Source: Reyranella sp. CPCC 100927 (GTDB taxonomy: Bacteria; Pseudomonadota; Alphaproteobacteria; Reyranellales; Reyranellaceae). From it: a stretch of DNA of 64,000 nt. Made by a program: the position numbers and the translations under genes. The stretch covers positions 62,001-126,000 of the forward strand of contig NZ_VOHA01000017.1 of NCBI RefSeq assembly GCF_007859315.1. The letters run 5' to 3'. Below the pieces are notes generated by a model. The model ran no database searches, was not told the DNA's origin, and was given only the letters and a program-made list of their open reading frames with translations. The first letter of the stretch is position 1; each line of letters starts with the position of its first letter. Shown piece by piece: positions 1 to 64,000 of the stretch.

Positions 1-1
1 T

Positions 2-994
<993 letters not shown>

Positions 995-1028
995 GAAATA
1001 GCCTCGACGGAATCGGCACTATCAGGGG

Positions 1029-1131
1029 TGTCATCCCGAGCGCCCCTTTGACAGGCTCAGGAGAGGGCCTTTCGGTTCCGGCGCACCCGTGCGTCACTTG
1101 CAGAAGATCCCTCGCTGCGCTCGGGATGACA
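1029..1131. repeat. Palindromic intergenic element, copy 1
   Basis: Perfect 14-base arms TGTCATCCCGAGCG (1029-1042) and CGCTCGGGATGACA (1118-1131) enclose about 75 bases between the convergent ends of hisC and nadE. A related element with the same arms lies at 32826-32911, also between convergent gene ends. It could fold into a long hairpin in transcripts from either side and act as a transcription or mRNA end. Confidence 0.75.
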
Positions 1132-1145
1132 GCTGAAGCGCTATC

Positions 1146-2804
1146 TCATCCGCGAAACGCATTGGTGATCGGATAGCGGCGGTCGCGTGAGACGGCACGG
1201 CCAGTGATCTTCACGCCCGGCGGGGCCTGTCGCCGCTTGTACTCGGCCATTTCCAGCATGCGCCAGACGCGCTGCACGGTGGCGGGGTCATAGCCTTCCG
1301 CTTCCAGTTCCTCGGTGGCGAGGTCGCGCTCGATGAGACCCTCCAGGATCTTGTCGAGCACATCGTACGGCGGCAGCGTGTCCTGGTCCTTCTGATCGGG
1401 CTTCAGCTCGGCCGACGGCGGCTTGGTGATGATGCGTTCGGGGATGACGCGGCCGCCGGGACCCATCGCCCCTTCCGGGTGCGCCCCGTTGCGCCAGTGC
1501 GAGAGTTCGAAAACGGTCGTCTTGTAGACGTCCTTCAGAGCGTTGTAGCCGCCGCACATGTCGCCATAGAGGGTCGAGTACCCGACCGCCATCTCCGACT
1601 TGTTGCCGGTGGTCACCACCATGTGGCCGAACTTGTTGGAGATGGCCATCAGGGTCAGGCCGCGCGCGCGGGCCTGGATGTTTTCTTCCGTCGTGTCGGC
1701 GGCACGGTTGCCGAACACCGGCTTCAACATGTCGCCGAAGGCTTTCATCGCCGGCTCGATGGAAACGATGTCGTAGCGAACACCCATCGCCTCGGCACAT
1801 TGTGCCGCGTCCTCCAGGCTGTCGCGACTGGTATAGGGCGAGGGCATCATCACCGTGCGCACGCGATCGGCGCCCAGCGCGTCGACGGCCACTGCCGCCG
1901 TCAGCGCCGAATCGATGCCGCCCGACAGCCCGATGATGACACCGGGAAAACGGTTCTTGTTCACATAGTCCCGCAGGCCCAGCACCATCGCCTGGTAGAT
2001 CGATTCCAGGCGCGACAGCGGCGGGTGCATGGTACCGGGTGCGCAATCCCACTTGCCGTCGGCACCGCGGCGCCATGTCGTGGTGATCACCGCTTCGCGG
2101 AAGCTGGGCAGCGCGGCGCGCAGCGTCCGGTCGGCACCGATCACGAACGAGCCGCCGTCGAAGATCAGCTCGTCCTGGCCGCCGACCTGGTTGACGTAGC
2201 AGAACGGCAGGCCGCTCTCGACGACACGCGCCACGCCCAGCTGCACGCGCCGCTCGGTCTTGTCGACCTCATAGGGCGAGCCGTTGGGCACCAGGATCAG
2301 TTCACCGCCCGTCTCGGTGATGCACTCGACGACATCGGGCGTCCACACGTCCTCGCAGATCGGCACGCCGATGCGCACGTCGCGAAAGATCAACGGACCC
2401 GGCATCGGGCCTGGCGCGAACACGCGCTTCTCGTCGAACACACCGTAGTTCGGCAGATCGACCTTGAAGCGCTTGCCGGCGATCTCACCGCGGTCGAGCA
2501 GCAGGACGGCGTTGTGCAGCTTGTCGCCTTCACGCCAGGGTGTGGTGACGAACAGCGCCGGCCCACCGGCGGCGGTGTCGGCACGCAGTTCGTCGATGGC
2601 TTCGTGCAGACGCCGCTGGAATGCCGGCTTGAGCACGAGGTCCTCGGGCGGATAGCCCGACAGTACCAATTCGGAGAACACCACGGCGTCGGCGCCCTGC
2701 TTGGCGGCCTCGGCCCGCGCGGCCCGTACCTTGGCGACGTTGCCGGCAACGTCGCCAACCGTCGGGTTGAGCTGGGCAATGGCGATGTTCAGCGAGTCCG
2801 TCAT
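1146..2804 (-). CDS. nadE: Glutamine-dependent NAD+ synthetase
   Basis: Cytoplasmic last step of NAD synthesis: deamido-NAD + ATP + glutamine to NAD. At 552 residues it has the two-domain form. The N-terminal nitrilase-type glutaminase (about 1-260) carries the catalytic triad Glu45 (FSELVLSG), Lys114 (RFKVDLPNYG) and Cys150 (VPICEDVW). The C-terminal synthetase domain has the ATP loop GLSGGIDSA at about 292-300 and TTGNKSEMAVGYSTLYGD further on. The start is ATG at 2804. It is not in an obvious operon, but nicotinate phosphoribosyltransferase of the same NAD pathway lies about 3.5 kb away. The 3' end faces hisC across a palindromic element. Confidence 0.96.
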   Translation of the reverse strand: MTDSLNIAIAQLNPTVGDVAGNVAKVRAARAEAAKQGADAVVFSELVLSGYPPEDLVLKPAFQRRLHEAIDELRADTAAGGPALFVTTPWREGDKLHNAVLLLDRGEIAGKRFKVDLPNYGVFDEKRVFAPGPMPGPLIFRDVRIGVPICEDVWTPDVVECITETGGELILVPNGSPYEVDKTERRVQLGVARVVESGLPFCYVNQVGGQDELIFDGGSFVIGADRTLRAALPSFREAVITTTWRRGADGKWDCAPGTMHPPLSRLESIYQAMVLGLRDYVNKNRFPGVIIGLSGGIDSALTAAVAVDALGADRVRTVMMPSPYTSRDSLEDAAQCAEAMGVRYDIVSIEPAMKAFGDMLKPVFGNRAADTTEENIQARARGLTLMAISNKFGHMVVTTGNKSEMAVGYSTLYGDMCGGYNALKDVYKTTVFELSHWRNGAHPEGAMGPGGRVIPERIITKPPSAELKPDQKDQDTLPPYDVLDKILEGLIERDLATEELEAEGYDPATVQRVWRMLEMAEYKRRQAPPGVKITGRAVSRDRRYPITNAFRG

Positions 2805-2930
2805 TCGTCCACTCTATGTCTCAACGCCCCGGTGACAGGGCGCACCGCTATACAATGGCACAGCGCGGCCGGCCATTCGATCGCACATCCTACTTATGCT
2901 ATATATGAGTATAAGGGTCCAGCGATACAG

Positions 2931-2963
2931 CGTCCTCCCATGCATGGCTGCCATGGGAGGACG
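2931..2963 (-). terminator. Hairpin downstream of the redoxin gene
   Basis: Perfect 12-base inverted repeat CGTCCTCCCATG (2931-2942) and CATGGGAGGACG (2952-2963) with a 9-base loop, starting 12 bases after the stop of the minus-strand redoxin gene. No long U tract follows, so it may be a terminator or an mRNA-stabilising hairpin. Confidence 0.55.
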
Positions 2964-2975
2964 CGGCGACTGCCG

Positions 2976-4049
2976 TCAGCGGCCGAAGCCCGGCAGATCG
3001 GGCGGCGGATAGTAGGGCCGATCGCCCAGAGCCTTCACGCGAGCCCAGAACTCGGGCCCGCCGGCGTTGCCCACCGCCGCCAGGTCAGCGGCTTGGCGCC
3101 ACATGTTCCAGGAGTCGGGATGCAGCCGGCTGGCCTCGCCAAGATGGCGGACCGCCTCGTCGTCCTTGCCGTGCCGGCGCAGCCAGGTGCCGAGCCGGAA
3201 GTGGGCGTGGGCCAGGGCGATGTCCGGCGTGATCCGCGGCTGCTTGTCGCGGGCGGTATCGGCAGCCAGTGCATGCTTGCCGGTCAGCACCCAGTCCCGC
3301 ACGGCGTCGAGGTAGGTCTTGCGCGCCGCCAGGCGGGCCGCCTGATCCTCCGGCGTCATGGTCCGGGTCGTGAGGTCCATGCGGCGGAAATGGTCGGTGG
3401 AGCCCGCGGTCTCGGCCGGGCGTACGATGCGGCCGGCCTCGTCGATCCACACCGCCTGCGGCACGTTCACCATGCCATAGAGGTCGGCGACGCGATGATC
3501 GGCATCGATCAGGGACCAATAGGTGGGCTTGGCCTGCTCGATCCATTGCCGGGCTTGCTCGGCACCGCGGCTATCCTCGGCGACGGCCACGACCATGAAA
3601 TTGCGGTCCTTGAGATCCTCATACAGTAACTGCCACACGGGCAAGTCGAGACGACAGCCTCACCAACTGGCCCATGTCGTGAGGAACACCTTGCGCCCGC
3701 GCAGCGCCGAAAGCGTGTGCGGCGCGCCGTCGAGGTCAGGCAAGGTGAAATCCGGTGCCTGCAGGTCTGCCAATGCATCGTTGCGCGCATCGGCGCCGAT
3801 CCCCAGCATCCAGGTCTGCCTGGTGTCATCGTGCAGCACCGGGTTACCCAGGCGCTGCCAGAACGCGGCGACATCAACCTGACCGTCGCGCGTCATATCC
3901 GACGGCAAAGGCACGCAGGCATCGTCGCGACACATGCCTTCCGGCTTCAACGTCCAGCCGGTGACCCGCTCGGCATCGCCCGCCGTCAGCCACAGGCCAT
4001 CAACGGCCGAAACGGCATGTTCTTCCACCTCACTCAGTATGGTTACCAT
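2976..4049 (-). CDS. TlpA-like redoxin with in-frame TGA at the redox cysteine, candidate selenoprotein
   Basis: Thiol-disulfide or peroxide-reducing thioredoxin-fold protein of 357 residues if the TGA at 3660-3662 is read as selenocysteine. Start ATG 4047-4049 follows a strong GGGAGG site. Residues 1-80 are an unassigned N-terminal domain; the thioredoxin domain runs from APDFTLPDLDG (about 95) to about 240; a TPR-like helical tail follows (AHAHFRLGTWLRRHGKDDEA). The redox site reads T-W-A-S-W-[TGA]-G-C-R-L-D-L-P-V-W-Q: residue 130 is the TGA where family members carry the first Cys, and Cys132 is the partner. The cis-Pro segment NVPQAVWID is present. Both halves are good protein in one frame. 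No signal peptide is evident. Alternatives are a nonsense mutation or a read error, because TGC (Cys) differs by one base. No Sec machinery gene is in the window. Confidence 0.8.
3630..3662 (-). promoter_or_regulatory. Candidate bacterial SECIS hairpin after the TGA codon
   Basis: In the sense strand the TGA (3662-3660) is followed 16 bases later by the hairpin TTGCC-CGTGT-GGCAG (3644-3630), five pairs including one U-G wobble, with a five-base loop whose second base is G. Known bacterial SECIS elements lie directly downstream of the UGA inside the gene, with the apical loop roughly 16-37 bases away and a G in its first two positions. Here the loop begins 21 bases after the TGA. Short hairpins like this also occur by chance. 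Confidence 0.5.
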
Positions 4050-4192
4050 CGTTTCCTCCCGCGTCCCGTTTCACGACCGAGCAGTATCATGCGTGCCGCG
4101 GACAGGCGCACAATCGATATTCCCTGCACGCAATCGTGAAGGCTACCCCCACGCTTTCATCTCCGGCGACGGCGCGATAGGAAGGGCTGTCG

Positions 4193-5452
4193 ATGTCCGT
4201 TCTTCCACCCGCTGAACCATCCCCGGCGCCGCCGGCCAGCGCCCTCGCGCTGCCGACGTTCCGGCTCTTCCTGGGGGCGTCGACCGCAGCGTCCTTTGCC
4301 GGTCGATCGCTGGCCGTGGTCATCGGCTTCCAGGTCTATCAGTTGACCCGCGATCCATTGGCGCTGGGTCTGCTCGGCCTGGTCGAGGCGATACCGGCCC
4401 TGTCGTTGGCCTTGTTCGGCGGTTACGTGGCCGACCAGTACAATCGCCGGACCATCACGCTGATCACGCGCTTCATGTCGATGCTGTGCGCACTGGCGCT
4501 CGCCATCGTGTCGCTGCCGGGTGCGGCAACCAGTGTCTGGGCGCTCTACGCCGTGATCTTCGTGGCCGGCATCGCGCGCGGTTTCGCCGAACCGGCATTC
4601 TCCGGCTTCGAGGCGCAGGTCGTGCCGCGCCTGCAGGCCGTCAACGCCGGTGTCTGGCTCAGCAGCGCCAGCGCAACCGCCGCCGTGCTCGGTCCGGCCG
4701 CAGCCGGATTCGCCTACGATGGCCTCGGTCCGGTCATCACGTATGCCGTCATCAGCGCGCTCTATGGGCTGTGCTGGCTGGCGATCCTCGCCCTGCCGCA
4801 ACCACCGACCGTGCGCACCGGCGCGCGCGATCCGGTATGGCAGAGCATCGGCGAGGGCGTGCGTTTCGTTTTCAGCAGCCAGGTCTTCCTGGCGGCCATC
4901 GCGCTCGACCTGTTTGCCGTATTGTTCGGCGGCGCCATGGCACTGATGCCCGTGTTCGCCCTCGATCTGCTGCAGGTCGGTGCGACCGGGCTCGGCTTCC
5001 TGAATGCGGCGCCGGCGGTCGGCGCGCTTGCCGTCATGCTGTGGTCGACCCGGCGGCCGCCCGTCGCCAAGGCCGGCCGCAACCTGATGCTGGCCGTGGC
5101 CGGCTTCGGCGTCACCATGATCGTGTTCGGGCTGTCGCAGAACTTCTATCTGTCGCTGGTGGCGCTGATGTTCAGCGGTGCCTTCGACGGGATCAGCGTC
5201 GTGATCCGCCGCGCCATCCTGCGCCTGCTGTCGCCCGATCACATGCGCGGCCGCATCGCGGCCGTGAACGCCGTCTTCATCGGCTCGTCCAACGAGATCG
5301 GCGCCCTGGAGAGCGGCGTGGCGGCCAGCCTCCTGGGTGCACGGCCCGCCGTGTGGCTGGGCGGGATCGTCACCCTGCTGGTCGTCGCGACGTCAGCCTG
5401 GCGCGCGCCCGAGCTGCGTCGGCTGGCGCTCAGCGCCTATACCCGCCCTTGA
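4193..5452 (+). CDS. MFS transporter, EntS-like exporter family
   Basis: Inner-membrane major facilitator of 419 residues, close to the usual 400-420, with about 12 hydrophobic segments. The N-terminal half has the loop GGYVADQYNRRTITLITR, the family's motif A region between helices 2 and 3. The pattern (GRSLAVVIGFQVYQLTRDPLALGLLGLVEAIPALS) matches the MFS_3/enterobactin-exporter-like group, but the substrate cannot be told. ATG 4193 is preceded by AGGAAGG. It is divergent from the redoxin gene, with 143 bases between the starts. Confidence 0.85.
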   Translation: MSVLPPAEPSPAPPASALALPTFRLFLGASTAASFAGRSLAVVIGFQVYQLTRDPLALGLLGLVEAIPALSLALFGGYVADQYNRRTITLITRFMSMLCALALAIVSLPGAATSVWALYAVIFVAGIARGFAEPAFSGFEAQVVPRLQAVNAGVWLSSASATAAVLGPAAAGFAYDGLGPVITYAVISALYGLCWLAILALPQPPTVRTGARDPVWQSIGEGVRFVFSSQVFLAAIALDLFAVLFGGAMALMPVFALDLLQVGATGLGFLNAAPAVGALAVMLWSTRRPPVAKAGRNLMLAVAGFGVTMIVFGLSQNFYLSLVALMFSGAFDGISVVIRRAILRLLSPDHMRGRIAAVNAVFIGSSNEIGALESGVAASLLGARPAVWLGGIVTLLVVATSAWRAPELRRLALSAYTRP

Positions 5453-5812
5453 TCACGCCGGCGCCGCGCCGCCCTGGCGCGTGAGCGGCACGTAGTCGTA
5501 CTCGCCGAGGCCCTGCAGGACCAGGAAGGTCGCCGACACCGAGCCGTCGTTGACCACGAGGTGCGGCCGGCCGGCGCGCGCGGTGTAGGTCTCGCCGGGA
5601 CCAAGGCGAACATCCTCCTTGGGCTCCTGCAGGAAGACGCGGATGCGGCCGTCCAGCACATAGAACGTGTCGGCGACGTTGGTGTGATAGTGCCACGGCA
5701 CCTTCTGCGTCGGGCTGATCTGCAGCTCGCTGATCCGGAACCCCGGGCGTTCGGCATGACGCGCGCGGCGTTCGACTTCATAGAGGTGACTGGCGTCCTT
5801 TACAGCGGCCAT
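5453..5812 (-). CDS. Small cupin-domain protein
   Basis: A 119-residue single-domain cupin. The first cupin motif is seen as VPWHYHTNVADTFYVLDG, with the metal-ligand pattern HxH and a downstream acidic/aromatic pair, and the second as ARAGRPHLVVNDG. The start ATG at 5812 is chosen because GAGGAGAC stands just upstream and the longer open frame to 5905 would overlap the divergent gene at 5878. Such small cupins bind a metal and can be enzymes or sensors; nothing here fixes the substrate. The stop directly abuts the convergent MFS gene, with no spacer. Confidence 0.8.
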   Translation of the reverse strand: MAAVKDASHLYEVERRARHAERPGFRISELQISPTQKVPWHYHTNVADTFYVLDGRIRVFLQEPKEDVRLGPGETYTARAGRPHLVVNDGSVSATFLVLQGLGEYDYVPLTRQGGAAPA

Positions 5813-5877
5813 GGCAATGTCTCCTCGTCTGCTGATCTTTCGCAGCGGCTCGCAACAAATCACTTGAGGCACTGCTG

Positions 5878-6201
5878 ATGCAACGCAGGACTCGTGCTCA
5901 AGCAACGTTGCTGTTGTCGCTGATCGTAGCAGGACCGGCAGCGGCGGACCATCGGTCTACGATGGAAGCCCTGACCAAGGACCTGCCGGCAGACGCCAAG
6001 GCGCTCGTGTACCGAATTGTCGACTGCAATCACTGGCTCGGCGAGGAGCCCTACGACGCGGAGCGCAGGAAAGAGATCGAACGCGCCATCGCCGAGCTCG
6101 GCTGCAGCAGGCTTGATCGCGATGAAGCAGCCTTGCGTCAGCGCTATGCCAACCGCCAGCGCGTGATCGAGGCCTTCGATCGCGCCCATAAGGTGGAGTG
6201 A
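5878..6201 (+). CDS. Small exported protein of unknown function
   Basis: A 107-residue protein with an N-terminal signal peptide (basic start MQRRTR, hydrophobic ATLLLSLIVAG, cleavage after AAA). The mature part contains the segment YRIVDCNHWLGEEPYD followed by ERRKEIERAIAEL and LGCSRLDRDE, with two cysteines that could form a disulfide in the periplasm. I do not recognise a named function. It starts 65 bases from the cupin start in the opposite direction and ends 5 bases before the stop of the nicotinate phosphoribosyltransferase gene. Confidence 0.7.
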   Translation: MQRRTRAQATLLLSLIVAGPAAADHRSTMEALTKDLPADAKALVYRIVDCNHWLGEEPYDAERRKEIERAIAELGCSRLDRDEAALRQRYANRQRVIEAFDRAHKVE

Positions 6202-6205
6202 CGAA

Positions 6206-7348
6206 CTACAGCGCCGGCGTCTTCACCGAACGGTTGCGATGCAGGAACTCGCGGCCAACCTTGACCCGCGGCACGCCGTCATACTCCACGATATCGGCCG
6301 TGGCGTAGGTCTCGGTCCAGTTGGACGGCAGGAACGAACCCGATCCGACAACGTCGATCGGCGCGCCGGCTTCGGCCATGACACGACACTTGGCTGGCCC
6401 GAATCCGGACGAAGCGACGATGCGGACTTTGTCGAAGCCGGCGGCATCGAGCTTCTCGCGCACGTGGAACAGCGCGGCGGCCGACACACCGGTACCGACC
6501 AGATGACGCAGCTCCTCCTCGGTGCGGTACCCGCGAATCGATTCGGGCGCATGCCGCTCCATCACGGCATAGGATGCCTGCGGGTCGAGGCCTTCAACAT
6601 AGCGGCCGCCGGTGGTGTCGAGACGGATCGAGAGCTGGCCGGATGACGCCAGCTCGGGGAAGCGCCGGGCGACGGCCAGCGAATCCGCCACTTCCTTGGC
6701 GAAGAAGTCGACCAGCACGGTCATCGGCTCGCCGGGGAATGTCTCGTGATACATCTCGGCCGCGCGCAAGGTCGAGCCGGCGTAGCCGATCAGCGCGTGC
6801 GGCATGGTGCCCATGCCCTGGTCGCGGCCGAAGAAATGCGCCGTCGAATGCGTGGCGTTGCCGATGAAGCCGATGGCGTCGAGCTTGCGCTTGGCACGGC
6901 CTGAGCCGACCGACGCGGCGTAGGCCATCATTTCCGCCATCTCGGCACCGGCGCAGTGGCGGGCGTCCATGGCGAGGAATGCCGTCTTGGGCATCTCGGC
7001 GCACATGGTGTAGGCGTTATAGGCGGCGACGCAGGCCGGGCCGAGCTTCTGCAGGAAGATCGTTTCGAGGTCGACCAGGTGATAGAACGAGCCGGTGATG
7101 TACATGATCGGCTCGCCGGCGCCGACCCATTTGCCCTCGGGGTAGCGCAGGTCGACCTCGACCTTGGCGCCCCGCGCCGTGGTCAGTTCCTGCAGCCAGT
7201 CGAGCGCCAACCGTGGTGCGCACACCACGGGCCGCCGCATGAAGATGGCATAGGTGACGGTGCAGTCGCCGAACTTGCCGATCACGCCCTTCGTGCGATT
7301 GAAGTAGTGATCGGTGTAGCGCGAAACGTCCGGATCTGCCGGATGCAT
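6206..7348 (-). CDS. pncB: Nicotinate phosphoribosyltransferase
   Basis: NAD salvage: nicotinate + PRPP to nicotinate mononucleotide, in the cytoplasm. The protein has 380 residues from the ATG at 7348, chosen because GGAGGGCACG precedes it. Family marks include the N-terminal RYTDHYFNRTKGVI, the central MDARHCAGAEMAEM and GFIGNATHST, and the C-terminal GGRYVEGLDP and ASSGFGPAKC phosphate-binding region. It follows class II DAHP synthase by 43 bases on the same strand and is probably co-transcribed with it. It acts on the same pathway as nadE at 1146-2804. Nicotinamide specificity is less likely given the overall family resemblance. Confidence 0.88.
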   Translation of the reverse strand: MHPADPDVSRYTDHYFNRTKGVIGKFGDCTVTYAIFMRRPVVCAPRLALDWLQELTTARGAKVEVDLRYPEGKWVGAGEPIMYITGSFYHLVDLETIFLQKLGPACVAAYNAYTMCAEMPKTAFLAMDARHCAGAEMAEMMAYAASVGSGRAKRKLDAIGFIGNATHSTAHFFGRDQGMGTMPHALIGYAGSTLRAAEMYHETFPGEPMTVLVDFFAKEVADSLAVARRFPELASSGQLSIRLDTTGGRYVEGLDPQASYAVMERHAPESIRGYRTEEELRHLVGTGVSAAALFHVREKLDAAGFDKVRIVASSGFGPAKCRVMAEAGAPIDVVGSGSFLPSNWTETYATADIVEYDGVPRVKVGREFLHRNRSVKTPAL

Positions 7349-7391
7349 CGTGCCCTCCTCCCCTGCAATGATGGTCTGGCGTCGGCGCGTG

Positions 7392-8834
7392 TCACTTCCC
7401 CGACGTGCTGCTCCGCTCGCGTGCAACACGCTCGGCCTTCAGCCCCTCGGCCAGCAGGAACGCCAGTTCCAGCGCCTGGCTGGCGTTGAGCCTGGGATCG
7501 CACTGCGTCTCGTAGCGCGCCGTCAGCCCGTCGACGGTGATGTCGACGGCACCGCCCACGCACTCGGTGACCTCCTGGCCGGTCAGCTCGAAATGCACGC
7601 CGCCGGGATGCGTGCCCTCGGCGCGGTGGGCTTCGAAGAACGCCCGTACCTCGCGCAGGATTGCATCGAAGTAGCGGGTCTTCAGCCCGTTGGCCGCCTT
7701 CACCGTGTTGCCGTGCATGGGATCGCACGACCACACGACCTTGCGGCCTTCGCGATGAACCGCGCGCAGCAGCGCCGGCAGCTTGGCCGCCAGCGTGTCG
7801 GCACCCATGCGGGTGATGATCGTGATGCGGCCGGACTCGTTCTTCGGGTTCAGCACGTCGAGCAGGCGCATCAGGTCATCGGCCGACATGTCGGGGCCGG
7901 CCTTGAACCCGAGCGGGTTCTTCACGCCGCGCAGGAACTCGACATGGGCGCCGTCCGGCTGCCGCGTGCGCTCGCCGATCCATAGCATGTGCGCGCTGCA
8001 GTCGTACCAGTCGCCGCTGGTCGAATCGACGCGGGTCAGCGCCTGCTCGTAGGGCAGCAACAGCGCCTCGTGGCTGGTGAAGAAATCGGTCTCGGCGATC
8101 TGCGGCGTCGTGGCCGAGGTCAGACCACACGCGGCCATGAAGGTCAGCGTCTCGTCGAGTCGATTGGCAAGATCGGCGTAGCGCGCCGCCGCCGGCGAGG
8201 TGGCGACGAAATCGAGATTCCAGCGGTGCACCTCGTGCAGGTCGGCATAACCGCCCTGGGCGAAGGCGCGCAGCAGGTTAAGCGTCGCGGCCGACTGGTT
8301 GTAGGCCTGCACCATGCGCTCCGGGTCCGGCCGGCGCGCCTCGGGCGTGAATTCGAAACCGTTGACGTTGTCGCCGCGGTAGCTCGGCAGTTCGACGCCG
8401 CCGATCGCCTCGGTATCGGACGAGCGCGGCTTGGCGAACTGGCCGGCGATGCGGCCCAACTTCACCACCGGCATGCCGGCGCCGTAGGTCAGCACCACCG
8501 CCATCTGCAGCAGCACCCGGAACATGTCGCGGATGTTGTTGGCGGAGAAATCGACGAAGCTCTCGGCGCAATCGCCGCCCTGCAGCAGGAAGGCGTTGCC
8601 GTCCGCGACCCGCGCCAACGCCGTCTTCAGGCGCCGCGCCTCGCCGGCGAAAACCAGCGGCGGATAGCGGCGCAGCCGGGCCTCGGCGGCTTCCAGAGCC
8701 GTCTGGTCCTCATAGATCGGCATCTGCCGGGCTGGAAAATGGCGCCACGAGTCCGGTGACCACGCAAACGACGCCACGCCCGCCGGCCGGGTTTCGGTCG
8801 GTTTGCGCTGCGACGCAGCCTGAATCACGCTCAT
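7392..8834 (-). CDS. aroH: 3-deoxy-7-phosphoheptulonate synthase, class II
   Basis: First step of the shikimate pathway: phosphoenolpyruvate + erythrose 4-phosphate to DAHP. At 480 residues it is the class II (plant/actinobacterial and many alphaproteobacterial) form, not the shorter class I AroFGH. Diagnostic stretches are [18 protein letters not shown] at the N-terminus, QGGDCAESF (metal-ligand cysteine), PYRGDNVNG-like [16 protein letters not shown] and [15 protein letters not shown]. The start ATG 8834 has a GAGGAGAGG site. A hairpin stands in the leader (8860-8887), and a candidate promoter lies further upstream. The gene symbol is the one often used for class II enzymes; aroG is also used. 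Confidence 0.93.
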
Positions 8835-8859
8835 GTCAGCCTCTCCTCATCGCCGCCCC

Positions 8860-8887
8860 CCGGGCGGCTCGTCCTTGAACCGCCCGG
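8860..8887 (-). promoter_or_regulatory. Leader hairpin of the DAHP synthase gene
   Basis: Perfect 8-base arms CCGGGCGG (8860-8867) and CCGCCCGG (8880-8887) around a 12-base loop, 26 bases before the start codon in the untranslated leader. No U tract follows. It could be an attenuator-like or mRNA-stability structure. Confidence 0.4.
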
Positions 8888-8916
8888 TTCTACGCTTTTT
8901 CCACAGAGTCTGCCAA
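8887..8916 (-). promoter_or_regulatory. Candidate sigma-70 promoter of the DAHP synthase gene
   Basis: Reading the minus strand, TTGGCA (8916-8911) and TAGAAC (8892-8887) are 18 bases apart, upstream of the leader hairpin. The match is moderate and is a prediction from pattern only. Confidence 0.35.
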
Positions 8917-8974
8917 GCGCCGGGATGCCGTCAGGTGAGCGGAAGACCCGCGCCCGATGCCACCGGCCAATTTC

Positions 8975-9925
8975 TCACAGCGATTGCAGTGATTGTCCTC
9001 GGCTGAAGTCGGCGATCTCCTGCAGTGCCTGGGATGCGTCGGGGAGTTGGCCCAGGAACACGTGCCAGACATGCGGCAGCCCGGGCCAGACGCTCAGCGA
9101 CACCCGCACATCAGCCTCCTCAAGACGTTGGGCAAACCGCCTGGAATCGGCCAGGAGGTACTCGCTGCCGCTGACCTGGATGAGGGTCGGCGGAAAGCGC
9201 TTGAGCACCGCGTGGGGTGCGCGCACCGGTGAAACCCTGGGGTCCGCCAGCGGGACGGCGCCGCCCGTATACATGCCATAGGCACCGGCGACGTTTTCGG
9301 CCGTGACGACGGGATCGTCGCGGCCGACCCGCTGCGCATCGGCCGCGCCATCGAGCACGCCCGCGATCAGGACCAGACGATCCGGCACACGCGCGCCGCT
9401 TGTCACCGCCTGCAGGCACGTGGCCGCCGCCAGGTTGCCGCCGGAACTGTCGCCGGCCAGGGTCAGCGACAGCGCATCCTGCGCCCCATCGGGGCCATGG
9501 CTGGCCGCCCACGCGAGGGCCGCACTGCAGTCGTCCAGCCCGGCGGGGAACACGTGCTCGGGTGCCAGGCGGTAGTCCACCACCAGAACCGCCGCGCCGC
9601 TGCGCCGCGCCAGCTCGGCCGCCAGGGCGCGATAGGCATCCGGCCCGCCGGCGGCCCAGCCGCCGCCATGGACGTAGACGATGCGACGGCGGCTCGAGCC
9701 GCCGGCGGCGACGACCCATTCGGCCGGCACGCCACCCGCCAACACCGGTGTGACGCGCACGCCGGTCAGCGCCGGCGGCGTGCCGATGTCGCCATAGTGG
9801 TTCATCGCCCGCCGCAGGATCGTCAGGAAATCTTCCGACGGCGTGGTGGGCGTGAACAGATTGGCCAGATGCTGGAATACCGCGTCGACGTCGGAACGAC
9901 GGGACGGTGTGGACACGGAAGTCAT
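8975..9925 (-). CDS. Alpha/beta hydrolase, hormone-sensitive-lipase type esterase
   Basis: A 316-residue carboxylesterase of the HSL (family IV) group. It has the oxyanion-hole HGGG in YVHGGGWAAGGPDAYRAL, the nucleophile serine in AGDSSGGNLAA, the LAPEHVFPAGLDDC strand and the catalytic His in GLPHVWHVF near the C-terminus. Probably cytoplasmic, as no signal peptide is seen. It lies 106 bases downstream of an AraC-type regulator on the same strand, the arrangement often seen when the regulator controls an esterase, but a direct link is inference. Confidence 0.88.
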   Translation of the reverse strand: MTSVSTPSRRSDVDAVFQHLANLFTPTTPSEDFLTILRRAMNHYGDIGTPPALTGVRVTPVLAGGVPAEWVVAAGGSSRRRIVYVHGGGWAAGGPDAYRALAAELARRSGAAVLVVDYRLAPEHVFPAGLDDCSAALAWAASHGPDGAQDALSLTLAGDSSGGNLAAATCLQAVTSGARVPDRLVLIAGVLDGAADAQRVGRDDPVVTAENVAGAYGMYTGGAVPLADPRVSPVRAPHAVLKRFPPTLIQVSGSEYLLADSRRFAQRLEEADVRVSLSVWPGLPHVWHVFLGQLPDASQALQEIADFSRGQSLQSL

Positions 9926-10031
9926 GCGCTTGTCTCCGCTATCGACCCGTGGCGGGTCTCATAAGCGGACCGTGCGCAAACCGGGACCGGTCGAGAAGGA
10001 CCGAACCGGCCCCCTGACGGGGACGCTTTCG

Positions 10032-11117
10032 CTACTGGTGGTCCAGCAAGGAGGCGATATGGCGGATCTGTCGATGCACCGCCGGGCTCGGGCCGGCCAT
10101 GGATACCGGGACCCCGTCCGTCGCCCGGATTTCACGCGGCGTCTTGCCGGTGGCGGCCTTGAGGAAACGGCGGAAGCTGCGCGCGTCGGCATAACCGAGA
10201 TCGGCGGCCACGGCTTCGACGCTGGCCCCGTCGGCGCGCAACAGCGCGACACCGGCGTCGGCCAGCGCCTGGCGGCGGATCTGGCGGAAGCCGCCCAGCC
10301 GCCGGCGCAAGGCTTGCGGGCTGAGGCCCTCCTGCCGCGCCAACCGGTCCAGCCGCAGCGCGGATACCGTGGCCTGCGCCAGCGTCGGCGCAGCAGCATC
10401 GCCTTCGGCGAACCGCAGCCACGGCCTCAGGCAGGCCCAGTGCGCTTCGCCGTCGGCTTGGCCGATTCGTCGCGTTGCCAACACGGCCTTGGGAAAACGC
10501 AAGGCGGCCACCGCGCCGTGGCGGACGGGTGCTTTCGCAGCCCAGTGGCGCGCGCCGAGGTTCATGTGCGCAGGGTCGCGCGTCTGCACATCGATGAGCG
10601 GTAGCGGCCTGCCGATGAAGTGACTGCAGCACACGAACAGCCAGCTGAGTGCGATGTCCTCCAGGATGAGCGATCCCGACTCGGTCTTGGCTTCGGCCCG
10701 GAACGTCAGGGTCGCGATATCCCCGGTGGCGCCTGTTTCGACGCGCACGATGGACGTCTCCAGACTGTACAGCTTGGCGACGGCATCAAGGGCAGCCTCC
10801 AGGGTCGAACACCCCAGCATGACCCGCAGCGACAGGGCGCTGTAGCTGCATTGCAGGCGCCGGGCGCCGAATCCGTGCGCGGCATCGTCGATCGCCATCG
10901 CCGTATTCATGCACAAGAGCAGATGCTGCGCCGGCGATACCCGGTCACGATCATCGCCGTAGTACAGGTCGATCAGGCTCCGGCTGAAGAGCTGGTCGCG
11001 CGACACGCCTTGCGCCTCGGCGCCGGCGCACAGCCGCATCAGCCAGCTGAGCGGTACACCCTCGACGCCCACATCCCCGGTGCGAACGTCGCTCCCGCTT
11101 TCATAAGCGTATGCCAT
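10032..11117 (-). CDS. AraC-family transcriptional regulator
   Basis: A 361-residue DNA-binding regulator of the OruR/ArgR-like AraC subgroup. The N-terminal two thirds is a ligand-binding domain of the arabinose_bd type (VPLSWLMRLCAGAEAQGVSRDQLF at the start). The C-terminal AraC DNA-binding domain (about 245-340) contains two helix-turn-helices, seen as LARQEGLSPQALRRRL and VAADLGYADARSFRRFLKA, then GKTPREIR. Start ATG at 11117. It probably controls nearby genes such as the esterase downstream (9925) or the hydrolase/metY unit 20 bases upstream on the same strand. Ligand unknown. Confidence 0.85.
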   Translation of the reverse strand: MAYAYESGSDVRTGDVGVEGVPLSWLMRLCAGAEAQGVSRDQLFSRSLIDLYYGDDRDRVSPAQHLLLCMNTAMAIDDAAHGFGARRLQCSYSALSLRVMLGCSTLEAALDAVAKLYSLETSIVRVETGATGDIATLTFRAEAKTESGSLILEDIALSWLFVCCSHFIGRPLPLIDVQTRDPAHMNLGARHWAAKAPVRHGAVAALRFPKAVLATRRIGQADGEAHWACLRPWLRFAEGDAAAPTLAQATVSALRLDRLARQEGLSPQALRRRLGGFRQIRRQALADAGVALLRADGASVEAVAADLGYADARSFRRFLKAATGKTPREIRATDGVPVSMAGPSPAVHRQIRHIASLLDHQ

Positions 11118-11138
11118 CGTCGACCTCGCGGTCTGGTA

Positions 11139-11933
11139 TCAGGCCACGGCCTTCAGCGCGTCGAGCGTCTCGTCCGGGCGCTCGACCATCATGAAATGCC
11201 CGCAGGCTTTCAGGGTCGTCATGCGGCTGCCGGCAATCGCGGCGGCCAGGGGCTTGCATTTGGCCACCGGCGTCATCTGGTCGCCGTCGCCGCAGACGAA
11301 GACGGCCGGACACGCCACCTGTGCGGCGCGCGCCGGCGCGTCCTTGTAGACGTTGCAGGCGGCGAGATCGTTGTGAATCACGCCGGGTGCCGCCTTGTCG
11401 AGCACGGCCAGCGACTCGCGGGTCAGCCACAGGCCGGGACTGACCATGCCGCCGATCTGAAGCGCCCGGCCCAGTCCCCAGAACGTCATCAGCTCGCGCA
11501 CCTTGCTGGTGCCGGCCTTGGCCGACTCCAGCATCTCCGGATGCACCGGCATTTCGCCGGCGATGCCGCACAGGCCCAGCGCCCGGATGCGGTCGGGATA
11601 ACGACCGGCGACATCGAGCGACACGAGGCCGCCCATAGAATGACCCACCAGCGCGGCCTGGCGGACACCGGCGGCATCGAGCAAGCGGATCACCCAGTCT
11701 GCCATCGCCGCGATGCTGGGCAGTGGTGGCCCGCCGGAGCGACCATGGCCCGGTAGATCGACGGCCAGGACCGAGCGGCCATGATTGGCGAACCAGCGCG
11801 TCTGCAGGCGCCACGTAGTGCGGTCGAAACCGGCGCCGTGCAGGAACACCACGACCGGCTTGGCAGGATCGAAATCGACGCCGCCGGTGGTGGCAAACAC
11901 GTCGTGGCCGTCGACAGTGAATGTGGTGGTCAT
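11139..11933 (-). CDS. Alpha/beta hydrolase
   Basis: A 264-residue alpha/beta hydrolase with the strand-helix pattern VVFLHGAGFDRTTW (oxyanion region), the nucleophile elbow LVGHSMGGLVSLDVAGRYPD and the C-terminal His in KACGHFMMVERPDETLDAL. The start ATG 11933 lies just 4 bases after the metY stop (11938-11940) and has AAGGG in the metY end, so the two are translated from one mRNA. A role linked to methionine metabolism (for example acyl-ester hydrolysis) is conceivable but not shown; substrate unknown. Confidence 0.82.
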   Translation of the reverse strand: MTTTFTVDGHDVFATTGGVDFDPAKPVVVFLHGAGFDRTTWRLQTRWFANHGRSVLAVDLPGHGRSGGPPLPSIAAMADWVIRLLDAAGVRQAALVGHSMGGLVSLDVAGRYPDRIRALGLCGIAGEMPVHPEMLESAKAGTSKVRELMTFWGLGRALQIGGMVSPGLWLTRESLAVLDKAAPGVIHNDLAACNVYKDAPARAAQVACPAVFVCGDGDQMTPVAKCKPLAAAIAGSRMTTLKACGHFMMVERPDETLDALKAVA

Positions 11934-11937
11934 CGGT

Positions 11938-13233
<1,296 letters not shown>

Positions 13234-13375
13234 TATACTGCTCCGCATTCCGCGAACGGAAACCCGACCGCCGGTGCGAGACTAGGTCGGCGCGCGCGCA
13301 AAGACAAAGGCGGCGGCAAGGCCCATTCCACAAAGGGCCACCCGGTCCGCATCGGACAAGAACCGGAGGGCCCCC

Positions 13376-13948
13376 ATGCGATTTCCCCTGAGACTCGGAG
13401 TCCGGCTGGCCATCGCGGCAATCGCCGGCATTGCAGCGCCGGCGTTCGCCAGCGACGACCGGCCCGTTGCCGACGACGCGGCCGGTCCGCCGCCCGTGAC
13501 ACGCCTGATCTGCACGCCCAAGGCGCTGGGCCTGGTGTGCTCGACGACCAACATCCGCGCCGCCGTCACGGCCGGCGTCGCCGGCCGTTCCCAGACCCTG
13601 ACGGCGGCGCCCTATCAGCCCTATGTTCCGCCGCGCGGCCATGCGCTGGCCGGCTTCGACGTCGACCTGACGCTCTATGCCAACCGCAGCGAAGGTGGAC
13701 GTGTGTTCCTGATGGTCGATATCGGCGGCGATGCCCACGTCTTCGACCTGACCAGCCAGATCGAGCCCGGCCAGGGCGGCATCCGCACCGTGCGCTTCAG
13801 CACCGACGGCGCCATGCTGGCCGACACCGAGGGCGGCGCCAGCCGACTGCCGATCCACCTGCTGCTGACGGCACAGACGCGCACCGCCGCCGACAGCGCG
13901 CGGCTGGATGTCATCGAGATCGAGATGCGGCCGCGGTCAGGCGGGTGA
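13376..13948 (+). CDS. Exported protein of unknown function
   Basis: A 190-residue protein with a clear signal peptide (MRFPLRLGVR, hydrophobic LAIAAIAGIAAPAFA) and no other membrane segment, so it is likely periplasmic. The mature part is beta-rich with two cysteines (LICTPKALGLVCSTT) and a C-terminal run of strands (RLDVIEIEMRPRSGG). A GGAGG site precedes the ATG. I recognise no family. The promoter would lie in the 142 bases shared with divergent metY. Confidence 0.65.
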   Translation: MRFPLRLGVRLAIAAIAGIAAPAFASDDRPVADDAAGPPPVTRLICTPKALGLVCSTTNIRAAVTAGVAGRSQTLTAAPYQPYVPPRGHALAGFDVDLTLYANRSEGGRVFLMVDIGGDAHVFDLTSQIEPGQGGIRTVRFSTDGAMLADTEGGASRLPIHLLLTAQTRTAADSARLDVIEIEMRPRSGG

Positions 13949-13975
13949 TATCAAGCATCCGTGAAAGCGCCCTGC

Positions 13976-14000
13976 GAGCGCGGGCGAGACGCCCGCGCTC
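13976..14000. terminator. Hairpin between convergent genes
   Basis: Perfect 11-base arms GAGCGCGGGCG (13976-13986) and CGCCCGCGCTC (13990-14000) with loop AGA, between the exported-protein gene and the cyanovirin-repeat gene. It can fold from either strand. No U tract is visible. Confidence 0.5.
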
Positions 14001-14015
14001 CCAGGCCATATGCCG

Positions 14016-14753
14016 TTAACGGCAGCGCAGGTAGGCGCCTTCGTTGAAGATATTGGAGCCGCGCGGGCAGGTGCGCAGGTCAATCGACGCATCGCGCATC
14101 TGGCCGTTCTCCTTCGGGCAGCTCGCCATCAGCAGATAGCCGTCGACGATCCGCTCGTTGCGGCATTCGCGGCGATACGGGCCCGGCGGCAGGCTGTAGC
14201 GCGCATGCTGGTCGCGGTCGCGCCAGCCATCATCACGCCCACCCTGCCAACTCGGCCTGTCGCCGCACTTCAAGTAGGCGCCGTCGTTGTAGACCGCCGA
14301 CCCGCGCGGGCAGGTGCGCAAATCCAAGGACGCGTCGCGCATGTCGCCATCACGCTTGGGGCATGTCGCCCGCAGCAGATAGCCGCCTTCGACGCGCTCA
14401 TTGCGGCATTCCTGGCGATAGGATCCCGGCGGCAAGCCGTAGCCATGGCGATCGTTATTGCCGGTATTATACCCGCCGCCACCGCCGCACTTCAGATAGG
14501 CACCATCGTTGTAGACGGCCGATCCACGCGGACAGGTCCGCATATCCAACGATGCATCGCGCATCGCGCCGTCGCGCTTCGGGCAGGTCGCGCGCAGCAG
14601 GTAACCGCCCTCGATACGCTCGTTGCGGCATTCCTGCCGGTACGGACCGGGCGGCAAGTCGTAGGAATCCCGTGCCAGCGCCTCCCCGCTGCCCAGGGCC
14701 GCGCCAGCCAACGCCGCCACAAGCACCCAACGCTTTATTGAGAGACGGGACAT
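14016..14753 (-). CDS. Secreted protein with three cyanovirin-N-like (CVNH) repeats
   Basis: A 245-residue exported protein. The signal peptide is residues 1-28 (MSRLSIKRW, hydrophobic VLVAALAGAALGSG, cleavage near ALA). Three repeats follow at about 31-89, 105-163 and 186-244. Each begins LPPG-x-YR-x-ECRNER, continues GYLL-x-A-x-CPK, has MRDAS-x-D-x-RTCPRGS and ends with N-x-GAYL-x-C, four cysteines per repeat. The spacing G-Y, C-R-N, L-x-A-x-C, D-x-x-x-C, G-x-L-x-C fits the cyanovirin-N homology lectin fold, which in studied members binds mannose-rich glycans. The start ATG 14753 follows GGGAGGATGTG; the longer open frame to 15095 is the shadow of the next gene. Sugar binding is inference. 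Confidence 0.78.
   Translation of the reverse strand: MSRLSIKRWVLVAALAGAALGSGEALARDSYDLPPGPYRQECRNERIEGGYLLRATCPKRDGAMRDASLDMRTCPRGSAVYNDGAYLKCGGGGGYNTGNNDRHGYGLPPGSYRQECRNERVEGGYLLRATCPKRDGDMRDASLDLRTCPRGSAVYNDGAYLKCGDRPSWQGGRDDGWRDRDQHARYSLPPGPYRRECRNERIVDGYLLMASCPKENGQMRDASIDLRTCPRGSNIFNEGAYLRCR
14022..14663 (-). repeat. Three coding repeats of the CVNH protein
   Basis: Units at about 14663-14487, 14441-14265 and 14198-14022, each about 177 bases. Units 1 and 2 are nearly identical in protein (EGGYLLRATCPKRDG in both), and unit 3 is more diverged, so the duplication of the first two looks recent. Confidence 0.7.
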
Positions 14754-14827
14754 CACATCCTCCCTGACAGATGCCTGACTTATCATTTTCTCTGAATTAA
14801 GTCTGAAGCGCGGCAGCTTCTCGGATT

Positions 14828-15613
14828 CTACTGGGCAGTCCAGCCGCCGTCGCTGACCAGCTGGGTACCCTGCATGTTGGCCGCCGCAGGTGAGCACAGG
14901 AACACGGCCATCGCCGCCAGTTGTTCGGGCGTCGTGAATTGCAGCTGCGGCTGCTTCTCGCCCAGCAGGGCGTTGCGCGCCTGCTCGACGCTGATCTTCT
15001 GTTCCGCCGCACGCGCCTCGATCTGCTTCTGCACCAGCGGCGTGAGCACCCAGCCCGGGCAGATGGCATTGCACGTCACGCCGGTATTGGCGCATTCGAT
15101 CGCCACCGATTTCGTCAGGCCGATGACTCCATGCTTGGCCGCCACGTAGGCCGTCTTCTCGCCCGAGGCCACCAGCCCGTGCGTCGATGCAATGTTGATG
15201 ATGCGGCCCCAGCCCGCTTTCTTCATCAACGGCAGCGCCGCGCGGATGGTGTGAAAGCTGCTCGACAGGTTGATGGCGATGATCGCGTCCCAGCGATCGA
15301 CGGGAAAGTTTTCGACCGGCGCCACGTGCTGGATGCCGGCATTGTTGACCACCACGTCAACCGAGCCCAGCGTTTCGGCCGTCTTCGCCACCAGATCGGC
15401 AATCTCCGCCGGCTTGCTCATATCGGCTGGATGGTAGCCCACCTTGCCGGAACCGCCGGCGCCGATCTCCCGGCGAATCTGCTCGATCGCCGCCGCATCG
15501 CCGAAACCGTTCAGCATCACGTTGGCGCCCTCGGCCGCCAGCGCGCGGGCAATGCCCAGACCGATGCCGCTGGTCGAGCCGGTCACAATGGCGGTCTTGT
15601 TGGCAAGCGTCAT
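14828..15613 (-). CDS. bdhA: 3-hydroxybutyrate dehydrogenase (SDR family)
   Basis: NAD-dependent interconversion of 3-hydroxybutyrate and acetoacetate, part of poly-hydroxybutyrate and ketone body use. The protein has 261 residues, the normal size. The nucleotide-binding TGSTSGIGLGIARAL stands near the N-terminus, then NNAGIQHVAPVE and the catalytic Ser in RIINIAST and Tyr-Lys in TAYVAAKHG. The combination IQHVAPVE, THGLVAS and CPGWVLTPLVQKQI is typical of this dehydrogenase. The start ATG 15613 with GGAGATC upstream is preferred over a start 15 bases earlier. It follows a DUF1192 gene on the same strand. Confidence 0.88.
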   Translation of the reverse strand: MTLANKTAIVTGSTSGIGLGIARALAAEGANVMLNGFGDAAAIEQIRREIGAGGSGKVGYHPADMSKPAEIADLVAKTAETLGSVDVVVNNAGIQHVAPVENFPVDRWDAIIAINLSSSFHTIRAALPLMKKAGWGRIINIASTHGLVASGEKTAYVAAKHGVIGLTKSVAIECANTGVTCNAICPGWVLTPLVQKQIEARAAEQKISVEQARNALLGEKQPQLQFTTPEQLAAMAVFLCSPAAANMQGTQLVSDGGWTAQ

Positions 15614-15628
15614 CGACTTGATCTCCAC

Positions 15629-15820
15629 TCAGGACTTCTTGAAAAACATCTGTGCCGCGGCGGCATGCGCCTGCTTGGCCTTGATCTTCACCTCGACCCG
15701 CCCGATCTCGGCCTTCAGCTCGGCAATGTAATCGCCCAACTCCTCGACCGACATGGGATCGAGATTTTTCGGCTGTGGCTTCTTGGTGCGGGGGTCCAGT
15801 TCATCATCGTCACGCGCCAT
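15629..15820 (-). CDS. DUF1192 family small protein
   Basis: A 63-residue acidic/basic protein (MARDDDELDPRTKK, then LDPMSVEELGDYIAELKAEIGRVEVKIKAKQAHAAAAQMFFKKS in pieces) that fits the DUF1192 family common in Alphaproteobacteria. The second half is an amphipathic, coiled-coil-like helix. The start ATG 15820 has GGAGAG just upstream. Its stop lies 15 bases from the start of bdhA, so the two may be one transcript. Function unknown. Confidence 0.75.
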   Translation of the reverse strand: MARDDDELDPRTKKPQPKNLDPMSVEELGDYIAELKAEIGRVEVKIKAKQAHAAAAQMFFKKS

Positions 15821-15921
15821 GGCTCTCCTCCGACCGATCGGATGGCGGATCGATGGACGGTCCGCCCGGCCCCGGCTATAGCAGGCGTCCATCGTCCCCG
15901 AAACCCTCAGCGGAGAGCCGC

Positions 15922-16920
15922 ATGAGCGCCCTGCCCCCGACCATGACCTGCATTGAAATCAGCACGCCCGGTGGCCCCGACGTGCTGAAACCGGCGACCC
16001 GCCCGCTGCCCGTGCCGCATGAGGGCGAAGTGCTGATCAAGGTCGCGGTTGCCGGCGTCAACCGGCCCGACCTCGCGCAACGGGCCGGCACCTACCCGCC
16101 GCCGCCGGATGCCTCGGACCTGCCGGGCCTGGAATGCGCCGGCACGATCGCAGCCCTGGGTGCCGGGGTCACGGGGTGGAAGGTCGGCGATGCCGTCTGC
16201 GCCCTGACGCCGGGCGGCGCCTACGCCGAGTATTGCCGCGTGCCGGAGCCGCAGTGCCTGCCGGTGCCCAGCGGCTTCGACATGATCCAGGCCGCGGCGC
16301 TGCCCGAGACCTACTTCACCGTCTGGCACAATCTCTTCGAGCGCGGCCGTCTGTCGGCTGGCGAAACCGTGTTGATCCATGGCGGCGCCAGCGGCATCGG
16401 CACGACGGCCATCCTGCTCGCCAAGGCACTGGGCGCCACGGTGCTGACGACGGTGCGCAACGCCGAGAAAGCCGCGGCCGTCACCAAGCTCGGCGCCGAC
16501 CACGCCATCCTCTACAAGGACAACGACTGGGTCGCCGAGGCCAAGCGCCTCACCAACGGCGCCGGGGTCGACGTCGTGCTGGACATGGTCGCCGGCGACT
16601 ACATCGCCAAGGACCTGCAGCTGCTGCGAGCGGAGGGCCGGCTGGTGATCATCGCGGTGCAGGGCGGTGCCAGCGCCACCATCAATGCCGCGGTGGTCAT
16701 GATGAACCGCATCAGCATCACCGGCTCGACCATGCGGCCGCAGAGCATCGCCAACAAGGGCCGCATGGCGGCTGGCCTGCGCGAGAAGGTCTGGCCGCTG
16801 CTCGACAAGGGCATCATCAAGCCGGTGATCTTCAAGACCTTCCCGATGGCCAACGCCGCCGCCGCCCACGCCGAGCTCGAGCGCGCCGACCACGTCGGCA
16901 AGATCATGCTGGCGCTGTAG
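15922..16920 (+). CDS. NAD(P)H:quinone oxidoreductase, PIG3 family
   Basis: Zinc-free medium-chain dehydrogenase/reductase of 332 residues that reduces quinones with NADPH. It has the N-terminal GroES-like domain (NRPDLAQRAGTYPPPPDASDLPGLECAGTI in pieces), the Rossmann glycine motif HGGASGIGTTAILLAKALGA, and the C-terminal MANAAAAHAELERADHVGKI. These are typical of the human PIG3-like subgroup, which lacks the catalytic zinc cysteines. The start ATG 15922 has GGAGAG five bases before it. It is divergent from the DUF1192/bdhA pair. Confidence 0.88.
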   Translation: MSALPPTMTCIEISTPGGPDVLKPATRPLPVPHEGEVLIKVAVAGVNRPDLAQRAGTYPPPPDASDLPGLECAGTIAALGAGVTGWKVGDAVCALTPGGAYAEYCRVPEPQCLPVPSGFDMIQAAALPETYFTVWHNLFERGRLSAGETVLIHGGASGIGTTAILLAKALGATVLTTVRNAEKAAAVTKLGADHAILYKDNDWVAEAKRLTNGAGVDVVLDMVAGDYIAKDLQLLRAEGRLVIIAVQGGASATINAAVVMMNRISITGSTMRPQSIANKGRMAAGLREKVWPLLDKGIIKPVIFKTFPMANAAAAHAELERADHVGKIMLAL

Positions 16921-16929
16921 TTTGATCTC

Positions 16930-17068
16930 CTCTCCCGCTGCGCGGGAGAGGAAGGGGCCATCGCGAAGCGATGGGAAGGTGAGGGCCCAAGGACTTGGCG
17001 CCTCGTGTGTATCCCCTCACCCGATGAGCGCTACGCGCTCATCGACCTCTCCCGCTTGCGGGAGAGGT
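16930..17068. repeat. Compound palindromic intergenic element
   Basis: Two hairpins flank the element: CTCTCCCGC/GCGGGAGAG at 16930-16950 and ACCTCTCCCGC/GCGGGAGAGGT at 17045-17068. Smaller inverted repeats lie inside, such as CCATCGC/GCGATGG and CGATGAGCG/CGCTCATCG. It fills the gap between the convergent quinone reductase and acyl-CoA dehydrogenase genes. The design resembles REP/MITE-like intergenic repeats; other copies would be expected elsewhere in the genome. Confidence 0.7.
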
Positions 17069-17076
17069 AAAGACGC

Positions 17077-18285
17077 TCACAAACCCAGCACTGCCTTGGC
17101 GATGATGTTGCGCTGGACCTCGTTGGAACCGGCGTAGATCGTGGCGGCGCGGTTGTTGAGGAAGAGCGGCACGGCGGTGATGCCGTAGTCGGGTGTCACC
17201 GTCGGTTCGTTCCAGCCCAAGGTGCGCGCTTCCGGCTCGTACGGTGTCGCATAGTACGCCAGCGCCTCGACGCCCAGGCCGTCGAGCTTCTGCAAGGTCT
17301 CCGAGCCGCGGATCTTCATGGCCGACGATATCGCGCCGGGGTTCTTGCCGCGGCTGAGGTCGCTCAGGACCTGAAGCTCGATCATCTCCAGCGCCTGGAT
17401 CTCGATCTCCATCGCCGCCAGCCGCTCGGCGAAGTCGCGCGCTTCGATCAGGCGCGCGCTGTCGTCGGCGCGTTCCTCGCGTGCGATCCGACGCACATCC
17501 TCGAGGCGCGCATACAGATTGGGCGTATAGGCCTCGCCGCCACGTTCGAACTCGAGCAGGTGCTTGGCCACCGTCCAGCCGGCATTCTCCGGCCCCAGGC
17601 GGTTGGCCTTGGGCACCCGCACGTTGTCGAAGAAGACCTGGTTCACCTCGTGATCGCCGGCCAAGGTGATGATCGGCTGTATGGTGAGCCCCGGCGTCTT
17701 GATGTCGTCGATCAGCAGGAACGTGATGCCTTCCTGCGGCTTGCCCTCGTTCGACGTGCGCACCAGGCAGAACATGCGATTGGCGTGGTGTGCGAACGTG
17801 GTCCAGATCTTGGTGCCGTTGATCACATAATCGTCACCGTCCGAATCGGCGCGCGTCTTCAGGGATGCCAGGTCCGAGCCCGATCCCGGCTCGGAATAGC
17901 CCTGGCAAAAGACGATGTCGCCCGACACGATGCCCGGCAGATACTTCGCCTTCTGCTCGGGCGTACCGAACTTCATGACCACCGGGCCGACCATGCGCAC
18001 ACCCATGTTGAAGACGCGCGGCGCGTCGACGGCCGTGCATTCGCGCGCAAAGATATAGCGCTGCGTTGCCGTCCAACCGGGGCCGCCATACTCCTTGGGC
18101 CACGTCGTGGCCGACCAGCCGCGCTTGGCCAGGATGCGATGCCAGCGAAAGCCGGCCTCGATTTCGGCAAACACGCCGCCGGTGCGCGCCCCGGCCTGTC
18201 GCAGATCGGGGGTCAGGTTGTCGCGCAGGAATGCGCGCACGTCGTCCTGGAAGGCGCGGTCCTCGGGGCCAAGCGACAGGTCCAT
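17077..18285 (-). CDS. Acyl-CoA dehydrogenase
   Basis: FAD-dependent dehydrogenase of 402 residues, standard length. The N-terminal helical domain starts MDLSLGPEDRAFQDDVRAFL. The FAD/substrate region has FCQGYSEPGSGSDLASLKT and INGTKIWTTFAHHA. The C-terminal domain ends AATIYAGSNEVQRNIIAKAVLGL. Sequence around the C-terminal third (TLGWNEPTVTPDYG) suggests a subgroup acting on branched or unusual acyl-CoAs rather than a short-chain housekeeping enzyme, but the substrate cannot be read off. Electron acceptor ETF is presumed. The gene stands alone on the minus strand. Confidence 0.88.
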   Translation of the reverse strand: MDLSLGPEDRAFQDDVRAFLRDNLTPDLRQAGARTGGVFAEIEAGFRWHRILAKRGWSATTWPKEYGGPGWTATQRYIFARECTAVDAPRVFNMGVRMVGPVVMKFGTPEQKAKYLPGIVSGDIVFCQGYSEPGSGSDLASLKTRADSDGDDYVINGTKIWTTFAHHANRMFCLVRTSNEGKPQEGITFLLIDDIKTPGLTIQPIITLAGDHEVNQVFFDNVRVPKANRLGPENAGWTVAKHLLEFERGGEAYTPNLYARLEDVRRIAREERADDSARLIEARDFAERLAAMEIEIQALEMIELQVLSDLSRGKNPGAISSAMKIRGSETLQKLDGLGVEALAYYATPYEPEARTLGWNEPTVTPDYGITAVPLFLNNRAATIYAGSNEVQRNIIAKAVLGL

Positions 18286-18421
18286 GGTATTTCCTCTCCG
18301 GCAAGCTCGTTTGTCACAGCATATGAACAGCAGTTCATACCTGTCGAGCGCGTCGCGCGCTGGACAGCCCAGTGCGAAGGGCTATGCTTCCGCCTGTCGA
18401 TGCGACACCTGGAGGCCACCG

Positions 18422-19348
18422 ATGGTCATCAGTCGCGTACGCTTTCCCCGCTTCAGATGGCGACAGGCACTCCTATCGGGTGCTGCCCTGCTCGGCCTCT
18501 CCTTTGGCCCTGATGCCGTGGCGCAGGAAGCCAAGGAAGTCGATCTGGCACTGGTCCTGGCGGTGGACATCTCCGGCAGCATCGATCCCGACGAAGCCGA
18601 GCTGCAACGCCAGGGTTACGTCAAGGCCTTCACTGATCCGCAGATCAGGAAGGCGATTCTGGGCGGCTACAACGGCCGGATCGCGGTCACCTATTTCGAG
18701 TGGTCCGATGCGTGGCGCCAGCAGCTTCTGATCGACTGGACTCTCCTCGATAGCGAGGCCGCCATCGAAACCTTCGCCAAGCGCCTGGGCGAAGTGCCGA
18801 TCACCGTGTTGACCCGGACGTCGATCAGTGGCGCCATCCGCTACGCCATCCCGTTGTTCGAGCGCATGCCGTACACGACAGAGCGCATGGTGCTGGACAT
18901 CTCCGGCGACGGCGCCAACAACGACGGCGAGTTGATCACCACGGCCCGCGACGAGGCGTTGGCGCGGCGGATCACCATCAACGGCCTGCCGATCATGAAC
19001 GGCCGCCCCAACAAGTACGGCTTCCCGCCGGATCCCGATCTCGATCGCTACTACGAAGGCTGCGTCATCGGCGGCCCGCGCTCCTTCCTCGTCGTTGCCA
19101 CCAGCTTCAACGAGTTCCACGAGGCCGTGCGCAAGAAGCTGCTGCAGGAGATCGCCAACATCACGCCCGACGGCAAGGTCCGCGCCAGCGACGTGCCGCA
19201 GCGCCGCCAGGGCGTCTCGGGCGAACGCCAGGTGGCGCAGGCCATGGAAGGCTCGATGCCGGCGCCCGGCAAGCGGCCCTATGCGCTGGGCTGCGACATC
19301 GGCGAACGGCGTTCGCGCGAATTCTGGCAACGACGGTTCCAACAGTAG
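18422..19348 (+). CDS. DUF1194 protein, exported VWA-like domain
   Basis: A 308-residue protein with an N-terminal signal peptide (VRFPRFRWRQ, hydrophobic ALLSGAALLGLSFG, cleavage near AVAQ), followed by a von Willebrand A-like domain. Its metal-site motif is DISGSIDPDE (D-x-S-x-S), with a later ISGDGANNDGE. The C-terminal end is cysteine-poor with EFWQRRFQQ. Assigned to DUF1194, periplasmic, probably a metal-dependent protein-binding module. The start ATG 18422 has GGAGG eight bases upstream; the longer frame from 18095 is an antisense shadow. Confidence 0.8.
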   Translation: MVISRVRFPRFRWRQALLSGAALLGLSFGPDAVAQEAKEVDLALVLAVDISGSIDPDEAELQRQGYVKAFTDPQIRKAILGGYNGRIAVTYFEWSDAWRQQLLIDWTLLDSEAAIETFAKRLGEVPITVLTRTSISGAIRYAIPLFERMPYTTERMVLDISGDGANNDGELITTARDEALARRITINGLPIMNGRPNKYGFPPDPDLDRYYEGCVIGGPRSFLVVATSFNEFHEAVRKKLLQEIANITPDGKVRASDVPQRRQGVSGERQVAQAMEGSMPAPGKRPYALGCDIGERRSREFWQRRFQQ

Positions 19349-19354
19349 CGTTCT

Positions 19355-19384
19355 CTCATCTCCCCGCGCAGGCGTGGAGATGAG
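19355..19384. terminator. Hairpin between convergent genes
   Basis: Arms CTCATCTCC (19355-19363) and GGAGATGAG (19376-19384) between the DUF1194 gene and hrpB. Likely a shared transcription end; no U tract is visible. Confidence 0.45.
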
Positions 19385-19393
19385 CAGAGAGCA

Positions 19394-21895
19394 TCATTTC
19401 GGCCTTGGTCGTACGCGTGCCGTGGGCTCGGCGACCAGGGGATCGTCGGGCCAGTAGTGCCGCGGGTAGCGGCCCTTCAGTTCGGCCTTTACGGCGCGAT
19501 AGCCGCTGGCCCAGAAACTGGCCAGGTCGCGCGTGACCTGCACCGGACGGCGCGCCGGCGACAGCAGATGAATCAGCAGCGGCACCCGGCCGCCGGCGAT
19601 GCGCGGCGTCGCGGCCAGCCCGAACATCTCCTGCAGGCGCACCGCCAGCACCGGCTCGTCGGGATTTGTGTAGTCGACTGCGACACGCGAGCCGCTGGGC
19701 ACGGCGATGTGGGTCGGTGCCAGTTCATCCAGCTTCTGGCGCTTCGACCATTCGAGCGTGCCGTGCAGCGCCGAGGCAAGATCGACGCGATCGAGATGCG
19801 CGCGGCGCGAGACACCGTCGAGATAAGGGCCCAGCCACGTAGACAGAGATGCCAGCAATGCCGGGTCTGAAACGTCAGGCCACTCCTCGCCCAGGTGCCG
19901 CCGTAGGAACTGCACGCGCTGCTGCCAGCTCCGCAAGCCGTCGCTCCACGGCAAGCTGTCGAGGCCCAGGGCACGAAGACCATCCAGCATCGCAGCGCGC
20001 ACCGCTTCGGAAGCGGGGTCCGGCAGCGCGCGTTCCTCCAGCACCAGCGTCCCCAGCCGCCGCTCGCGACGCGCCACGACGGCCTGCTCGCGGCCATCCC
20101 AGCGCAGCACATCGCGGGCAACCAGCCGGTGGTCGAACAGGTCTTCGATATCGGCCAATGCCAGCGGCGCCGCGAGAAAGATGCGGGCGTCCTGCGCACC
20201 CTCGTCGAGATCGGCCACGGCCAGCCATTCCTCGGCCGCCAGCGGATCGCCCTCCGGCAACGTCGCGCCGCGCCCACCGCTCAGCCGATAGCGGGCGCCG
20301 CCGCCGGGGCGTCGCCGGGCAACACGATCGGGGTACGCCATGGCGACGAGCCGGCCGGTATCGCGGCTATCGACGGCGCCGTTCTCGCGCACGCCCAGCC
20401 GCCGGCGCAGATCGCGCGCACTCTGGCGAACGGCGGCCAAGGTGCCGCGGTCGACCGCCGCACCCGAGACCGGCCGCGTCTCATTGAGGCTCACATCGAC
20501 GCGATGGCGCAAATCGGGATCGCGCTGTCCGGGCGGAAAGCGCAACAGGTCGCGCGCGGCAATCAAAGCCGCCACCTGGCAGGCGAGCGCGCCACGTCCC
20601 TCGTCCTGGCCCCGTAGCAGCAGGTGCGCCAGACGCGGATGCTGGCCCAGCGCGGACATGGCGCGGCCGTGCGCCGTGACCGCGCCGTCGTCGTCCAGCG
20701 CCCCCAGGTCCCGCAGCAGATCACGGGCCGTCGCCAGCGCCGCCACCGGCGGTGGCGTCAGCCACGGCAACGCCGTGACATCACGCGTCCCCCACGCCGC
20801 CAGCTCCAGCGCCAGGGGTGCGAGGTCGGCGTCGAGGATCTCGGGCACACCGAACGGGCGCAGGCCGCGTTGCGTCGCCTCGCTCCACAGCCGGTAGCAG
20901 ACACCCGGCGCCAGCCGGCCGGCGCGGCCACGGCGCTGGTCGGCCGACGCCTGGGTCACCCGCACCGTCTGCAGCCGTTCCATGCCGGTGCGCGGCGAAA
21001 ACCGCGGCACGCGCATCCAGCCGGCATCGACCACGATGCGCACGCCATCGATGGTGAGGCTGGTTTCGGCGATTGATGTGGCCAGCACCACCTTGCGCCG
21101 ACCGGCAGGCGCGGGACGGATCGCCCGGTCCTGCTCGCCCGGCGCCAGATCGCCATAGAGCGGCACCAGGTCGGTATCGGCCGGCAAGGCCCCGCGCAGG
21201 CGCTCCTCGACGCGGCGAATTTCGCCGACGCCGGGCAGGAACACCAGGGCACTGCCCGGCTCCTCGGCCACGGCACGCCGCACCGCTGCTGCCGTCACAT
21301 CCTCGATGCGCCCGTCGGCATCACGCTCCAGGTAGCGCGTGTCGACCGGGAACATGCGCCCGGCGCTTTCGATGATCGGCGCACCCCCCAGCACCTGCGC
21401 CACCGCAACACCATCGAGCGTGGCCGACATGGCCAGCACCCGCAGGTCGTCGCGCAGCGCCAGTTGCGCTTCGCGCACCAGAGCCAGCGACAGGTCGGTC
21501 TCCAGGCCCCGCTCGTGCAGCTCATCAAAAATGACGCAGCCGATGCCCTCGAGCGTCGGATCGGCTTGCAGCCGACGCAGGAACAGGCCGTCCGTCACGA
21601 CCTCGATGCGCGTGGCGGGACCGACCCGGCTGTCCAGCCGCACGCGGTAGCCGACGGTGTCGCCAACCGCCTCGCCCAACGTCTGTGCCATGCGCCGGGC
21701 GGCGGCACGCGCCGCGATGCGCCGCGGCTCCTGCATGATGATCTTGCGACCGGCCAGCCACGGCGCATCCAGCAGCGCCAGCGGCACGCGCGTGGTCTTG
21801 CCGGCTCCCGGTGGCGCCAGCAATACCGCTTCCGTTCGCGACAGCAGCGCCTGCTTCAGCGCCGGCAGCGCTTCCTCGATGGGCAAGGCGTCCAT
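19394..21895 (-). CDS. hrpB: ATP-dependent RNA helicase HrpB
   Basis: DEAH-box/DExH helicase of 833 residues, the usual HrpB length. Motif I is APPGAGKTT near residue 30, then MQEPRRIAARAAARRM (motif Ia), the DExH box in IFDELHERG (motif II), and motif III MSATLDG. Motif VI is QRRGRAGRLAPGVCYRLW, and the C-terminal HrpB_C region ends with HYWPDDPLVAEPTARVRPR. It probably acts in RNA metabolism in the cytoplasm; its precise target is unknown in most bacteria. The next gene in the same direction starts upstream at 22649. Confidence 0.93.
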   Translation of the reverse strand: MDALPIEEALPALKQALLSRTEAVLLAPPGAGKTTRVPLALLDAPWLAGRKIIMQEPRRIAARAAARRMAQTLGEAVGDTVGYRVRLDSRVGPATRIEVVTDGLFLRRLQADPTLEGIGCVIFDELHERGLETDLSLALVREAQLALRDDLRVLAMSATLDGVAVAQVLGGAPIIESAGRMFPVDTRYLERDADGRIEDVTAAAVRRAVAEEPGSALVFLPGVGEIRRVEERLRGALPADTDLVPLYGDLAPGEQDRAIRPAPAGRRKVVLATSIAETSLTIDGVRIVVDAGWMRVPRFSPRTGMERLQTVRVTQASADQRRGRAGRLAPGVCYRLWSEATQRGLRPFGVPEILDADLAPLALELAAWGTRDVTALPWLTPPPVAALATARDLLRDLGALDDDGAVTAHGRAMSALGQHPRLAHLLLRGQDEGRGALACQVAALIAARDLLRFPPGQRDPDLRHRVDVSLNETRPVSGAAVDRGTLAAVRQSARDLRRRLGVRENGAVDSRDTGRLVAMAYPDRVARRRPGGGARYRLSGGRGATLPEGDPLAAEEWLAVADLDEGAQDARIFLAAPLALADIEDLFDHRLVARDVLRWDGREQAVVARRERRLGTLVLEERALPDPASEAVRAAMLDGLRALGLDSLPWSDGLRSWQQRVQFLRRHLGEEWPDVSDPALLASLSTWLGPYLDGVSRRAHLDRVDLASALHGTLEWSKRQKLDELAPTHIAVPSGSRVAVDYTNPDEPVLAVRLQEMFGLAATPRIAGGRVPLLIHLLSPARRPVQVTRDLASFWASGYRAVKAELKGRYPRHYWPDDPLVAEPTARVRPRPK

Positions 21896-21902
21896 GGATA
21901 GC

Positions 21903-22649
21903 TCAGGTCCAGTCGAACGTCAGCAGCACCAGCTTCTCGACAGGTTCGTAGAACAGCAGGATCGAATCGGCGCCGTCACGGCGGTAGAGCCAACCGGGCG
22001 TCGAGGCGACAAACTCGAAACGCCGTCCCGCGGGGCTGAGCGGCCAGACCTGCGTCGGTTCCGGACCGCCTGGCCTGACGACAGGCTCGACAGGGAACTC
22101 GGTTGTCACGGTCCAATTGGCATAAGGTGTCGCGCCGCCAAGCTGCTCGACGAGCGGTTGAGGCTCCATGTTCCCGGACGATATCCGACCTTTGTCGTCG
22201 AGCATGTAGAGCCTGCCGTGTTTGCGATAGGAGGCTTCGGCCCTGCGAAAGGCGGCTTCAGCTTCTTCGTAGTGCACGGCGAGTTCGTCGTAAGCGACAT
22301 GTGCGTGCTGCGGCAGGTCGTCTCTGGCATGCGCCATCAGGAAATAGCGCGAATCCCCTTGGAAGTGATAACGATTGCCGTCGAGCGCGACGATAAAGGC
22401 GTTCGTTCGCGCGAAGGTGTCATGAAAATCCACCGTGTGCTCGCCGAGGAGACCCGCATAGGGCTCTATCGGGCTGAGCATATGAACCCAGCCGGACCAG
22501 CCCGGGTTTGCAGCCTTGAGATCGACCGAGACCAAGGGATGCAGATGCCGGGCAAGGCCGACCTGCTCCGGCACGAAAACATCTTCCACCACCGGAAACG
22601 GTCTCAGAATGTCGCCGGGCCGTGTGAGATCCAAGATCGGGTTCGTCAT
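21903..22649 (-). CDS. Conserved-looking protein of unknown function
   Basis: A 248-residue soluble protein without signal peptide or membrane segments; rich in aromatic and histidine residues (HLHPLVSVDL, NRYHFQGDSRYFLMAHA, WLYRRDG, LLFYEP). A helical stretch with acidic and basic charges (VHYEEAEAAFRRAEASYRKHG) lies in the middle. I do not recognise the family. The start is taken as ATG 22649, 19 bases after the stop of the TctC gene; a longer start at 22679 would overlap it. It may be co-transcribed with that receptor and ends 7 bases before the hrpB start. Confidence 0.6.
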   Translation of the reverse strand: MTNPILDLTRPGDILRPFPVVEDVFVPEQVGLARHLHPLVSVDLKAANPGWSGWVHMLSPIEPYAGLLGEHTVDFHDTFARTNAFIVALDGNRYHFQGDSRYFLMAHARDDLPQHAHVAYDELAVHYEEAEAAFRRAEASYRKHGRLYMLDDKGRISSGNMEPQPLVEQLGGATPYANWTVTTEFPVEPVVRPGGPEPTQVWPLSPAGRRFEFVASTPGWLYRRDGADSILLFYEPVEKLVLLTFDWT

Positions 22650-22668
22650 CGTGCGATCCTGCGCGGAG

Positions 22669-23634
22669 TCATTCGACACGCGCGCCCGATGCCTTCACCA
22701 CCGGCGCCCAGCGCGCCAAGTCCTCGGCCATGAACGTCGACAGCGCCTGCGGCGTCATGGGCAGCGCCGTGGCACCCTGTGCCTCGAATTGCGCCACGAC
22801 CTCCGGCGTCGTGAGAATCCGCAGCGCGGCGTCGACCAGCTTGTCGACGATCGCCTGCGGCGTGCCGGCCGGTGCGGCGAACGCCTGCCAGGAGTCGGCG
22901 GCATAGCCCGGCAAGGTCTCGGCGATGGCGGGGATATCCGGCGCTGCCTTGTTGCGCTGCGCCGAGGTGACTCCCAGGGCGCGCACTTTGCCGGCCTTGG
23001 CCTGCGGGAAGACCGTAGGCATGTTGCCAAAGATCATATGCACCACGCCGGCCAGCAGATCCTGCAAAGCGGGGCCGCCGCCTTTGTAGGGTACGTGCAG
23101 CAGCTTGATGCCGGCCATGGTATTGAACATCTCGCCCGACAGATGCAGCGTGGTGCCGGCACCGGAGGACGCGTAGGTGTATTTGCCGGGCTCGCGCTTG
23201 GCCAGCTCGATCAGCTCGCGAACATTCTGCGCCGGCACCGACGGATGCAGCACCAGCAGGTTGGGTAGCGTGGCGATCATCGAGATCGGCGCGAAATCCT
23301 TGATCGGATCGAACGGTAATCGACTGTAGAGCGTCGGGTTGATGGCATGCGAGGCGACATTGATCATGCCCAGCGTGTAGCCGTCGGGCACGGCGCGCGC
23401 GAGCTCGCCGACGCCGATGTTGCTGCCGGCGCCGCCCTTGTTGTCGACCACGAACTGCTGGCCCAACAGGCGGCCGAGGTTCTCGGCCATGGCGCGGCCC
23501 AGGTAGTCGGTCGTGCCGCCAGCGGGGAACGGCACAATGAACCGGACCGGCCGGTTGGGATAATTCGCCTGCGCCATCGCCGGCAGCGGCAATGCTGCCG
23601 CGGCAGCCAGGCTGGAAAAGGTGCGCCGGCGCAT
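22669..23634 (-). CDS. TctC/Bug-family tripartite tricarboxylate transporter receptor
   Basis: Periplasmic solute-binding protein of 321 residues. The signal peptide is MRRRTFSSLAAAAALPLPAMAQ. The family pattern follows: YPNRPVRFIVPFPAGGTTDYLGR, NIGVGELARAVPDGYTLG, SSGAGTTLHLSGEMF and GIKLLHVPYKGGGPALQDL. Such receptors bind carboxylates for a TctAB membrane pair, but none is in the window, so this is an orphan receptor of the kind that is abundant in some proteobacteria. The start ATG 23634 has GAGGGGACACC before it. Confidence 0.88.
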   Translation of the reverse strand: MRRRTFSSLAAAAALPLPAMAQANYPNRPVRFIVPFPAGGTTDYLGRAMAENLGRLLGQQFVVDNKGGAGSNIGVGELARAVPDGYTLGMINVASHAINPTLYSRLPFDPIKDFAPISMIATLPNLLVLHPSVPAQNVRELIELAKREPGKYTYASSGAGTTLHLSGEMFNTMAGIKLLHVPYKGGGPALQDLLAGVVHMIFGNMPTVFPQAKAGKVRALGVTSAQRNKAAPDIPAIAETLPGYAADSWQAFAAPAGTPQAIVDKLVDAALRILTTPEVVAQFEAQGATALPMTPQALSTFMAEDLARWAPVVKASGARVE

Positions 23635-23704
23635 GGTGTCCCCTCGATGATAACGAGCGATGCTAGTCGAGCATGCACGCGATTGCCAAGGCGAGCTCCC
23701 GGCT

Positions 23705-24466
23705 TCACCCATTTCGCTTCTTTGTCGCGAGATAGGCGATGATGCCGTGAAAGGTGTTCACTTCCTGCTCGGTGGGCAGGGCGCGCTGCAGCAGGGCGCG
23801 GATGTTGCGCACCATGTCGGGCCGCTTCTCGGGCACGCGCAGGAAGCCGCTATCGTCCAGTTCGCGTTCGAGATGGGCAAACAGGTTGGCGAGCTCGGCC
23901 TTGGTCGCCGGCCGCGTGGTGTTGGTGACCAGGGTCTCTTCCGGCACGGCATCGGCCTGCGACCATTCATAGGCGACCAGCAGCACGGCCTGCGCGATGT
24001 TCAACGACGTAAACCGGGGATTGAGCGGGATCGACAGCACGGTATCGGCGTACACCAGGTCGTCGTTTTCCAGGCCGGTACGCTCAGGCCCGAACATCAC
24101 GGCGCAGCGCTCACCGGCCGCGATCCACTGATGGAGCTCAGCGGCCGCCAGCCGCGGGTTGACCACTCGCTGCGTCAGCTCGCGCGCACGCGCCGTCGTT
24201 GCGATGACCCGGGTCCGGTCGCCCACCGCGGCAGCCACCGTATCGAAGACCTGCGCCGCCTCCAGCACCGAATCGGCCCCGGATGCGGCGCGCTGCGCCG
24301 CGGGGTTGGGCCAGCCGTCGCGCGGTGCCACCAGGCGCAACTCGCCCAGCCCGCAATTGAGCATGGCACGCGCCGTCATGCCGATGTTTTCGCCCAGCTG
24401 CGGCCGCACCAGCACGATCGCCGGCGCCGGCTGGTCAGGAATGTCGCTCTTGTTGGGCCGTCCCAT
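23705..24466 (-). CDS. trmJ: tRNA/rRNA 2'-O-methyltransferase TrmJ-like (SPOUT family)
   Basis: S-adenosylmethionine-dependent ribose methylase of 253 residues. Family signs are APAIVLVRPQLGENIGMTARAM with the N-terminal Arg/Asn residues, the conserved FGPERTGLENDDLVYAD and IPLNPRFTSLNIAQAVLLVAYE of the knot. TrmJ modifies position 32 of some tRNAs; the name is by resemblance. It is at the 5' side of the TctC gene on the same strand, the gap to that start being about 70 bases. Confidence 0.87.
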   Translation of the reverse strand: MGRPNKSDIPDQPAPAIVLVRPQLGENIGMTARAMLNCGLGELRLVAPRDGWPNPAAQRAASGADSVLEAAQVFDTVAAAVGDRTRVIATTARARELTQRVVNPRLAAAELHQWIAAGERCAVMFGPERTGLENDDLVYADTVLSIPLNPRFTSLNIAQAVLLVAYEWSQADAVPEETLVTNTTRPATKAELANLFAHLERELDDSGFLRVPEKRPDMVRNIRALLQRALPTEQEVNTFHGIIAYLATKKRNG

Positions 24467-24512
24467 GCCGCGCCTTCTACACGCCGGCAGCGCGCGAGGC
24501 CATATCTCTTCT

Positions 24513-24528
24513 CCCCGCCCGGGCGGGG
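24513..24528. terminator. Palindrome between trmJ and the EmrB-like gene
   Basis: CCCCGCCC immediately followed by GGGCGGGG (24513-24528), flanked by TCTCTTCT on one side and AAGGAGA on the other. The structure resembles a minimal intergenic palindromic repeat. It lies just downstream of the EmrB-like gene end (24540) on the minus strand. Confidence 0.45.
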
Positions 24529-24539
24529 CAAGGAGACAT

Positions 24540-26054
24540 CTACGACCGCGTCGCCAGCGGCGCCGGTTTGAGCAGCACCAGCAGCGGGATCGCCGCCAGC
24601 ACGACGAACATCATGAGCTGGAAGTCGTTGAGATAGGCGATCATCGATGCCTGACGCGTCAGCTCGCCGTCCCACAGGGCAAGCGTCGTGGCGCTCTGGC
24701 CGCCGCTGCCGATGACGGCCATCCAGGACGGGTTGAGCACGGAAATCGACGGCGCCAACTCGGAGCGGGCGACCTGGGTGTTCTGCGACAGGATCGCCAC
24801 CAGCGCCGCAATCCCGATGCTGCCGCCGAGATTGCGCGCCAGCGCGTTCAAGGACGCAACGTCGGTCCGCTGGCTGGGATGCAGGCTGGCGAACATGATG
24901 GTGCTGAGCGGCGGCCAGACGAAGCCCAGACCGAAACCCTGCAGCGCCCCGCTCCACACCACGGCCCAGGCGTCGATGTCGAAATTGAACTGCGTCATCT
25001 GCCAGATCGACAGCGCCGTGATACCGAAGCCGAACGCGACCACCAGGCGTGCATCGAAGCGGCCAGCGATGCGGGCGAAGATCAGCATCGCGATCATCAT
25101 GCCGATGCCGCGTGGCGCCAGCATGATGCCCACCGTGATCACCGGATAACCGCGCAAGCTCTGCAGGAACGGCGGCATCAGTGCTGCCGTGGCGATCAGG
25201 ATCAAACCGGCCAGCCCGGCGAACAGCAGGCCGACCGACACGTTGCGGTCCTCGAACAGGCGCAGATCGAGGAAGGGATGGTGCGTCGTCACGGCGTGGA
25301 TCAGGAACATCACCAGCGCCACGCCAGCGACCACCGCCTCGATCACGATCTCGGTCGAGTGGAACCAGTCGCTGAGTTCGCCACGGTCGAGCATCAGCTG
25401 CGCCGAGCCGATGGCAAGCGCCAGCAAGGCAAACCCGGTGAGATCGAACGGTCGGCCTCGCCGTGGTCCGAGGTCGTGAATGAGGGTCACGATGCCCAGC
25501 AGGCACAGCAGACCGACCGGCAGGTTGATGTAGAAGACCCAGCGCCAGGTGAACTCCTCGGTCAGCCAGCCGCCGAGCGTCGGGCCCATGATCGGCCCGA
25601 CCATGACCGCGACCCCCCAGATCGACATGACGAAGCCGTGCTCTTCCGGCGGATAGGAGTCGAGCAGGATGGCCTGTGACAGCGGCACCAGGGTGGCGCC
25701 GAAGGCACCCTGCACGGCGCGGAAGATCACCATCTGCTCCAGGGTGGCGGCTGCACCGCACAGCATCGAGGTGATCGTGAAGCCGATTACGGCGATGACC
25801 AGCAGGCGCCGGCGCCCCAGCCGGTCGGCCAGCCAGCCGGCCAGCGGCGTCAGGATCGCCGACGACACGATATAGGACGTCAGCACCCAGGAGATCTGGT
25901 CCTGCGTTGCCAACAAGGTGCCCTGCATGTGCGGCAGCGCGACATTGGCGATCGTGGCGTCGATGACATGCAGCAACGTCGCCAGCATCATCGTGACGGT
26001 GATCAGCAACCGGTACCGGCGGGTCGTAGGCTGGCTGAAAGGCGCCGCTGTCAT
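24540..26054 (-). CDS. emrB: DHA2-family MFS drug-efflux transporter, EmrB type
   Basis: Inner-membrane proton-driven efflux protein of 504 residues with about 14 predicted hydrophobic segments, fitting the 14-TMS DHA2 family. N-terminal marks are LHVIDATIANVALPHMQG (motif D1), then LTPLAGWLADRLGRRRL (motif A) and FRAVQGAFGATLVPLSQA, with the antiporter motif C as VAVMVGPIMGPTLGGWLT. It is downstream of an HlyD/EmrA membrane-fusion gene on the same strand, separated by 143 bases holding a palindromic element. The pair forms an EmrAB-like tripartite pump; an outer-membrane channel is not adjacent. Confidence 0.9.
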   Translation of the reverse strand: MTAAPFSQPTTRRYRLLITVTMMLATLLHVIDATIANVALPHMQGTLLATQDQISWVLTSYIVSSAILTPLAGWLADRLGRRRLLVIAVIGFTITSMLCGAAATLEQMVIFRAVQGAFGATLVPLSQAILLDSYPPEEHGFVMSIWGVAVMVGPIMGPTLGGWLTEEFTWRWVFYINLPVGLLCLLGIVTLIHDLGPRRGRPFDLTGFALLALAIGSAQLMLDRGELSDWFHSTEIVIEAVVAGVALVMFLIHAVTTHHPFLDLRLFEDRNVSVGLLFAGLAGLILIATAALMPPFLQSLRGYPVITVGIMLAPRGIGMMIAMLIFARIAGRFDARLVVAFGFGITALSIWQMTQFNFDIDAWAVVWSGALQGFGLGFVWPPLSTIMFASLHPSQRTDVASLNALARNLGGSIGIAALVAILSQNTQVARSELAPSISVLNPSWMAVIGSGGQSATTLALWDGELTRQASMIAYLNDFQLMMFVVLAAIPLLVLLKPAPLATRS

Positions 26055-26057
26055 GTT

Positions 26058-26188
26058 TTCGGACCGCGGACGTCCACGCCCGCATTTGCGCGCAGCGACG
26101 CGGAGAGTGACCAGCCGTTGACGCTACTGTGCACGGGCGAAAGCAAGGCTTTCACCCGAGATGCGCGCGTGGACGCGCGCGGTCCGAA
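26058..26188. repeat. Palindromic element inside the emrA-emrB intergenic
   Basis: Arms of 28 bases with 25 matches: 26058-26085 begins TTCGGACCGCG, and 26161-26188 ends CGCGGTCCGAA. An inner hairpin GGGCGAAAGC/GCTTTCACCC spans 26134-26156. It looks like an inserted REP/MITE-type element. It lies between two genes of one operon and could act as an mRNA-processing or partial termination site. Confidence 0.65.
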
Positions 26189-26196
26189 TGAAGAGT

Positions 26197-27330
26197 TCAC
26201 CGCGGCGCCGCCGTAGGCCCGCCCAGCCCCAGCGCCCGCGCCATGGCCGTCGTCAACTCGCCGAGCGAGCGCACGTGACCGGTGTCGATCTCGACCAGCG
26301 CGCTCATGCCGACCCGCAACGGCGGATCGCCAGGTTCGCGGCGGACCTCGACCCGTACCGGAATGCGCTGCACCACCTTGACCCAGTTGCCCGACGCGTT
26401 CTGCGGCGGCAACACGGCGAATTCCGCGCCGGTCGCCTGCGCGATGCTCACCACCGTTCCGCGCCAGGCCCGATCGGGATAGGTATCGATGTGAACGATC
26501 GCCGTCTGGCCCGGCCGCACGCGTGTCAGGTCGGTTTCCTTGAAATTGGCCTCGATCCACAGACCTTCGTCGGCCACGACGGTCATCACCGCCGTACCGG
26601 GCGCCGCATGCGTGCCCACCGTCGGCTTGCGCGCCGCGATGCCGTCGATCGGCGCCTCGACACGCGTGCGGCGCAGGTTCAAGGCCGCCTCGTCGCGCGC
26701 CGCCTGGCTCTGCTTGACGCGCGGATGTTCGTCGGTGTGGATCTTGGGATTGCCGGCCAGCGCTGCTTCCAGGCGCATCAGCTCTTCGTTCAGCATGGCA
26801 ATACGCTGGCGCGCCAGATCGAGGTCGCGCCGCGACTCATCAAGCCGCTGGCTCGAAACGACCTTGCGCTGCGCCAGTTCGTTCTGGCGGTCAAAGTCGG
26901 CGACAGCAAACGTCTCCTGGCTTTTCGCCGCCTTGATCTCCTCGCGCTTCTGGCGATAGCCCGCGCGCAACCCCCGCACGTCGGCGCGAACGGTCTCCAG
27001 TTCCGAATCGGCCCGCGCCAGCGCCAGCCGGAACGGCTCGTCCTGAATGCGAAACAGCAGCTGGCCACGCGTGACGCGCTGGTTCTCCTGCACCAAGACC
27101 TCGATGATGGCGCCGGCCACCTCGGGCGCCACCATCACTCGGTCGCCCTTGATGTAGGCGTTGTCGGTACCGACGTGGCGACCTGCGGTCAGCCAGAAGG
27201 CGATGCCTGCGATAGCGACCAGGACGGGCAGCGACCACATGAAGGCGCGGGCTACGGCGCGGCGGGTTGGCCGCCGTCGGGACGACGGCGTGTCTATCTT
27301 CGCCGAATCCGTTTCAACAGTGTCGCGCAT
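26197..27330 (-). CDS. emrA: HlyD-family membrane-fusion protein, EmrA type
   Basis: Periplasmic adaptor of 377 residues with one N-terminal membrane anchor (MWSLPVLVAIAGIAFWL) and the periplasmic part beyond. The lipoyl-like region (DNAYIKGDRVMVAPEVAGAI and RVTRGQLLF) is followed by a long coiled coil of alternating charges at about 95-190, typical of fusion proteins, then RRTRVEAPIDGIAARK and the beta-barrel end. It partners the EmrB-type transporter at 26054-24540 and would bridge it to an outer-membrane channel. The start ATG 27330 is close to AAGGG; a later start is possible but would lose the cytoplasmic tail. Confidence 0.9.
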   Translation of the reverse strand: MRDTVETDSAKIDTPSSRRRPTRRAVARAFMWSLPVLVAIAGIAFWLTAGRHVGTDNAYIKGDRVMVAPEVAGAIIEVLVQENQRVTRGQLLFRIQDEPFRLALARADSELETVRADVRGLRAGYRQKREEIKAAKSQETFAVADFDRQNELAQRKVVSSQRLDESRRDLDLARQRIAMLNEELMRLEAALAGNPKIHTDEHPRVKQSQAARDEAALNLRRTRVEAPIDGIAARKPTVGTHAAPGTAVMTVVADEGLWIEANFKETDLTRVRPGQTAIVHIDTYPDRAWRGTVVSIAQATGAEFAVLPPQNASGNWVKVVQRIPVRVEVRREPGDPPLRVGMSALVEIDTGHVRSLGELTTAMARALGLGGPTAAPR

Positions 27331-27505
27331 CCCTTACCGTCTACGGGCCGGGTGCCGGCCACGCCTTGGCGGCGATGACGTCGCCTCCCTTATGACAATG
27401 ATTGTGCCTGATCTTGAGCCATGCGTCGTGGCCTTTGACCCGCTGCCCTGGCATGGCTGCATTGGCCCAACCAGGGATCGCGGGCCGGAAACCATCCGTC
27501 CAGGG

Positions 27506-29107
27506 TCACACCGCTGGTGCGGCCCCGTCACGAAACAGCTTGTAGGTAATCGCGTCGTAGAGCGCGTTGTAGGACGCATCGATGATGTTGGGCGACACGC
27601 CGATCGTGGTCCACCGAAGCCCGTGGCTGTCGGCGCTTTCGATCATCACGCGGGTGATGGCCGCGGTGCCGCCCGCCGAGTCCAGGATACGGACCTTGAA
27701 ATCGATGAGGCGCATGTCGACGAGCTCCGCGTAGTGCGGCAACAGCGCCTTGCGCAGCGCCGAGTCGAGCGCGTTGACCGGGCCGTTGCCCTCGCCGACC
27801 TCCATCACCCGGTGCCTGGCGACGTCGAGCTTCACCGTGGCTTCCGACAGGGTGATCAGCTCGCCCTTGGCGTTCCAGCGCCGTTCGGCCAGCACGCGGA
27901 AGCTTTGCAGTTCGAAATAGTCCGGCACCGTGTGCAATTCGCGTCGTGCCAGCAGTTCGAACGACGCATCGGCACCGTCATAGGCATAGCCGTTGGCTTC
28001 GCGCTCCTTCACGATCTCCAGCAGGCGCATGACCTCCGGACTCTTGGGATCGATATCGAGGCCGATCTGACGGAAGCGTGCCACGACGTTGGATCGACCG
28101 GCCTGGTCGGAGACGACGATAATGCGTTCGTTGCCCACCGCCGCCGGATCGATGTGCTCGTAGGTGCGTGGATCCTTCTCCACGGCGCTCACGTGCAGTC
28201 CGCCCTTGTGTGCGAAGGCACGTGAGCCGACGTAGGCGGCACTGCGGTTGGGCGGCAGGTTCAGGCGATCATCCAGCAGGCGCGACAGGTGCGTGAGCTT
28301 CGTGAGGTTCTCGGCCGGGATGCCGGTGTCGTAACCCATCTTCAGCATCAGGTTCGGCACCAGCGCGATCATGTTGGCATTGCCGCAACGTTCACCCAGG
28401 CCGTTGATGGTGCCCTGCACCTGCCGCGCACCGGCATGCACGGCGGCCAGCGAGTTGGCGACGGCGTTCTCCGTGTCGTTGTGGCAGTGGATGCCGACGG
28501 CGCTGCCCGGAATCTCGCGGCATACCTCGCCCACGATCCGCTCGATCTCGTGCGGCAAGGTGCCGCCGTTGGTGTCGCACAGCACCAGCCATCGCGCACC
28601 CGCACGATGCGCCTCACGCACGCAGGTCATGGCGTAGTCGCGGTTGGCCTTGTAGCCGTCGAAGAAATGCTCGGCGTCGAACATCACCTCATCGACGCGC
28701 GTCTTGGCCACGGCGATCGAGTCGGCGATCATGTCGACATACTCGGTGCGACCCAGTTCCAGCGCCACGTCGACATGGAAGTCCCAGGTCTTGCCAACCA
28801 TGCAGACGGTACGCGCCTTGGTTGAAAGAATGGCATTGAGCCCGGGGTCGTTGGCGGCGCTGCGGCCAGCCCGCCGGGTCATGCCGAAGGCGACGAACCT
28901 GGCCTGGTTGAACGTCGGCGGAGCGGCGAAAAACCGGTCGTCGGTGGGATTGGCGCCCGGCCAGCCGCCCTCGATATAGTCGATGCCGATACGGTCCAGT
29001 TCGATCGCAATCGCTGTCTTGTCGGCGACGGAAAAATCGACGCCCTGGGTCTGGGCACCGTCTCGCAGCGTGGTATCGAACAGGTAGACGCGATTATCAG
29101 CAGGCAT
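27506..29107 (-). CDS. cimA: (R)-citramalate synthase
   Basis: Acyltransferase of the LeuA/CimA family: pyruvate + acetyl-CoA to citramalate, a route to 2-oxobutyrate and isoleucine that bypasses threonine deaminase. It is 533 residues, the longer CimA class. N-terminal VYLFDTTLRDGAQTQGVDF with the metal-ligand Asp, then LCDTNGG, the HCHNDTENAVANS metal site, and the C-terminal regulatory domain. The absence of the LeuA-typical dimer pattern and the GWPGANPTDD stretch favour CimA. Start ATG 29107 with GGAG nearby. Alternative: a specialised isopropylmalate synthase. Confidence 0.88.
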   Translation of the reverse strand: MPADNRVYLFDTTLRDGAQTQGVDFSVADKTAIAIELDRIGIDYIEGGWPGANPTDDRFFAAPPTFNQARFVAFGMTRRAGRSAANDPGLNAILSTKARTVCMVGKTWDFHVDVALELGRTEYVDMIADSIAVAKTRVDEVMFDAEHFFDGYKANRDYAMTCVREAHRAGARWLVLCDTNGGTLPHEIERIVGEVCREIPGSAVGIHCHNDTENAVANSLAAVHAGARQVQGTINGLGERCGNANMIALVPNLMLKMGYDTGIPAENLTKLTHLSRLLDDRLNLPPNRSAAYVGSRAFAHKGGLHVSAVEKDPRTYEHIDPAAVGNERIIVVSDQAGRSNVVARFRQIGLDIDPKSPEVMRLLEIVKEREANGYAYDGADASFELLARRELHTVPDYFELQSFRVLAERRWNAKGELITLSEATVKLDVARHRVMEVGEGNGPVNALDSALRKALLPHYAELVDMRLIDFKVRILDSAGGTAAITRVMIESADSHGLRWTTIGVSPNIIDASYNALYDAITYKLFRDGAAPAV

Positions 29108-29148
29108 CAGAGGCTCCGGTCAGAACCCCGCTTCTTGCCGCCCCACCC

Positions 29149-29177
29149 GCCGGCCGTCAACCTGTTAGACGGCCGGC
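29149..29177 (-). terminator. Hairpin downstream of the HPF/cold-shock gene
   Basis: Perfect 10-base arms GCCGGCCGTC (29149-29158) and GACGGCCGGC (29168-29177) directly after the stop of the HPF-cold-shock gene at 29178. It may be a terminator lacking an obvious U tract. Confidence 0.5.
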
Positions 29178-29732
29178 TCAGCCCTGTCCGTCCTGCTTCA
29201 CCCGGGCGACGCGCGCATGCTCGCGATCATCACCCGTGCGCGCCTCGAAGCTGACCTTGGCTCCTGCCTGCAGCGCCTCGAATTCACCCGGCGGCAAGCT
29301 GCTGCGATCGAAGTGAATTTCATCGCCGGCGTCGGTGGTAATGAGCCCATAGCCGTCGTCGGGATAAAGTTCGGCCACGGTCCCGACACCCTGCTGGTCA
29401 TGCGCCTTGACCTCGCCGCGCAGCAGGCGTGCCTGGTCCTGGAGCTGGCGGCGTGCCGTCCTGAAGGCTTCGGTGATGGCGACATGGGGATCGTGCATCA
29501 CCCGGCGTTCCGACGGCAGGCGGCTTACCACGACACTGCGCTGGCCGGGCATCTCGATATACACGCGGACGCTGAACATCCCGCCCTGACGATCAGGCGC
29601 GCGCACAACGACGCGGCAGGATGTACCGCGACTGAAAAATCGTTCCAACCGACCGATTTCACGCTGGATGCGCGCCTGCACGAACTCTGACGTTTCCATA
29701 TTCTCGAAGACGATGGTGGGCGCCGTCTCCAT
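29178..29732 (-). CDS. HPF/RaiA-type ribosome-associated protein fused to a cold-shock domain
   Basis: A 184-residue protein of two modules. Residues 1-108 resemble the ribosome hibernation/S30AE fold: PTIVFENMETSEFVQARIQREI, a basic patch SRGTSCRVVVRAPDRQGG and ITEAFRTARRQLQDQ. Residues 115-180 resemble a cold-shock (CSD) RNA-binding domain: GVGTVAELYPDDGYGLI, then GDEIHFDRSSL, the equivalent of the RNP segment, and GAKVSFEARTGDD. It would bind stalled ribosomes and RNA; the combination occurs in other Alphaproteobacteria. It is a stand-alone gene; its promoter region is shared with the divergent MerR gene. Confidence 0.85.
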   Translation of the reverse strand: METAPTIVFENMETSEFVQARIQREIGRLERFFSRGTSCRVVVRAPDRQGGMFSVRVYIEMPGQRSVVVSRLPSERRVMHDPHVAITEAFRTARRQLQDQARLLRGEVKAHDQQGVGTVAELYPDDGYGLITTDAGDEIHFDRSSLPPGEFEALQAGAKVSFEARTGDDREHARVARVKQDGQG

Positions 29733-29822
29733 CTCGTCCTCCTCTGCCCCAACGGTTCATGGGACTTCAACGAGTTTCCGCGATCGATGTTCCAGTGCGC
29801 CATCGACCATTCGCATTCGGGC

Positions 29823-29855
29823 TTGACCTTGACATTAATGTCAAGGTGCTAGGTC
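29823..29855 (+). promoter_or_regulatory. MerR-type operator-promoter
   Basis: Perfect 20-base palindrome CCTTGACATTAATGTCAAGG (29827-29846) lies between a TTGACC -35 (29823-29828) and a CTAGGT -10 (29849-29854), a spacer of about 20 bases. Over-long spacers with a palindrome inside are the mark of MerR-controlled promoters. It is 31 bases upstream of the MerR gene start, so the regulator probably controls its own operon. Confidence 0.7.
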
Positions 29856-29876
29856 ATTGGTCATGAGGAACACCCC

Positions 29877-30278
29877 ATGCAAATCGGTGACATATCGCGA
29901 CTCCTCGGCATCAGCACGCGCGTCATCCGCCATTATGAGATCGCCGGGCTCCTGCAGCCAAGCCGTTGTGAGAATGGCTACCGCCGGTTCTCCAGGGCCG
30001 ACCTCCAGCGGATCGAATGGATCCGCGACTTGATCGCTGCCGGTTTCTCGACGCGCGAGATCGCGCGCCTGGCCACCTGCCTCGAGGACGGCCCTGGTGA
30101 TGGCAGCAATGCCTGCAGCGTCGCGCTGCACGACAAGCTCACTCAGATCGATCAGGCACTGGCGGTGCTGAAAGCACGCCGCCGCGTTGTTGCCGATCGC
30201 CTGGCGGTGCTGCCAGCCACGACAGCACACGCGCCAACGACGGACCAACCGCCGGCCCGCCGTCCACGGAGAGCTTGA
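29877..30278 (+). CDS. MerR-family transcriptional regulator
   Basis: A 133-residue regulator. The N-terminal winged helix is MQIGDISRLLGISTRVIRHYEIAGLL, with NGYRRFSRADLQRI as wing and IRDLIAAGFSTREIARLATC; a dimer coiled coil LHDKLTQIDQALAVLKARRRVV follows. C-terminal Pro/Ala-rich tail. Start ATG 29877 with GAGGAAC. Two cysteines (in TCLEDG and NACSVA) could serve metal or redox sensing, but the pattern is not one of the standard metal MerRs. It overlaps the next gene by the ATGA type: TGA stop 30276-30278 and ATG 30278. Confidence 0.88.
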   Translation: MQIGDISRLLGISTRVIRHYEIAGLLQPSRCENGYRRFSRADLQRIEWIRDLIAAGFSTREIARLATCLEDGPGDGSNACSVALHDKLTQIDQALAVLKARRRVVADRLAVLPATTAHAPTTDQPPARRPRRA

Positions 30279-30685
30279 TGAAAGTGCTCAACATCCTGGT
30301 ACGGCGCTATCTTCCCCTGGCAGCTCTCGATGCCGCCGTCCGCTTCCATGAGCAGATCATCGGCCAGAAGGCACGGCTGCGGTTCCACTATCCCCAGTAC
30401 GACCTGGAACTGGCGCAGGTCGGTTCCATCCTGTTCATCGCCGGCACGCCCGAAAGCCTGGCGCCGTTCGTGAACACGCACGCGACGTTCATGGTCGACG
30501 GTATCGCTGCGTTCGCGCAGCACTTGCCCTCGGTCGGCGCCGAGATCCTCGAGGGACCGCAGGACGTGCCGACCGGGCAGAACATGCTCGTGCGCCATCC
30601 CGACGGCATGCTGATCGAGTACGTCGAGCACCGCGACAAACACCCTGCCGATCGCATGTATGAACCGGATGACGTCACGATCTAG
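30278..30685 (+). CDS. VOC-family (glyoxalase/dioxygenase fold) protein
   Basis: A 135-residue protein with the VOC fold pattern: N-terminal ALDAAVRFHEQIIGQKARLRF, middle GSILFIAGT and C-terminal MLVRHPDGMLIEYVEH with a possible metal glutamate. The start ATG 30278 overlaps the MerR stop by one base, so it is co-translated. The MerR protein probably senses the same compound that this protein binds or converts, an inference from the operon. Confidence 0.8.
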   Translation: MKVLNILVRRYLPLAALDAAVRFHEQIIGQKARLRFHYPQYDLELAQVGSILFIAGTPESLAPFVNTHATFMVDGIAAFAQHLPSVGAEILEGPQDVPTGQNMLVRHPDGMLIEYVEHRDKHPADRMYEPDDVTI

Positions 30686-30705
30686 GTGTGCTGCATTGCC
30701 GATCC

Positions 30706-31293
30706 ATGCTGATCAAGCGCGCCATCCTCGACCGCATTGCCAGCGGCGTCGTCACCCTGGCCTTCCGACGCTGGCGCCGGCCGACCGTGCGGTCCGGCGG
30801 CCAGCTGCGCACCGCCATCGGCCTGCTGGCGATCGACACCGTCGAGCCGATCGGCCCTGCCGAGATCACCGAACGCGATGCGGCACTTGCCGGATATGAC
30901 AATCGGCCGGCACTGCTGAAGACGCTGCCCGCCGTCGATGGCGGCACCCTCTACCGCATCGCCCTGCGACCTGTCGGACCTGACCCACGCCTTGCCCTGC
31001 GCCAGCAGGCCAAGCTGAGCGACGGTGAATGGTCCGATCTGAGCGATCGCCTGACGCGGCTTGACCGGCACAGCCCGCACGGCGCCTGGACCTGCGCTGT
31101 CCTGGACCTCATCGACCACAATGAAGGCGTGCGGGCCGGCGATCTCGCCGCGCGCCTGGGCCGGCCCCGGCTGGCTTTCAAGGCTGATGTGCGCAAGCTG
31201 AAGGCCCTGGGCCTGACCGAAAGCCTTGATGTCGGCTACCGCTTGTCGGCCCGCGGCCGCGCTGTTCTGACACGGCTGGCCCATCGCGCGTAA
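30706..31293 (+). CDS. ASCH-like domain plus C-terminal winged-helix protein
   Basis: A 195-residue protein. The N-terminal half (MLIKRAILDRIASGVVTLAFRRW, VRSGGQLRTAIGLLAIDTVEPI, ITERDAALAGY) resembles the ASCH domain, a PUA-related RNA/nucleotide-binding fold. The C-terminal half (about 120-195, GAWTCAVLDLIDHNEGVRAGDLAARLG then FKADVRKLKALGLTESLDVGYRLSARG) resembles a winged helix of MarR-like type. The combination suggests a nucleic-acid-binding regulator or RNA-linked factor. The start ATG 30706 lies 20 bases after the VOC gene stop, so it may be in that operon. Function not established. Confidence 0.65.
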   Translation: MLIKRAILDRIASGVVTLAFRRWRRPTVRSGGQLRTAIGLLAIDTVEPIGPAEITERDAALAGYDNRPALLKTLPAVDGGTLYRIALRPVGPDPRLALRQQAKLSDGEWSDLSDRLTRLDRHSPHGAWTCAVLDLIDHNEGVRAGDLAARLGRPRLAFKADVRKLKALGLTESLDVGYRLSARGRAVLTRLAHRA

Positions 31294-31394
31294 GCCACGC
31301 TTGCGGCGGCCGTTTCAAGCCTGTCTTGAACGGCCAGCGCTTTGTCGCCATTGTGGGCAGTCGTGGGCCGCTTGCCCACAGGAGACTTGTTGAC

Positions 31395-32798
31395 ATGGCT
31401 CTGGCCGCCGCCGTCCACCCCCCGCATATCGACGAGACCATTGCCGAGCTCAAGGCACTGTTCGGCGACCGCCTGAGCACGGCCGCCGCCGTACGCGAGC
31501 AGCATGGCAAGGACATCAGCTTTCACGATGCCCATCTGCCGGACGCGGTGGTGTTCGCGGAGTCGACCGAAGAAGTGCAGAAGATCGTCCAGATCTGCGC
31601 GCGCTACCGGACCCCGATCATCGCCTTCGGCACGGGCACCTCCCTGGAGGGCCACATCTCGGCGCCGCAGGGCGGCATCTCCGTCGACGTCAGCCGCATG
31701 AACCAGGTGCTGCAGGTCAACGAGGCCGACCTCGACGTCGTCGTGCAGCCGGGCGTCACGCGCAAGCAGCTCAACGAGTATATCCGGGCCACGGGCCTGT
31801 TCTTCCCGATCGATCCCGGCGCCGATGCCTCGATCGGCGGCATGACCAGCACGCGTGCCTCGGGCACCAACGCCGTGCGCTACGGCACCATGCGCGAGAA
31901 CGTGCTCGCCCTTCAGGTTGTGACTCCTGATGGGCGGATCATGCGGTTGGGCCGGCGTGCGCGCAAATCGTCGGCAGGCTACGATCTGGTCAAGCTGTTC
32001 GTGGGTTCGGAAGGCACGCTGGGCATCATTACGGAGATCACGCTGCGGCTGTACGGCATCCCTGAATCGATGGCGGCGGCAACCTGCGCCTTCGAGTCCC
32101 TGGAAGGCGCCGTCAGCACCGTGATCCAGACCATCCAGTCGGGCGTGCCGATCGCGCGCATCGAGCTGCTGGACGACATCCAGGTCGACTCGGTGAATCG
32201 CTACTCCAAGATGAGCCTGCCCGTGAAGAACACGCTGTTCCTCGAGTTTCACGGGACCGAGGCCAGCGTGAAGGAGCAGGCCGAGATGGTGCAGGCGATC
32301 GCCAGCGACAATGACGGCGGCAGCTTCGCCTTCACCACGCAGGCCGAGGAGCGCACCAAGATGTGGCAGGCGCGCCATGACGCGGCGTGGGCCAACAAGG
32401 CGCTCAAGGCCGGCTGGGGTATGTGGGCGACGGACGTCTGCGTGCCGATCTCGCGGCTGGCCGAATGCATCCTGGCCACCAAGCAGGATATCGTGGCGTA
32501 CGATCTCGTGGCACCGATCGTCGGCCATGTCGGCGACGGCAACTTCCACCTCACGATCATGGTCGATCCCGACGACCCGACCAACCTGCAGCGGGCCGAG
32601 ACGGTCAACGATCGCATGGTGGCGCGCGCCCTCGAGTTGGGCGGCACCTGCACCGGCGAGCACGGCGTCGGGATGGGCAAGATCAAGTATCTTTATGCCG
32701 AGCACGGTGAGGCCGTGAGCCTGATGCGCGCCGTGAAGCGCGCGCTCGACCCCGACAACATCATGAACCCGGGCAAGATCTTCGGGCCGATGAACTGA
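31395..32798 (+). CDS. FAD-linked dehydrogenase, D-lactate dehydrogenase/GlcD-like
   Basis: Flavoprotein of 467 residues of the FAD-binding 4 / GlcD-D-LDH family. It has the FAD pyrophosphate loop PIIAFGTGTSLEGH, VQPGVTRKQLNEYIRATG, the GADASIGGMTSTRASGTNAVRYG region and LVKLFVGSEGTLGIITEITL. The C-terminal cap has VGHVGDGNFHLTIMVDPDD and GTCTGEHGVGMGK, plus the final DPDNIMNPGKIF. It oxidises a 2-hydroxyacid such as D-lactate, transferring electrons to cytochrome or quinone; substrate by family. Start ATG 31395 with AGGAGA upstream. It is probably not membrane-anchored. Confidence 0.88.
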   Translation: MALAAAVHPPHIDETIAELKALFGDRLSTAAAVREQHGKDISFHDAHLPDAVVFAESTEEVQKIVQICARYRTPIIAFGTGTSLEGHISAPQGGISVDVSRMNQVLQVNEADLDVVVQPGVTRKQLNEYIRATGLFFPIDPGADASIGGMTSTRASGTNAVRYGTMRENVLALQVVTPDGRIMRLGRRARKSSAGYDLVKLFVGSEGTLGIITEITLRLYGIPESMAAATCAFESLEGAVSTVIQTIQSGVPIARIELLDDIQVDSVNRYSKMSLPVKNTLFLEFHGTEASVKEQAEMVQAIASDNDGGSFAFTTQAEERTKMWQARHDAAWANKALKAGWGMWATDVCVPISRLAECILATKQDIVAYDLVAPIVGHVGDGNFHLTIMVDPDDPTNLQRAETVNDRMVARALELGGTCTGEHGVGMGKIKYLYAEHGEAVSLMRAVKRALDPDNIMNPGKIFGPMN

Positions 32799-32825
32799 CA
32801 GCCTGTGATTTTTTGAGCCCACGCC

Positions 32826-32911
32826 TGTCATCCCGAGCGTGCGAGGGATCTTTTCGGCCGCGAACGGCGCGAAAAACTGCTGAAAGATTCCTCGCTACGC
32901 TCGGAATGACA
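32826..32911. repeat. Palindromic intergenic element, copy 2
   Basis: Arms TGTCATCCCGAGCG (32826-32839) and CGCTCGGAATGACA (32898-32911, one mismatch) between the convergent dehydrogenase and nasA ends, the same family as 1029-1131. The interior has GAGGGATCTTTTC and AAGATTCCTCG, giving a further inner stem. Confidence 0.75.
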
Positions 32912-32968
32912 GCGCGCGGCAATAAGATCACAGCCTCTGAGCGCAGCGCGAGCATCCCGCCGCTCACG

Positions 32969-35683
32969 TCAGGCAAAAGCTTTGCTTTTGCCGTGATGCG
33001 AGCCGGTGGCTTGCTCTGCGAGGAGTGCACGCAGTTCTGGCAGGCAAGAACCGCAGTTGGTGCCGGCCCTCAGGCGTTCGCCCAAGGCGCGCGTCGTGCG
33101 GCAGCCGCTCGCGATGGCCAGCTCGATGGCACCACGGTCAACACCGTGGCAGGCGCAGACCACCGGGCCTTGGATGCCTTGCCCAAGACTGCGGCCGGCC
33201 AGGATGGCGCGTCGCTGATCGACGGCGAGCCGCTGATGGTCGAACAGCGCGGCGGGACCACTGCGTGACGGCAAGCCGGTTGCATCGGCTGCGATATAGA
33301 AAGCGAATTGCAAGCGCTCGCCTGCAACCAGGGCAGCGCGAAGACGGCCTGCCGCAGGATCGCGATACTGCAGCCATTCGGCGGAAGACACGGTCGCGGT
33401 CGCCAGCGCCGCCAGCTTTTCCCAGGCAGCGTGCGGCGTTTCAGGGCCGGCCATTTCATAGCACCAGTGATCGGCGCCGCGGACCGCCACCCAGTAGGCA
33501 TGGCCGTCGAGCGCCAGTTTCTGGCGTGACAGCACAAGTCCCTGCCATCGCGCGAGCACCGGACTGACACGCACCGGCGTCGCCTTCAGTTCAGGCTGAC
33601 CCGAGTGTGGATCGGTCTGCGGATTGACCATCTCGTTCACGCGACCGGCGGCGCTCAGCGTGCCGGTCCAGTGCATCGGCGCAAAGACCGTCCCCGGCCG
33701 TTGATCTGTTGTGACGCTGACGCGCAGTGTCGCGGTGCCCCAACGGCTCTCGATCCGTGCCAGGTCACCGTCGACAAGATCGTACCGCGCCGCGTCGTGC
33801 GAATGGATGGCCAGCAGCGGCTCCGGTCGATGCGTCGACAGACGCGCGGCACGGCCGGTGCGTGTCATGGTGTGCCATTGGTCACGATAGCGACCGGTGT
33901 TCAGGATCAGGGGGAACTCGTCTGTCGCAGCGTGGCGTGGCGCACGGGGCGTCACGGCAACGAATCGACCGCGGCCGTCTGGCGTGACGAAGGTGCCGTC
34001 ACCGAACAGGCGTCGCCGCGGCGCATCCTGGTCGGCACGCCACGGCCAATGAAACGGCTCAAGAGCGTCATAGGCCGAGTCCGAAATGTCGGCCACGGCA
34101 CCGATATTGAAGGCGCGCGCACCGTCGTTCTCGAACGCCGAGAGGCGCGCGTGCTCGCGGAAGATGTCGCCCGGGCCACGATAGGCGAACGACTCGGCGA
34201 AGCCCATGCGGCGCGCGACCTCGCTCAGCGCCCACCAATCGGGACGCGCCAGGCCGGGTGCGGGCCGCACCGGACGCTGGCGCGAGATCCGACGTTCGGA
34301 ATTGGTGACGGTGCCATCCTTCTCACCCCAGCCAGCGGCCGGCAGCAATACGTCGGCATGACGCGCCGTATCGGTGTCTCGCACGAAGTCGGAAACGACG
34401 ACGAAATCGCAGGCTTCCAGCGCGCGCGCCACGCGACCGGCATCCGGCAGGCTCACGGCCGGATTGGTCGCCATGATCCAGATGGCCTTGATCTCGCCGG
34501 CCTCGATGGCGCGGAACAAGTCGACCGCCTTGTGGCCACCCGATATCGCCAGGTGCGGCGCATTCCAGAAACGACGGACCCGATCGACGCTCGCGGTGTC
34601 GTCGTAGGTCATATGTGCCGCCAATTGATTGGCCAGCGCCCCGACCTCGCGGCCTCCCATGGCATTGGGCTGGCCGGTGACCGAGAACGGCCCCATGCCC
34701 GCTCGGCCGATGCGCCCCGTCAACAGGTGCGCATTGATGATGGCGTTGACCTTGTCGGTACCGGCGGAAGACTGGTTCACGCCCTGGGAATAGACGGTGA
34801 CGGTCTTTTCGGTTTGCGCGAACAGCGCGAAGAACGCCGCAATATCAGCGCTTGCCAATCCACAGAACCGCGCAACGGTTTCAACATCCGGCATCGTTGC
34901 GCGAGCGGTGGCCAGCGCCTGATCAACGTCTGATGTATGCCGGTTGACGAAGGTTCGATCGGCAGCACCGACGTCATGCAGATGCACGAGCAGGCCGTTG
35001 AACAAGGCCACGTCGCTTCCCGCCACCAGCGGCAGATGCAGGTCGGCGATATCGCAGGTTGCCGTGCGTCGCGGGTCGATAACCACGACCCGCAGCGTCG
35101 GGCGTCGCTCGCGTTCGGCCACGATGCGCTGGAACAGGATGGGATGGCACCAGGCGAGATTGGAGCCGACCAGCACGATGAGATCGGCCTGCTCGAGATC
35201 CTCGTAGACACCGGGCACGGTGTCGCTGCCGAAGGCACGACGATGGCCGGTAACCGACGAGGCCATGCACAGTCGCGAGTTGGTGTCGAGGTGGCGCGAG
35301 CCGATAAACCCTTTCAGCAACTTGTTGGCGACATAGTAGTCCTCGGTCAGAAGCTGCCCCGAAACATAGAAGGCGACGGCGTCCCGGCCGTGCGCGGCGA
35401 TGACCTCCTGGAACCGGCCGGCGACGCGGTCGAGCGTCTCGTCCCAGCCGGCGGGACGCCCGTCGATCTCGGGTGCGAGCAGACGGCCGTCGAGCCCCAG
35501 CGTCTCGCCCAATGCTGACCCCTTGGAGCACAGGCGGCCGAAATTCGCCGGATGCTGCGGATCGCCCACGACCGTGACGCTGCCGTGCTCGTCGGACGTC
35601 GCCAGCAGGCCGCAGCCCACACCGCAGTAGGCGCACGTCGTGCGAACTATCTGCTGACCTCGTGCCACCGGCTGCAGCAACAC
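32969..35683 (-). CDS. nasA: Assimilatory nitrate reductase catalytic subunit
   Basis: Cytoplasmic molybdenum enzyme, nitrate to nitrite, 904 residues. The start is taken as GTG 35683, with GGGGAGG upstream; no signal peptide. The [4Fe-4S] cluster cysteines are Cys17, 20, 24 and 52 (CAYCGVGC, then LCSKG). Cys139 in SRLCMASSV is the likely molybdenum ligand. The C-terminal part has a BFD-like [2Fe-2S] module (CACHGVDRGAIEL, NCGSCLPELR), which in NasA-type enzymes takes electrons. It is the last gene of a run nasS-nrtA-nrtB-nrtD-nasA, 40 bases after nrtD. No nitrite reductase gene is in view. Confidence 0.93.
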   Translation of the reverse strand: MLLQPVARGQQIVRTTCAYCGVGCGLLATSDEHGSVTVVGDPQHPANFGRLCSKGSALGETLGLDGRLLAPEIDGRPAGWDETLDRVAGRFQEVIAAHGRDAVAFYVSGQLLTEDYYVANKLLKGFIGSRHLDTNSRLCMASSVTGHRRAFGSDTVPGVYEDLEQADLIVLVGSNLAWCHPILFQRIVAERERRPTLRVVVIDPRRTATCDIADLHLPLVAGSDVALFNGLLVHLHDVGAADRTFVNRHTSDVDQALATARATMPDVETVARFCGLASADIAAFFALFAQTEKTVTVYSQGVNQSSAGTDKVNAIINAHLLTGRIGRAGMGPFSVTGQPNAMGGREVGALANQLAAHMTYDDTASVDRVRRFWNAPHLAISGGHKAVDLFRAIEAGEIKAIWIMATNPAVSLPDAGRVARALEACDFVVVSDFVRDTDTARHADVLLPAAGWGEKDGTVTNSERRISRQRPVRPAPGLARPDWWALSEVARRMGFAESFAYRGPGDIFREHARLSAFENDGARAFNIGAVADISDSAYDALEPFHWPWRADQDAPRRRLFGDGTFVTPDGRGRFVAVTPRAPRHAATDEFPLILNTGRYRDQWHTMTRTGRAARLSTHRPEPLLAIHSHDAARYDLVDGDLARIESRWGTATLRVSVTTDQRPGTVFAPMHWTGTLSAAGRVNEMVNPQTDPHSGQPELKATPVRVSPVLARWQGLVLSRQKLALDGHAYWVAVRGADHWCYEMAGPETPHAAWEKLAALATATVSSAEWLQYRDPAAGRLRAALVAGERLQFAFYIAADATGLPSRSGPAALFDHQRLAVDQRRAILAGRSLGQGIQGPVVCACHGVDRGAIELAIASGCRTTRALGERLRAGTNCGSCLPELRALLAEQATGSHHGKSKAFA

Positions 35684-35723
35684 GCTACACCTCCCCTTTT
35701 GCCTCCGATGGGAGACGGTGACG

Positions 35724-36527
35724 TCAGGCCGCTCGCGACGGCAGCTTGTGCCGCGCATAGAGGAACTCCATCACCGCGGCACGGCAGCGTGTGTATTCGG
35801 CGTCAGTCGCCAGTTCGAGGCGCCGCCGCGGGCGCGGCAAGCCGACTGCGAGCACATCGCCGATGGTCGCCGACGGGCCGTTGGTCATCATCACGATGCG
35901 ATCGGAGAGCAGGACGGCTTCATCGACGTCGTGCGTAATCATCATCACCGTGTTGCCGAGCTTGGCGTGGATATCCATCACCGAGTCCTGCAAGTGCGCT
36001 CTGGTCAGCGCGTCGAGCGCGCCGAACGGTTCGTCCATCAGCAGGACCTTGGGCTGCATCGCCAGCGCCCGGGCGATGCCGACGCGTTGCTTCATGCCGC
36101 CGGAGATCTCGTGCGGCCGCTTGTCCTTGTGCTGGGCCATCTGGACCAGTTCAAGCTTGTGCATGACCCAGTCGTGCCGCTCCGACGCCGATTTGGCCCG
36201 GCCGAACACCTTGTCGACGGCGATGCGCACGTTGCCGTAGACCGTGAGCCACGGCAGCAGCGAGTGGTTCTGGAACACGATGGCGCGATCCGGTCCCGGC
36301 GCGTCGACCACCTGGCCTTCGAGAAAGACCTCGCCGGTGGTCGATTTCAGCAGGCCGCCGACGATGTTCAGCAACGTTGACTTGCCGCAGCCGGAATGAC
36401 CGATGATCGAAACGTACTCGCCTTCGTCGATCCGCAGATCGATATCGCGCAGCACCTCGGTGGCGAGCGCGCCGCGCCGGAAGCTCATGCCGACCTGCTC
36501 GAAGTTGAGATAGGCCTTGGTTGCCAT
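35724..36527 (-). CDS. nrtD: Nitrate ABC transporter ATP-binding protein
   Basis: Peripheral ATPase of 267 residues in the NrtCD/TauB/SsuB group. Walker A is GHSGCGKSTLL, the Q-loop NHSLLPW, the signature ISGGMKQRVGIARAL and Walker B VLLMDEPFGALD, then the H-loop THDVDEAV. The start ATG 36527 follows AGGAGACG; the longer open frame runs into the permease. It powers nitrate import with NrtB and NrtA. Confidence 0.93.
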   Translation of the reverse strand: MATKAYLNFEQVGMSFRRGALATEVLRDIDLRIDEGEYVSIIGHSGCGKSTLLNIVGGLLKSTTGEVFLEGQVVDAPGPDRAIVFQNHSLLPWLTVYGNVRIAVDKVFGRAKSASERHDWVMHKLELVQMAQHKDKRPHEISGGMKQRVGIARALAMQPKVLLMDEPFGALDALTRAHLQDSVMDIHAKLGNTVMMITHDVDEAVLLSDRIVMMTNGPSATIGDVLAVGLPRPRRRLELATDAEYTRCRAAVMEFLYARHKLPSRAA

Positions 36528-36544
36528 GACCGCGTCTCCTGCGT

Positions 36545-37450
36545 TCACGAAGCTGATGTGCCGTGCGACACGACATGGCCCAGCGCCGCGATCAGGCGGT
36601 CGAGCAGGAAACCGACCAGGCCGATGTAGACCAGCGCCACGATGATGTCGCTGATGCGCGAGCTGTTCCACGCGTCCCAGATGAAGAAGCCGATGCCGAC
36701 GCCGCCGATCAGCATCTCGGCCGCGACGATCGCCAGCCACGACAGGCCGACGCCGATGCGCAGGCCGGTGAAGATGTAGGGGACCGTGGCCGGCAAGGTG
36801 ATCTTCCAGAAAAACTCGTACCAGCTGAGCCGGATGACGGCGGCGACGTTGCGATAATCCTGCGGGATGTGGCGCACGCCGACCGACGTATTGATGATCA
36901 CCGGCCAAATCGACGTGATGAAGATCACGAAAATCGCCGAGGGCTGCGCATCACGGAAACCCGCCAGCGACAAGGGCAGCCAGGCCAGAGGCGGGATGGT
37001 GCGCAGCACCTGGAAGATCGGATCGAGCCCGCGCATCGCCCAGGTGCTCTGGCCGACCACGACACCCAGTGCGATGCCGACGATCGCGGCCAATGTGAAG
37101 CCGATCGCAACGCGGCTGAGGCTCTTGGCGATGTGCCAGAAGGCACCTTTGTCGATACCGCCGTTATCGTAGAACGGATCGACGATGAAGTCCCAGGTGT
37201 CGGCCAGCACCTTGGTCGGCGGCGGCAGGCGCGAACCGGCTTGCGAGCACAGCAGCTGCCACACCACCAGCACCAGTGTCAGCACGATCAGCGGCGGGAT
37301 CACGCGGCCGGCGACATCCCGCAACACCGGACCATAGCGCTCGGCCAGCGGTGGCCGTTTCAGCGGCAGTGCCACGATATCGGCCTGCGGTGCCGCCGCC
37401 GGCGCTTCGGGCGCCGCGGTCGGCTTCAGGGCCTGCACGACTGGAGGCAT
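36545..37450 (-). CDS. nrtB: Nitrate ABC transporter permease
   Basis: Inner-membrane permease of 301 residues with six predicted hydrophobic segments after a Pro/Ala-rich N-terminus. The binding-protein-dependent transport domain is seen in LRTIPPLAWLPLSLAGFRDA (EAA-like loop) and LRIGVGLSWLAIVAAEML. The second ATG at 37450 has AAGGAG at the better distance (six bases) than the ATG at 37453. It sits between nrtA and nrtD; 17 bases separate it from nrtD. Confidence 0.9.
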   Translation of the reverse strand: MPPVVQALKPTAAPEAPAAAPQADIVALPLKRPPLAERYGPVLRDVAGRVIPPLIVLTLVLVVWQLLCSQAGSRLPPPTKVLADTWDFIVDPFYDNGGIDKGAFWHIAKSLSRVAIGFTLAAIVGIALGVVVGQSTWAMRGLDPIFQVLRTIPPLAWLPLSLAGFRDAQPSAIFVIFITSIWPVIINTSVGVRHIPQDYRNVAAVIRLSWYEFFWKITLPATVPYIFTGLRIGVGLSWLAIVAAEMLIGGVGIGFFIWDAWNSSRISDIIVALVYIGLVGFLLDRLIAALGHVVSHGTSAS

Positions 37451-37479
37451 CATACGCTCCTTGAGAGGATATCGTCGGC

Positions 37480-38796
37480 TCACGCGACCTTCTTGATCGC
37501 CAGGCTTGCCAGATAGGCCTTGGGATCATCGGGATCGAAGACCTTGCCGTCGAAGAAGGTCTCCTTGCCACGCGAGGCACTGGCCGGAATGTCGGCGGCA
37601 GGCACGCCAAGCTTCTTGGCGGCAGTTCGCCACAGATCCTCCCGATTGACCTTGGCAATGATCGCCTTGGTGTCGAGATCGCGTGCCAGGATGCCCCAGC
37701 GCTGGTTCTCGGTCAGGAACCACAGCTCGTGGCTCTGGAACGGATAGGACGCATGATCGCGCCAGAACTTCATCAGCAGGTCGGTGCCGGCGGCCTTGCG
37801 GCCATCACCGTAGTTGATGTCACCCTTGATGCGGCCGAAGATGTCGGCCACGGGCACGTTGAACCATTGCCGCTTGCTGAGGATCTGGCACATCTCCTCC
37901 TTGTTCTCGAGCTTGTCGCACCATTGCTGGGCTTCCATCACCGCCATCAGCAAAGCCTCGGCGGCCTTGGGATTCTTCTCCACCCAGTCGGCGCGCACAC
38001 CCAGGCTCTTTTCCGGATGGTGCTTCCAGATTTCGCCGGTGGTACAGGCCGTATAACCGATGCCCTGGTTGACGAGTTGCTCGTTCCACGGCTCGCCGAC
38101 ACAGAACGCGTCCATGTTGCCGACCTTCATGTTGGCCACCATCTGCGGCGGCGGCACGACGATGGTCGACACATCCTTGTCGGGATCGATGCCGCCGGCG
38201 GCGAGCCAGTAGCGGATCCACATGTCGTGCGTACCGCCGCGGAAGGTCATGGCGCACTTCACGTCGGTGCCCGCCGCCTTCTTCTTGGCAAAGGCTTCCT
38301 TGAGCGGCGACGCATCGAGCCTGGCGCCGGTGGGCAGGAACTCCTTGGCCACGGAGATCGCCTGGCTGTCGGTGTTCAACCGCGCCAGCATCGCCATCGG
38401 CACGGGCTTGTTCTCGGCCGTGACCGTGCCCAGCGAGATCAGGTAGGGCAGCGGTGTCAGGATATGGGCACCGTCGATGCCGCCGGCCGCCGAACCCAGC
38501 ACGATGTTATCGCGTGTCGTACCCCAGGACGCCTGCTTGTTCACATTGGCATCCGTGAGACCGTACTTGTCGAAGAGTTTCTTTTCCTTGGCGATGATCA
38601 GCGGCGCCGAGTCGGTGAGCGCGATAAAGCCCAGCGTCACCTTGTTGGTTTCCGGTCCTGCAGCTTGCGCAAAGGCTCCGGCGGGAAAGCCGGCGCGAAC
38701 GGCCGCGATCAGACCAGCCGTGGCCGTCGCACCCTTCAGCAGGTCGCGGCGCGCGATTCCGGCGCGGCGCGCACGGACGGTTGGTTTCTTGCTCAT
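37480..38796 (-). CDS. nrtA: Nitrate ABC transporter substrate-binding protein, Tat-exported
   Basis: Periplasmic nitrate receptor of 438 residues. It has a Tat signal RRDLLKGATATAG, preceded by a basic stretch and ending AFAQ. The NrtA/CmpA pattern follows: VTLGFIALTDSAPLIIAKEKKLFDKYGL, QASWGTTRDNIVLG, AMLARLNTDSQAI, FRGGTHDMWIRYWLAAGGIDPDKDV and VVPPPQMVANMKVGNMDAFCVGEPW. The ATG overlaps the nasS stop (ATGA, 38793-38796), so the two are co-translated. It delivers nitrate to NrtB/NrtD. Confidence 0.92.
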   Translation of the reverse strand: MSKKPTVRARRAGIARRDLLKGATATAGLIAAVRAGFPAGAFAQAAGPETNKVTLGFIALTDSAPLIIAKEKKLFDKYGLTDANVNKQASWGTTRDNIVLGSAAGGIDGAHILTPLPYLISLGTVTAENKPVPMAMLARLNTDSQAISVAKEFLPTGARLDASPLKEAFAKKKAAGTDVKCAMTFRGGTHDMWIRYWLAAGGIDPDKDVSTIVVPPPQMVANMKVGNMDAFCVGEPWNEQLVNQGIGYTACTTGEIWKHHPEKSLGVRADWVEKNPKAAEALLMAVMEAQQWCDKLENKEEMCQILSKRQWFNVPVADIFGRIKGDINYGDGRKAAGTDLLMKFWRDHASYPFQSHELWFLTENQRWGILARDLDTKAIIAKVNREDLWRTAAKKLGVPAADIPASASRGKETFFDGKVFDPDDPKAYLASLAIKKVA

Positions 38797-40067
38797 GACG
38801 ATGCGGCCTCCCGAGCCGATGCGGAGTTGACATCCTTGCCGATCCCGAATCCGGCAAGGTAGGCGTCGAACTGGGCCGGATCGAAGATGCGGCCATCGCA
38901 AAACCGATCGGCGCCCAGCATGATCGCGCCACCGTCGACGGCAGCCGCCGACCACGGTTCGGCGTGCTCGCCATCGCGCTTGAAATCGACGGCCGGTATT
39001 GGCAGGCCGAGATCAGCGGCGGCGAGGCGATAGATGGTCGAGTCGTAGACGGAAGCCGCCGCTGCCGGCGCAACACCGGCGCCAACCTGCCCCCAGCGCT
39101 GCATCTGCGAGAGCGTCCAGAGCCCGCGCGATGCCCACGGAAACGTCGCGGCATGACGATGGAAAAGCAGGCCGCCCGAGGTTCCATCGCCAACATCGCG
39201 CAACGCCCTATCGACCACGGCCTCGGGCACATGCAGGATCTCGGGCCGCGCCATCCAGTAGGCCGCCTCGGCGCGGTTGGCCGGGTGGTCCAGCCACGCC
39301 CCGGCGCGCAACAACGCCCGCAGCAACGCGCGCAGCGTGGCCGGCCGGCGCGCCGCCCAGGCGGCCGTGACACCCAGCACCTTGTCCAAGGTGTTATTCC
39401 AGATGTCGTGACCCAATGCCGCGATGCGGCCGACGCCATGCGCTTCGGCCAGCTCGCTCCACGGCGCGCCGACACAGTAGCCGTCGATCCGGCCGGCGGT
39501 GAGATAGGCGATCATCTGCGGCGGCGGCACGACTTCCAGACGCACGTCGCGATCGGGATCGATACCGCCGGCCGCAAGCCAGTAGCGCAGCAGGTAGTTG
39601 TGGCTGGAGTGCGGGAAGACGACACCGAATCGCGGCAGAGGCCGGCCCGCGGCGCGGCGGTGGCGCGCCAAGCGCACCAGCGCTCGTGGAACCGACAGGT
39701 CACCAGCCCGCACACTGCTGTCTTCCGCCGCCAGTTCGTCCCACAACGACACCGACAGGGTGACGGCGTTGCCGTTGAGGTTGAGGGCCATGGGCGCGAC
39801 CAGCGGCACGCGCCAGCCGCCCAGCGCGAAGGCGTTGGCAACCGGAATCGCGGCCAGCATGTGGCCGCCATCAAAGACTCCGCTGCAGACGCGATCGCGC
39901 AGGGCCGCCCACGACGCTTCGCGGACGAGGCGCACCGACAACCCTTCGGCGGCAAAGAAGCCCTTCTCGCGTGCCACCACCAGCGGCGCGGCGTCGACCA
40001 ACGGCACAAAGCCGAGCGTCAGCTCCGTCTTCTCCAGTGTTCCAGCACGGGCGGCGATGTCGGTCAT
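38793..40067 (-). CDS. nasS: Cytosolic nitrate sensor of the NrtA-like family
   Basis: A 424-residue protein like NrtA in the ligand domain (FVPLVDAAPLVVAREKGFFAAEGL, RYWLAAGGIDPDRDVRLEVVPPPQMI, IDGYCVGAPWSELAEAHGVG) but without a signal peptide, so it stays in the cytoplasm. In known NasS/NasT systems NasS binds the ANTAR protein NasT and releases it when nitrate or nitrite is present. NasT is encoded upstream at 40354-40986 and the ATGA overlap ties nasS to nrtA. Start ATG 40067 with AGGAG 11 bases away; an upstream start is possible. A dual-hairpin leader lies directly upstream. Confidence 0.88.
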   Translation of the reverse strand: MTDIAARAGTLEKTELTLGFVPLVDAAPLVVAREKGFFAAEGLSVRLVREASWAALRDRVCSGVFDGGHMLAAIPVANAFALGGWRVPLVAPMALNLNGNAVTLSVSLWDELAAEDSSVRAGDLSVPRALVRLARHRRAAGRPLPRFGVVFPHSSHNYLLRYWLAAGGIDPDRDVRLEVVPPPQMIAYLTAGRIDGYCVGAPWSELAEAHGVGRIAALGHDIWNNTLDKVLGVTAAWAARRPATLRALLRALLRAGAWLDHPANRAEAAYWMARPEILHVPEAVVDRALRDVGDGTSGGLLFHRHAATFPWASRGLWTLSQMQRWGQVGAGVAPAAAASVYDSTIYRLAAADLGLPIPAVDFKRDGEHAEPWSAAAVDGGAIMLGADRFCDGRIFDPAQFDAYLAGFGIGKDVNSASAREAASS

Positions 40068-40131
40068 GAACGGCGTGACTCCTGAACGCGGGCGACGCAA
40101 CGTCCGGATCATCGGACGGCCTGCGTGTCCC

Positions 40132-40177
40132 CGGACCGCCTTTGATCCGTATCTGGAGTCGCCCGCCGTTGGGCGAC
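40132..40177 (-). promoter_or_regulatory. NasT (ANTAR) dual-hairpin leader of the nasS-nrtABD-nasA operon
   Basis: In the sense strand hairpin 1 is GTCGCCC-AACGGC-GGGCGAC (40177-40158) and hairpin 2 is CGGATC-AAAGGC-GGTCCG (40149-40132, one U-G pair), 8 bases apart. Both hexaloops have A at position 1 and G at position 4, the established ANTAR recognition mark. The cysG leader has the same design with the same spacing. A sigma-54 promoter lies just upstream (40189-40205). Confidence 0.8.
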
Positions 40178-40188
40178 ACGCTCAGCAT

Positions 40189-40205
40189 CTCAAGAAGCGT
40201 GCCAA
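40189..40205 (-). promoter_or_regulatory. Candidate sigma-54 promoter of the nasS operon
   Basis: Minus-strand TTGGCACGCTTCTTGAG (40205-40189) matches the -24/-12 consensus TGGCACG-N4-TTGC except for A in place of C at the last base. Transcription would begin about 12 bases on, near 40179, just before hairpin 1. NtrC-type activators normally work on such promoters in nitrogen limitation. Confidence 0.65.
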
Positions 40206-40353
40206 GTACGTGGCATCGAGCGTGGTGTGCGCCGCGCATGACGTTAGCGCGCCTTGCGCTGTCGACATCACCTGTCCGCCCGACTGCTGCACTGCACAAT
40301 AATTGTTCGATCGCCCGCAATCGCTGCCCGGTAATCGGACAACGTGCGGTGCG

Positions 40354-40986
40354 CTACGGTTTGGGTGGTGTCAGCAGGTCGCTGACGGCGATCACCTGTT
40401 CGGCGATCTCGGCGAGGCGCTTGCCCTTGTCCATCGCCAGCTTGCGCAGGGCCCGGTAGGCCTCCTCCTCGCCCAGCTGGCGCTGCGCCATCAAAATGCC
40501 CTTGGCACGCTCGATCAATTTGCGTTCGACCAGCGAGGCACGTGCCTTGTCGAGTTCGTCGCGCAATTCCTGCAGGGCGCGAAACCGTGCGATGGCGACG
40601 TTCATGATCGGCTTGACGCGGGCCGCGCTCAGCCCGTCGACGACATAGGACGTTACGCCGGCACGCACCGCCTCGACGGCCATGGTCTCGTCGGTATCAT
40701 CCACGAACATCACGATCGGACGGGCCTGCTCGCGCGATACGTGGCGCATCTGCTCCAGCATGTCGCGGTTGGGCGATGAGACGTCGACGATGATCATGTC
40801 GGGCAAATGCCGGCGCACATGATCGAGCAGATCGTCGGTGCCCGATGCCTGGGCGACGATCCGATGGCCGGCCTCGGTCAACGTACGCTCCAGCATGGCA
40901 CCGCGCTGGGCGTCGTCATCGACCAGCAGGATGCGCAGCGGCGCCGACGCGCCGAAGCGATCGTTCGACCCGCTGGTGCTCATCAT
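40354..40986 (-). CDS. nasT: ANTAR-domain antiterminator regulator NasT
   Basis: A 210-residue RNA-binding antiterminator. The N-terminal receiver-like domain (LRILLVDDDAQRGAMLERTL, IIVDVSSPN with the Asp) is followed at about 150-205 by the ANTAR domain (KLIERAKGILMAQRQLGEEEAYRALRKLAMDKGKRLAEIAEQVI in parts). The canonical receiver Lys after strand 5 is not evident (SYVVDG), fitting a phosphorylation-independent NasT. Start at ATG 40986 or 40983. Under nitrate it would leave NasS and bind the dual-hairpin leaders of nasS and cysG. Confidence 0.9.
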   Translation of the reverse strand: MMSTSGSNDRFGASAPLRILLVDDDAQRGAMLERTLTEAGHRIVAQASGTDDLLDHVRRHLPDMIIVDVSSPNRDMLEQMRHVSREQARPIVMFVDDTDETMAVEAVRAGVTSYVVDGLSAARVKPIMNVAIARFRALQELRDELDKARASLVERKLIERAKGILMAQRQLGEEEAYRALRKLAMDKGKRLAEIAEQVIAVSDLLTPPKP

Positions 40987-41129
40987 CGTCCAGGCATTCA
41001 CGTGCTTGTCCGCCTCCAGTCCCTCCCTAGCAACCGGCGTGCCGCGCGCGTGCACAGTGAAAAGGCAACCGGCGCCACGTCCAGTCGGCATGTACGGCTA
41101 ATCCATTGATCGGGCTGAAAATCACGTCG

Positions 41130-41145
41130 TGGCACGGCGGTTGCT
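41130..41145 (+). promoter_or_regulatory. Sigma-54 promoter of cysG
   Basis: TGGCACGGCGGTTGCT matches the -24/-12 consensus TGGCACG-N4-TTGCT exactly, with GG at 41131-41132 and GC at 41143-41144. The transcript should begin about 41155, just before the dual-hairpin leader. Confidence 0.8.
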
Positions 41146-41158
41146 ACGAAGATCGCAG

Positions 41159-41200
41159 GCGGCAACGATGTCGCACCATTCCCGCGGCAGTGACGTCGCG
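41159..41200 (+). promoter_or_regulatory. NasT (ANTAR) dual-hairpin leader of cysG
   Basis: Hairpin 1 is GCGGC-AACGAT-GTCGC (41159-41174), hairpin 2 is CGCGGC-AGTGAC-GTCGCG (41183-41200), each with one G-U pair in the stem. Linker 8 bases. Both hexaloops have A1 and G4. It repeats the plan of the nasS leader on the other strand, so both transcripts are candidates for NasT control. A following stem TGGAC/GTCCA (41203-41223) lies just before the start codon. Confidence 0.8.
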
Positions 41201-41228
41201 CTTGGACAGGACGCCCGAGTCCACAACC

Positions 41229-42587
41229 ATGCGTGCCCTACCGCTATTCCACGAGCTGCGTGATCGCACCTGCCTGGTGATCGGCCGGGGCGAGGTCGCC
41301 GAGCGCAAGGCCGCCGCCTTGCGCGCTGCCGGTGCCGATGTGCGTCATGCTTCTGTATTCGACAGCACAGATCTTGCCGATGCCGCGCTGGTCGTTGTTG
41401 CGGCGGCTTCCCACGATGTCGCCCGCGCTGCCTATGATGCCTGCCGGGCGCGCGGCATTCCCGTCAATGCGGTCGATCAGCCGCAATACTGCACCGTGAC
41501 GTGGCCGGCGATTGTCGAACGCGGCGACGTCACCATCGCCATCGGCACCGGCGGCGCAGCACCGACACTGGCGCGACTGTTGCGCACACAGATCGAACAG
41601 GCGGTACCGCAGACCGTGGCCTTGTTGGCCGCGGTGGCCCGACGCTGGCGCCCGCTGGTACTGCGGCATTTCTCCGATAGCGATGAGCGACGACGGTTCT
41701 GGGACCGGTTTTTTGCTGGCCCCGCCGCCGAGGCAGCGCTGGCTGGCGATCGCGCCCGTGCCGAACGGCATGCCATCGCGTTGTTCGCCGACACCAGGAC
41801 ACGGCCGCGCACGGGCCATGTCCATCTTGTCGGTGCCGGCCCCGGCGATCCGGAACTGCTCACGTTGCGCGCGTTGCGCCTGCTGCAGTCAGCCGACGTG
41901 ATCGTCCATGATCGCCTGGTGAGCGCGCCGATCCTGGCCCTGGCCCGCAAGGACGCACGCCGCATCGACGTGGGCAAGCGGCGTGCGGCGCATGGCATGG
42001 CACAAACCGAGATCAACGCGCTGCTGGTGCGGTTGGCGCACGACGGCGCGCGCGTGGTGCGCCTGAAGGGCGGCGATCCGTTCATGTTCGGTCGCGGCGG
42101 TGAGGAGATCGAGGTCCTGCTGGCCGCCGATATCCCGTTCGACGTGACACCGGCCGTCACCGCTGCATCGGGCTGTGCCGCGTATGCCGGCATCCCCCTC
42201 ACCCACCGCGATGTCGCCCATAGCTGCGTTTTCGTCACCGGCCACCGCCACAACGGACGGCTCGATCTGAACTGGACGGCGCTGGCGCAGCCGGGCCAGA
42301 CCATCGCCGTCTACATGGGTGTGCAGACGCTGCCGGAATTGTGCCGGCAACTGCGCGCCCACGGCCTTGCATCCACAACGCCGGCGGCGCTGATCGTCTC
42401 CGGTACGCGACCGGATCAACATGTTGTCAGAAGCACGCTCGCCGAGCTGTCTGCTGCCGTCGCCGCCAATCCACCGGCAGACATCGCGGCGCCGGCCCTG
42501 GTCATCGTCGGCGATGTCGTTGCCTTGGCCGGCCGTGCCACGACACGGCATGTCGTCAATTCGCTTTCCGCTGTCGCCGCCGAATAA
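41229..42587 (+). CDS. cysG: Siroheme synthase, fused precorrin-2 dehydrogenase/chelatase and uroporphyrinogen methyltransferase
   Basis: A 452-residue bifunctional CysG: it makes siroheme for nitrite and sulfite reductase from uroporphyrinogen III. The N-terminal domain (about 1-195) has the NAD loop VIGRGEVAERKAAALRAAG and DQPQYCTVTWPAIVERGDV with IGTGGAAPTLARLLR. The C-terminal methyltransferase begins GHVHLVGAGPGDPELLTLRAL and contains VHDRLVS and RLKGGDPFMFGRGGEE. The start ATG 41229 has no strong Shine-Dalgarno site. It is divergent from nasT and fits the nitrate regulon, giving cofactor for a nitrite reductase elsewhere. Confidence 0.95.
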   Translation: MRALPLFHELRDRTCLVIGRGEVAERKAAALRAAGADVRHASVFDSTDLADAALVVVAAASHDVARAAYDACRARGIPVNAVDQPQYCTVTWPAIVERGDVTIAIGTGGAAPTLARLLRTQIEQAVPQTVALLAAVARRWRPLVLRHFSDSDERRRFWDRFFAGPAAEAALAGDRARAERHAIALFADTRTRPRTGHVHLVGAGPGDPELLTLRALRLLQSADVIVHDRLVSAPILALARKDARRIDVGKRRAAHGMAQTEINALLVRLAHDGARVVRLKGGDPFMFGRGGEEIEVLLAADIPFDVTPAVTAASGCAAYAGIPLTHRDVAHSCVFVTGHRHNGRLDLNWTALAQPGQTIAVYMGVQTLPELCRQLRAHGLASTTPAALIVSGTRPDQHVVRSTLAELSAAVAANPPADIAAPALVIVGDVVALAGRATTRHVVNSLSAVAAE

Positions 42588-42593
42588 AACAGA

Positions 42594-42624
42594 AAACGCC
42601 CGCAGCCGGGGGCCGCGGGCGTTT
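42594..42624. terminator. Bidirectional terminator between cysG and ridA
   Basis: AAACGCCCGC (42594-42603) and GCGGGCGTTT (42615-42624), a 10-base stem with 11-base loop, with T or A runs on both sides. A shared terminator for the convergent cysG and ridA genes. Confidence 0.8.
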
Positions 42625-42645
42625 CGTTGACGGCAGTCGATTCGG

Positions 42646-42990
42646 TTACTTCGCCGCCTGGACCATGATCTCGACCACCAGGCCGGGTGCCGCGAGCTTG
42701 GCTTCCACCGTGGCGCGGGCCGGGGTGTTGCCGGGCGATACCCAGGCGTCCCACACCTCGTTCATCTGGCTCCAGGTCTTGATGTCGGTGAGCCAGATGT
42801 TGGCCGAGAGGACCTTGCTCTTGTCGGTGCCGGCCTTGGCCAGCAGGGCATCGATCTTGTCGAGGATCTGCTTGGTCTGACCCTTGACGTCCTGCGACGT
42901 GTCGTCGGCCGTCAGGCCGGCGAGATAGACGGTGTTGCCGTGCACCACCGCCTGGCTCATGCGGGGTCCCGCATTGATGCGTTCAACCAT
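42646..42990 (-). CDS. ridA: RidA-family enamine/imine deaminase
   Basis: A 114-residue YjgF/RidA protein. Family marks are the N-terminal INAGPRMSQAVVHGNTVYLAG, DVKGQTKQILDKIDALLAKAG and the C-terminal ARATVEAKLAAPGLVVEIMVQA. The conserved Arg in ARATVEAKL is present. It hydrolyses reactive 2-aminoacrylate-type enamines to ketoacids and ammonia, in the cytoplasm. The start ATG 42990 has GGAGGGAATC. It stands alone, ending at the shared terminator. Confidence 0.9.
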   Translation of the reverse strand: MVERINAGPRMSQAVVHGNTVYLAGLTADDTSQDVKGQTKQILDKIDALLAKAGTDKSKVLSANIWLTDIKTWSQMNEVWDAWVSPGNTPARATVEAKLAAPGLVVEIMVQAAK

Positions 42991-43091
42991 GATTCCCTCC
43001 TTTGGCGCTCACAAGGCGGCGCACCTTAGTGCAGATCGCACCGCGGTGGAATCATCGTGTTGTCCCGATCCAATACCCAGGCGACGACGCC

Positions 43092-44036
43092 TCACGGCAG
43101 CAACGTCGTGGGATCGACGGGTTTGTTGCGCTGACGGATCTCGAAGTGAAGCTGCGGCTGGGAGACGCCGCCAGACTGGCCGACGGTGCCGATCGCCTGC
43201 CCTTTCTTCACCGTAGCGCCCTTTGTCACCGACGCATGATCGAGATGGGCGTAGGCCGTGACATAACCGCCGCCGTGGCTGAGCAGCACGAGGTTGCCCA
43301 GTCCCCTGACTTCGCTGCCGACATAGGCCACGGAACCGCTCTCGGCTGCCTTGACGGTCGTGCCCTGCGCGGCACTGATGTTGATGCCGTCATTGCGCTG
43401 ACCATCGGCGCGGTTGCCGAATCCCTGCAGCGTTGTGCCACGCACCGGCCAGTCGAAACGGGTCGATGCTGCCGGCGGCGTGCTGGACGATGCGGATGGG
43501 ATCGGTACCGGCTGCGGCGCCGATCCGCCCGGAGTCGATGCCGGCGGCGTTGCTGCCGGTTTGGCGGGTGGCGCCGAGGTTCCGCCGGAGGGCGGCGGCA
43601 GGTCGGTCGATGACACACGGCCATCCGACGATGTCGGCGGCGGCGGCGACGACGATGATGGCGGGGTGGCACCCGGCGTGCCGGATACGGTCGCCTGTTC
43701 GAGGACGCGCGCGTTGGGGATTTCGATCCACTGCCCTTCCGACAGCTTGTCGCCCGACTTGAGGCTGTTGCGGTCGGTGATACGCGATGGCGGCACGCCG
43801 AAACGGCTGGCGACGCTTTCGACCGTATCGCCTTTCTGGACGACATAGATCGCCGGTGCGTCCGAGGGCGCGCCTGAACCTGGATACTCGATGGTACCCG
43901 GCCGGCCGCCATAGACGGCCCCGTCGTACCACCCGCACGACGCAGTAGTGAGACAGAGCGCAAGCACAACGCCGACCCGCAGGGGGACCGGCTGGCGGCG
44001 CGCTCGCGAGGGGGAGCGATGCGCGTTCTTATTCAT
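43092..44036 (-). CDS. LysM-LytM lipoprotein with degenerate peptidase site, NlpD/EnvC-like
   Basis: A 314-residue envelope lipoprotein. A signal peptide ends in a lipobox at TTASC (Cys34). A LysM domain is at about 62-107 (VVQKGDTVESVASRFGVPPSRIT). A Pro/Ser linker of about 75 residues follows, then the LytM (M23) fold to 314 (FDWPVRGTTLQGFGNRADG, GLGNLVLLSHGGGYVTAYAHLD, QPQLHFEIRQRNKPVDP). The zinc-site pattern seen in active M23, H-x-G-x-D and HxH, is here RNDGINI and QLHFE. It therefore looks inactive and fits an amidase activator of division like NlpD. It ends the order tatC-serS-surE-pcm. Confidence 0.85.
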   Translation of the reverse strand: MNKNAHRSPSRARRQPVPLRVGVVLALCLTTASCGWYDGAVYGGRPGTIEYPGSGAPSDAPAIYVVQKGDTVESVASRFGVPPSRITDRNSLKSGDKLSEGQWIEIPNARVLEQATVSGTPGATPPSSSSPPPPTSSDGRVSSTDLPPPSGGTSAPPAKPAATPPASTPGGSAPQPVPIPSASSSTPPAASTRFDWPVRGTTLQGFGNRADGQRNDGINISAAQGTTVKAAESGSVAYVGSEVRGLGNLVLLSHGGGYVTAYAHLDHASVTKGATVKKGQAIGTVGQSGGVSQPQLHFEIRQRNKPVDPTTLLP

Positions 44037-44107
44037 GAGCGGAAGCTTAACGGAAAAAAGCCCCTGTGGGAATCGCCACCTCTCGCGCCCGCGGACGCGG
44101 TGACGCC

Positions 44108-44749
44108 TCAGCCCTCGTAGGTGGGCAGCGCGCCGGCAACCAGCGGCACGAACCGCACCGGCATCAGCTCCTCGCGGGTGATGCCCTGCTCGGTCTTGAT
44201 GATGCGCTCGACGGTCTGGTTCACCGGGTCGGGCCCCACGGGCACCAGCATGATGCCGCCGACGGCGAGCTGGTCGATCAGGGTCTGCGGCACCTCACCG
44301 GCAGCTGCAGTCACGATGATGCGATCATAGGGGGCCTGCGGTGCCCAGCCCTTGGTGCCGTCACCGACATGGAACACGATGTTGTGCACCCGCAGATCCA
44401 GAAGCCGGCGCTCGGCATCGCGCGACAGGCTCTTGTAGCGTTCGATGGTGAACACGCGGCGCGCCAGCTTGGCCAGGATCGCGGCCTGATAGCCCGAGCC
44501 GGTGCCGATCTCCAGCACCTTCATGCGGTCGCCGACGTCGAGCGCCTGGGTCATGGCGGCAACCACCAGAGGCTGGCTGATCGTCTGGCCGAAACCGATG
44601 GGCAGCGCCATGTTGTCGTAGGCGCGCTCGACAAAGGTGCGCGAGACGAAGATCTCACGCGGAATCGCGGCCATGACCGACAGCACGCGCTCGTCGGTGA
44701 TCCCGCCGCGCTGCAGATCGTTGATCAGACGCTGTTTGGCGACGCTCAT
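44108..44749 (-). CDS. pcm: Protein-L-isoaspartate O-methyltransferase
   Basis: S-adenosylmethionine-dependent repair of isoaspartyl residues in damaged proteins, 213 residues. Family signs are the N-terminal SRTFVERAYDNMALPIGFGQTISQP in parts, the SAM loop VLEIGTGSGYQAAILA and YDRIIVTAAAGEVPQTLIDQL. It lies between surE and the LytM lipoprotein; the 16-base gap to surE on the same strand indicates one transcript. Confidence 0.95.
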   Translation of the reverse strand: MSVAKQRLINDLQRGGITDERVLSVMAAIPREIFVSRTFVERAYDNMALPIGFGQTISQPLVVAAMTQALDVGDRMKVLEIGTGSGYQAAILAKLARRVFTIERYKSLSRDAERRLLDLRVHNIVFHVGDGTKGWAPQAPYDRIIVTAAAGEVPQTLIDQLAVGGIMLVPVGPDPVNQTVERIIKTEQGITREELMPVRFVPLVAGALPTYEG

Positions 44750-44765
44750 GCACGCAGGCTCGGCC

Positions 44766-45554
44766 CTATTTGCGCGTGAAGGCGTCGCGCAGCCGACGGC
44801 GCATGGTTTCGTGCGTCAGGTCGAGATGCAAGGGATTAATGGAAATCGCCCCCCGCCGGATGGCCTCGATATCGGTGCCGGGCACCAGGTCACGTTCCGT
44901 CGGCGTGTAGTTGATCCAGTAGTACGGTGTGGCCCGCGGATCCAGGCGCTCCACGATGTGGCCACCGAAGCCGCGCTGGCCCTGCCGTGTGATCTCCATG
45001 CCGGTCACGTCGCTGGCGTCCACGTCGGGGAAATTGACGTTGATCAGCGCCTCGCGCGACCATTCCACGGCCAGCACGCGGCGGACGACCTCGGCACCAT
45101 GGTGCTCGCCCGTCTGCCATTTCACCGGGTCGGGATGCTTGTAGGCCTGGCTCATGGCGATCGAGCGGATGCCGAGCAGGCAGCCTTCCATCGCCGCCGC
45201 AATGGTGCCCGAGTAGGTCACGTCATCGGCCAGGTTGGTGCCGCGGTTGATGCCCGACAGCACCAGGGTCGGCGGCTGCTCGGACAGCAAGTGGCGCACG
45301 CCGAACAGCACGCAATCGGTGGGCGTACCGTCGACCGCCCACTTGCCTTCGCTCACCTCGCGGGCACGCAGCGGTTTGGAGAGCGACAGCGAGTGGGCGG
45401 CACCCGACTGGTTCGCCTCCGGCGCCACGACCCAGACGTCATCGCTGAGCGCGCGCGCCACTTCGTACAGCGAGACGAGTCCGGGTGCATTGATACCGTC
45501 GTCGTTGGTGACCAGGATGCGTGCCTTGGCCAGATCAAGCGGTGGAAAAACCAT
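44766..45554 (-). CDS. surE: 5'/3'-nucleotidase SurE
   Basis: Metal-dependent phosphatase of nucleoside monophosphates, 262 residues. The site residues appear in ILVTNDDGINAPGL (Asp-Asp), ANQSGAAHSLSL, and SGINRGTNLADDVTYSGTIAAAMEG, the SurE signature. The start ATG 45554 lies 6 bases after the serS stop. Part of the serS-surE-pcm run. Confidence 0.95.
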   Translation of the reverse strand: MVFPPLDLAKARILVTNDDGINAPGLVSLYEVARALSDDVWVVAPEANQSGAAHSLSLSKPLRAREVSEGKWAVDGTPTDCVLFGVRHLLSEQPPTLVLSGINRGTNLADDVTYSGTIAAAMEGCLLGIRSIAMSQAYKHPDPVKWQTGEHHGAEVVRRVLAVEWSREALINVNFPDVDASDVTGMEITRQGQRGFGGHIVERLDPRATPYYWINYTPTERDLVPGTDIEAIRRGAISINPLHLDLTHETMRRRLRDAFTRK

Positions 45555-45560
45555 CTGCCG

Positions 45561-46856
45561 TTACCTCTTGGCGGCGTGGATGACGTCCACGCCACCCATG
45601 TAAGAACGCAACGCCTCGGGCACCGTGACTGTTCCGTCAGCGTTCTGGTAGTTCTCCAGCACCGCGATCAGCGCGCGACCGACCGCCAGGCCGGAGCCGT
45701 TCAGCGTGTGCAGGAAGCGCGTACCCTTGCCCTCGCGCGGCCGATAGCGTGCATTCATGCGCCGGGCCTGGAAGTCGCCGCAGTTGGAGCAGCTCGAGAT
45801 CTCGCGATAGGTGTTCTGGCCCGGCAGCCACACCTCAATGTCGTAGGTCTTGCGGGCGCTGAAGCCCATGTCGCCGGTGCACAGGGTGACGGTGCGGAAC
45901 GGCAAACCGAGCCGCTTCAGCACCTCCTCGGCACAGCCCGTCATGCGCTCGTGCTCGGCCTCGGACTGCTCCGGTGTGGTGATCGACACCAGTTCGACCT
46001 TGGGGAACTGGTGCTGGCGGATCATGCCGCGCGTGTCCTTGCCGGCCGCGCCGGCTTCGGAGCGGAAGCACGGCGTCCACGCCGTGTAGCGCAGCGGCAG
46101 GTCCTTCTCGTCGATGACGCTCTCGCTCACGAGATTGGTCAGCGGCACCTCGGCAGTGGCGACCAGCCAGTAGCCGTTGGTGGTGTGAAACAGATCGTCG
46201 GCGAACTTGGTCAGGCTGGTCGTCGCATGCACGGCGTTGTCGCGCACCAGCAGAGGCGGATCGACTTCCGTGTAGCCGCTCAGCGTGCCGTCTGCCGGTG
46301 CCGTGTGCAGATCGAGCATGAACTGGGCCAACGCCCGTTCCAGGCGGGCGAGCTGGCCCTTGAGCACGACAAACCGTGCGCCCGACATCTTGGCCGCGGC
46401 GGCGAAGTCCATCAGCCCCAGTCCCTCGCCGATTCCGACGTGATCCTTGGGATCGAACGCGAAATTGCGCGGGCTGCCGACGCGACGGATTTCCTTGTTG
46501 TCGTGCTCGTCCTTGCCATCGGGCACATCGGCCGCCGGCAGGTTGGGGATGCCGGCCAGCAAATCATTGAGCTCCGCGTCGGCGGCCGCAGCCACTGTCT
46601 CCGCCGCTTTCTGCGCCTCATCCAAGCCGTTGACCTCGGCCATCAGCGCATCGGCGGGCTCGCCTTTGCCGCGGGCGATACCGATCTGCTTCGACAGCGC
46701 CTTGCGGCGCGCCTGGGTCTGCTCGCTGTCGGTGATGGCGGCGCGGCGGCGGCGATCGATCTCGAGCAGGGCCGTGGACATCGGCACGACGCCGCGACGC
46801 GCCAGGGCAGCATCGAAGGTTTCGGGATTGTCGCGGATGGTTCGAATGTCATGCAT
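45561..46856 (-). CDS. serS: Seryl-tRNA synthetase
   Basis: Class II aminoacyl-tRNA synthetase of 431 residues. The N-terminal long coiled-coil arm (about 30-110) binds the tRNA extra arm. Motif 2 reads [16 protein letters not shown]; motif 3 [31 protein letters not shown] is the conserved stretch between. It starts ATG 46856, 51 bases after the tatC stop at 46908, in the same transcript. Confidence 0.97.
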
Positions 46857-46907
46857 GGGAAGAACGCCTGGATGTGAGTGACGGACGGTGATGTCGGTGA
46901 TGTCCGG

Positions 46908-47708
46908 TCAACTCGACGACGACTCCCCGGCGGGCTTGTCCACTTCGGTGCTGGCCTCCTCCGCCTTCTCTGCCTGCGCGCGCCGCTTCTCGATGATCGC
47001 GCCGATCCAGATCGATGCCTCGTAGAACAGCAGCAAGGGCGTCGCGAGCGCGAACTGGCTCACGACATCGGGCGGCGTCAGCACGGCGGCGACGATGAAC
47101 GCGATCACGATCGCCCAGCGGCGCTTGGCCCGGAGCGTGGCGGTACTGACCAAGCCGACCCGGACCAGCAGGATCAGCAGGACCGGCACCTCGAAGGCAA
47201 AGCCGAAGGCGAACACCAGCTGCAGCACGCGCTCCAGGTAGTCCGACGCGCGCAGCGTCTTCTCGATTTCAGGCGGCGTGTACAACGCCAGCATGAAATT
47301 GATCACGTAGGGCATCACGATGTAGTACATCACCGCGCAGCCGGCGTAGAACATGAACGGCGTTGCAATCAGGAACGGCCGGAACGCCGACTTCTCGTGC
47401 CGGTACAGACCGGGCGCGACGAAGGCCCAGATCTGGGTCGCGATCACCGGAAAGCCCACGATGAGGGCCAGGAAGGCCGACATCTTCACGGTGACGAAGA
47501 AGAACTCGAAGATGTCGAGAACGATGACCTTGTAGCCCTCGGAGATCGCGGGCTGGATCAGGAACGAGAAGATCGGCTTGGCGAAATAGAAGCAGCCGAC
47601 GAACACCAGCAGAAAGCCGAGCAAGGCGTAGATCAGGCGTTTGCGCAGCTCGATCAGGTGATCGAGCAGCGGCATCGGTTTGTCGTCTTCCGGTCCGTCG
47701 AGGGCGCT
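46908..47708 (-). CDS. tatC: Twin-arginine translocase subunit TatC
   Basis: Inner-membrane receptor of the Tat export pathway, 266 residues from a GTG at 47708. Six hydrophobic segments are seen. The marks are MPLLDHLIELRKRLI at the N-terminus, FVAPGLYRHEKSAFRPFL and the conserved FAFGFAFEVPVLL with Glu. Start uncertain: ATG 47675 (the MPLL) is also possible. It is upstream of serS in the usual alphaproteobacterial order, but tatA and tatB are not next to it; the gene upstream is an M32 carboxypeptidase. It would handle the Tat signal of nrtA. Confidence 0.92.
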   Translation of the reverse strand, partial: SALDGPEDDKPMPLLDHLIELRKRLIYALLGFLLVFVGCFYFAKPIFSFLIQPAISEGYKVIVLDIFEFFFVTVKMSAFLALIVGFPVIATQIWAFVAPGLYRHEKSAFRPFLIATPFMFYAGCAVMYYIVMPYVINFMLALYTPPEIEKTLRASDYLERVLQLVFAFGFAFEVPVLLILLVRVGLVSTATLRAKRRWAIVIAFIVAAVLTPPDVVSQFALATPLLLFYEASIWIGAIIEKRRAQAEKAEEASTEVDKPAGESSSS

Positions 47709-47804
47709 CACGGCGATGTCCAGCGTCGAGGGGGAATGGCGGTTATGCCGCCAAACCAGGGGGGTTTCCACCCCCTTTGCGGCCGAGCCGCCAAGAAGCG
47801 CGCG

Positions 47805-49304
47805 CTAGGCCTGCAGATAGCGCTGCTCCACATGGCGGCGGAAGGCCGCCGCCGCCAGCGGCGTGCCCGTGGCAGCCCTCAGCAGGTCGTCGGTGCTGGC
47901 CGAGGCGCCCTTGGCGTGCACGTTGGTCCGCAGCCAGCGATAGAGCGGCGCGAAATCACCGCGAGCCAGGCCCGGCTCGATATCCGGATCGGCGGCACCC
48001 GCGGCCTGGAACAACTGCGCCGCCGCCAGCGCGCCCAGGGTGTAGGTCGGGAAATAGCCCCAGGCACCATCCGGCCAATGGATGTCCTGCAGGCAGCCCT
48101 CGGCGTCGGTCGGGGGGCGGATACCCAGGCTGCGCTGCATGCCGTCGTTCCAGGCGGCCGGCAGGTCGTCCAGCGCCAAGTCGCCGGCGATCAGCGCCCG
48201 CTCCAGGCGATAGCGCAGAATGACATGCAGCGGATATGTCACCTCGTCGGCGTCGACCCGGATGAAACCCGGCTTCACGACGGTGTACAGCCGCAGCACG
48301 TTGTCGGCATCCCACGCCCGTCCCGTGCCACCGAACGCGGCCCGCATCCGCGGCGCGGCAAACGTGATGAAGGCGCGGCCACGACAGGCCTGCATCTCCA
48401 GCAGCAGCGACTGCGATTCGTGCAGCGCCATGCCGCGCGCCCGACCGACCGGCTGGTGGCGCCAGGCCGCCGGCAAGCCGGCCTCGTACATGGCGTGGCC
48501 GGTCTCGTGCAGGACACCCATCAGCGCCCGCGCGAAATCGGATTCGTCGTAGCGCGTGGTGAGCCGCACGTCGTCGGGCGTGCCTCCGGTAAACGGATGA
48601 GCCGACACATCGAGGCGGCCCTTGCCGAAGTCGAAGCCGACAGCCTTCATCATCTCGATACCGAGCTGCCGCTGCGCCTCGATCGGAAACGGGCCCGGCA
48701 ACGGCAGCGCGGCCGGCCGGGCCGCCTGGTGCTGCAGCACACGCTGCAGCAGATCGGGCAGAAACGCTTCCAGTTCGGCGAACAGCGCGTCGATGCGCGC
48801 GGCGCGGCCGTCGGGCTCGTACTGATCGAGCAGCGCGTCATAGGTCGACAGGCCGAGCTTGTCGGCCTTGGCCTGTGCCGTCTCGCGCACCAGGTCGAGC
48901 ACCGCCTGCAGGTGCGGCTTCAGGCTGGCGAAATCGTTCTTCGGACGCGCCGCGCGCCACGCCATCTCGCACTTGGTCGTCGCCCGCGCCATGGCTTCCA
49001 CCAGCGCGGGTGACAGGGCGGTGGCGTGGATCCAACCGCGGCGCATCTCGCGCAGATTGGCGGTCTGCCAGGCATCGAGTCCACCGGCCGCCTCGGCCGC
49101 GGCCAGCAGATCACCGACCTGCGACGCGGTCAGGATCTCGTGCGCCAGCACGCCCAGCGTTGCCGTCTGTTCGCCCCGGTCCTCGGCGCTGCCCGCCGGC
49201 ATCATGGTCGCCCGGTCCCAGCCGAGGATCGCCAGCGCGCCTTCAATCGCGCTCAAGCGGCGGAAGCGCGCTTCGAGGTCGTGGTAGGCCTGGTTGATGG
49301 TCAT
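47805..49304 (-). CDS. M32 family metallocarboxypeptidase
   Basis: Zinc carboxypeptidase of 499 residues, the normal M32 size. The zinc motif HETGH is in GVLHETGHAMYEAGLP, with the catalytic environment MALHESQSLLLEMQ (second Glu ligand) and VDADEVTYPLHVILRYRLE. N-terminal ARFRRLSAIEGALAILGWDRATMMP is typical. Cytoplasmic peptide recycling. It sits where tatAB would be expected in other Alphaproteobacteria, 96 bases upstream of tatC. Confidence 0.93.
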   Translation of the reverse strand: MTINQAYHDLEARFRRLSAIEGALAILGWDRATMMPAGSAEDRGEQTATLGVLAHEILTASQVGDLLAAAEAAGGLDAWQTANLREMRRGWIHATALSPALVEAMARATTKCEMAWRAARPKNDFASLKPHLQAVLDLVRETAQAKADKLGLSTYDALLDQYEPDGRAARIDALFAELEAFLPDLLQRVLQHQAARPAALPLPGPFPIEAQRQLGIEMMKAVGFDFGKGRLDVSAHPFTGGTPDDVRLTTRYDESDFARALMGVLHETGHAMYEAGLPAAWRHQPVGRARGMALHESQSLLLEMQACRGRAFITFAAPRMRAAFGGTGRAWDADNVLRLYTVVKPGFIRVDADEVTYPLHVILRYRLERALIAGDLALDDLPAAWNDGMQRSLGIRPPTDAEGCLQDIHWPDGAWGYFPTYTLGALAAAQLFQAAGAADPDIEPGLARGDFAPLYRWLRTNVHAKGASASTDDLLRAATGTPLAAAAFRRHVEQRYLQA

Positions 49305-49313
49305 GGGCTCGAT

Positions 49314-50066
49314 CTAGCCGCGTTCCGGCGGCGGCGGCGCGGCCGGATGCTGCCGCCGCCAGTGGTAGACGACGTAGACCGCCACCAGCGTGCAGGCCAG
49401 CAACAACCACGTGATGGCGTATTGCAGATGGTCGTTGGGCAGGTTGACGCGTGTCTGACCGCCGATCGGATAGCCGCCCGGATTGGGCTTGGCGTCCGCC
49501 GCGACCCACCAGCGATCAGCCTTCAACCCCGGCGCGTCCGGCACCCCCGCCGCACGGCGCATCGCGGCCACATCGACCGTCAGCCACACATTGCGGTCGG
49601 GCTGATTGTCGGGAATGAACCAGCCCTTGATGTCCGCTTCGGTCAGCCGGACGATGCCCTCCACCGTCACGGTGCCGCTCACCTGGCCTTCCGGCCGGCG
49701 CGCGGGATCCTTGCGCTGTTCGGGTACCCAACCGCGATTGAACAGCACGATCTCGCCGCTCTCCAGCCGCAGCGGCGTGACGATATGCACGCCGACATTG
49801 CGATTGAGGCTGCGCGCCAGCAGGTGGATTTCCTTGTCGTGCAGGAACGTGCCGACCAGCCGCACCTTGCGGTACTCGGCCGCGGCCGGGTCGGCGGCCA
49901 CCGCGGCGGCGTCGATCGCCGGCTCCGCCATGCGGCTGTGCAGGCGGTCGATCAGCGCCGTCTTCCAGTTCATGCGCTGCACCTGCCAGACGGCGAGGCC
50001 CAGCATGATGACGATGGCGGGTATGGCAAAGACGGTCGGCCAGAAAGCCAGCTTGAGGCGCTGCAT
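49314..50066 (-). CDS. SURF1-family cytochrome c oxidase assembly protein
   Basis: Inner-membrane protein of 250 residues with two membrane segments at the ends (FAIPAIVIMLGLAVWQVQRM and LQYAITWLLLACTLVAVYVVY) and a periplasmic domain between. It has the SURF1 pattern: ARSLNRNVGVHIVTPLRLESG, VLFNRGWVPEQRKDP and NVWLTVDV. It helps assemble heme a into cytochrome aa3, whose genes lie directly upstream. It follows the DUF983 gene on the same strand (gap 5 bases). Confidence 0.92.
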   Translation of the reverse strand: MQRLKLAFWPTVFAIPAIVIMLGLAVWQVQRMNWKTALIDRLHSRMAEPAIDAAAVAADPAAAEYRKVRLVGTFLHDKEIHLLARSLNRNVGVHIVTPLRLESGEIVLFNRGWVPEQRKDPARRPEGQVSGTVTVEGIVRLTEADIKGWFIPDNQPDRNVWLTVDVAAMRRAAGVPDAPGLKADRWWVAADAKPNPGGYPIGGQTRVNLPNDHLQYAITWLLLACTLVAVYVVYHWRRQHPAAPPPPERG

Positions 50067-50071
50067 GATGT

Positions 50072-50443
50072 CTATGTGGGCTCACCATCGCCCGTCGTCG
50101 AGCGATGCTTGTATTGCTGCGCCACCAGGACGCCCTTGATCAGGCGCAGCGGGATCAGGGTGGCGACCAGAATGACCGGGAGCCAGATCACCGCGTGCAA
50201 CCACATCGGCGGCTGGTAGCTGAACTCGAGCCACAGCACCAGCGGCATGATCAACGCCCCCAGGCCGAGGATCACGAACACGGCAGGGCCGTCCCCGGCG
50301 TCGTGCCCGCGCAAGTCCAGGCCGCAGACCGCGCATGAGTCGCGCACGGTCAGAAAGGCGCGAAACAGCTCGCCCTTGCCGCAACGCGGGCATTTGCCGG
50401 CGAAGCCAGTGGCAAACGACGATTGCGGCGGCCAATGGGTCAT
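50072..50443 (-). CDS. DUF983 membrane protein with two CxxC pairs
   Basis: A 123-residue protein with an N-terminal zinc-ribbon-like part (CPRCGKGELF and SCAVCGLDLRGHDAGDGPAVFVI) and two hydrophobic segments (ILGLGALIMPLVLWLEF, HAVIWLPVILVATLIPL). It matches DUF983, commonly found in cytochrome oxidase gene clusters. The start ATG 50443 is chosen because the upstream open frame reads through the coxC terminator. Assembly role inferred from context. Confidence 0.85.
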   Translation of the reverse strand: MTHWPPQSSFATGFAGKCPRCGKGELFRAFLTVRDSCAVCGLDLRGHDAGDGPAVFVILGLGALIMPLVLWLEFSYQPPMWLHAVIWLPVILVATLIPLRLIKGVLVAQQYKHRSTTGDGEPT

Positions 50444-50491
50444 GATGCTCGTCTTGCGCCGTCGACACGGCGCTGTCACCCGGAAAAGCAA

Positions 50492-50512
50492 ACGCCGGCC
50501 TCAGGCCGGCGT
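50492..50512 (-). terminator. Terminator of coxC
   Basis: ACGCCGGCC (50492-50500) TCA GGCCGGCGT (50504-50512), followed in the sense strand by TTTGCTTTT. It lies between coxC and the DUF983 gene, so the latter two genes may be partly separate from the cox operon. Confidence 0.75.
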
Positions 50513-50534
50513 CGCCGTGTCGATGCTGTATCGG

Positions 50535-51416
50535 TCAGTGTGCCGCCGGCACGGCGCTGCCCAGGCCCCACCAGTAGATGGCGAAGAACAGGAACAGCCA
50601 GACCACGTCGACGAAGTGCCAGTACCAGGCCGCCGCCTCGAAGCCGAAATGATGGTCGGGCTTGAAGTGGCCCTTCATGGCGCGGAACAGGCACACGATC
50701 AGGAAGATCGTGCCCACGATCACGTGGAAGCCGTGGAAGCCGGTGGCCATGTAGAAGGTCGACGAGTAGATGCCGTCGCGGAAACCGAACGCGGCATGAG
50801 CGTACTCATAGGCCTGCACGCAGGTGAACAGCAGGCCCAAAATCACGGTCACCAGCAGGCCGCGGACGGCGCCCTTCTGATCGCCTTCGAGGATGGCATG
50901 GTGCGCCCATGTCACCGTCGTACCCGACGTCAGCAGGATCAGCGTGTTCATCAACGGCAGGTCGAAGGGATTGAACGGGCTGATGCCCTTGGGCGGCCAC
51001 ACGCCGCCGGTGAATTCGGCGCGGCCCGGCATGTTGGCGGCGCCGGGGTAGAGCGACGCATCGAAGAAGGCCCAGAAGAACGCCAGGAAGAAGAACACCT
51101 CCGAGGAGATGAACAGGATCATGCCGTAGCGCAGGCCGAGCTGGACCACCGGGGTGTGGTAGGTGCGCGATTCGCGGATCACGTCCTTCCACCAGAACCA
51201 CATGGTGGTCAGGATGATCAGCAGTCCGGGCGCGACCTTCCACGCACCCAGGGCAGCGATGCTGGCCTTGTTCGCTTCGCCGAACATGTCGGGGTGCATG
51301 AACAGGGCGGCACCGAAGGCCAGCGCCACGCCACCGATCGAGCCGACCAGCGGCCAGACGCTGGGATCGACCAGATGATAGGGATGCTTGTTTGCGGCGT
51401 GTTCGGCAGCAGCCAT
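50535..51416 (-). CDS. coxC: Cytochrome c oxidase subunit III
   Basis: A 293-residue membrane protein with seven hydrophobic segments. Marks are KHPYHLVDPSVWPLVGS at the N-terminus, RYGMILFISSEVFFFLAFFWAFFDASL, PFDLPLMNTLILLTSGTTVTWAHH and GFHGFHVIVGTIFLIVCL, ending HFVDVVWLFLFFAIYWWG. It is the aa3-type subunit III. The start ATG 51416 is at the end of ctaG. Confidence 0.95.
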   Translation of the reverse strand: MAAAEHAANKHPYHLVDPSVWPLVGSIGGVALAFGAALFMHPDMFGEANKASIAALGAWKVAPGLLIILTTMWFWWKDVIRESRTYHTPVVQLGLRYGMILFISSEVFFFLAFFWAFFDASLYPGAANMPGRAEFTGGVWPPKGISPFNPFDLPLMNTLILLTSGTTVTWAHHAILEGDQKGAVRGLLVTVILGLLFTCVQAYEYAHAAFGFRDGIYSSTFYMATGFHGFHVIVGTIFLIVCLFRAMKGHFKPDHHFGFEAAAWYWHFVDVVWLFLFFAIYWWGLGSAVPAAH

Positions 51417-51417
51417 C

Positions 51418-52083
51418 TTATCCACCCTTCCTCTTGTCCCCCGGACCGTTGCCACCCGGCACCTCGCCGACACCGGGTGTCAGCGGCTTCTGTGGCTTCT
51501 GCGCCTTTTCCAGCAATTCCTTGGCGCGTTCGGTCTTGGCCTCGAAAAATGTATAAGACAAGGTGATCGTTTTCACCCCGTCGTACTTGCGATCCTTCGC
51601 CATGTCGGGATCGACGAAGAACGTCACCGGCATCTCGACCGACTCGCCTGGCATCAGCAGCTGCTCGGTGAAGCAGAAGCACTGGATCTTGTTGAACCAG
51701 GAGCCGGCGATGTCGGGCGTGACGTTGTATGTCGCCGTGCCGACGATCGGACGCTGCGAGACGTTGGTCGCGCGATAGAAGGCCAGCTTCTCTTCGCCGA
51801 GCTTGACTCTCACTTCGCGCTGAAGCGGCTCGAATTTCCAGGGCAGGTTGCCGTCGCGGCTGGCATCGAAGCGCACGGTGACCTGGCGCTCGAGCACGCG
51901 CCCGGGGGCGCTGGCCGCAACCTGGGTCGTACCGCCAAAACCGGTGGCGCGGCAGAACATGTCGTACAGCGGCACGGCGGCATAGGCCATGCCGACCATG
52001 CCCGCCACAACCACGAACACGCCGCCGGCAAGCCGGCGGTTGCGGCGCGCCAACGCGGCCTGATCCTGACCTTCGGCGCTCAT
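51418..52083 (-). CDS. ctaG: Cytochrome c oxidase assembly protein CtaG (Cox11 type)
   Basis: Copper chaperone that delivers CuB to subunit I, 221 residues. One N-terminal membrane anchor (LAGGVFVVVAGMVGMAYAAV), then a periplasmic domain with the copper motif KIQCFCFTEQLL and the conserved FFVDPDMAKD. The C-terminus is a Lys/Gly-rich tail. The ATG overlaps the stop of the 56-residue gene upstream by the ATGA type. Confidence 0.95.
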   Translation of the reverse strand: MSAEGQDQAALARRNRRLAGGVFVVVAGMVGMAYAAVPLYDMFCRATGFGGTTQVAASAPGRVLERQVTVRFDASRDGNLPWKFEPLQREVRVKLGEEKLAFYRATNVSQRPIVGTATYNVTPDIAGSWFNKIQCFCFTEQLLMPGESVEMPVTFFVDPDMAKDRKYDGVKTITLSYTFFEAKTERAKELLEKAQKPQKPLTPGVGEVPGGNGPGDKRKGG

Positions 52084-52250
52084 CGCGGTGGCGCTCCCGG
52101 GAACACGCCGGCGTCACCGAACCGAACGATGGTGATGGCGAAGAACAGAACACAGATGCCAATGATCACCAGCAGCACGAACCAGTTCTTGGCGCGCTGC
52201 TTGACGTGCCGCTCGCTCAGATGCGTCTTGCCGGTGTGACGGTCTGCCAT
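52080..52250 (-). CDS. Small membrane protein of the cox operon
   Basis: A 56-residue protein below the usual length cutoff: MADRHTGKTHLSERHVKQR, then one membrane helix (WFVLLVIIGICVLFFAITIV), then a short tail RFGDAGVFPGAPPR. ATG 52250 with GGGGG at a good distance, or 52256. The stop TGA overlaps ctaG ATG. Small single-helix proteins at this spot (CoxF-like) are known in alphaproteobacterial cox operons; the exact role is not established here. Confidence 0.8.
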   Translation of the reverse strand: MADRHTGKTHLSERHVKQRAKNWFVLLVIIGICVLFFAITIVRFGDAGVFPGAPPR

Positions 52251-52264
52251 CGCCATCCCCCGCC

Positions 52265-53188
52265 TCAGCCCAGCAACAGGCGGTCCGCGACCATGGCCAC
52301 GAACAGAAGGAAGAGATAGGCCAACGAAAAGCGGAACATCGCACGTGCCGGCGCGACATCGTCATCAGCGGCACGCCACACCCGCAGCGCGTGGCCGACA
52401 AATGCCAGCCCTGCCGCGATGGAGAACGCGCCGTAGCCCCAGCCGACCACGCCGGTCAGCGTCGGCAGCAGGCCGATCGGCAGCAGCGCCACGGTATAGG
52501 CGACCATGTGCCGCTTGGTCGTCACCGTGCCGGCAACCACCGGCAGCATGGGCACGCCCGCGCGGCGATAGTCGTCGTTGCAGAACAGCGACAGCGCCCA
52601 GAAATGCGGCGGCGTCCACATGAAGATCAGCAGGAACAGCGACAGCGAGGCCCACGACATGTCGCCCGTCACCGCGGCCCAGCCGACCATCGGCGGCAGG
52701 GCGCCGGCGGCGCCGCCGATCACGATGTTCTGCGGCGTCTGGCGCTTGAGCCACATCGTATAGACGAACACGTAGAAGGCGATGGTGAAGGCCAACAGGC
52801 CGGCAGCGACCGCGTTGGTCGCAACGGCCATCAGCGCCACCGAGAAGATCGACAGCAGCACGCCGAAGCCCAGCGCGTCGTCGGCCGCCACCACGCCGGC
52901 CGGGATCGGCCGGCTGCGGGTGCGCGTCATGACGGCGTCGATGTCGCGGTCGTACCACATGTTGATGGCGCCGGAGGCACCGGCACCGATGGCGATGGCC
53001 GCCACGGCGACCGCGGCCAGCAGCGGGTGGATGTGTCCCGGCGCCAGCCACAGGCCGACGAAGCCGGTGAACACGACCAGCGACATGACGCGCGGCTTGA
53101 GCAGCGCGACATAGTCGGACACGCGCGAAACGCCCGGCTGCGCCAGGGCGTCCGCGGTATCCATTGTCGAGGCCGGCACGTTGGTCAT
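52265..53188 (-). CDS. ctaB: Heme O synthase (protoheme IX farnesyltransferase)
   Basis: Polytopic prenyltransferase of 307 residues with about nine hydrophobic segments. It converts heme b to heme o, precursor of heme a. The active-site motif is [19 protein letters not shown]; other marks are [19 protein letters not shown] and [21 protein letters not shown]. Located between coxA and the small protein gene in the cox operon. Confidence 0.95.
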
Positions 53189-53245
53189 GATCCTCAGGCG
53201 ATCTCAGGTCTGTCGGTGCCGCGCCGAAACACGGCGCCGATCGGT

Positions 53246-54874
53246 TCAGTGGTGCGCGGACGCCGAAATCTTCGGCAGCTCGTCATAGGTGTGGAATGCC
53301 GGCGGTGACGGCACCGTCCACTCCAACGTCGTTGCGCCCTCGCCCCAGTAGTTGGCGCCGACCTTGCGGCCCATCGTGAGCGTGTGGAACACCACGAACA
53401 CCCACCACAGGGTCGAGGCGAAGGAGATCAGCGCGCCGATCGAGGAGATCTCGTTCCACAGATGGAACGCATCGGGGTAGTCGATGTAGTGGCGCGGCAT
53501 GCCGGCCAGGCCCGAGAAGTGCATCGGGAAGAAGGCCAGGTTGACGCCGATGAACGTCGTCCAGAAGTGGATCTTGCCGAACGTCTCGTTGTACTGGCGG
53601 CCCGACATCTTGCCGATCCAGTAGTAGAAGCCGGCGAAGATACCGAACACGGCGCCCAGCGACAGCACGTAGTGGAAGTGCGCGATGACGTAATAGGTGT
53701 TGTGCAGCGCGATATCGACGCCGGCATTGGACAACACGACGCCCGTCACGCCGCCGACGGTGAACAGGAAGATCAGCCCCAGCGCCCACAGCATGGGTGT
53801 CGGGAACCGGATCGAGCCGCCCCACATGGTGGCGATCCAGCTGAAGATCTTCACACCCGTCGGCACGGCAATCACCATGGTCGCCGCCATGAAGTAGGCG
53901 CGGGTGTCGACGTCCATGCCGACCGTGAACATGTGATGCGCCCACACGACGAAGCCGACGACGCCGATCGCGACCATGGCGTAGGCCATGCCGAGATAGC
54001 CGAAGATCGGCTTGCGCGAGAAGGTCGAGACGATCTGGCTCACGATCCCGAACGCCGGCAGGATCATGATGTAGACTTCGGGGTGACCGAAGAACCAGAA
54101 CAGGTGCAGGAAGAGGATCGGGTCGCCACCACCGGCCGGGTTGAAGAAGCTGGTGCCGAAGTTGCGGTCGGTCAGCAGCATGGTGATGGCGCCAGCCAGC
54201 ACCGGCAGCGCCAGCAGCAGCAGGAACGCGGTCACCAGGATCGACCACACCATCAGCGGCATGCGGTGCAAGGTCATGCCCGGCGCGCGCATGTTGAAGA
54301 TGGTGGTGATGAAGTTCGCGGCGCCCAGGATCGAGCCGGCACCGGCCAAGTGCAGCGAGAAGATGGCGAAATCCATCGACGCGCCGGGATGCCCGGCCGA
54401 TGAACTGAGCGGCACATAGATCGTCCAGCCCGTGCCGACACCGCCGCCGATGAAGACGGACATGATCAGGCTCACGAAGCCAGCCACGGTGAGCCAGAAC
54501 GAGATGTTGTTCATGCGCGGGAACGCCATGTCAGGCGCGCCGATCATGATCGGGACGATCCAGTTGCCGAAGCCGCCGATCAGCGCCGGCATGACCACGA
54601 AGAACACCATGATCAGGCCGTGCGCCGTGACCATCGAGTTCCAGTGGTGGCCGGGGTTCTCGTGCCAGCCCATCAGCTGCACGCCGGGGTTCATCAGCTC
54701 CAGGCGCATGTAGACGGAAATGGCACCGCCGATCAGGCCGGCGCAGGCCGCCAGGATCATATAGAGCGTGCCGATGTCCTTGTGGTTGGTCGACAGGAAC
54801 CAACGGACAAAGAAACCCGGGGTATGGTCGTGGTGTTCGTGGGCGCCGTGTGCGGCGTGCGTTCCGGTAGCCAT
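53246..54874 (-). CDS. coxA: Cytochrome c oxidase subunit I
   Basis: Heme a / heme a3-CuB catalytic core, 542 residues, twelve membrane helices. Heme and copper ligands lie in [37 protein letters not shown] (with the proton-channel Glu and the crosslinking Tyr), [11 protein letters not shown], and [16 protein letters not shown]. Type A1 proton channel by the HPEVY motif. Follows coxB by 41 bases. Confidence 0.97.
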
Positions 54875-54915
54875 GGGCGACTTCCTTCGGTTACGCGAAC
54901 TCGGGGCAGCGCGCC

Positions 54916-55797
54916 TTAGCGCGCCGGGTTGGCAACAGGGTTGGCGGCGGCGACATCGGTCGCCGGTGCCGCGGCGGCGCTCTTACCCTGCGAGGCCACC
55001 CATTTATCGAACTCGGCCTTGGACACGGCCTTCACTGCGATCGGCATGTAGGCATGGTCCTTGCCGCAGATCTGCGAGCACTGGCCGTAGTACAGCCCCT
55101 CCTTCAGGACGCTGAACCATGTCTCGTTGGTACGGCCGATGACGGCATCCTGCTTGACGCCGAATGCCGGGACCGCCCACGAGTGCATGACGTCCGTCGA
55201 GGTGATCAGCACGCGCACGTTGGTGTTGGCGGGAACCACCAGCGGGCTGTCAGTCGCCAGCAGGCGCGGACGATCCCGCTTTTCGGTCTCGGAGAACTTC
55301 TTCCAGTCCTCCTCGGGGACCATGCGGCTGTCGATCGCCTCGATCTTCAGATCGGGATACTCGTAGGTCCAATACCACTGGTGCGCCGTCACCTTGATCG
55401 TTAGGCCGGCCTCCTTGGTGCGGTCCATGAAGTACAGCAGGCGGAACGACGGGATCGCGAGGCCGACCAGGATCACGACGGGGATGACCGTCCACGCCAC
55501 TTCGATCAAGGTATTGTGCGTCGTCGTCGTGGGTGTCGGGTTCGCCGATTCGCGGAACTTGACGATCACGTAGATCATCAGCGCCAGCACGAACAGCGTA
55601 ATCGCGCCGATGATCCAGAGCAGGACGGTATGCAACCACACCAGCTCCGCCATCACGGGCGTTGCCGGCTCATGCAAGTTCATCTGGCCGCGGTGCGGCA
55701 GATCAACGAACTCCGCCCACGCACCACCGGCGAACAGGCTCGCAAGGCCCAGTCCGAACAGACCCGCGAGGGCCCACGTACGCGTCCTGCCCATCAT
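54916..55797 (-). CDS. coxB: Cytochrome c oxidase subunit II
   Basis: A 293-residue protein with signal peptide ([20 protein letters not shown]), two membrane hairpin helices ([27 protein letters not shown] in parts) and the periplasmic CuA domain. CuA ligands: His in [15 protein letters not shown]-like [12 protein letters not shown], and Cys-Cys-His-Met in [12 protein letters not shown]. The position between the cysteines usually held by Glu is Gln here. C-terminus Ala/Pro-rich. First gene of the cox operon; 217 bases separate it from the membrane-protein gene behind it. Confidence 0.96.
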
Positions 55798-56014
55798 TCC
55801 TGCACGCTCCCGCTCTCCCCCGCCGCCAAGACGCCGCCAGTCATGGCGTGCCTTGCCGCACGGCCCTACAAAGACGCGGGTTATCTAGCAGAACCCATTG
55901 ACGGACGTAATGGTTTTTCATCCCCGACAACCGTGCGGCAGCCCGCCGCAGTAATGCCCGCGCCGAAGCCTCGGGGTTGCCATGCGAAACAGGTCTATCT
56001 GCGCCGCGTCGACG

Positions 56015-56581
56015 TCAACGACCGCCCACCGCCAGCACCCGGCGCCGTTTGAGCAGGACGACGATAAAAATGAGTGCGGCAACCGCTATGCCGACGAAAA
56101 CCACGCCCAGAGCCAGGGCGATCGTGGCCAGCAAACCGCTGACAAAGCCGGTCCCGACAGCCAGAACGGTCTGCGGCTGCTGGCGCCCGTCCTCGTAGGC
56201 GGCTTCGAGCCTGTAAGTGCCGGGGGCGTCAACATCGAACGCCAGGACCGAGGTCCCCGAGCGACCGCCGAAATCATAGCGCGACGAACCGCCGGGCCGT
56301 CTGGTGGCGATCTCGCGGCCGGTGGCCGCGGATCGGACGGTGACCCGTAAGCCGGAAACGCTGGGAGCCGTATAGACGCGGCCGTCGACCGTGCTGATGC
56401 GTTCGTGGAAGATCGTGTAACTGCCGGCCTGCTTCAGGTCCAGATCGCCACTGCCTGGCACCACGACCTGCACCAGGCCGGCGCCGACGTTCCCGATCCG
56501 CGATACGGCGAGCCAGACCGCGCCGGCCACGGACGCGATCAAAATCGCCGCCGCAACGACGTACCACACACGACTGGGCAT
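56015..56581 (-). CDS. Membrane protein of unknown function
   Basis: A 188-residue protein with an N-terminal membrane segment (VWYVVAAAILIASVAGAVWLAV), a beta-rich exposed domain (LVQVVVPGSGDLDLKQAGSYT, FDVDAPGTYRLEAAYEDG) and a C-terminal anchor (GLLATIALALGVVFVGIAVAALIFIVVLLKRRR in parts). The exposed domain resembles carbohydrate- or protein-binding beta sandwiches only loosely. Start ATG 56581 after GGGGAG. Behind it in the same direction is the cox operon, so it may be transcribed into it. I recognise no family. Confidence 0.65.
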   Translation of the reverse strand: MPSRVWYVVAAAILIASVAGAVWLAVSRIGNVGAGLVQVVVPGSGDLDLKQAGSYTIFHERISTVDGRVYTAPSVSGLRVTVRSAATGREIATRRPGGSSRYDFGGRSGTSVLAFDVDAPGTYRLEAAYEDGRQQPQTVLAVGTGFVSGLLATIALALGVVFVGIAVAALIFIVVLLKRRRVLAVGGR

Positions 56582-56722
56582 TCGTATGCTCCCCTCCCCC
56601 GCCAGCACCGCGCGCCGGATCACTTCACTGTAACACCGCATGCCGGCGCCGACACCGCGTCGCGCGTCCATTCATGGACGCAGCGGCGTCGAGCACCTAT
56701 GTTCGGTGCAGCAGGAGGTCCC

Positions 56723-58159
56723 ATGTCTCAGCATCTCACGACCGCCGACAAACTATTCTTCCAGCGCGCCGGTCTGGACCGCGATCGGACCGAACGGATC
56801 GTGCGTGATGCGCTGGCCGGTGCCGACGACGGCGAGCTCTTCCTCGAATACGTCCAAAGCGAAGGCCTTGCCTGGGACGACGGCAAACTGAAGAGCGCCA
56901 GCTTCGATACCACGCAGGGCTTCGGGCTGCGCGCCGTATCGGGCGAAACCACCGGCTATGCGCATGCCTCGGCGCTGGACGAGAACGCCGTGGCGCGCGC
57001 GGCCGACACCGTGAAGGCAGTGCGTACCGGTCGCGGCGGCACGTCGAGCGACGGGCCGCGGGGCACCAATGCCCTGCTCTACACGGACGACAATCCGATT
57101 GCCGGTATCGATTTCGAGGCGAAGGTCAAGCTGCTGGCCGAGATCGATGCCTACGCCCGTGCCACCGAGCCATCGTTGCGCCAGGTATCGGCGTCGCTGG
57201 CCGCCTCGTGGCAGGTGGTGGAAATCATTCGTGCCGATGGCCAGCGCGTCGCCGACGTGCGCCCGCTGGTGCGGCTCAACGTCTCGGTTGTCGCCGCGCG
57301 CGGCGATCGCATGGAAACCGGGTCGTGCGGCAGCGGCGGCCGCACCGCCTACGGCGAAATCTTCAATCCCGATTACTGGAAGGACCAGACCGACGAGGCG
57401 ATCCACCAGGCGCTGGTCAACCTCGATTCGGTCGACGCGCCCGCCGGTGAGATGCCGGTGGTGCTTGGCCCGGGCTGGTCGGGCGTGCTGTGGCACGAGG
57501 CCGTCGGCCATGGCCTGGAAGGCGACTTCCACCGCAAGAAGACATCGGTGTTCACCCGCCTGATGGGCGAAATGATCGCCTCGCCGGGAGTCACCGTGGT
57601 CGATGACGGCACAATGCGCGACCGTCGCGGCTCCTTGACGGTCGACGACGAAGGCACGCCGACCGAACGCACCGTCCTGATCGAGGACGGCAAGCTGGTC
57701 GGGCTGATGCAGGACCGCATGAACGCGCGACTGATGGGCATGCGCCCGACCGGCAACGGCCGACGCCAGAGCCACGCCCATCAGCCGATGCCGCGCATGA
57801 CCAACACCATCATGCTGGCCGGCAACCGCCATCCCGACGAGATCATCAGCTCCGTCAAGCGCGGCCTTTATGCGGTGAATTTCGGCGGCGGCCAGGTCGA
57901 CATCACCAGCGGCAAGTTCGTCTTTTCCTGCACCGAAGCCTACATGATCGAGGACGGCCGCGTCGGTGCGCCGGTGAAGGGCGCGACCCTGATCGGGGCC
58001 GGTGCCGAGGCGCTGACCAAGATCGGCATGATCGGCAGCGATCTGGAACTCGATCTCGGCGTCGGGACCTGCGGCAAGGAGGGCCAGGGGGTGCCGGTGG
58101 GCGTCGGCCAGCCAACCTTGCGGCTCGACTCGCTGACGGTGGGCGGTACGCGGGCCTAG
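56723..58159 (+). CDS. tldD: Metalloprotease TldD
   Basis: Subunit of the TldD/TldE zinc protease, 478 residues. The zinc motif is WHEAVGHGLEGDF (HExxxH). Other marks are MEGDFHRKKTSVFT-like FHRKKTSVF, GRRQSHAHQPMPRMTNT and INFGGGQVDITSGKFVF-like FGGGQVDITSG. The start ATG 56723 has GGAGG at the right distance; the longer open frame from 56405 is antisense shadow. Function in peptide/antibiotic-precursor processing is known for other bacteria. TldE is not in the window. Confidence 0.92.
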   Translation: MSQHLTTADKLFFQRAGLDRDRTERIVRDALAGADDGELFLEYVQSEGLAWDDGKLKSASFDTTQGFGLRAVSGETTGYAHASALDENAVARAADTVKAVRTGRGGTSSDGPRGTNALLYTDDNPIAGIDFEAKVKLLAEIDAYARATEPSLRQVSASLAASWQVVEIIRADGQRVADVRPLVRLNVSVVAARGDRMETGSCGSGGRTAYGEIFNPDYWKDQTDEAIHQALVNLDSVDAPAGEMPVVLGPGWSGVLWHEAVGHGLEGDFHRKKTSVFTRLMGEMIASPGVTVVDDGTMRDRRGSLTVDDEGTPTERTVLIEDGKLVGLMQDRMNARLMGMRPTGNGRRQSHAHQPMPRMTNTIMLAGNRHPDEIISSVKRGLYAVNFGGGQVDITSGKFVFSCTEAYMIEDGRVGAPVKGATLIGAGAEALTKIGMIGSDLELDLGVGTCGKEGQGVPVGVGQPTLRLDSLTVGGTRA

Positions 58160-58183
58160 CTGACCAAGAGGAAATTTGCACTC

Positions 58184-58212
58184 TTGTCGTTATTATCGCT
58201 TCGTTGTAGAAT
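58184..58212 (+). promoter_or_regulatory. Sigma-70 type promoter of the 140-residue gene
   Basis: TTGTCG (58184-58189) and TAGAAT (58207-58212) with a 17-base spacer, in an unusually AT-rich stretch for this window. The start codon follows 36 bases after the -10. Confidence 0.6.
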
Positions 58213-58248
58213 TGAGCGTTCGCTTCTTTTCTGCAACGAGGCGCCGAG

Positions 58249-58671
58249 ATGTCCTACAAGGTCAACCCATTCTACAACATCGACTCGCCCGTCGGTGCGG
58301 GGCAGGCCAACAAGGCGGATGATGTCAGCCTGGTCCAATACCTTCTATTGAAGGTCGCCAGCCGGACGGCGGGCAAATGGACGCCGCCGGCAACCCCGTT
58401 GGCCGCCAACGGCACCTATACGCCGGCTCTCGGCGAATGGATCAAGTCGTACCAGGCGATCGTCAAGGCGGTACAAGATGGCGTGGTGCACCCTCAGGTC
58501 AACCCGCACTGGAAGCACTACGGCACGCTCGTTTCGCTGAACGCCAGCTATCGCAACAATTTCGGCGCCGCCCGACACGACAATCTGGCCGCCGAGCCCG
58601 ACCTGCCGGCCAGTCTGCGTCTGACCCTGAGTGCCGCCAAGTCAAAACCCGACATGGGTACGACGGCCTGA
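58249..58671 (+). CDS. Small protein of unknown function, peptidoglycan-binding-like
   Basis: A 140-residue protein without signal peptide. The start YKVNPFYNIDSPVGAGQANKADDVSLVQYLL and the segment NGTYTPALGEWIKSYQ resemble the packing of peptidoglycan-binding (PGBD) helices, where a D-V-x-x-V-Q-x-L pattern is typical. The rest is unassigned. It has its own AT-rich promoter region. It faces the exported-protein gene at 58693. Evidence for PG binding is weak. Confidence 0.5.
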   Translation: MSYKVNPFYNIDSPVGAGQANKADDVSLVQYLLLKVASRTAGKWTPPATPLAANGTYTPALGEWIKSYQAIVKAVQDGVVHPQVNPHWKHYGTLVSLNASYRNNFGAARHDNLAAEPDLPASLRLTLSAAKSKPDMGTTA

Positions 58672-58692
58672 ACGTTTGCGATTCGCCGATGA

Positions 58693-59241
58693 TCAGCGGG
58701 TTTCAGATACCTTGAAGGAGTCGACAAAGCGCTTGGCGGCGGCCTTGGCCGTATCATCGGCGGCATATGACGCCAGCAGCCGGTAGAGGCGGTTCTTGAC
58801 CAGGACCGTGCGCATCATCACGCCGTCGCCCTTCTCCGTTTCGATGTCGAGCGCATAGCCGTCCCAACCCTCCAGGGTGAACGCCTCGTCGCGGATGTAT
58901 TTGTACTTGTCCTTGGGAAAGGCTTTTTCCGCGACCCCCCGGCCCAGTTCGAGCACCATGGCCTTGCTGTCCTGCAGGCGCGGAAAGTCGGGCTTGTAGT
59001 CGATATGGTCGAAATCGAAATTCTGCCCGTTCAGCGCCGCCTGATAGACCGTCCGTGGACCGGCATACCACGCCTCCTTCTCATCGGCGGTGGCGCGCTC
59101 GACAGGCGCCGGCATTTCGACCTTGAACCGCAGGTCGGGCGCGATCACGTCCGTCCACGTCTGGGCAGCTGCCGACGACATCCAGGCGACACCGACAAGA
59201 AGCAACAGGCCCGCCACGACACGGCGATACGACGTCAGCAT
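58693..59241 (-). CDS. Exported protein of unknown function, paralogue of the next gene
   Basis: A 182-residue protein with signal peptide (VVAGLLLLVGVAWMSSAAAQ). The mature domain ends with AAKRFVDSFKVSETR; the tandem gene ends NVKAFLESFKPLRR, and both show a related strand pattern, suggesting a duplicated periplasmic domain. Start ATG 59241 after GGGAGATCG. No family recognised. Confidence 0.65.
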   Translation of the reverse strand: MLTSYRRVVAGLLLLVGVAWMSSAAAQTWTDVIAPDLRFKVEMPAPVERATADEKEAWYAGPRTVYQAALNGQNFDFDHIDYKPDFPRLQDSKAMVLELGRGVAEKAFPKDKYKYIRDEAFTLEGWDGYALDIETEKGDGVMMRTVLVKNRLYRLLASYAADDTAKAAAKRFVDSFKVSETR

Positions 59242-59269
59242 GCACGATCTCCCAAACGCGGCGGCAAGG

Positions 59270-59812
59270 TCACCGGCGCAGCGGCTTGAACGACTCGAGG
59301 AAGGCCTTCACGTTCCCGTCGGCTTCGTCCCACTGCTTGGCTTCGATGAAGGCCTCGACACGATAGACGTTGCCGCTGGTCACGCAAATACGTCCCGCGT
59401 ACACAAGGTCGTTCGGCAAGCGGGCTTTCAAGACCCGGCCCGGCACGCCTTCGCCGCAATCCTGCGCCTCGTCCTGCTCGACTTTCTCCGGTTTCATGCC
59501 GTTCAGAACACGCTTCGCCGTGGCCTCGACGACTGCCGGCGCTGCTTGTCCGGCGCGCATTCCGGCGGGCCAGCGGATCGCGATGACGCTGAACGACTGC
59601 TGTGGGTTGCCCGTCACATAGTAACCGGCCGGCCGGCCGTCTTCGCGCCACTCGCGCGCCTTCACGGCATTGGGCACGCGCACGACGAAGCCGTCATCGT
59701 TCTCGCGATACTCGCGCCATGTCGACACCGGCGGCAACAGCCCGAGCTGGGCACACACGGACTGCGGCAACGCCAGAAGCGGCAAAGCAATCAAAGCCCA
59801 CGTCGGTCGCAA
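59270..59812 (-). CDS. Exported protein of unknown function
   Basis: A 180-residue protein from a TTG at 59812, chosen because GGAGGG stands six bases before it; a GTG at 59833 is the alternative. Signal peptide PTWALIALPLLALPQSVCAQ. The mature domain has two cysteines (AQDCGEG and GRICVTSG) and ends FLESFKPLRR, like its neighbour. It is 28 bases upstream of the paralogue on the same strand, one transcript. Confidence 0.6.
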   Translation of the reverse strand: MRPTWALIALPLLALPQSVCAQLGLLPPVSTWREYRENDDGFVVRVPNAVKAREWREDGRPAGYYVTGNPQQSFSVIAIRWPAGMRAGQAAPAVVEATAKRVLNGMKPEKVEQDEAQDCGEGVPGRVLKARLPNDLVYAGRICVTSGNVYRVEAFIEAKQWDEADGNVKAFLESFKPLRR

Positions 59813-59898
59813 TATCGTCCCTCCACGCCTCACGTCCGCGCTACCTCAGCCCGGAGCACGGATCAACACTCTACTACGTGATCGGATAGGGCAACGGA

Positions 59899-61194
59899 TC
59901 AGGTGGTGGACGCCCGCGTCGGCTGCCGCAGCCGCCAAGCCAGTACGGCTGCGAGCGCGAACGCCATCACGACGCACAGCAGAACGACCGACAGGGCAAG
60001 CCCGTGTCCGCCGTAGTCAACCAGCGCCGCATGGACGGCCGGCGCCACGGCGGTGCTGAACAGCGCCGGTGCCGTCATGGCGCCGATCAGGGCGCCGTAG
60101 CCGCGGGTACCGAACAGCACGAGCGGCACGATGCCGCGCACGATCGTGATCAACCCGTTGGAGGCACCCTGCAGGAAGGCGAAGGTGGCAGCGCAGACCA
60201 GCAGCGGCAGGCCGGCCAGCGCCAGCAATGCCACCGGTGTCAGGCCGATCGCGATCAGGCAGAGAGTCATCGGCTGCAGGCGGGCGGCGAACAGGATTTC
60301 CCACAGGCGGGCTGCCACCTGCCCGACGCCGCGCAACGTTGCCAATGAGACGGCAACGGCCGCGGTCAAGCCGAACACGACCAGCGTATCCACGAGGTGC
60401 GCCGAGAGCGCCGCGTTGGAATACATGAAGAGCGCGAAGCAAAGCATCAGCACGATGCGGGCGAAGCGACGCTCACCCGGCGCCAGCGTGCCCGCCGCCT
60501 GTGCCGGCGGCGGATCGCCCTCGGCTGTTGCCGCCGGTACCGAATTCGACGGCAACAGCGCATGCAGCGGCAGGCAGACAAACAGGTTCAGCAGGGCAAA
60601 AATGCCGAATGTCGCTCGCCAGCCGAACGCATCGACCAATGCCCAGCCGACGGGCCAGAACACCGTCGAGGCAAAGCCGCCATAGAGCGTCAGGATCGAA
60701 ATGGCGCGGCGCGCTTCGGGGCCGGTCGCGCGGGCGAGCGTGGCGAATGCCGCCTCATAGAGCACCAGCCGCATCGCGAGGCCCAGGATCACCCATGCCG
60801 CCCAGTACATCGTGACGCTTGTCGCGACACCGGCCACGGCCAACCCCAGCGCCGCCACACCGGAGCCGGCGGCCATCGTCCAGCGGCCGCCGAACCGGTC
60901 GATCATGCGCCCGACCGGCTGGGCCAGCAGCGCGCCTAAAACCAGGGCGAAGGAGAAAGCGCCGAAGACGGTCGTCTTCGACCAACCCATGTCGGCGGCG
61001 ACCGGTGTCGCCAGCACCGTCGGGGCATAGAAAGTGGTGCCCCAGCTCACGATCTGCGTGATACCCAGCACATTCACGGCGCGCCGTGCGCCGGCCGCTG
61101 GAATCAATGCCGACAGTCGTCCCCGTAATACTGCAGTCCGCAACCCGGACACCTTGCTGAAGGCGCTGACGCTCAAGGCGTCACCGCGCAGCAT
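59899..61194 (-). CDS. MFS transporter
   Basis: Membrane transporter of 431 residues with about twelve hydrophobic segments. N-terminal GITQIVSWGTTFYAPTVLATPV, then QPVGRMIDRFGGRWTM (motif A), FASTVFWPVGWALVDAFGWR and the C-terminal half ending with IGAMTAPALFSTAVAPAVHAALVDYGG. The substrate cannot be told. The start ATG 61194 overlaps the GNAT gene stop by 14 bases, so co-translated. A start inside the first membrane segment region is possible. Confidence 0.8.
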   Translation of the reverse strand: MLRGDALSVSAFSKVSGLRTAVLRGRLSALIPAAGARRAVNVLGITQIVSWGTTFYAPTVLATPVAADMGWSKTTVFGAFSFALVLGALLAQPVGRMIDRFGGRWTMAAGSGVAALGLAVAGVATSVTMYWAAWVILGLAMRLVLYEAAFATLARATGPEARRAISILTLYGGFASTVFWPVGWALVDAFGWRATFGIFALLNLFVCLPLHALLPSNSVPAATAEGDPPPAQAAGTLAPGERRFARIVLMLCFALFMYSNAALSAHLVDTLVVFGLTAAVAVSLATLRGVGQVAARLWEILFAARLQPMTLCLIAIGLTPVALLALAGLPLLVCAATFAFLQGASNGLITIVRGIVPLVLFGTRGYGALIGAMTAPALFSTAVAPAVHAALVDYGGHGLALSVVLLCVVMAFALAAVLAWRLRQPTRASTT

Positions 61195-61921
61195 CAAGAT
61201 CGCATTGCATCAGCGTTGTGTCGACCCAGCGATCGAATTTGAAGCCAACGCCCTCGAGCACACCGATCAGGCGAAATCCCAGACGCCGGTGGAGGGCCAC
61301 CGACGCAGGGCTGTTGTCGCCGATAACGGCAATCACCCGCCGGCAGCCGCAGGCCGTACAGCGGGCGAGCAACGCCGCGAGCAGCGCCGCACCGACCCCG
61401 CGGCCATGCCAATCCTGGTCGATGTAGACGGAGTTCTCGACCGTGTAGCGATAGGCAGCACGCGGCCGATAGGGGCCAGCATAGCAGTAGCCGATCACCG
61501 CACCCTCGCACTCGGCCACGAGATAGGGCAATCCACGCCCCAGCACGTCGCGGCGCCGCCGCGCCACCTCCGCGACGGACGGCGGCTCCTCTTCGAACGA
61601 GGCCGCACCATGCAGCACGTGATGAGCGTAGATTCGCTGGATTGCCGGCAGATCGGCATCTGTCGAATCCCGCACGCGCGGGGCGATGGTCGGGTGGCTC
61701 GCCTGCTTCGGCGCTACGGCATCGTTCATATGGCTCGATCCTGCTTCGCACGTTTCCCATTGCCGATCCGAGAGCGGCCGGCCGGCGATCGCCTCGCGCC
61801 GGCTGATGCCGACGTCGCGCAGCAGGCGCTCGTCCAATTCCCTCAGCACCTGTAGCTGCCGCCATCGAGACCGTGGAGAAAGTGCAAAGTAACGCCACGC
61901 CTCTACGAGCCACGCCGCCAT
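61181..61921 (-). CDS. DUF1127-like domain fused to a GNAT acetyltransferase
   Basis: A 246-residue protein. Residues 1-50 (YFALSPRSRWRQLQVLREL and LDERLLRDVGISRREAI) match the short DUF1127 regulator-like domain, normally a free protein of 45-60 residues. Residues 80-246 are a GNAT acetyltransferase of the phosphinothricin-acetyltransferase-like group: DLPAIQRIYAHHVLHGAASFEEEPP, YVENSVY-like TVENSVYIDQDWHGRGVGAALL, IAVIGDNSPASVALHRRLGF. The frame is unbroken between them. GNAT could also start at ATG 61729 (AGGATC upstream). It is followed by an MFS gene, possible resistance or detox unit. Confidence 0.75.
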   Translation of the reverse strand: MAAWLVEAWRYFALSPRSRWRQLQVLRELDERLLRDVGISRREAIAGRPLSDRQWETCEAGSSHMNDAVAPKQASHPTIAPRVRDSTDADLPAIQRIYAHHVLHGAASFEEEPPSVAEVARRRRDVLGRGLPYLVAECEGAVIGYCYAGPYRPRAAYRYTVENSVYIDQDWHGRGVGAALLAALLARCTACGCRRVIAVIGDNSPASVALHRRLGFRLIGVLEGVGFKFDRWVDTTLMQCDLDAAR

Positions 61922-62050
61922 ACCGCCCTCGAACGCGGTGGGCCATCGACAGCTGACGACTACCCCGCGTCGGCGACGACCATGCGCGTACCCGATCTAA
62001 AAGGAAAATTTATTGTCTTTATGCAGATGATTTAAAAAACTTTGCCAACA

Positions 62051-62515
62051 TCAGCCGGCTGCATCGAGGTCCTTCACCATCAGCCAGGTTGACCCATCGT
62101 CGCGCGGCTCGTAGGCCAATACGCGATAGCCCAGCCGCTCGTAGAATGATCGAGCGCCCAGCGCCGCCGACAGACGCAGCGTGCGTACACCCTTGCCGAT
62201 GGCGCGAGCCTCCAGGTGATCGACCAGGTACCGGCCGATGCCCTGGCCGTGGCGCTCGACGGCAACGAACAAGGAATAGAGTTTATCGCCACGCAGGCTG
62301 ACGGTACCGGCGATCCGCCCGCCGACTTCGCCAATGAACACCTCGCGCTCGGCCATGCGACGCGAGACCATCGCCGGCGAGGAGTTGGCGCAGATGCGAT
62401 CGATGATTTCGGGCTCATAGTCGGCCACGTTGCCGTGGCGGACGGCCTGCTGGATCAAATCGCTGATGGCCGCCGCATCGTCTGACGTGGCGGCGCGGAT
62501 CGGAATTGGGATCAT
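62051..62515 (-). CDS. GNAT-family N-acetyltransferase
   Basis: A 154-residue acetyltransferase. The N-terminal RAATSDDAAAISDLIQQAVRHG, the acetyl-CoA pyrophosphate loop VERHGQGIGRYLVDHLEARA and the C-terminal ARSFYERLGYRVL are typical. Substrate unknown. Start ATG 62515. It is 129 bases from the DUF1127-GNAT gene; the gap is AT-rich and may hold the promoter of that gene. Confidence 0.85.
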   Translation of the reverse strand: MIPIPIRAATSDDAAAISDLIQQAVRHGNVADYEPEIIDRICANSSPAMVSRRMAEREVFIGEVGGRIAGTVSLRGDKLYSLFVAVERHGQGIGRYLVDHLEARAIGKGVRTLRLSAALGARSFYERLGYRVLAYEPRDDGSTWLMVKDLDAAG

Positions 62516-62693
62516 GACGCCAGCCTATCACGATGACGCACGTCGCTGTTTGAACCCGGGCATGCACAGTCTGCCCTTCGCTTGTCACAAGATTTCAATG
62601 CGATTGTCGTATGATGATCGCCAGCGGGGAACGATTCATGGAACGTCCATCCGGTCTGCTGCGTTGGCAGGCCATATCGGAATGGAGTCGGGC

Positions 62694-62927
62694 ATGACCG
62701 CTCAGTCCCCAGTCGTGACAGGTCCTCCAGCCCTGGCGCGGCGTCGGCTGGCGCGCCGGCTGTCGCACGACACGCCACTGGCACCGCTATGTTGGCTCGT
62801 TGCCGCCGCCGGCTTGGCGGGCTCCTACTGGCTGGAACCGCTGGCATTGCAAGCGGCGTCCTGCCTCGTCGGCCTGCTTGGCGCGCTCGTTGCCCTCGTC
62901 CTGACGCTCACCGTCAACGATCGCTAA
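62694..62927 (+). CDS. Small membrane protein
   Basis: A 77-residue protein with a basic, cytosolic N-terminus (ARRRLARRLSHD) and two hydrophobic segments (LCWLVAAAGLAGSYWL and AASCLVGLLGALVALVLTLTV). Start ATG 62694 with GGAG at a good distance. The stop codon overlaps the stop of the convergent monooxygenase gene on the other strand by two bases. No family recognised. Confidence 0.6.
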   Translation: MTAQSPVVTGPPALARRRLARRLSHDTPLAPLCWLVAAAGLAGSYWLEPLALQAASCLVGLLGALVALVLTLTVNDR

Positions 62928-64000
62928 CCCGCCCACGCATCGCCCTCGAAGTCCATCCGCCAGCCGTAAGTCGCGCGCAATGCGCGAGCGCCCAGCCGTA
63001 GAAACAGTGGCATCAACAGGTCGCGTACCGCCTTGCCCACAGGACCCGGGAACTTCTGCGCGCCGTTGCGCCGAGCCTCGCGAACCAGATACTCGACACG
63101 CTCCCGTCGGCGCCCTTCATAGGACGCAAAACCGGCCGACGTATCGTCGGCCCGGCCCAGGCACGACGCCAGGACCACCGAGTCCTCCATCGCCATCGAA
63201 GCCCCCTGCCCGGCATGCGGCGATGTCGCGTGCGCGGCATCGCCGAGCAGACAGACGCGTCCGCGATGCCAGGCTGGCAGCGAGGGCATATCGAAGATGG
63301 GAATGTGATCGACGGGTTGGGACACGGCACTCAGGATGGTGCTGATCGGCGCCGGTTCCCCGCGATGCGCATCGAGCAAGGCGCGGCTGTCGACCGTGCG
63401 CGCGGGACGCCGGTCCGGCACTTGCGCCTGGGCCACGGTGTCGAACCACCAGATCGTGCCGTCCGGCGCGGTGATGTGGCCGAAGAACGTCTGCCGCCCG
63501 TACGTCATATGCATGAAACCGCCGGTCGGCGGGATGTCAGTCGCACGGACGAAGCCACCGCGGCCGACCAGGCCGGTGTAGGCCGGCACGGGCGCCTCCG
63601 GAAAGACGAGCCGACGGGTTCGAGAGCGGATACCGTCGCAGCCGATCAGCAGATCGGCCTGCGCCTGACTGCCGTCGGCAAAGTGCGCCGTGACCTGGGC
63701 GCCGGCATCGTCGAGGTCGATCAGGGTGCGTCCAAACTCTATCGTCACGCCCTGGCGTACCGCGCTTTGCCGCAGGGCCCGGAGCAAATCGCCGCGACGG
63801 ATCACGACGCTCTCGACGCCGTACAGGCGCTGTTGATCGCCGAAGTCGATGCTGCCAATGCGCCGGCCACGCTCGTTGAAGAACGCCATGCCCGCGAGCG
63901 GGAAGCCCGCGCCATGAACCGGTTCCAGCATGCCCAGCGTTTTCAGGACATTGAGGCCGTTGGGTGCCAGGGCGAGGAAAACGCCGGCGTCGTCGCGTGG
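62924..64000 (-). CDS. FAD-dependent monooxygenase, N-terminus outside window
   Basis: Flavoprotein hydroxylase of the PHBH/UbiH-like class A group; 358 residues visible, cut by the right end of the window. The frame is open through base 63999 (AGVFLALAPNGLNVLKTLG), so the true start and GxGxxG loop lie beyond. Visible marks are the NADPH/FAD DG motif ADLLIGCDGIRSRTRR, the second FAD motif GRVCLLGDAAHATSPHAGQGASMAMED. It would hydroxylate an aromatic or similar substrate. The stop at 62924 touches the small membrane protein gene. Confidence 0.9.
   Translation of the reverse strand, partial: PRDDAGVFLALAPNGLNVLKTLGMLEPVHGAGFPLAGMAFFNERGRRIGSIDFGDQQRLYGVESVVIRRGDLLRALRQSAVRQGVTIEFGRTLIDLDDAGAQVTAHFADGSQAQADLLIGCDGIRSRTRRLVFPEAPVPAYTGLVGRGGFVRATDIPPTGGFMHMTYGRQTFFGHITAPDGTIWWFDTVAQAQVPDRRPARTVDSRALLDAHRGEPAPISTILSAVSQPVDHIPIFDMPSLPAWHRGRVCLLGDAAHATSPHAGQGASMAMEDSVVLASCLGRADDTSAGFASYEGRRRERVEYLVREARRNGAQKFPGPVGKAVRDLLMPLFLRLGARALRATYGWRMDFEGDAWAG

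Follow-up and report, generated by a model that had tools for sequence, protein, structure and literature searches.

Disulfide oxidoreductases of the ResA/TlpA/DsbE type are exported or membrane-anchored proteins. Selenocysteine (Sec) is found in redoxins as well. Table 2 of PMC2398784 (2008) contains a group of Prx-like (UGC-containing) selenoproteins assigned to pfam00578 (AhpC-TSA), which comprises 46 Sec sequences and 855 Cys homologues and is commoner in non-marine samples. UGC-type redoxin selenoproteins are also listed under pfam00578 in PMC9312934, and UGC-containing TlpA disulfide reductase selenoproteins are listed under cd02966 in PMC13188914. According to passages of PMC13188914 and PMC9402790, Cys counterparts exist for nearly all selenoproteins.

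We analysed a stretch of 64,000 nucleotides (the window) from the genome of Reyranella sp. CPCC 100927 (9.08 Mb, 81 contigs), in which an earlier note had proposed a candidate selenoprotein. The conservation of an in-frame TGA, the conservation of a hairpin located after it, and the presence of selA, selB, selC, and selD in the genome supported this proposal. Judging from sequence data, we conclude that the gene very probably encodes a Sec-containing ResA/TlpA-like redox protein of the WAxxUGC_long family. The gene is thus indicated to be intact, whereas standard gene calling yields two fragments.

The interrupted gene, its domains and their possible chemistry

The TlpA-like gene with one TGA described in the earlier note forms a single frame of 357 codons on the minus strand, which had been left unstated. 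The only interruption of this frame is the TGA at 3662-3660 (codon 130), and translation table 11 splits it into ORFs of 129 (3660..4049) and 222 (2976..3644) amino acids. The stop codon of the gene itself, at 2978-2976 on the minus strand, is TGA too. The count of 227 residues after the internal TGA agreed with that given previously, as did the presence of a cis-Pro segment: Pro197 is invariant, and by its position we take it to be the cis-Pro of the thioredoxin fold. The motif around TGA130 is WASW-TGA-GCRLDLPVWQ. The alignment with five ResA/TlpA/DsbE-type proteins placed the TGA, as proposed before, where ResA-type proteins have the first Cys of their CxxC, the U-G-C motif being one residue shorter than the CxxC of ResA. 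The coordinates of the features are given in Table 1.

Table 1. Features of the proposed selenoprotein gene, in positions of the window.
Feature	Position	Strand	Remarks
Proposed selenoprotein gene	4049..2976	minus	357 codons, TGA130 probably read as Sec; ATG at 4049
N-terminal domain, approximately residues 1-95, CX4C	3765..4049	minus	C40 and C45 invariant
Cys40 codon	3930..3932	minus	invariant, 26/26
Cys45 codon	3915..3917	minus	invariant, 26/26
AhpC-TSA/Redoxin (ResA/TlpA-like) domain, residues 97-209	3423..3761	minus	PF00578, 66 bits (cut-off 26); ResA structure matches
In-frame TGA, proposed Sec130 codon	3660..3662	minus	same codon TGA in homologues
Cys132 codon, proposed partner of Sec130 in U-G-C	3654..3656	minus	invariant, 23/23 and 26/26
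Apical stem-loop, proposed bacterial SECIS	3630..3644	minus	5-bp stem, loop CGUGU, 20 nt past UGA
Pro197 codon	3459..3461	minus	invariant in 23- and 26-member alignments
TPR-like helices, residues 280-323	3081..3212	minus	TPR_14, 21.7 bits, below the cut-off of 23.5

For the structure models and profile searches, Sec was entered as Cys. The residues C40, C45, U130, and C132 are the only thiol or selenol residues of the protein and are invariant in 26 diverse members. Residues 280-323 were helical in the predicted model, and their profile aligned with engineered TPR proteins. The highest 19-residue hydropathy mean was 0.76. As no membrane anchor is evident, a cytoplasmic site of action is possible, unlike that of the exported ResA and TlpA.

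In the proposed mechanism, SelB with the Sec-tRNA would read UGA130 as Sec. For the steps that follow, we tentatively suggest one possible course: Sec130 would be the selenolate attacking a disulfide or peroxide substrate, Cys132 would resolve the intermediate through a selenenyl sulfide of the U-G-C motif, and the invariant C40/C45 pair would trade electrons with the U-G-C site in a relay-like manner. The protein may act in the cytoplasm, and its helical tail may bind partner proteins.

It is conceivable, though on balance doubtful, that the selenoprotein is a peroxidase instead, in which Sec130 reduces peroxides in the manner of peroxiredoxins and is recycled by Cys132 and C40/C45. The best sequence and structure matches were, however, disulfide oxidoreductases of the ResA/DsbE/TlpA type.

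The UGA might also act as a regulated stop, so that at low selenium only the 129-residue N-terminal part, with a role of its own, would be produced. The N-terminal domain alone gave a confident fold prediction and ends ahead of the redoxin domain, as would suit such a product. However, when the N-terminal domain was searched for in 279 genomes, the 18 matches listed all coincided by coordinates with the long protein, and a stand-alone N-terminal domain was not seen in these genomes (up to 18 candidates scored per genome). We consider a regulated stop very improbable.

Conservation of the TGA codon among relatives

The reading of the TGA as a Sec codon was examined by comparing this codon in homologues. 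In Reyranellaceae, a match with one TGA was found in 37/37 genomes (61 genomes searched, namely the genome itself and 60 relatives). TGA was present at this codon, in the same motif, in all 40 Reyranellaceae copies, one of which is a contig-end fragment; the readout sought TGA only, so this count also rests on the stop counts of the profile search. A spurious candidate (L059 in G018) and two short pieces ending before the TGA (G017:C124 and G019:C3) were left out of the 40.

For the wider comparison, one genome per species was scanned for related named loci, and the TGA was present in each of the best 80 of the 479 loci obtained. By their deposited titles, some of them seemingly misassigned, these 80 loci belong to alpha-, beta-, and gammaproteobacteria and are mostly from metagenome bins. 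Isolates among them include Vineibacter terrae, Desertibaculum subflavum, Reyranella massiliensis, Enhydrobacter aerosaccus, and Quisquiliibacterium transsilvanicum, and the nearest named relative in this set is V. terrae (NZ_VDUZ01000075.1, 83% identical). Together, the Reyranellaceae and named-locus sets, which overlap, hold 120 copies with 95 distinct 105-base stretches. Sampling of 385 alphaproteobacterial genomes gave 25 long matches from 22 genomes, and 25/25 had the TGA; the motif pattern fitted 22 of them, and the other three, read individually, had TGA at the same place. The two long matches in a phylum sample of 398 genomes each carried one TGA as well. In both samples, up to five candidates per genome were scored.

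The readouts of the best 80 of 479 loci and of the 385-genome sample imposed no TGA requirement. Moreover, one of the two motif search patterns for the named loci was the Cys form which, we infer, should have favoured Cys versions. Nevertheless, the full-length Cys form was not seen in Reyranellaceae, among the best 80 of 479 loci, or in the 385- and 398-genome samples. Matches without the TGA in which the redoxin domain alone was covered (G107 and G508) were not counted as members of the family. A search of 72,556 plasmid records gave no match at E 1e-15. Two copies each were present in six genomes (G004, G011, G032, G513, G540, and G634). We also observed divergent TGA copies (L017 in G032, L162, and L179-L183), some of them with WAPY-TGA-GC or YASW-TGA-GC.

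As the same codon is TGA in 40/40, 80/80 (best of 479), and 25/25 copies, chance is excluded. The relatives examined have TGA at this column and run on past it, so that a truncation of homologues at the same place, named in the earlier note as a refuting observation, is not what occurs. A TGC-to-TGA sequencing error or a strain-specific nonsense mutation leaving a pseudogene takes a one-base change and had been the main, although already unlikely, alternative; it was rejected as having a negligible probability, since the same TGA recurs in all of these 80 named loci, in many separate assemblies and in cultured isolates too, and the half downstream of the TGA is conserved in homologues (wide alignment, 26 members).

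The ORFs around the best 80 of 479 loci and in the window were clustered, and no neighbour conserved throughout the family was found. Each of the 14 largest neighbour clusters (ORFs outside the gene) joins at most two of the 23 most distant loci (L117-L139), and the nearer loci share neighbours (up to approximately 44 loci). In the window, a perfect 12-bp inverted repeat at 2931-2963 (arms 2931-2942 and 2952-2963, 9-nt loop) lies between the gene and the one that follows it on this strand, which is NAD synthetase-like by eye (ORF 1146..2804, minus). The repeat is possibly a terminator or attenuator; no T run is evident.

Selenocysteine machinery and the candidate SECIS hairpin

The search for selA, selB, selC, and selD suggested in the earlier note revealed all four genes in the genome, each over its cut-off. 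The tRNA-Sec (72.9 bits; anticodon tca by ARAGORN) lies together with selB and selA on contig C35. A second tRNA-Sec candidate (47.7 bits, barely above the cut-off) was rejected, being a tRNA-Ser by ARAGORN. An FdhE-like protein (by eye) adjoins selA (L047 16197-17156).

The formate dehydrogenase alpha gene of the genome (L175, G000:C39:17906-20947), located approximately 2 kb from selD (G000:C39:14980-15882), has exactly one internal TGA, in the context NQARV-TGA-HGPTV. As we take this context to be the classical Sec site of formate dehydrogenase, the gene appears to be a second, textbook use of Sec in this genome and its product the probable second selenoprotein. In the window, the minus strand at 33572-35647 carries fragments of a molybdopterin oxidoreductase resembling formate dehydrogenase, with no internal stop.

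In the 385-genome sample, selA was over the cut-off in 22/22 genomes with the gene versus 34/363 genomes without it (Fisher p 6e-21, kinship ignored). Among the 61 relatives, the corresponding numbers were 34/37 and 2/24. The three Reyranellaceae genomes that have the TGA gene with selA not over the cut-off (G011, G033, and G034) are draft assemblies with 140 to 240 contigs each. A reading of the TGA as another residue, such as Trp, via suppression or a changed code would also fit a frame that is open beyond the TGA. It was rejected, with next to no probability left to it, on the conservation of the TGA and the Sec genes: the gene itself and some other copies of the family end in TGA, the column corresponds to a redox Cys, selA tracks the gene, and this genome has a tRNA-Sec.

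For the proposed bacterial SECIS, RNAalifold analysis of 89 distinct sequences gave a single 5-bp stem; its loop is CGUGU, and it lies 20 nt past the UGA. This stem pairs in 76/76 distinct 42-nt sequences (380/380 cells). When the stem was slid by 1-3 columns as a control, 22-80% of the cells paired, the slide by -3 giving 79.5%. The observed pairing values were reached by 9/500 shuffles, the shuffle control being modest because few pairs vary. One of the 76 distinct sequences has a two-sided change in one stem pair, from G-C to C-G; the change was found in four similar loci of the codon-constraint set and is probably one event.

The codon-constraint set was derived from the 120 copies. Five of them were dropped, namely L057 and L083 (short tail; L057 stops at an early TAG) and L058, L104, and L111 (contig ends), and merging identical sequences among the remaining 115 gave 93. 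Synonymous constraint peaked at the hairpin: of 258 windows of codons, the ten highest have their starts between codons -3 and +6. At +6, Leu is encoded by TTG in 67/93 sequences versus 11% TTG overall in these genes. A separate bias, not explained by the apical hairpin, was seen at the Ser at -2 (3668-3666 in the window), which is AGT in 62/92.

The 42-nt fold has -11.8 kcal/mol, and by itself the window hairpin has an ordinary stability (z -0.74). The hairpin fits the bSECIS rule given in passages of PMC13188914 (5-nt loop, 5-bp stem, spacing 20), but a version of this rule proved too permissive to carry weight by itself: 360/1577 TGAs of the window and 99/337 other codons of the gene pass it as well. 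As the stability is ordinary and the rule permissive, the RNA evidence rests on conservation. Within the window, no Rfam family reached its cut-off and no tRNA was found.

Relation to known families

The NCBIfam equivalog model NF041054 (WAxxUGC_long) matched residues 22-350 with 323.7 bits (cut-off 300). Of the 354 positions of the model, 9-352 are covered by the match, the N-terminal domain and tail among them, and the WAxxUGC motif is present as WASWUGC. The model also matched each of the 26 members in the wide alignment at E 0.001 or better. The gene is therefore a new member of a catalogued selenoprotein family, and the novelty that the earlier note saw in a subfamily with an N-terminal domain and a TPR-like tail is not supported, as almost the whole protein is already covered by NF041054.

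The cut-off of NF041054 was exceeded by 4/40 Reyranellaceae copies; 35 copies scored approximately 271-298 bits and the contig-end fragment 179, the top scorer being the second, divergent copy of G032 (L017; 486 bits). With most Reyranellaceae copies under 300 bits, automatic annotation may miss, split, or drop many of them. The term 'WAxxUGC' was not found in the literature searched, supplements aside, and no paper on selenoproteins in Reyranella was found, judged by title. WAxxUGC_long and the published UGC selenoprotein groups, likened by description only, are likely identical.

The points of interest are that a Cys form appears to be lacking and that the CX4C domain is unmatched. We regard it as unlikely that the family is Sec-obligate, that is, that the three-part protein is never made with Cys and that U-G-C and the CX4C of the N-terminal domain, for which no relative was seen, perform chemistry impossible for Cys. 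If this were true, such a Sec-only family would be a natural test of Sec retention, as nearly all selenoproteins have Cys counterparts in the sources cited above. The absence of the Cys form from the relatives examined (best 80 of 479; 25/25) could make Sec retention testable, and the results point to a selenoenzyme with cultured isolates among its hosts.

With the proteins modelled by NF041054, the protein shares the UGC motif, the N-terminal domain, and the tail. The UGC motif is also what it has in common with the Prx-like and TlpA UGC selenoproteins. Whereas the Prx-like group in Table 2 of PMC2398784 has 855 Cys homologues, none was seen for the full-length architecture described here. 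In contrast to ResA, TlpA, and DsbE, the five aligned representatives of which have CxxC, this protein has UGC; it also differs from them in its extra domains at both ends, with no evident anchor. It has the redoxin fold in common with the ResA/TlpA disulfide oxidoreductases and, having UGC in place of CxxC, is to be called ResA-like rather than ResA.
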